Assembly: GCA_016215705.1 (NCBI GenBank)
Contig: JACRIR010000005.1
Span: 1 to 16,755, forward strand
Length of the DNA stretch: 16,755 bases
DNA from: Candidatus Poribacteria bacterium
GTDB lineage: Bacteria; Abyssobacteria; SURF-5
Direction: 5' to 3'
The translations under genes and the position numbers were made by a program. The notes under the pieces were generated by a model. The model was not told where the DNA came from. It saw only the letters and a list, made by a program, of their open reading frames with translations, and searched no databases. Numbering within the stretch: position 1 is the first letter of the stretch; every line of letters starts with the position of its first letter. This document shows positions 1 through 16,755 of the stretch, piece after piece.

Positions 1-2133
1 GAAGACTTTGATTCGGGCGAGCCTGACGGCGTTTCCGTTTGGGCGCCGGGGCAGATAACGCTGGGGCCAAAAGCGGTTGTCACCGAGATCGACGCGCTGT
101 ATGTGTGGGCGCTTGCAGAGGACGGAAAGGGGAATATCTACGCAGGTACGGGTAATGACGGGAAGATATTCCGGATTGCTCCCGAAGGAAAATCCGAGGT
201 TTTTGCGGACCTTGAGTTGCAGCAGGCGCTGGCGCTCGTGTTCGACAAGCAAGAGAACGTCGTCTACGCAAGCGGTTTCCCGGGCGGAAAAGTCTATTCG
301 ATCAACGGCAAGGGCGAGGTTTCCGATTATTTTGACACAGGCCAGAATTCCGTGTGGGCGCTCTCGCTGGGCGCCAAAGGCGCGCTCTTTGCCGCCACAG
401 GTGATGAGGGTCGGATTTACAGAATCGAGGCGGGCGGCAAAGGCAGTCTGCTATATGATTCACCCGAGCGCCGCGTCTTGTCACTGGCCGTTGATCACGA
501 GGGAAACCTCTACGCGGGAACGGAACAGAGCGGACTCATTTATAAGTTTGATACTAGCGGACGGCCGTTCGTCCTTTACGATACGGAGCTTGAGGAAGTC
601 ACGTCAATGACTTTGGATGACGAAGGAAATCTCTATGCCGTCTCTTCCCCGGGCGGGTTGTTTGCAAAGATTCCGCCGATAGCGCTTCCCTCTGTCCCGA
701 GGCCTCCTCAGGATGCCTCCCAGGGAGGCGGCGCGCTGCTGATGGAGAGCGCGGCTCAGGCGCCACCAATGATGCCTGGCATGCCTGTCATCCCGACACC
801 CAAGAAACGGACGTGCATAGTCTACAAGATTGCGAAGGATGGGACCGCATCAAAGTTCTGGACTTCGCCCGAAAAGCTGGTTTTTTCAATTGCTTTCAGC
901 GGGGGCAATCTGCTGGCAGGCACAGGCGACGACGGAGTCATATACTCGGTCTCGCCGACGGGGGAGGCCGCGACGTATTATAAGTCCGATCAGAAACAAG
1001 CGCTCGACCTTCATCGCGCCGCCGACGGTTCGATCGCGGCATCACTCGGAAACAATGCGGGGATCGTGAGATTCAGTGGAGGCTACTCCGAGAAGGGCGT
1101 GTATATCTCGCCCGTTCACGATGCGACTGCTCAATCGCGGTGGGGAAAGATTTTCTGGGAAGCCGAAACGCCGTCTCAGGCGCATGCGTCATTTGCGACG
1201 CGCAGCGGTAACAGCGAGACGCCGGACGACACGTGGAGTGACTGGTCGAAGGAACACGCCGAGGGTTTCGTCTCGGAATCTCCGATGGCACGCTATATGC
1301 AATGGCGAGTGAAGTTAAGCTCTGCAAATCCGAGGCAAACACCGACCGTTCGCATTGTAACGGCAGCCTACCTCCAGGCCAATGTGGCGCCCGAAGTGAA
1401 GTCCGTAAAAGCTGAGACAGCGGGTGAAGGCCAGAAGGAGGGCGCCGCTGCCGGAGGAGGCGGCGACCTTGCCAAAGCGCTCAAGAGCCTTTCTTCGGGG
1501 GGAGCGCCGGGCTCCGAGGGAAAAGAGGGCGGCGCCGAAAAAGCGACGAAAGACGGCGTGAAGACGGCTCCTTCCTCGCACGAGACGAAGCTGAAAATCC
1601 GGTGGGAGGCCAAAGACGAAAACGGAGACACGCTTCAATATGAAGTCTATTTCAAGGGACTCGAGGAGACGCGGTGGAAACTCATAAAGGACGAGCTCAG
1701 CGTGACAAGTTATGAATGGGACACGCAAGCGGTTCCGGACGGTGAATACCATGTGAAGGTGATGGCAAGCGATTCGCCTGGTAATCCGGAGCAATCGGCG
1801 CTCAAGGCCGAGAGGGTGAGCGAATCGTTCACGATCGACAATACCGCGCCCGTGGCGGGACCTCTGAAAACAGCCCCTTCGAGCGCTGAAAGCGAGTATC
1901 AGATTTCTTCGGTGGTGTCTGACAATGTCAGCCCCGTGCGTTCCGCCCAATACAGCATTGACGCGGGTGATTGGATGACTACCTTCCCCGTTGACGGAAT
2001 CTTTGATTCCCTTTCTGAGAAAGTGGAATTTTCAACGGGAAAACTCGAAAGGGGCGAGCACACCGTCGTGCTGAAAGTAACGGACTACTATGGGAACGTG
2101 GGCGCAGCCAAGTCTACATTCGTCGTCAAATAG
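1..2133 (+). CDS. Beta-propeller protein with C-terminal Ig/Fn3-like domains, 5' end missing
   Basis: The frame is open from base 1, so the gene starts before the window; 710 residues are visible. The first ~225 residues and a later block (~residues 275-365) hold about seven imperfect repeats of the type GNLYAGTxxxGxIYxI, each a propeller blade like those of NHL/SMP-30/two-component-regulator propellers. A Pro/Gly-rich break at ~220-270 separates the two blocks. Next come a probable beta-sandwich module (~375-460), a Gly/Ala/Lys/Glu low-complexity linker (~470-535), a Fn3/cadherin-like domain with DENGDTLQYEVYFKG and DGEYHVKVMASD, and a final Ig-like domain with TVVLKVTDYYGNVG. There is no catalytic motif and no transmembrane segment in the visible part. 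Export is likely from the architecture, but the signal peptide would lie outside the window. A binding or scaffold role is inference. The GTG at 103 is an internal codon, not the start. Confidence 0.85.
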   Translation, partial: EDFDSGEPDGVSVWAPGQITLGPKAVVTEIDALYVWALAEDGKGNIYAGTGNDGKIFRIAPEGKSEVFADLELQQALALVFDKQENVVYASGFPGGKVYSINGKGEVSDYFDTGQNSVWALSLGAKGALFAATGDEGRIYRIEAGGKGSLLYDSPERRVLSLAVDHEGNLYAGTEQSGLIYKFDTSGRPFVLYDTELEEVTSMTLDDEGNLYAVSSPGGLFAKIPPIALPSVPRPPQDASQGGGALLMESAAQAPPMMPGMPVIPTPKKRTCIVYKIAKDGTASKFWTSPEKLVFSIAFSGGNLLAGTGDDGVIYSVSPTGEAATYYKSDQKQALDLHRAADGSIAASLGNNAGIVRFSGGYSEKGVYISPVHDATAQSRWGKIFWEAETPSQAHASFATRSGNSETPDDTWSDWSKEHAEGFVSESPMARYMQWRVKLSSANPRQTPTVRIVTAAYLQANVAPEVKSVKAETAGEGQKEGAAAGGGGDLAKALKSLSSGGAPGSEGKEGGAEKATKDGVKTAPSSHETKLKIRWEAKDENGDTLQYEVYFKGLEETRWKLIKDELSVTSYEWDTQAVPDGEYHVKVMASDSPGNPEQSALKAERVSESFTIDNTAPVAGPLKTAPSSAESEYQISSVVSDNVSPVRSAQYSIDAGDWMTTFPVDGIFDSLSEKVEFSTGKLERGEHTVVLKVTDYYGNVGAAKSTFVVK

Positions 2134-2189
2134 GAGGAACCAGGGGAAGGGAACGGTTATTCGGTGACCATTCTCCCGCGCAGTTTGCC

Positions 2190-2885
2190 ATGGACCCGAA
2201 CGAAGAAGGAATAGACCGCATTCTGGTGGTCGACGATGACCCCATAAACGCGGAACTGCTGAAGACAAAGTTGACGTCTCTCGGCTACGTAGTCACGACC
2301 GCCCATAGCGCCGAGGAAGCGCTCGACGCCGACCGGAAGGCGCGCCCACACCTGATCCTGCTCGACGTTGTGCTTCCGGAAATGAGCGGCTTCGAGGCCT
2401 GCCGGAAGTTGAATGAGACTCACAAGGACAGCTATGTTCCCGTCATCCTCGTGACCTCGATGAATGACGTCACGAGTAAGATAAGGGGCCTCGAGAGCGG
2501 CGCGTACGACTACGTGACGAAGCCGTTCGACGCGCAGGAATTGCTCGCCCGGGTGCGCTCAGCCCTGCGCACAAAGAGGCTGTATGACGAACTCAGGGTG
2601 ACCCGCGAGAAACTGATCGAGGCCGAGAAGCTTGCGGCCCTCGCGGAACTCACGATAACTCTCCATCACGAAATAAATAATCCCCTGCAAGCGATCGTGC
2701 TTTCGGCTGAGAACATGGCGGGTGACCTGCCTGAAGGCAAGGTGTCAAAGGATGACATCGACATAATCCTCAAGAGCTGCGCGAGGATCGATGAGGTCCT
2801 AAAGAGGATTGTGAACCTCAAGCGGGTGCGTTCGGCCAGATATCTCGGCCAAACCGACATGCTTGACCTCGACAAATCGATTTGA
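2190..2885 (+). CDS. Receiver-HisKA protein lacking an ATPase domain
   Basis: This 231-aa cytoplasmic signalling protein has two parts. Residues 10-125 are a CheY-like receiver with the acidic cluster D15-D17, phosphoacceptor D59 (LILLDVVLPE), T89/S90 (VTS) and K111 (TKPF). A coiled-coil linker (~130-155) leads to a HisKA dimerisation helix with H-box TLHHEINNPL; H160 is the expected phospho-histidine. The protein stops about 70 residues later with no N, G1 or G2 boxes, so it cannot bind ATP as a kinase would. It could receive phosphate on D59, relay through H160, or dimerise with another kinase. I saw no broken HATPase remnant in the 27 bp before the convergent copper ATPase gene, so the short form is probably native. 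No start codon lies in frame upstream of ATG 2190 in the 57-bp gap after the propeller gene. A Shine-Dalgarno-like AGGAGG sits at that gene's stop, too far away to serve this start. Confidence 0.88.
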   Translation: MDPNEEGIDRILVVDDDPINAELLKTKLTSLGYVVTTAHSAEEALDADRKARPHLILLDVVLPEMSGFEACRKLNETHKDSYVPVILVTSMNDVTSKIRGLESGAYDYVTKPFDAQELLARVRSALRTKRLYDELRVTREKLIEAEKLAALAELTITLHHEINNPLQAIVLSAENMAGDLPEGKVSKDDIDIILKSCARIDEVLKRIVNLKRVRSARYLGQTDMLDLDKSI

Positions 2886-2912
2886 TTGTCAGCGGAAGCC
2901 TTCCGATCGGCC

Positions 2913-5651
<2,739 letters not shown>

Positions 5652-5675
5652 GTCCGCATCTCCTTCGTATCTTCT

Positions 5676-5715
5676 CGCACCGCCAAAGCGCAAAGATGGC
5701 AACGAAAAGAAGAGA
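5676..5715. repeat. Possible remnant of a GCAAAG-type dispersed repeat
   Basis: The stretch containing CCGCCAAAGCGCAAAGATGG followed by AACGAAAAGAAGAG resembles the AACCGCAAAGACGCAGAGAG element at 16420-16460 near the other end of the window. Both have the GCAAAG core and a purine-rich tail. It lies just upstream of the copper ATPase gene. The match is loose, and I did not find clear ends. Confidence 0.35.
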
Positions 5716-5780
5716 TCTGGGGAATAGATGTCACCGGCGTGTTGCCCGAATGAGATTGCGCTTCACCGTGCTGTCAAAAT

Positions 5781-5874
5781 TGTCATTCTGAGGAGCGAAG
5801 CGACGAAGAATCTCTCATTTTCCTGCAAATTTGCGACCTATAGACAGAGATTCTTCGCTCCGCTCAGAATAACA
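5781..5874. repeat. MITE/REP-like inverted repeat
   Basis: The left arm (5781-5814) begins TGTCATTCTGAGGAGCG and ends GAAGAATCTC. The right arm (5847-5874) begins GAGATTCTTCGCTCCGCT and ends AATAACA. The arms are reverse complements apart from a 6-nt length difference and a few mismatches. A ~32-bp AT-rich centre lies between them. This arm sequence is a very common dispersed palindromic element in environmental bacterial genomes. It has no coding capacity and sits between the RseC-family stop (5953) and the copper ATPase start (5651). A transcript reading through would form a long hairpin, which may act as a partial terminator or mRNA stabiliser. The rest of the 5652-5952 gap shows no gene. 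Confidence 0.85.
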
Positions 5875-5952
5875 AACGGCTATTACCATTTGGGCAACAT
5901 GCCGTCACGAGTCAAAGAAGAAATCACTCGGATCGAATCGGACATCCTCCCC

Positions 5953-6417
5953 TTATTTTTTCGGCCTCTTCACGTCCTCAGACGGCACAATTGCCGTTAT
6001 CGTCGGGGTCAGCTTCCCTTGTTTTCCGAAGAACCGGCCAAGCCACCGGGAAACCGTGAATCCGACGGCCAGACCCGCAACCGCTCCAATGCCTCCCCAC
6101 AGGTCCCCCCGGAATGATTCGCTTCCGTAGAGGCCCACAATGGCCCCTGCGAAAAACGTGGTAAGCGGCACGATATATGCCAAGAGTGAGGCCCAGACAA
6201 GCTCACCCCCGCTAAGCTCAATTCGAACGCATTGATTCACCGACACACCCAGCGGGTCCGCCACCTCGATTATTCTCCTGGCGCCAAACGCGGGGACACA
6301 ACTCGCGGATGCGCCGTTCTTGGTGGCGCTGCAGTGGGCGCACATGCTGCTCCGCGATACTTCGATGCGCGCGCGCCCGTCCCGTGCCTCGACCACTCTC
6401 CCAATTTCAGTTTCCAT
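5953..6417 (-). CDS. RseC/MucC-family (SoxR-reducing system) inner-membrane protein
   Basis: The 154-aa product opens with METEIGRVVEARDGRARIEV. This is followed by a cysteine cluster C26-x2-C29-x10-C40, as in the RseC/MucC family. Two hydrophobic helices follow (~77-97 and ~107-126), then a basic tail ending KRPKK. In the family the Cys-rich N-terminus and the C-terminus are cytoplasmic. Members act with sigma-E control or with the Rnf-like complex that re-reduces SoxR. No sigma-E or rnf gene lies in the window, so the partner is unknown. ATG 6417 has a weak GAGG about 12 nt upstream. Its same-strand neighbours are the pseudogene upstream and the copper ATPase downstream across a ~300-bp gap with a MITE-like repeat, so cotranscription with the ATPase is doubtful. 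The family call is fairly firm; the physiological role is not. Confidence 0.82.
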   Translation of the reverse strand: METEIGRVVEARDGRARIEVSRSSMCAHCSATKNGASASCVPAFGARRIIEVADPLGVSVNQCVRIELSGGELVWASLLAYIVPLTTFFAGAIVGLYGSESFRGDLWGGIGAVAGLAVGFTVSRWLGRFFGKQGKLTPTITAIVPSEDVKRPKK

Positions 6418-6501
6418 ATGCAGACAAACCTCGGATCACGAGTTGCAAATGCACCCGAACGACGCGAATGAGAACCTGTCTTTCTCTATCCATATCTTAA
6501 C

Positions 6502-6981
6502 TCATTTGGGGTGAACTCGACAACAGCAAAAGAGAGCCGACAAGAAAACCTGAACGCGACACAAGAGAGCTTGCCACAGGGCAGACAAGGCGAAAGGAGC
6601 AAGGAGAAAGGGGAAGGGAATGAATGAAACTGCAAAGAATGCAATGTAGAGGTGCTGTCGGGCATATGCGACAATCATCTGGCCGAGTGATCTGCCCTCG
6701 GCAGGAATCAGGTTCAGCGCCCTTTTCATCGGATCGACCAGCCTGTCAAAAGTAACAGAGTCAACGATGCCGGTACCGGGAAGACCTGCCACTATTTGAA
6801 ACTCCTTGACAACTCGTTCCGTCGCCGGCCCGAAATCGCCGTCGATGGCCGTCCGAAAATTATGGAGCGCGAGCCATTCCTGGACAATGCGGACATCGGA
6901 GCCGCTATCGCGTCTTCTCTAAGAGCTGGTTATCGAAAGCTTGGCGTGCTCGGGCGCTACAGCGTTTGTTCTTTCGTTCAT
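6502..6981 (-). pseudogene. Decayed peptidoglycan-binding (CHAP-type) protein
   Basis: Reading the minus strand from ATG 6981 (AAGGGG about 8 nt upstream) gives MNERTNAVAPEHAKLSITSS and then an in-frame TAG at 6919-6921. The same frame continues with RDSGSDVRIVQEWLALHNF, GDFGPATERVVKEFQ and GIVDSVTFDRLVDPM. These are hallmarks of a peptidoglycan-binding domain 1 repeat. It then reads RSLGQMIVAYARQHL, the segment that in intact relatives leads into a CHAP-like amidase domain. From about 6648 the frame gives only low-complexity hydrophobic residues encoded by a pyrimidine-rich stretch, and no CHAP motif appears in the other frames. The gene therefore has both a premature stop and a lost or replaced catalytic domain. 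Restart at a downstream codon could yield only a short fragment. The 6418-6501 flank holds no gene that I can support. Confidence 0.78.
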
Positions 6982-7046
6982 GGCGAAGCCCCTTCTGTCC
7001 TTCATTGGAGAGGCCTGGGGGCATGCACCTTTCGTCTTTCTCCTTT

Positions 7047-8165
7047 TCAGGATTCTCGATTCCTGGCGCTCCAATCATTTGTGAAGAACATTGCTGAGAG
7101 AACGACAGGAAGCGTGAAAGAGAACTGAGTTCCCCAGTCCTTTCTCGATTCCGCCCAGATTCTGCCGCTGAACTTCTCGATAACAAGTTGGCAGAATTGA
7201 AGACCTAGTCCGTGGCTGCGGCGCGCCGAGCGCAGACGCTCGACCTCAATCGCCGTATTCTCTTGAAACACGCGCGCCAGGACGTCGGACGGAATTACAT
7301 CGCCGTCATCAAAGACATTAAAAAGCATATCCTTATCCCCTGCCTTGTAGTGTGCTGAGACCACGATTCGGCCGCCGGGGTGAGTATACCGGGCGGCATT
7401 GTCAAGCAAATTAAAGAAAACGCGATCGAGAAGGCTTCGTTCGACAATTATGTCGGGCTGTTCAGGCGGGAGATTCCACTCCAGCGTGACGCCTTCCTTT
7501 ACCAGCAGCCGAAAATCGGCGCATACGGCCTCAATCACTGCATTGGGACGCACGCATTCGACGACGAGTTCTCGATCCCTTAACGCCGGCACACTGCGGA
7601 TTGAGCGGACCATCTCGGACAAGCGGCGCTCACTGCGCTTGGCCGCCTTGAGCATGTCGCAGATACGTTCAAACGCAGAGTCCGTATGTCTCTCCAGTTC
7701 CATTTCCATCACATCGAGAGACGCCTTGATGACCTGAAGAGGCGACGCAAGGTCGTGGTATATCATGGATAAAGCCATGTCTCCGGCGTCAGACAGTTCT
7801 TCACTCTTGTCTGCCGCTTCAGTTTTTCCTTGTTCGCCGGCCCCCTTTACAATGCATATGACTTTCCGAAGTTTCCCGCAATCGTCGAATATAGGGAATA
7901 CGGATTCGAGCCGCTGGCAGCGCTTTAGCACTTCAACACGGCCTATGTCATCGATTCCCATGCTGACAGCCTTGCTCGAACAACCATTGTTGCACGGGCT
8001 CAGGTTCAATCCTCGAAAGAGGCTGCACAGATCTTTATCGATCTGTTGTTTCTCATTGAGATTGAAGAATTTATGAAAGCTCGGGTTTGCATTTACAATG
8101 CGGAAATCGGTGTCAACAATAACGATGGCATCGGAGACGTGTTCAAAGAGAAACGTTGATTCCAT
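7047..8165 (-). CDS. Soluble PAS-domain sensor histidine kinase
   Basis: The 372-aa protein has no transmembrane segment, so it senses a cytoplasmic cue. Residues ~5-108 form a PAS domain (SDAIVIVDTDFRIVNANPSF). It holds a cysteine set C47, C58, C62 with further Cys at 83, 96 and 104, suggesting metal, cofactor or redox sensing (inference). A Glu/Lys-rich linker leads to HisKA with H-box MIYHDLASPL (H137). The ATPase domain has the N box FFNLLDNAARYTHPGG (N252, N256), G1 DDGD (286-289), an F-box-like VFQENTA and G2 HGLGLQ. A ~20-residue tail follows the last strand. ATG 8165 has GAGGTGA at a good distance. GTG 8189 would add eight residues but lies almost inside the palindrome at 8193-8212. 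No response regulator is adjacent; the receiver-HisKA protein 4 kb away is a possible partner. The upstream neighbour is the 72-aa gene, 74 bp away. Confidence 0.93.
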   Translation of the reverse strand: MESTFLFEHVSDAIVIVDTDFRIVNANPSFHKFFNLNEKQQIDKDLCSLFRGLNLSPCNNGCSSKAVSMGIDDIGRVEVLKRCQRLESVFPIFDDCGKLRKVICIVKGAGEQGKTEAADKSEELSDAGDMALSMIYHDLASPLQVIKASLDVMEMELERHTDSAFERICDMLKAAKRSERRLSEMVRSIRSVPALRDRELVVECVRPNAVIEAVCADFRLLVKEGVTLEWNLPPEQPDIIVERSLLDRVFFNLLDNAARYTHPGGRIVVSAHYKAGDKDMLFNVFDDGDVIPSDVLARVFQENTAIEVERLRSARRSHGLGLQFCQLVIEKFSGRIWAESRKDWGTQFSFTLPVVLSAMFFTNDWSARNRES

Positions 8166-8192
8166 GCGTAGACTCACCTCACTCTGCACATC

Positions 8193-8212
8193 GCCTGTAA
8201 CTGGTTACAGGC
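8193..8212. promoter_or_regulatory. Palindromic operator candidate upstream of the kinase gene
   Basis: This is a perfect inverted repeat, GCCTGTAAC-TG-GTTACAGGC, with 9-bp arms and a 2-bp centre. It ends 27 bp upstream of ATG 8165. Each arm contains the heptamer GTTACAG/CTGTAAC that also forms the 11-bp direct repeats at 8541-8569. I saw no further copy of this heptamer elsewhere in the window. The centre is too short for a normal RNA hairpin loop and no T-run follows, so a protein-binding site is more likely than a terminator. Confidence 0.6.
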
Positions 8213-8239
8213 TTTGGACTTTTGGATGACACGGGCGTC

Positions 8240-8458
8240 TTAAAGGGTAGTGGGAGCAGGATTGCCCGAGTTCTCACCCGGCCCCCGTTCTCCTCCGGAC
8301 CGCTCGCCTTTTGCGGAGGCCAGTATGGCCCAGAGCTCGTTGAGATTCTCGAAGCTGCTTTTGTCCCTCTTCCCTACTTTCTCGACTGTTCCCAGGATTT
8401 TCGTCGGAACTGCCTCGTCTCGCCGGTAGATGTGAACTATGTAGCTTTCGACCATCAT
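8240..8458 (-). CDS. Conserved small protein of unknown function (ESYIVHIYRRD type)
   Basis: The 72-aa product begins MMVESYIVHIYRRDEAVPTK, followed by a short ILGTVEKVGKRDKSSF stretch and NLNELWAIL. I recognise this as a recurrent small-protein pattern in environmental and delta-proteobacterial-type genomes: a YIVRIYRR strand, a VGxVExVG strand and a terminal ELWxIL helix. I know of no assigned function. The tail from ~52 on is Gly/Pro/Ser-rich and probably disordered. Start 8458 or the adjacent ATG 8455 are both possible; AAAGGGCGAAG lies just upstream. It follows the candidate SARP-type promoter at 8524-8569 and precedes the histidine kinase gene, so the two may be cotranscribed. Conserved motifs and a plausible ribosome site make this a real gene rather than a shadow. 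Confidence 0.75.
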   Translation of the reverse strand: MMVESYIVHIYRRDEAVPTKILGTVEKVGKRDKSSFENLNELWAILASAKGERSGGERGPGENSGNPAPTTL

Positions 8459-8523
8459 ATCTTCGCCCTTTGAAGTAGAACTTGGTTAATCTCTCAAATG
8501 AGTTTCTTCTTAGTTACGAGATA

Positions 8524-8529
8524 ATTATA
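8524..8529 (-). promoter_or_regulatory. -10 box of promoter for the 72-aa gene
   Basis: The minus strand reads a perfect TATAAT. No recognisable -35 lies 16-18 bp upstream; that position is taken by the direct repeats at 8541-8569. A promoter with a good -10 and no -35 normally needs an activator. The predicted transcript would start near 8517, giving a leader of about 60 nt to ATG 8458. Confidence 0.6.
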
Positions 8530-8540
8530 TCAGATGAGAG

Positions 8541-8569
8541 GTTACAGATAGGTTACAGATAGGTCACAG
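8541..8569. promoter_or_regulatory. Three 11-bp direct repeats, candidate SARP-type activator site
   Basis: On the plus strand GTTACAG occurs at 8541-8547 and 8552-8558, and GTCACAG at 8563-8569. The spacers are exactly 4 bp (ATAG), so the period is 11 bp, about one helical turn. The array covers the -35 position of the minus-strand TATAAT at 8524-8529, with 11 bp between them in this register. Heptameric direct repeats of 11-bp period ahead of the -10 are the established target of SARP (winged helix-BTAD) activators. The gene for such a regulator ends 39 bp away at 8609. The binding itself is inferred. Confidence 0.6.
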
Positions 8570-8608
8570 ATTCGATTTTTTTGATTACCCGGATTATGAG
8601 ACTTACCG

Positions 8609-10426
8609 TCAGGAAGTTTTCGTCAGGAGGGATTCGCGGACAGCCTCGGTCTCGCGGGAAGGCTGAACGTTGAGGCTTGCGGAGAGGATTTTTCTGCAGC
8701 GGTCATAAACTATTAGGGCTTCGGCTCTTAGGCCCAGTTGCAGATAGCAAATCATGATGCCCCGGTAGAACTCCTCGGTGAGGTCATCCACTTCCAGGCC
8801 TCGTTGATAGCAAGCCGCAGCTTTTTTCCACTGTTTGGCGCCTTCCCAATAATGCGCCAGTTTGTTGATGGACCGCAGGAATTTACTCTGCAATCTTTCC
8901 CGGGGGGAAAGTATCCACGGTTCGTCGTTTTCTCCCGCAAGAAACGGTCCACGGTAGATATCGATTGCAGTTTGAGTCATTTGAATAGCCTGCCTCACGT
9001 TGCGCTCATCTGAATCCTTCCGCCACATCGTCTCTGCTTGTGAGAGGAGGTTCTCGAAGGTCCATGCGTCCACCCAACAGCATCGTGGGTCCATTGTCAA
9101 GCGGCATTCACGAAGCTGAATAGCATCGTGGCGGCCGATAAGTTTTCGGAGGCGGTGCAATGTGGTCGCAAGAGATCGATGCGCCACGTCTCCGTCGGCC
9201 TCGGGCCAAAGGGTATCAGCCAGTTGCGCATCGCCTGTTCCTTTGTCAAACGCCCCAAAAGCAATCAACGCCATGAGCAAGGACAGCGGTCTTTGCTGGG
9301 CCTTTCTGGGGAATTTGACGGGAGTGTCATCCTTTGTCAGCATGAAGCGGCCGAGGGTGTAGATTTTGAGCGTCCATGGCCAGTTCTCCAGATGGATGGG
9401 GGGAGTTTCAGGAACAAGGCTGCGTTTCCTGATAATGTCTTTGACATATTCGATCTCGATTCCTGCTTCGAGCGCATGAACGCACAGTTCTGCCGCAATG
9501 GCGGGTCTGTCAACAAAAGCGCTCAGATATCCTCGTTCTCTCCCGATCTTTAGGGCTTTTTGCAGGGAGTCCAGGCCGGATATCTCGTCGCACTGCTCGA
9601 AGGCGAATTGCGCCTTGGTCCACAATGCGTTGAACTGCGCCTCCGGACTGGCGCTGCGGCGCGCATCCTTGAGAGCGCGAGCAAGATGTTCAGAGGCTTG
9701 CTGATGCTTTCCCTGCTCATGCGTGATGCAGGTCTTCACCAGATGAGACATTGCACTGAGGAAAGGAGACCCTGTCTCGACACCTGTCTTCAGGGCGAGG
9801 TCGGCTTGAAGCGAGGCTTCTTCTATATCGCCACGAAGCAGGGCTTCGCGAATGCCGACAAGGTGATGGTCGGACATGGCTTCGACGGACCAGATCACTT
9901 CACAGGCCGGGAACGGCTCGGCCACACCTCTCAGGGTGAGTGGTCCGATGTCACGGAGGGTATATCCGGTGCGCTGTCCGGCGAGCTTGTGCACCAGGCC
10001 GGCGGCAAGTATTTGGCCTCCATGAGCGCACTCGCACAACCTTTTTGCGATAAGCAATGATTTCCCGAAATAGCCGTCCTTTTCGGGCCATGGCTCACCC
10101 GCGTGCAGGCCGATGCGCACCGGCAGGTGATTTTCGCCGCTTGCCCGTTCATTTCGGAGGGAGGCTTCCTGCTGGATTCTTACCGAGCAGGCCAGGGCAT
10201 CCAGGACATTCGGAAAGACGAGCATGAAACCATCGCCGAGATTCCTTAATTCCACGGGCTGACCGGCCGGTCGGGTCTGTCCCTGATACTCCTCGCGGAC
10301 AATTTCGGAGTGCTCGCGCCACAATGTCCGGCTTTCGCCTTCGTTCAGCGTTTGGAACGACGGCGCCGGGTAGTCAACGTCCGTGAAGAGGAAGGTTACT
10401 ATTCCGCTTTGAGTCTTTCGTTGCAT
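8609..10426 (-). CDS. Cyclase-homology / winged helix-BTAD (SARP-like) fusion regulator
   Basis: This is a 605-aa cytoplasmic protein. Residues ~8-180 are a class III nucleotide cyclase domain (TFLFTDVDY with D16; LRNLGDGFMLVF with D65; YFGKSLLIAKRLCECAHGGQI). Residues ~190-345 are a helical repeat region of the MalT/AfsR kind (GIEIEYVKDIIRKRSLVPE). Residues ~350-460 are an OmpR-type winged helix (WTLKIYTLGRFML, LADTLWPEADGDVAHRSLAT, LHRLRKLIG, CWVDAWTFENLL). Residues ~470-605 are a bacterial transcriptional activator domain with TPR-like helices (YRGPFLAGENDEPW, AAACYQRGLEVDDLTEEFYRGIM). Canonical cyclase Lys is R61 and the catalytic Asn is L125, while Arg (R129) is kept, so cyclase activity is doubtful. 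The usual position of this output module is behind a STAND ATPase; here a cyclase domain replaces it. The gene starts 14 bp after the STAND gene's stop and is probably translated from the same mRNA. Confidence 0.9.
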   Translation of the reverse strand: MQRKTQSGIVTFLFTDVDYPAPSFQTLNEGESRTLWREHSEIVREEYQGQTRPAGQPVELRNLGDGFMLVFPNVLDALACSVRIQQEASLRNERASGENHLPVRIGLHAGEPWPEKDGYFGKSLLIAKRLCECAHGGQILAAGLVHKLAGQRTGYTLRDIGPLTLRGVAEPFPACEVIWSVEAMSDHHLVGIREALLRGDIEEASLQADLALKTGVETGSPFLSAMSHLVKTCITHEQGKHQQASEHLARALKDARRSASPEAQFNALWTKAQFAFEQCDEISGLDSLQKALKIGRERGYLSAFVDRPAIAAELCVHALEAGIEIEYVKDIIRKRSLVPETPPIHLENWPWTLKIYTLGRFMLTKDDTPVKFPRKAQQRPLSLLMALIAFGAFDKGTGDAQLADTLWPEADGDVAHRSLATTLHRLRKLIGRHDAIQLRECRLTMDPRCCWVDAWTFENLLSQAETMWRKDSDERNVRQAIQMTQTAIDIYRGPFLAGENDEPWILSPRERLQSKFLRSINKLAHYWEGAKQWKKAAACYQRGLEVDDLTEEFYRGIMICYLQLGLRAEALIVYDRCRKILSASLNVQPSRETEAVRESLLTKTS

Positions 10427-10440
10427 AGACTTATGGCATC

Positions 10441-13400
10441 CTATCGGCGGCGGGCGCGAAGCGATTCAACCATTTCCAAGTGCTTGGGCATGCCGAGTTG
10501 ACGGTACATAGCCACGGCCTCAGCCAAGAGAGAGCGCGCCTTCCCACGATCAGCCTTGCCGTTGCGCTCAATCAGCATGCGCGCGTACCATCGCCGAACT
10601 TCCGGTTGCTCGGTTCTAAAGGGAAGCTCGTGCGCCTGGCGAAGAGCGGTCTCGAAATGCTCTTCAGCTTTTTCCCACTGCCGCGCGGTCATCGCGGCTA
10701 TGCCGGCAGTGGTCTGAACGAGCCCGGCGTAACATGGCCGCAACACGTTGCCGGTAGCGATTGCCTCCAATGCAAGGGGATAGAAATCCGAAGCCGCATC
10801 CCACTCGCCAAGCACGGCCAGTCCTTCGATTGCCGCATCGAGCAGCGACCATGAGTCGAGTGTATTCGGTTGCCCGGAGACGGGGAGAATATCCCTTCTT
10901 TCATTGAAGAGAGCCAATGCGGCGGCCTTGTCTCCGGAGTATGCCGTAAAAACAAAAAGAGAGCCGACACAGTGGCCGATCGTCATTCCCGGAATCTCGG
11001 ATTCCACTCCCTTCTGAAAATTCCTTCGTGCGTCTTCCCATCGCCCGCGCCAGAATTGGGCAAGACCAAGGACCGTATAGTTGAATGCGATCCATCCTAT
11101 GCCGATATTGAGGGATGACTCGAGATCGCTCTTGACGTGATTCTCAAACTGCTCCAAATCCCCGGTCACTGCCGCCTCCCGCCGGCATTCGATGCGGGCG
11201 CCGAACCAACGAGCGTCTTCATTGCCGGAGCGATTGGCAAGCGACTCCATTTCCGTCCAGACCCTTGCGGCATCAGCAATGAGCCCCGCCCGAAACAGAC
11301 CTACCTGCGCATACGAGAGAGCGAGGGCGGCTCCGTAGAGATCACCGGCTGCCTGCATCAAGTCTGCTCCCTGCAAACCCGCCTCCGCTTCTTCCGGCCC
11401 TTGCCAATACATGTGGTGGAGCGCGCCTTTGCGGACAATAACGGGACCCAGGAGTTTCTTGTCGCCGGATTTTTCGGCGATCTCAAGCGCTCGCGCAAAC
11501 GCGTCGTGCGCGGCGGCGTACCCCGCATTGGGCAGATAGCTGAGGACAAAACCCGTTGCGGCCAGTAAGAGACAGCGAGCCGGAATCTCCCGGTCACCGA
11601 GCGTTTCCAACCCGCGCTGAGCGATCTGGTAGGCTTCCGCCCATCTTTGCGCGCCCAACAATTGACTTGACATTTCTGCGCAGACCCCGCCCATTGCGTC
11701 AGAATCTCCGAGTTTTTCGTAAAGTGACAGAGCCTGGTTCCAATCGTCCAGGGCCTCCGGCAGCCTGCGCAGACTCCGAAGCGCAAACCCGCGTTTGTAC
11801 AGGAGTTCGGCCCGGATTCGTGCCTGGTCTGCCGGCTGCAAAGAAAGGGCGGTTTCATAGAGCTCCAGGGCATTCTCAAAAGCCGTGGTTTCGAGCGCGC
11901 GGTCCCCGGCAAGCGAGAGATAGTAGACCGTCACCAAGGAGTTCGCCGCGGCGCCTGCCTGACAGAGATGGTGCGCCAAATCAGCCGCATGCTCCTTCAA
12001 AGCATGAGAGTGTACACGCTCGATTGCCTCAGCGACACGCAGGTGCATCCTTTGCCGCCGGGGGAAAGAAAGGCTTCCGAGAAGGGTTTGCCGAATCAGT
12101 TCATGCGAAAACGTGAACTGGGCATGAGAGGCCACCGGAGTCGAAGATATGAACTGAGCGCGTTCGGCGGACTCAACGGCGCCGAGCAGCGCCTCTTCAT
12201 CAAGGTCCACCAATTCTCTGAGCAAGTCGAATCTGAAACTGCGGCCCACTACAGCGGCGACACCCAGCGCTTGCTGACATTCGTTGCTGACCCGTTTCAG
12301 ACGTCGGCCTATGAGCCAGCGTATGCTGCGTGGCACTTCGAGTTCTTTGGGACCGAGGCCGGCGCGCCAATTACCCCTGCTGTCGAACAACTTCCCCTCT
12401 TCGCACAGGTCCCTGAACATTTCCTCCACAAAGTACGGGTTCCCCTCGGTCAGGTGGTATATGTGTCTCACGAAACCGGACGGCGGTTCGCTGGCGGTTC
12501 GAGCCCGAAGCATCGCGGACACTCCGGCTTCAGGAAGTCTTTTTAAAGTCGTCAGGTATGCGAGGCGCCGGCGGCGAAGGTCTTCCAGAACGTCGGCCAG
12601 CGAGTGGGCCACATCGAGGTCGACATCGCGATAGGTGCACACGATGAGGACGGACATCTCATGAAGCCTGGGCGCCAGATGGTGAAGCAGTTGCAGCCCT
12701 GCGCTCATGGCCCACTGGAGGTCTTCACTGATGAGAAGAAGCGGCTGGGTGCGCCCTCCGCGTTCCAAGAAGTCACATACGGCGTTGAACAGACATCTTT
12801 GCGCGTGCTCTGGCGGCAAATCCGCCGCCGGCGGAATCTCCGGAAAACGCTGGCGCAGTTCCGGCAACAGCCTCGAGATTTCCGGGGCGGCCTCTCCCAA
12901 AGCCTCAAGCAACACTTGTGGCTCCACATCTCTCGCGGCCGACTCAAGAATCTCGACGATCGCCGAATAAGGGGGCGCCCCCTCCTCTTCGTAGCAATGG
13001 CCGGTGAGAACGAGGAAACCGCGCCTGCGGGCCTCGCTTTCGAGTTCTTCCGCCAGCCGCGTCTTGCCGATTCCGGGTTCGCCGCCGATCATTACCAGGG
13101 CGCCGTGGCCACGGGCAGCCTCCTCGAGCAGACGCCGGAGATCGTCAAATTCGCTTTCACGGCCAATGAAAGGCGTGCGTTCCGCGAGAGTCGCCAAAGC
13201 AAAGGCGGCGGGAGTCTCCTCCCGCCGCCACTCGACTTCGTAGACTTTTCCTTCGTCGCGGAAACCTCTGAACTTGAAAAGACCTCGGTCAACAAGCCGG
13301 ACTTGTTGCGCCCCGCTTACGAGGTCGCGGACGGTCTCGGAAACCATTATTTGCCCGCCCTGCGCGTATTCGCACAACTGTTTGGCGAGCACGATCGGCA

Positions 13401-13746
13401 TCCCGAAGTAGTCTTCTCCTTCGTGGATCGGCTGGCCGGCGTGCAGGCTGATTCGAACGTTAAGCCTGCGCTTCTCCCCGTGTCGCCGATTGTGCCGATG
13501 CACGGCTTCCTGCATCGCAACGGAGGAGGCGACGGCGTTCCTGACACCATCGAACACCACCATCAGACCGTCGCCGAGGTTTCTTGGCTCGTGGCCGCCG
13601 CGCGCTTCGACGGCTTTGCGAAGAAGCTCAAAATGCGTCCGCCACAGGGCATTGGCTTCGTCGTCGCCCAGTCTCTCAATCTCGTCGGTTGAGCCCTCGA
13701 TGTCCGTAAAGAGAACTGTGACTGTTCCGGCGCGCGAGTCGTCCAT
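10441..13746 (-). CDS. Cyclase-homology / STAND ATPase / TPR signalling protein
   Basis: The 1101-aa product is a large cytoplasmic signal integrator. Residues ~7-175 are a class III cyclase domain (TVLFTDIEGST with D15; RNLGDGLMVVF with D59; YFGMPIVLAKQLCEYAQGGQI). Residues ~190-500 are an AAA_16/STAND NTPase starting PFIGRESEF. Its Walker A is GGEPGIGKT (221-229), its Walker B is LLLISEDLQWA (E341, D342), and a winged-helix-like segment follows. From ~600 to the C-terminus there are many TPR-like helical pairs (LYETALSLQPADQARIRAEL, WEKAEEHFETALRQA). In the cyclase domain the Lys, Asn and Arg positions are R55, V119 and Q123, so it is probably a nucleotide-binding or dimerisation module rather than an enzyme. 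There is no DNA-binding domain; that output lies in the next gene. ATG 13746 has GAGG 7 nt upstream. Proteins of this architecture are common but poorly characterised. Confidence 0.92.
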   Translation of the reverse strand: MDDSRAGTVTVLFTDIEGSTDEIERLGDDEANALWRTHFELLRKAVEARGGHEPRNLGDGLMVVFDGVRNAVASSVAMQEAVHRHNRRHGEKRRLNVRISLHAGQPIHEGEDYFGMPIVLAKQLCEYAQGGQIMVSETVRDLVSGAQQVRLVDRGLFKFRGFRDEGKVYEVEWRREETPAAFALATLAERTPFIGRESEFDDLRRLLEEAARGHGALVMIGGEPGIGKTRLAEELESEARRRGFLVLTGHCYEEEGAPPYSAIVEILESAARDVEPQVLLEALGEAAPEISRLLPELRQRFPEIPPAADLPPEHAQRCLFNAVCDFLERGGRTQPLLLISEDLQWAMSAGLQLLHHLAPRLHEMSVLIVCTYRDVDLDVAHSLADVLEDLRRRRLAYLTTLKRLPEAGVSAMLRARTASEPPSGFVRHIYHLTEGNPYFVEEMFRDLCEEGKLFDSRGNWRAGLGPKELEVPRSIRWLIGRRLKRVSNECQQALGVAAVVGRSFRFDLLRELVDLDEEALLGAVESAERAQFISSTPVASHAQFTFSHELIRQTLLGSLSFPRRQRMHLRVAEAIERVHSHALKEHAADLAHHLCQAGAAANSLVTVYYLSLAGDRALETTAFENALELYETALSLQPADQARIRAELLYKRGFALRSLRRLPEALDDWNQALSLYEKLGDSDAMGGVCAEMSSQLLGAQRWAEAYQIAQRGLETLGDREIPARCLLLAATGFVLSYLPNAGYAAAHDAFARALEIAEKSGDKKLLGPVIVRKGALHHMYWQGPEEAEAGLQGADLMQAAGDLYGAALALSYAQVGLFRAGLIADAARVWTEMESLANRSGNEDARWFGARIECRREAAVTGDLEQFENHVKSDLESSLNIGIGWIAFNYTVLGLAQFWRGRWEDARRNFQKGVESEIPGMTIGHCVGSLFVFTAYSGDKAAALALFNERRDILPVSGQPNTLDSWSLLDAAIEGLAVLGEWDAASDFYPLALEAIATGNVLRPCYAGLVQTTAGIAAMTARQWEKAEEHFETALRQAHELPFRTEQPEVRRWYARMLIERNGKADRGKARSLLAEAVAMYRQLGMPKHLEMVESLRARRR

Positions 13747-13875
13747 CCATTATCCTCAGTGAGAAATCCCGCATCGCGAATGGCACAAATGGGAGCAAAT
13801 CACACGAACGGCTCCTTTTTCCCCGAACAACCTGTCACGACGAACCGCAGGGGCGAATTCATAGACGCAACAGAC

Positions 13876-14292
13876 TCAAGACCCCACCATGACTGAAACA
13901 CGAACCCTGCCTGCCGGAGAAAGAAAAGTAATAGTTATCTCTCCCTTTCCGTCGGGGTCCAGGATATCCAACTCCTCACTGGCGCCATAATACAATCTCG
14001 AGAAGAAGTGCACCGGGCGATTCTCTTGAATTGACTGGACAAGTTTCTGCCGCATTCTTTCCATCTGCGCGTCCGGCCACTGCTCCATATGATCAGCCTC
14101 GTCACCGAGCATCGCTCTTATGCCGGGAGAAAGGGTGTTGAGTCCTCCCGGCGTGATGAGAGTGTTGTATTCAGGATGCGATGCGACCGCGGCCGGTTGA
14201 GCGAAGAGTAAGTCCATCGCCTTAGTGGCATCGGTCTGCATTGTTACGCGATAATCCTCAAACTGTTCCAACGTCATGTTTACGCTTGGCAT
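13876..14292 (-). CDS. Unrecognised 138-aa protein
   Basis: I do not recognise the family. The protein starts MPSVNMTLEQFEDYRVTMQ, is helical in its first ~100 residues (ALASHP-like and DEADHMEQWPDAQMERMRQKL segments), and ends with predicted strands (ITITFLSPAGRVRVSVMVGS) after an acidic turn ILDPDGKGE. It has no signal peptide, transmembrane helix, cysteine or zinc motif, so it is probably soluble and cytoplasmic. ATG 14292 is preferred because GGAGG lies 7 nt upstream. The frame stays open to GTG 14532, which would give 218 aa with a Cys-rich extension (CEKAG...CSRTSS...CQQCGG), but that start has only a weak ribosome site. The gene is 129 bp upstream of the STAND gene on the same strand and may be cotranscribed with it, from the promoter at 14563-14590. 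Confidence 0.75.
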   Translation of the reverse strand: MPSVNMTLEQFEDYRVTMQTDATKAMDLLFAQPAAVASHPEYNTLITPGGLNTLSPGIRAMLGDEADHMEQWPDAQMERMRQKLVQSIQENRPVHFFSRLYYGASEELDILDPDGKGEITITFLSPAGRVRVSVMVGS

Positions 14293-14556
14293 GGTATTCC
14301 TCCCTTGTGTGTTGGTTAAACCCACTGTGAATTGTGTGAGCTGCTTCCCTCCGCACTGTTGACAAGTGGAAGTGTTGTCAAGGCTGCTTGTGCGCGAGCA
14401 GGCGCTCACCCGACGCAGTCCCGCTTTCTCGCAGTCGTACAACCCGGCAACTTTGTCTCTGCGTGTCAGGAGGATGACGTGTTCCACCCGATTCCACTGC
14501 CTCTGCAAAGACACTTGCAGAGACACCGCCACCCTGGGTTTAGTGGATATCGGGAT
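14293..14556 (-). other. Long, potentially structured 5' leader of the 138-aa gene
   Basis: The strong promoter at 14563-14590 places the transcript start near 14556, about 264 nt before the preferred ATG. The leader contains two perfect inverted repeats. One is CTCTGCAA with a 6-nt loop (14501-14522), overlapping a near tandem repeat GTGTCTCTGCAA/GTGTCTTTGCAG on the minus strand. The other is TTGACAA/TTGTCAA with a 9-nt loop (14359-14381). It is also free of stop codons in the gene's frame, so an alternative reading is N-terminal coding sequence. I did not recognise a known riboswitch class. Confidence 0.4.
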
Positions 14557-14562
14557 AGCAGA

Positions 14563-14590
14563 ATTATATCATTCCTAAAATCGGTGTCAA
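14563..14590 (-). promoter_or_regulatory. Consensus sigma-70 promoter for the 138-aa gene
   Basis: The minus strand reads TTGACA (14590-14585), a 16-bp spacer and TATAAT (14568-14563). Both hexamers match the vegetative sigma-factor consensus exactly, in an AT-rich stretch unlike the surroundings. It points toward the 138-aa, STAND and BTAD genes and could be the main promoter of that block. Confidence 0.75.
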
Positions 14591-14633
14591 GCTAAAAATT
14601 AAAGTGAGACAAGAACCCGAGACAACGGACTGT

Positions 14634-14662
14634 TTCGGATTGGACATAGGGCCGAATCCGAA
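14634..14662. promoter_or_regulatory. Inverted repeat in the divergent control region
   Basis: TTCGGATT (14634-14641) and AATCCGAA (14655-14662) are perfect 8-bp arms separated by 13 bp. The element lies between the minus-strand promoter (14563-14590) and the plus-strand promoter candidate (14745-14774), a position typical of a shared operator. No regulator is identified. The rest of 14591-14744 has no gene; it holds C-runs of 8 (14720-14727) and 6 (14733-14738). Confidence 0.4.
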
Positions 14663-14744
14663 GATTTCACAGCGTGGCATAGCCGCAGCTAAACCGCGTA
14701 TATCGGGTGCGATTCATCGCCCCCCCCGTAAGCCCCCCAAGGAC

Positions 14745-14774
14745 TTGACATGTATTGCCGTCGTAAAATACTAT
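14745..14774 (+). promoter_or_regulatory. Promoter candidate for the outer-membrane barrel gene
   Basis: A perfect TTGACA (14745-14750) is followed after 18 bp by TACTAT (14769-14774), which matches TATAAT at four of six positions. It lies about 165 bp upstream of ATG 14940 and points toward it. An 8-bp-arm stem-loop, TGGATTTC-GCTCG-GAAATCCA (14781-14801), follows near the predicted start of the transcript. Confidence 0.5.
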
Positions 14775-14851
14775 TGAGCGTGGATTTCGCTCGGAAATCC
14801 AAAGCCCCATCGGTCTCTGTGGGCGCAGGGACCGGACAACCAGATTCTGGG

Positions 14852-14920
14852 TTGCGCATTGCGGATTGTGCGGCGAGCATCTCTTGTAGTTTGAAACTGA
14901 AACTTGGAACCTGAAACCCG
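14852..14920. repeat. Low-complexity dispersed repeat segment
   Basis: This stretch combines TTGCGCATTGCGGATTG (14852-14868) with the GAAAC-rich run TTTGAAACTGAAACTTGG and CCTGAAACCC (ending at 14919). Both are simple-sequence repeat families common between genes in environmental bacterial genomes. The first recurs as tandem heptamers at 14984-15016. No coding function is evident. Confidence 0.5.
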
Positions 14921-14939
14921 TCTTCTGAAGAGGCCCGAT

Positions 14940-16409
14940 ATGCGTGAAAGCGGCGGACTGAGCGTCTCAAGGTGGTCGTTGGGATTCCGGATTGCGGATT
15001 GCCGATTGCGGATTGGAAGAAGAAGGCAGTTAACCGGTCTATGCGCAGCCATTTTGGTTGTCATTCTCGCGGTTTGCGTGTCACGGCTCGCTTACTGCCA
15101 GGAAGCGGGCGCTGAGCAAGCAGATCCTGAGCGCGTTTGCCCTCTCGGCCCGCTTGCGGACAAATGGAAGGACTGGCCGCAGTCGCAGAATTTCAAGATT
15201 ACACTCGAGTACCGGAACTATACGTCCTTCGAAGGCGAGTCGCGAGCCGACAGCCGCGATTCGATAAACGAAGGCCGCTTGAGGGTCGAATACGACAACT
15301 GCTTTCGCGACAATATGCGCGTCTATGTCAATGCGCTGCTCCAGGCCGATGACGACAAGTTCACGCACGGGTTCGTTGACGATCTCGAGGACGACGACGT
15401 GAGGCGCAACTACTTGAATTTCACCGAGGCGTTCCTCGATATGTACTTCGAGACCTCCGACCTGCGCCTCGGCAAACAGATAATCAATTGGGGGAAGGCC
15501 GACGCGTTCAATCCGACCGACAACGTTACTCCGACCGACTACTCGAACCTGCTCGATGACGAGGATATCGGAGTGGTCGCAGCCAACTACAGCTTCTATT
15601 GGAAAGATTGGAGCCTTCAACTGATCGGTGTCCCCGGCTTCACGCCGACACGGCTGCCTCCTCGAGGGACCCGCTTCTCGCTGATTCCGCCCGACTCGCC
15701 GCTCCCCGTCGAGGACCCTGATTTGCCCCCGAACACAATCGAGAACTCGCAGGTCGGCGCCCGACTCAAGACGTCGTATCGCGGATGGGATTTCTCCGCG
15801 AGCTACTATGACGGCGTGAAGGATATCCCGTCGCCCGACCTCCGTTTCAGCAAAATGTTCATTCCATTTCCGCCGTTTGCCCTTTCGATTCCTTCGACTA
15901 TCGTACCCGTCTATAACCGGTTCCGCGCCTTCGGGGGCGATTTCGCGACCACCTTTGACAAGTGGGGTCTCCACGGCGAAGCCGCCCAGTTTATTTTCGA
16001 CGGCGATATGCAAGACTCTTACTTTCAATACGTCCTGGGGTTCGACTACTCGAAGAGCGACATCATCCTTGACCACGACCTTTTCATCATTGTAGAATAC
16101 ATTGGCTTGGACGTGACCGACCAGGGCAAAGACATAAGCACGGGAACTCCGCTCGACAAGGTGCTGATGAGCGCATTCGCAACCAACATAAAATACGAGT
16201 TCACGGAATACACGAGGCTCGAGGTGAGGGGAATCGTGGATTTCTTCCAGGGTGACGACTACTATGTCCAGCCGCAGTTGATACACGAGATGACCGACAA
16301 TTTCGAAATAACGCTCGGGCTGGATATCCTCGGGGGACCCGAGAACACCTTCTTCGGACAATTCAAGGACAACGACAGGATGTACGTGAAACTGAAATAC
16401 ACGTTCTAA
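14940..16409 (+). CDS. DUF1302-like outer-membrane beta-barrel protein
   Basis: The 489-aa product carries a long N-terminal leader: about 30 mostly polar/basic residues, then the hydrophobic core LTGLCAAILVVILAVCVS (~31-48), with probable cleavage after the Ala/Cys region near residue 53. The mature part is rich in alternating amphipathic strands and aromatic residues and ends in Phe (KLKYTF), the normal C-terminal signal of outer-membrane barrels. The motif RLGKQIINWGKADAFNPTDN (~176-195) followed by TPTDY is typical of DUF1302/alginate-export-like proteins. ATG 14940 is chosen for GAAGAGG 6 nt upstream; a TTG at 14904 lies in repeat DNA. Within the leader, codons come from ATTGCGG heptamer repeats (14984-15016). 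The following gene is LolA-like. In other genomes such pairs accompany RND/MMPL exporters for lipids or other hydrophobic cargo, so an outer-membrane export role is likely but unproved. Confidence 0.85.
   Translation: MRESGGLSVSRWSLGFRIADCRLRIGRRRQLTGLCAAILVVILAVCVSRLAYCQEAGAEQADPERVCPLGPLADKWKDWPQSQNFKITLEYRNYTSFEGESRADSRDSINEGRLRVEYDNCFRDNMRVYVNALLQADDDKFTHGFVDDLEDDDVRRNYLNFTEAFLDMYFETSDLRLGKQIINWGKADAFNPTDNVTPTDYSNLLDDEDIGVVAANYSFYWKDWSLQLIGVPGFTPTRLPPRGTRFSLIPPDSPLPVEDPDLPPNTIENSQVGARLKTSYRGWDFSASYYDGVKDIPSPDLRFSKMFIPFPPFALSIPSTIVPVYNRFRAFGGDFATTFDKWGLHGEAAQFIFDGDMQDSYFQYVLGFDYSKSDIILDHDLFIIVEYIGLDVTDQGKDISTGTPLDKVLMSAFATNIKYEFTEYTRLEVRGIVDFFQGDDYYVQPQLIHEMTDNFEITLGLDILGGPENTFFGQFKDNDRMYVKLKYTF
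14984..15016. repeat. ATTGCGG tandem heptamer repeat inside a coding region
   Basis: There are four full copies plus a partial one of a 7-bp unit: ATTCCGG, ATTGCGG, ATTGCCG, ATTGCGG, ATTGG. The array lies inside the predicted signal-peptide region of the barrel gene and encodes FRIADCRLRIG. Because 7 is not a multiple of 3, a change in copy number would shift the frame. Confidence 0.8.
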
Positions 16410-16419
16410 GGCAGGTCCA

Positions 16420-16509
16420 AACCGCAAAGACGCAGAGAGCCCAAAGAAAAAGCAACAAAAGATGGAACATGAAGGCATAAATACGCGGGGTCTGCGACCC
16501 TTTGCGGTT
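16420..16509. repeat. Inverted-repeat element between the barrel and LolA-like genes
   Basis: AACCGCAAAG (16420-16429) and its exact reverse complement CTTTGCGGTT (16500-16509) bound about 70 bp. The interior starts with a purine-rich GACGCAGAGAGCCCAAAG run. This matches a common dispersed repeat family (cgcaaagacgc type). It lies in the 134-bp gap between the two genes, after the barrel stop and before the next ribosome site. No gene or clear terminator T-run is present in this gap. Confidence 0.6.
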
Positions 16510-16543
16510 CAAACACGATCTTTCCCACAATGAGGAGGAAGTC

Positions 16544-16755
16544 ATGAGAATCCCAAAAACCATTGCAATAATCGCACTTTCCGTCATATTCACGGCTATC
16601 AGCCTTGTGGCGCGCTCAGAGCAACTCACAGGCCGGCAGATAATGGACCGGGAAGAAAAGCAGAACAAAGGAAACGACGAATACAACAAGATGTCGATGA
16701 AACTGATCAACGACCGCGGCCAGGAGCGCAACAGGAAAGTGGAATACTTCAGGAA
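16544..16755 (+). CDS. LolA/RseB-like outer membrane lipoprotein-sorting protein, 5' part only
   Basis: The window ends after 70 codons, with the frame still open. ATG 16544 has a strong GAGGAGG 5 nt upstream. The first ~25 residues (MRIPKTIAIIALSVIFTAIS, then LVARSEQ) form a Sec signal peptide. The following TGRQIMDREEKQNKGNDEYN segment, leading into MKLINDRGQERNRKVEYFR, matches the typical start of periplasmic LolA-like proteins. In these a beta-sheet half-barrel binds lipid or lipoprotein. Members of this branch sit next to DUF1302-type barrels and RND/MMPL transporters, and the barrel gene is directly upstream. The substrate cannot be told, and the transporter gene, if present, would lie beyond the window. 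Confidence 0.85.
   Translation, partial: MRIPKTIAIIALSVIFTAISLVARSEQLTGRQIMDREEKQNKGNDEYNKMSMKLINDRGQERNRKVEYFR

Follow-up and report, generated by a model that had tools for sequence, protein, structure and literature searches.

Two adjoining genes in the window, which is the whole 16,755-bp stretch of DNA analyzed and an entire contig of a 5.47 Mb genome in 270 contigs, each begin with a class III cyclase-homology domain (CHD). In the first protein, termed P2 here, the CHD is followed by a STAND ATPase and TPRs, and in the second, P1, it is followed by the tail of a SARP-type regulator. The whole is best explained, at a probability of roughly 45%, if P1 is a SARP activator that carries a CHD in place of its lost ATPase and is coupled to the P2 sensor by a CHD heterodimer. 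From the sequence comparisons we hold with moderate confidence that P1 would be a SARP-type transcription activator that is recruited to the P2 sensor via the paralogous CHDs. Regulators that combine CHD, STAND and DNA-binding parts are already known; what is new, and was seen once, is that the parts are distributed over two genes that both encode a CHD and that the output is of the SARP type.

Both ORFs are intact and lie on the minus strand, with P2 first in transcription order. P2 (10441..13746) is a protein of 1101 amino acids with CHD-STAND(AAA_16)-TPR architecture. Its CHD spans aa 7-173 (13228..13728, minus strand) in the alignment and is recognized by Pfam as Guanylate_cyc (aa 4-169, 1.8e-11). 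A profile of our own places the STAND NTPase at aa 193-598 (11953..13170, minus strand), with the Walker A motif GGEPGIGKT. Pfam detects AAA_16 at aa 192-369 (5.3e-28) followed by TPRs, the arrangement of a STAND NTPase, and the TPR region extends over aa 601-1101 (10444..11946, minus strand). The Pfam scan of P2 returned no DNA-binding family. Homologues of the STAND-TPR core are found in both same-family genomes, with 49-51% identity over the matched region, and one of them is 51% identical over the whole protein. The same core carries a different CHD in one of these genomes (G002), placed elsewhere in the CHD tree, and a Ser/Thr kinase instead in the other (G001), thus the N-terminal modules have been swapped on P2-type STAND-TPR cores. 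P2 aa 32-765 also match the TOMM system kinase/cyclase fusion model TIGR03903 with 196 bits, however this is far under its curated cut-off of 705.75 bits and P2 lacks the kinase part.

P1 (8609..10426, minus strand) has 605 amino acids and starts 14 bp after the P2 stop codon (gap 10427..10440, minus strand). By itself, the Pfam cyclase match of its CHD (aa 7-179; 9890..10408, minus strand) stays below threshold (0.021). The domain was assigned by alignment and by pairwise similarity to the P2 CHD (38% identity, ~1e-34) and to the chains of the solved cyclase Ma1120 (about 1e-13), where both metal-binding Asp residues are present. It is followed by a MalT-like helical segment at aa 196-339 (9410..9841, minus strand; weak TPR_MalT match, profile), an OmpR-type winged helix at approximately aa 352-448 (9083..9373, minus strand) and a BTAD at aa 452-601 (8624..9073, minus strand; PF03704, 1.2e-24). 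The winged helix is weak in Pfam by itself (Trans_reg_C, 0.073) and sits directly before the BTAD. A profile built from the P1 C-terminal region and its relatives matches AfsR (structures 8hvr, 8jke and 8k60; 9e-22) and EmbR (2fez; 2e-14) across winged helix and BTAD, and the conserved residues of both domains are kept in P1. The Pfam scan of P1 returned no ATPase family. An AlphaFold single-chain model of P1, calculated from few alignment rows, has a pLDDT of 47.7, which is too low for structural conclusions. The initial annotation had proposed two genes separated by 14 bp that both start with a cyclase domain, one with STAND ATPase and TPRs and without a DNA-binding domain, the other with the MalT-like region, winged helix and BTAD and without an ATPase. 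This description of the parts is borne out by the ORFs, the Pfam matches and the profiles.

The same annotation had further understood the pair as one STAND/SARP regulator split into two genes, and here the data point elsewhere. P1 was searched in 290 genomes across the domain and thereafter in 12, 195, 400 and 7 genomes of four other phyla, with some overlap; in the search of 400 genomes, scoring was confined to three candidates per genome. The source phylum is represented by only three genomes in the collection. The matches are of two separate kinds, those that cover the CHD only (aa ~5-200) and those that cover the C-terminal part (from aa ~185-350 to ~600), which belong to other regulators. 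Among the matches listed, none spans both the CHD and the C-terminus of P1, and no second CHD-MalT-BTAD protein appears in about 900 genomes; on plasmids, no place covers 80% of P1. The CHD-only matches that were fetched are CHD-STAND proteins or proteins with a C-terminal CHD, and those of the latter that were scanned are alpha/beta hydrolase-CHD proteins. The other half of P1, ~410 residues from aa ~190 to 605, is 35-45% identical to the C-terminal end of STAND-TPR-winged helix-BTAD proteins of ~1050-1130 aa from several unrelated genomes. These relatives are single chains with an N-terminal AAA/STAND ATPase, and hence P1 corresponds to the tail of a STAND-MalT-BTAD regulator in which a CHD replaces the ATPase half. 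A profile of the P2 STAND domain finds no match in the ATPase of these MalT-BTAD regulators, and the homologues of P2 combine their STAND part with either a CHD or a kinase; we therefore rejected the division in two of one ancestral STAND-SARP protein. By sequence, the P2 STAND belongs to a CHD-STAND/kinase-STAND lineage that is separate from the source of the P1 C-terminus. We also rejected a single frameshifted gene, as P2 ends together with its full-length homologue (1101 versus 1097 aa) and P1 starts with a complete CHD of its own.

The CHDs themselves tell a closer relationship. In a tree of 44 rows, the CHDs of P1 and P2 fall in a clade of five with those of three CHD-STAND proteins (two from G722, one from G841; support 99/96), to the exclusion of the three other CHDs of the same genome that could be placed. 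From this placement we conclude that the CHD-STAND lineage is the source of the P1 CHD. An exclusive sister relationship of the two CHDs is neither established nor rejected (AU p 0.38); P1 shares 10 exclusive CHD residues with P2, and likewise 10 with the G722 protein L134. The P1 CHD forms a long branch of 1.2-1.45 changes per column. A duplication of the 5' end of P2 itself would be the simplest source of the P1 CHD. Only six cyclase matches were found in the ~5.5 Mb genome, and those of P1 and P2 are two adjoining ones; because they are neighbors among so few and lie in a common, well-supported clade, their adjacency is more than would be expected by chance. In a PF03704 scan of the genome, P1 alone is a clear BTAD protein; the other matches are weak and partial, and most likely stem from TPRs in general. 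A separate scan across genome contigs returned a single BTAD relative, a yield limited by the rare peptide patterns it uses.

Class III cyclase sites are composite, with the metal/phosphate half contributed by one subunit and the base/arginine half by the other. Both metal Asp residues are kept in P1 and in P2, and neither CHD carries the complete class III catalytic set of phosphate loop, K/D or E/G pair and Asn-Arg. At the positions of Ma1120 K101, D157, A164 and R168, whose numbering we follow (PMC4215837), P2 has R, D, V and Q and an intact GST phosphate loop. It thus retains metals, loop and Asp, with Lys changed to Arg, Asn to Val and the transition-state Arg to Gln. P1 has R, G, L and R at these positions, its loop is broken (YPA), and the Arg is kept. 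Every one of the 44 aligned CHDs apart from P2 has the transition-state Arg, and the loop Thr is kept in 40 of the 42 other CHDs. Since the sites are composite, the lesions complement each other only in a P2-P1 pair. A P2 homodimer would have no arginine and a P1 homodimer no loop, while a P2-P1 heterodimer would unite metals, loop and arginine in just one of its two sites. Such a pattern is to be expected for a pseudo-heterodimer, although two proteins allow no statistics. Ma1120 is active with Ala at the position of the transition-state Asn (PMC4215837), thus a CHD is not inactivated by losing only the Asn. The R/G pair and the Leu of P1 could mark a site that only binds, or one that is decaying. 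Taken together, the close kinship of the CHDs and their complementary lesions lend support to the idea that the CHDs join P1 and P2.

Upstream of P2 lies a predicted extended sigma70-like promoter with perfect hexamers, TTGACA-16 nt-TATAAT with a TG before the second hexamer (14563..14590, minus strand), a call that consists of the 12/12 consensus match. Between this site and P2 is a small ORF of 138 aa (MPSVNMTLEQF...; 13876..14292, minus strand). It matched no Pfam or NCBIfam family, and a weak homologue (phmmer 4.5e-5, small set) is located immediately 5' of a hydrolase-CHD gene in a different genome (L143, G782). Neither the promoter-like site nor this ORF had been mentioned in the initial annotation. 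A role of the locus in anti-phage defense was considered and rejected: P1 has no PADLOC match and P2 has only weak similarity to the PycC cyclase of at most 24 bits.

If the two proteins formed an established pair, relatives should recur as neighbors, and this co-occurrence, which had been put forward as a check of the pairing, did not hold up. Flanks were read, typically over 3-8 kb, with some contigs ending sooner. No BTAD gene is found beside the P2 homologue in either of the two same-family genomes, nor near a CHD-STAND gene in any of ~30 loci from other genomes and plasmids, and no CHD gene is found near a MalT-BTAD regulator in ~20 loci. The homologues thus occur alone, an outcome that the initial annotation had named as one that would speak against its proposal. 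The nearest arrangement is in Microvirga ossetica, where a BTAD-TPR gene is located between genes of two CHD proteins, 1-2 kb from each. The adjacency of P1 and P2 looks like a unique reshuffling of known components.

These parts have several known counterparts. The Mycobacterium Mclx proteins (Rv0386, Rv1358, Rv2488c) have a CHD-AAA/NB-ARC-LuxR architecture, and two of the three CHDs lack catalytic residues (PMC4452763). Like the pair described here, they bring together a CHD, a STAND-type ATPase and a DNA-binding domain in one regulator. However, all parts are on one chain, the DNA-binding domain is LuxR and not winged helix-BTAD, and there is one CHD per regulator. AfsR, a large SARP of winged helix-BTAD-NOD-TPR order, likewise combines the SARP domain with STAND and TPR parts, but in a single chain with the SARP domain at the N-terminus and no cyclase domain. 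The STAND-MalT-TPR-winged helix-BTAD regulators that resemble the P1 C-terminus (L043, L045, L121) have their own N-terminal ATPase, no CHD and no adjoining CHD gene. P2 shares its architecture with CHD-STAND-TPR proteins such as L007 in G002 and L133/L134 in G722, and its CHD clade with those of G722 and G841; proteins of this kind on Cupriavidus plasmids are annotated as adenylate/guanylate cyclase domain-containing. They differ from P2 in that no BTAD partner is nearby and that all aligned ones keep the transition-state Arg. A fusion of BTAD and CHD in one chain has a precedent. Sinorhizobium terangae encodes a protein of 702 aa (NZ_CP121660.1, 88799-90904) in which winged helix and BTAD are followed by an alpha/beta hydrolase and a degenerate CHD. 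BTAD and CHD hence do occur on one polypeptide, although in reverse order, with the hydrolase between them, without a MalT segment and without a CHD-STAND neighbor in 10.6 kb. The arrangement of sensor and SARP parts on two genes, each with its own CHD, was seen once. In the literature accessible to us, no paper links BTAD to a cyclase domain; a cyclase survey of 2004 (PMC2447327) is indexed with 'BTAD' twice, and an earlier mention of a BTAD-linked cyclase is possible.

By analogy to AfsR, we infer that P1 provides the SARP output and P2 the STAND/TPR input, and that the CHDs connect the two. P1 derives from an ordinary STAND-MalT-BTAD regulator in which a CHD from a CHD-STAND protein has taken the place of the ATPase/sensor half. 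P2 and P1 are probably co-transcribed. The TPR/STAND part of P2 might sense a ligand and switch with ATP, and the related CHDs might dimerize as P2-P1. The state of P2 would then govern how the winged helix and BTAD of P1 are presented to promoters and RNA polymerase, with DNA binding at a putative target gene. In AfsR, the SARP domains dimerize side by side on the -35 element and contact sigma region 4, and the NOD and TPR parts hold them in check (PMC10936776). A P2-P1 heterodimer would have at most one full site, with the metal/phosphate half from P2 and the arginine half from P1, and this composite site might serve nucleotide binding or weak catalysis. The common strand, the gap of 14 bp and the promoter-like site upstream speak for the pairing. 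Against it stand the single occurrence and the long branch of the P1 CHD, whose R/G and Asn-to-Leu changes may mean decay. A stricter version, in which the duplicated CHD is an obligate heterodimerization or coupling device through which a STAND sensor without DNA-binding domain acts via a SARP activator without ATPase, with the composite CHD-CHD nucleotide site as the switch, seems unlikely to us.

P1 might instead act alone. Its CHD would then be a constitutive or nucleotide-controlled homodimerizer that replaces STAND oligomerization and allows a SARP dimer on direct repeats, with P2 as an independent neighbor. The AfsR SARP domain does dimerize on DNA and does not need NOD and TPR for its activity (PMC10936776), and CHD-STAND proteins are solitary in all other loci examined. 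That the neighboring CHDs are close relatives, with complementary and not identical residue losses, makes this somewhat unlikely. The same long branch and lost active-site residues, in a protein that was seen once, could also be what remains of a recent chance fusion, in which after duplication a CHD-STAND 5' end came to lie on the tail of a BTAD regulator and now decays under relaxed selection. However, the P1 ORF is intact over 605 codons and still encodes the metal Asps and the transition-state Arg as well as the residues that are conserved in the winged helix and BTAD, and we regard such decay as quite unlikely. Finally, metals, phosphate loop and arginine come together in the heterodimer alone, and with Ma1120 active without the Asn (PMC4215837) one may imagine that P2-P1 makes a cyclic nucleotide as a working class III cyclase with a single site, comparable to mammalian C1/C2, and has the SARP part as bound output. 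On the P1 side, R/G stands in place of the base-specifying K/D or E/G pair and Leu in place of the Asn, so that a true cyclase is very improbable.

Should the preferred reading, a SARP activator coupled to a STAND sensor by a CHD heterodimer, be correct, the functions of a single-chain STAND regulator would be distributed over two proteins by a duplicated dimerization domain. As a soluble bacterial system with transcription as output, the pair would resemble the C1/C2 pseudo-heterodimer of mammalian adenylyl cyclase, and it would give a concrete role to the catalytically incomplete CHDs on STAND proteins. If not, the locus would be a one-off domain shuffle in a family where the N-terminal module is freely exchanged on the same STAND-TPR core, with two different CHDs and a Ser/Thr kinase.

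The genes around the cyclase-homology domain (CHD) proteins P1 (CHD-BTAD) and P2 (CHD-STAND-TPR) include a PAS-HisKA-HATPase histidine kinase gene at 7047-8189 (-), which lies about 420 bp downstream of P1 on the same strand. A further protein of 231 aa (2190-2885 (+)) combines a receiver with a HisKA dimerisation domain and is without a kinase ATPase domain. Divergently oriented from the P2 and P1 genes is the gene of a 501-aa DUF1302-type protein (14904-16409 (+)), likely an outer membrane protein; the minus-strand ORF overlapping this gene (15081-16478) is spurious.

Upstream of P2 we found a small ORF of 138 aa (13876-14292 (-)), which starts about 270 bp downstream of a candidate sigma70-type promoter with an extended -10 element (14563-14590 (-), 12 of 12 consensus positions). 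A search for its family membership matched no Pfam or NCBIfam family. It has a weak homologue in genome G782 (L143:1716-2330 (+); phmmer 4.5e-5 in a small set), with which it shares the motif WPDAQ...ER, and directly 3' of this homologue lies an alpha/beta hydrolase-CHD gene. The 138-aa ORF might encode a small partner of CHD proteins.

In Microvirga ossetica (NZ_CP016619.1, 642-653 kb, L207), two CHD-protein genes flank a BTAD-TPR regulator gene, each at a distance of 1-2 kb. Genome G841 carries CHD-bearing ORFs in a tandem run adjoining a CHD-STAND gene (L135:1339-8035 (-)).

CHD and STAND are also found C-terminally in the 1600-1660-aa proteins of family f270 (L183:4805-9670 (+), similar loci L184-L193). 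In L183, the one member submitted to a domain scan, the N-terminal end is a TadA/CpaF-type secretion ATPase (T2SSE), and this unusual T2SSE, CHD and STAND architecture likely recurs in about 10 genomes. In the same-family genome G001, a Ser/Thr protein kinase replaces the CHD on a P2-like STAND-TPR core (L063:8743-12492 (-)), and thus the N-terminal module has been exchanged within one family.
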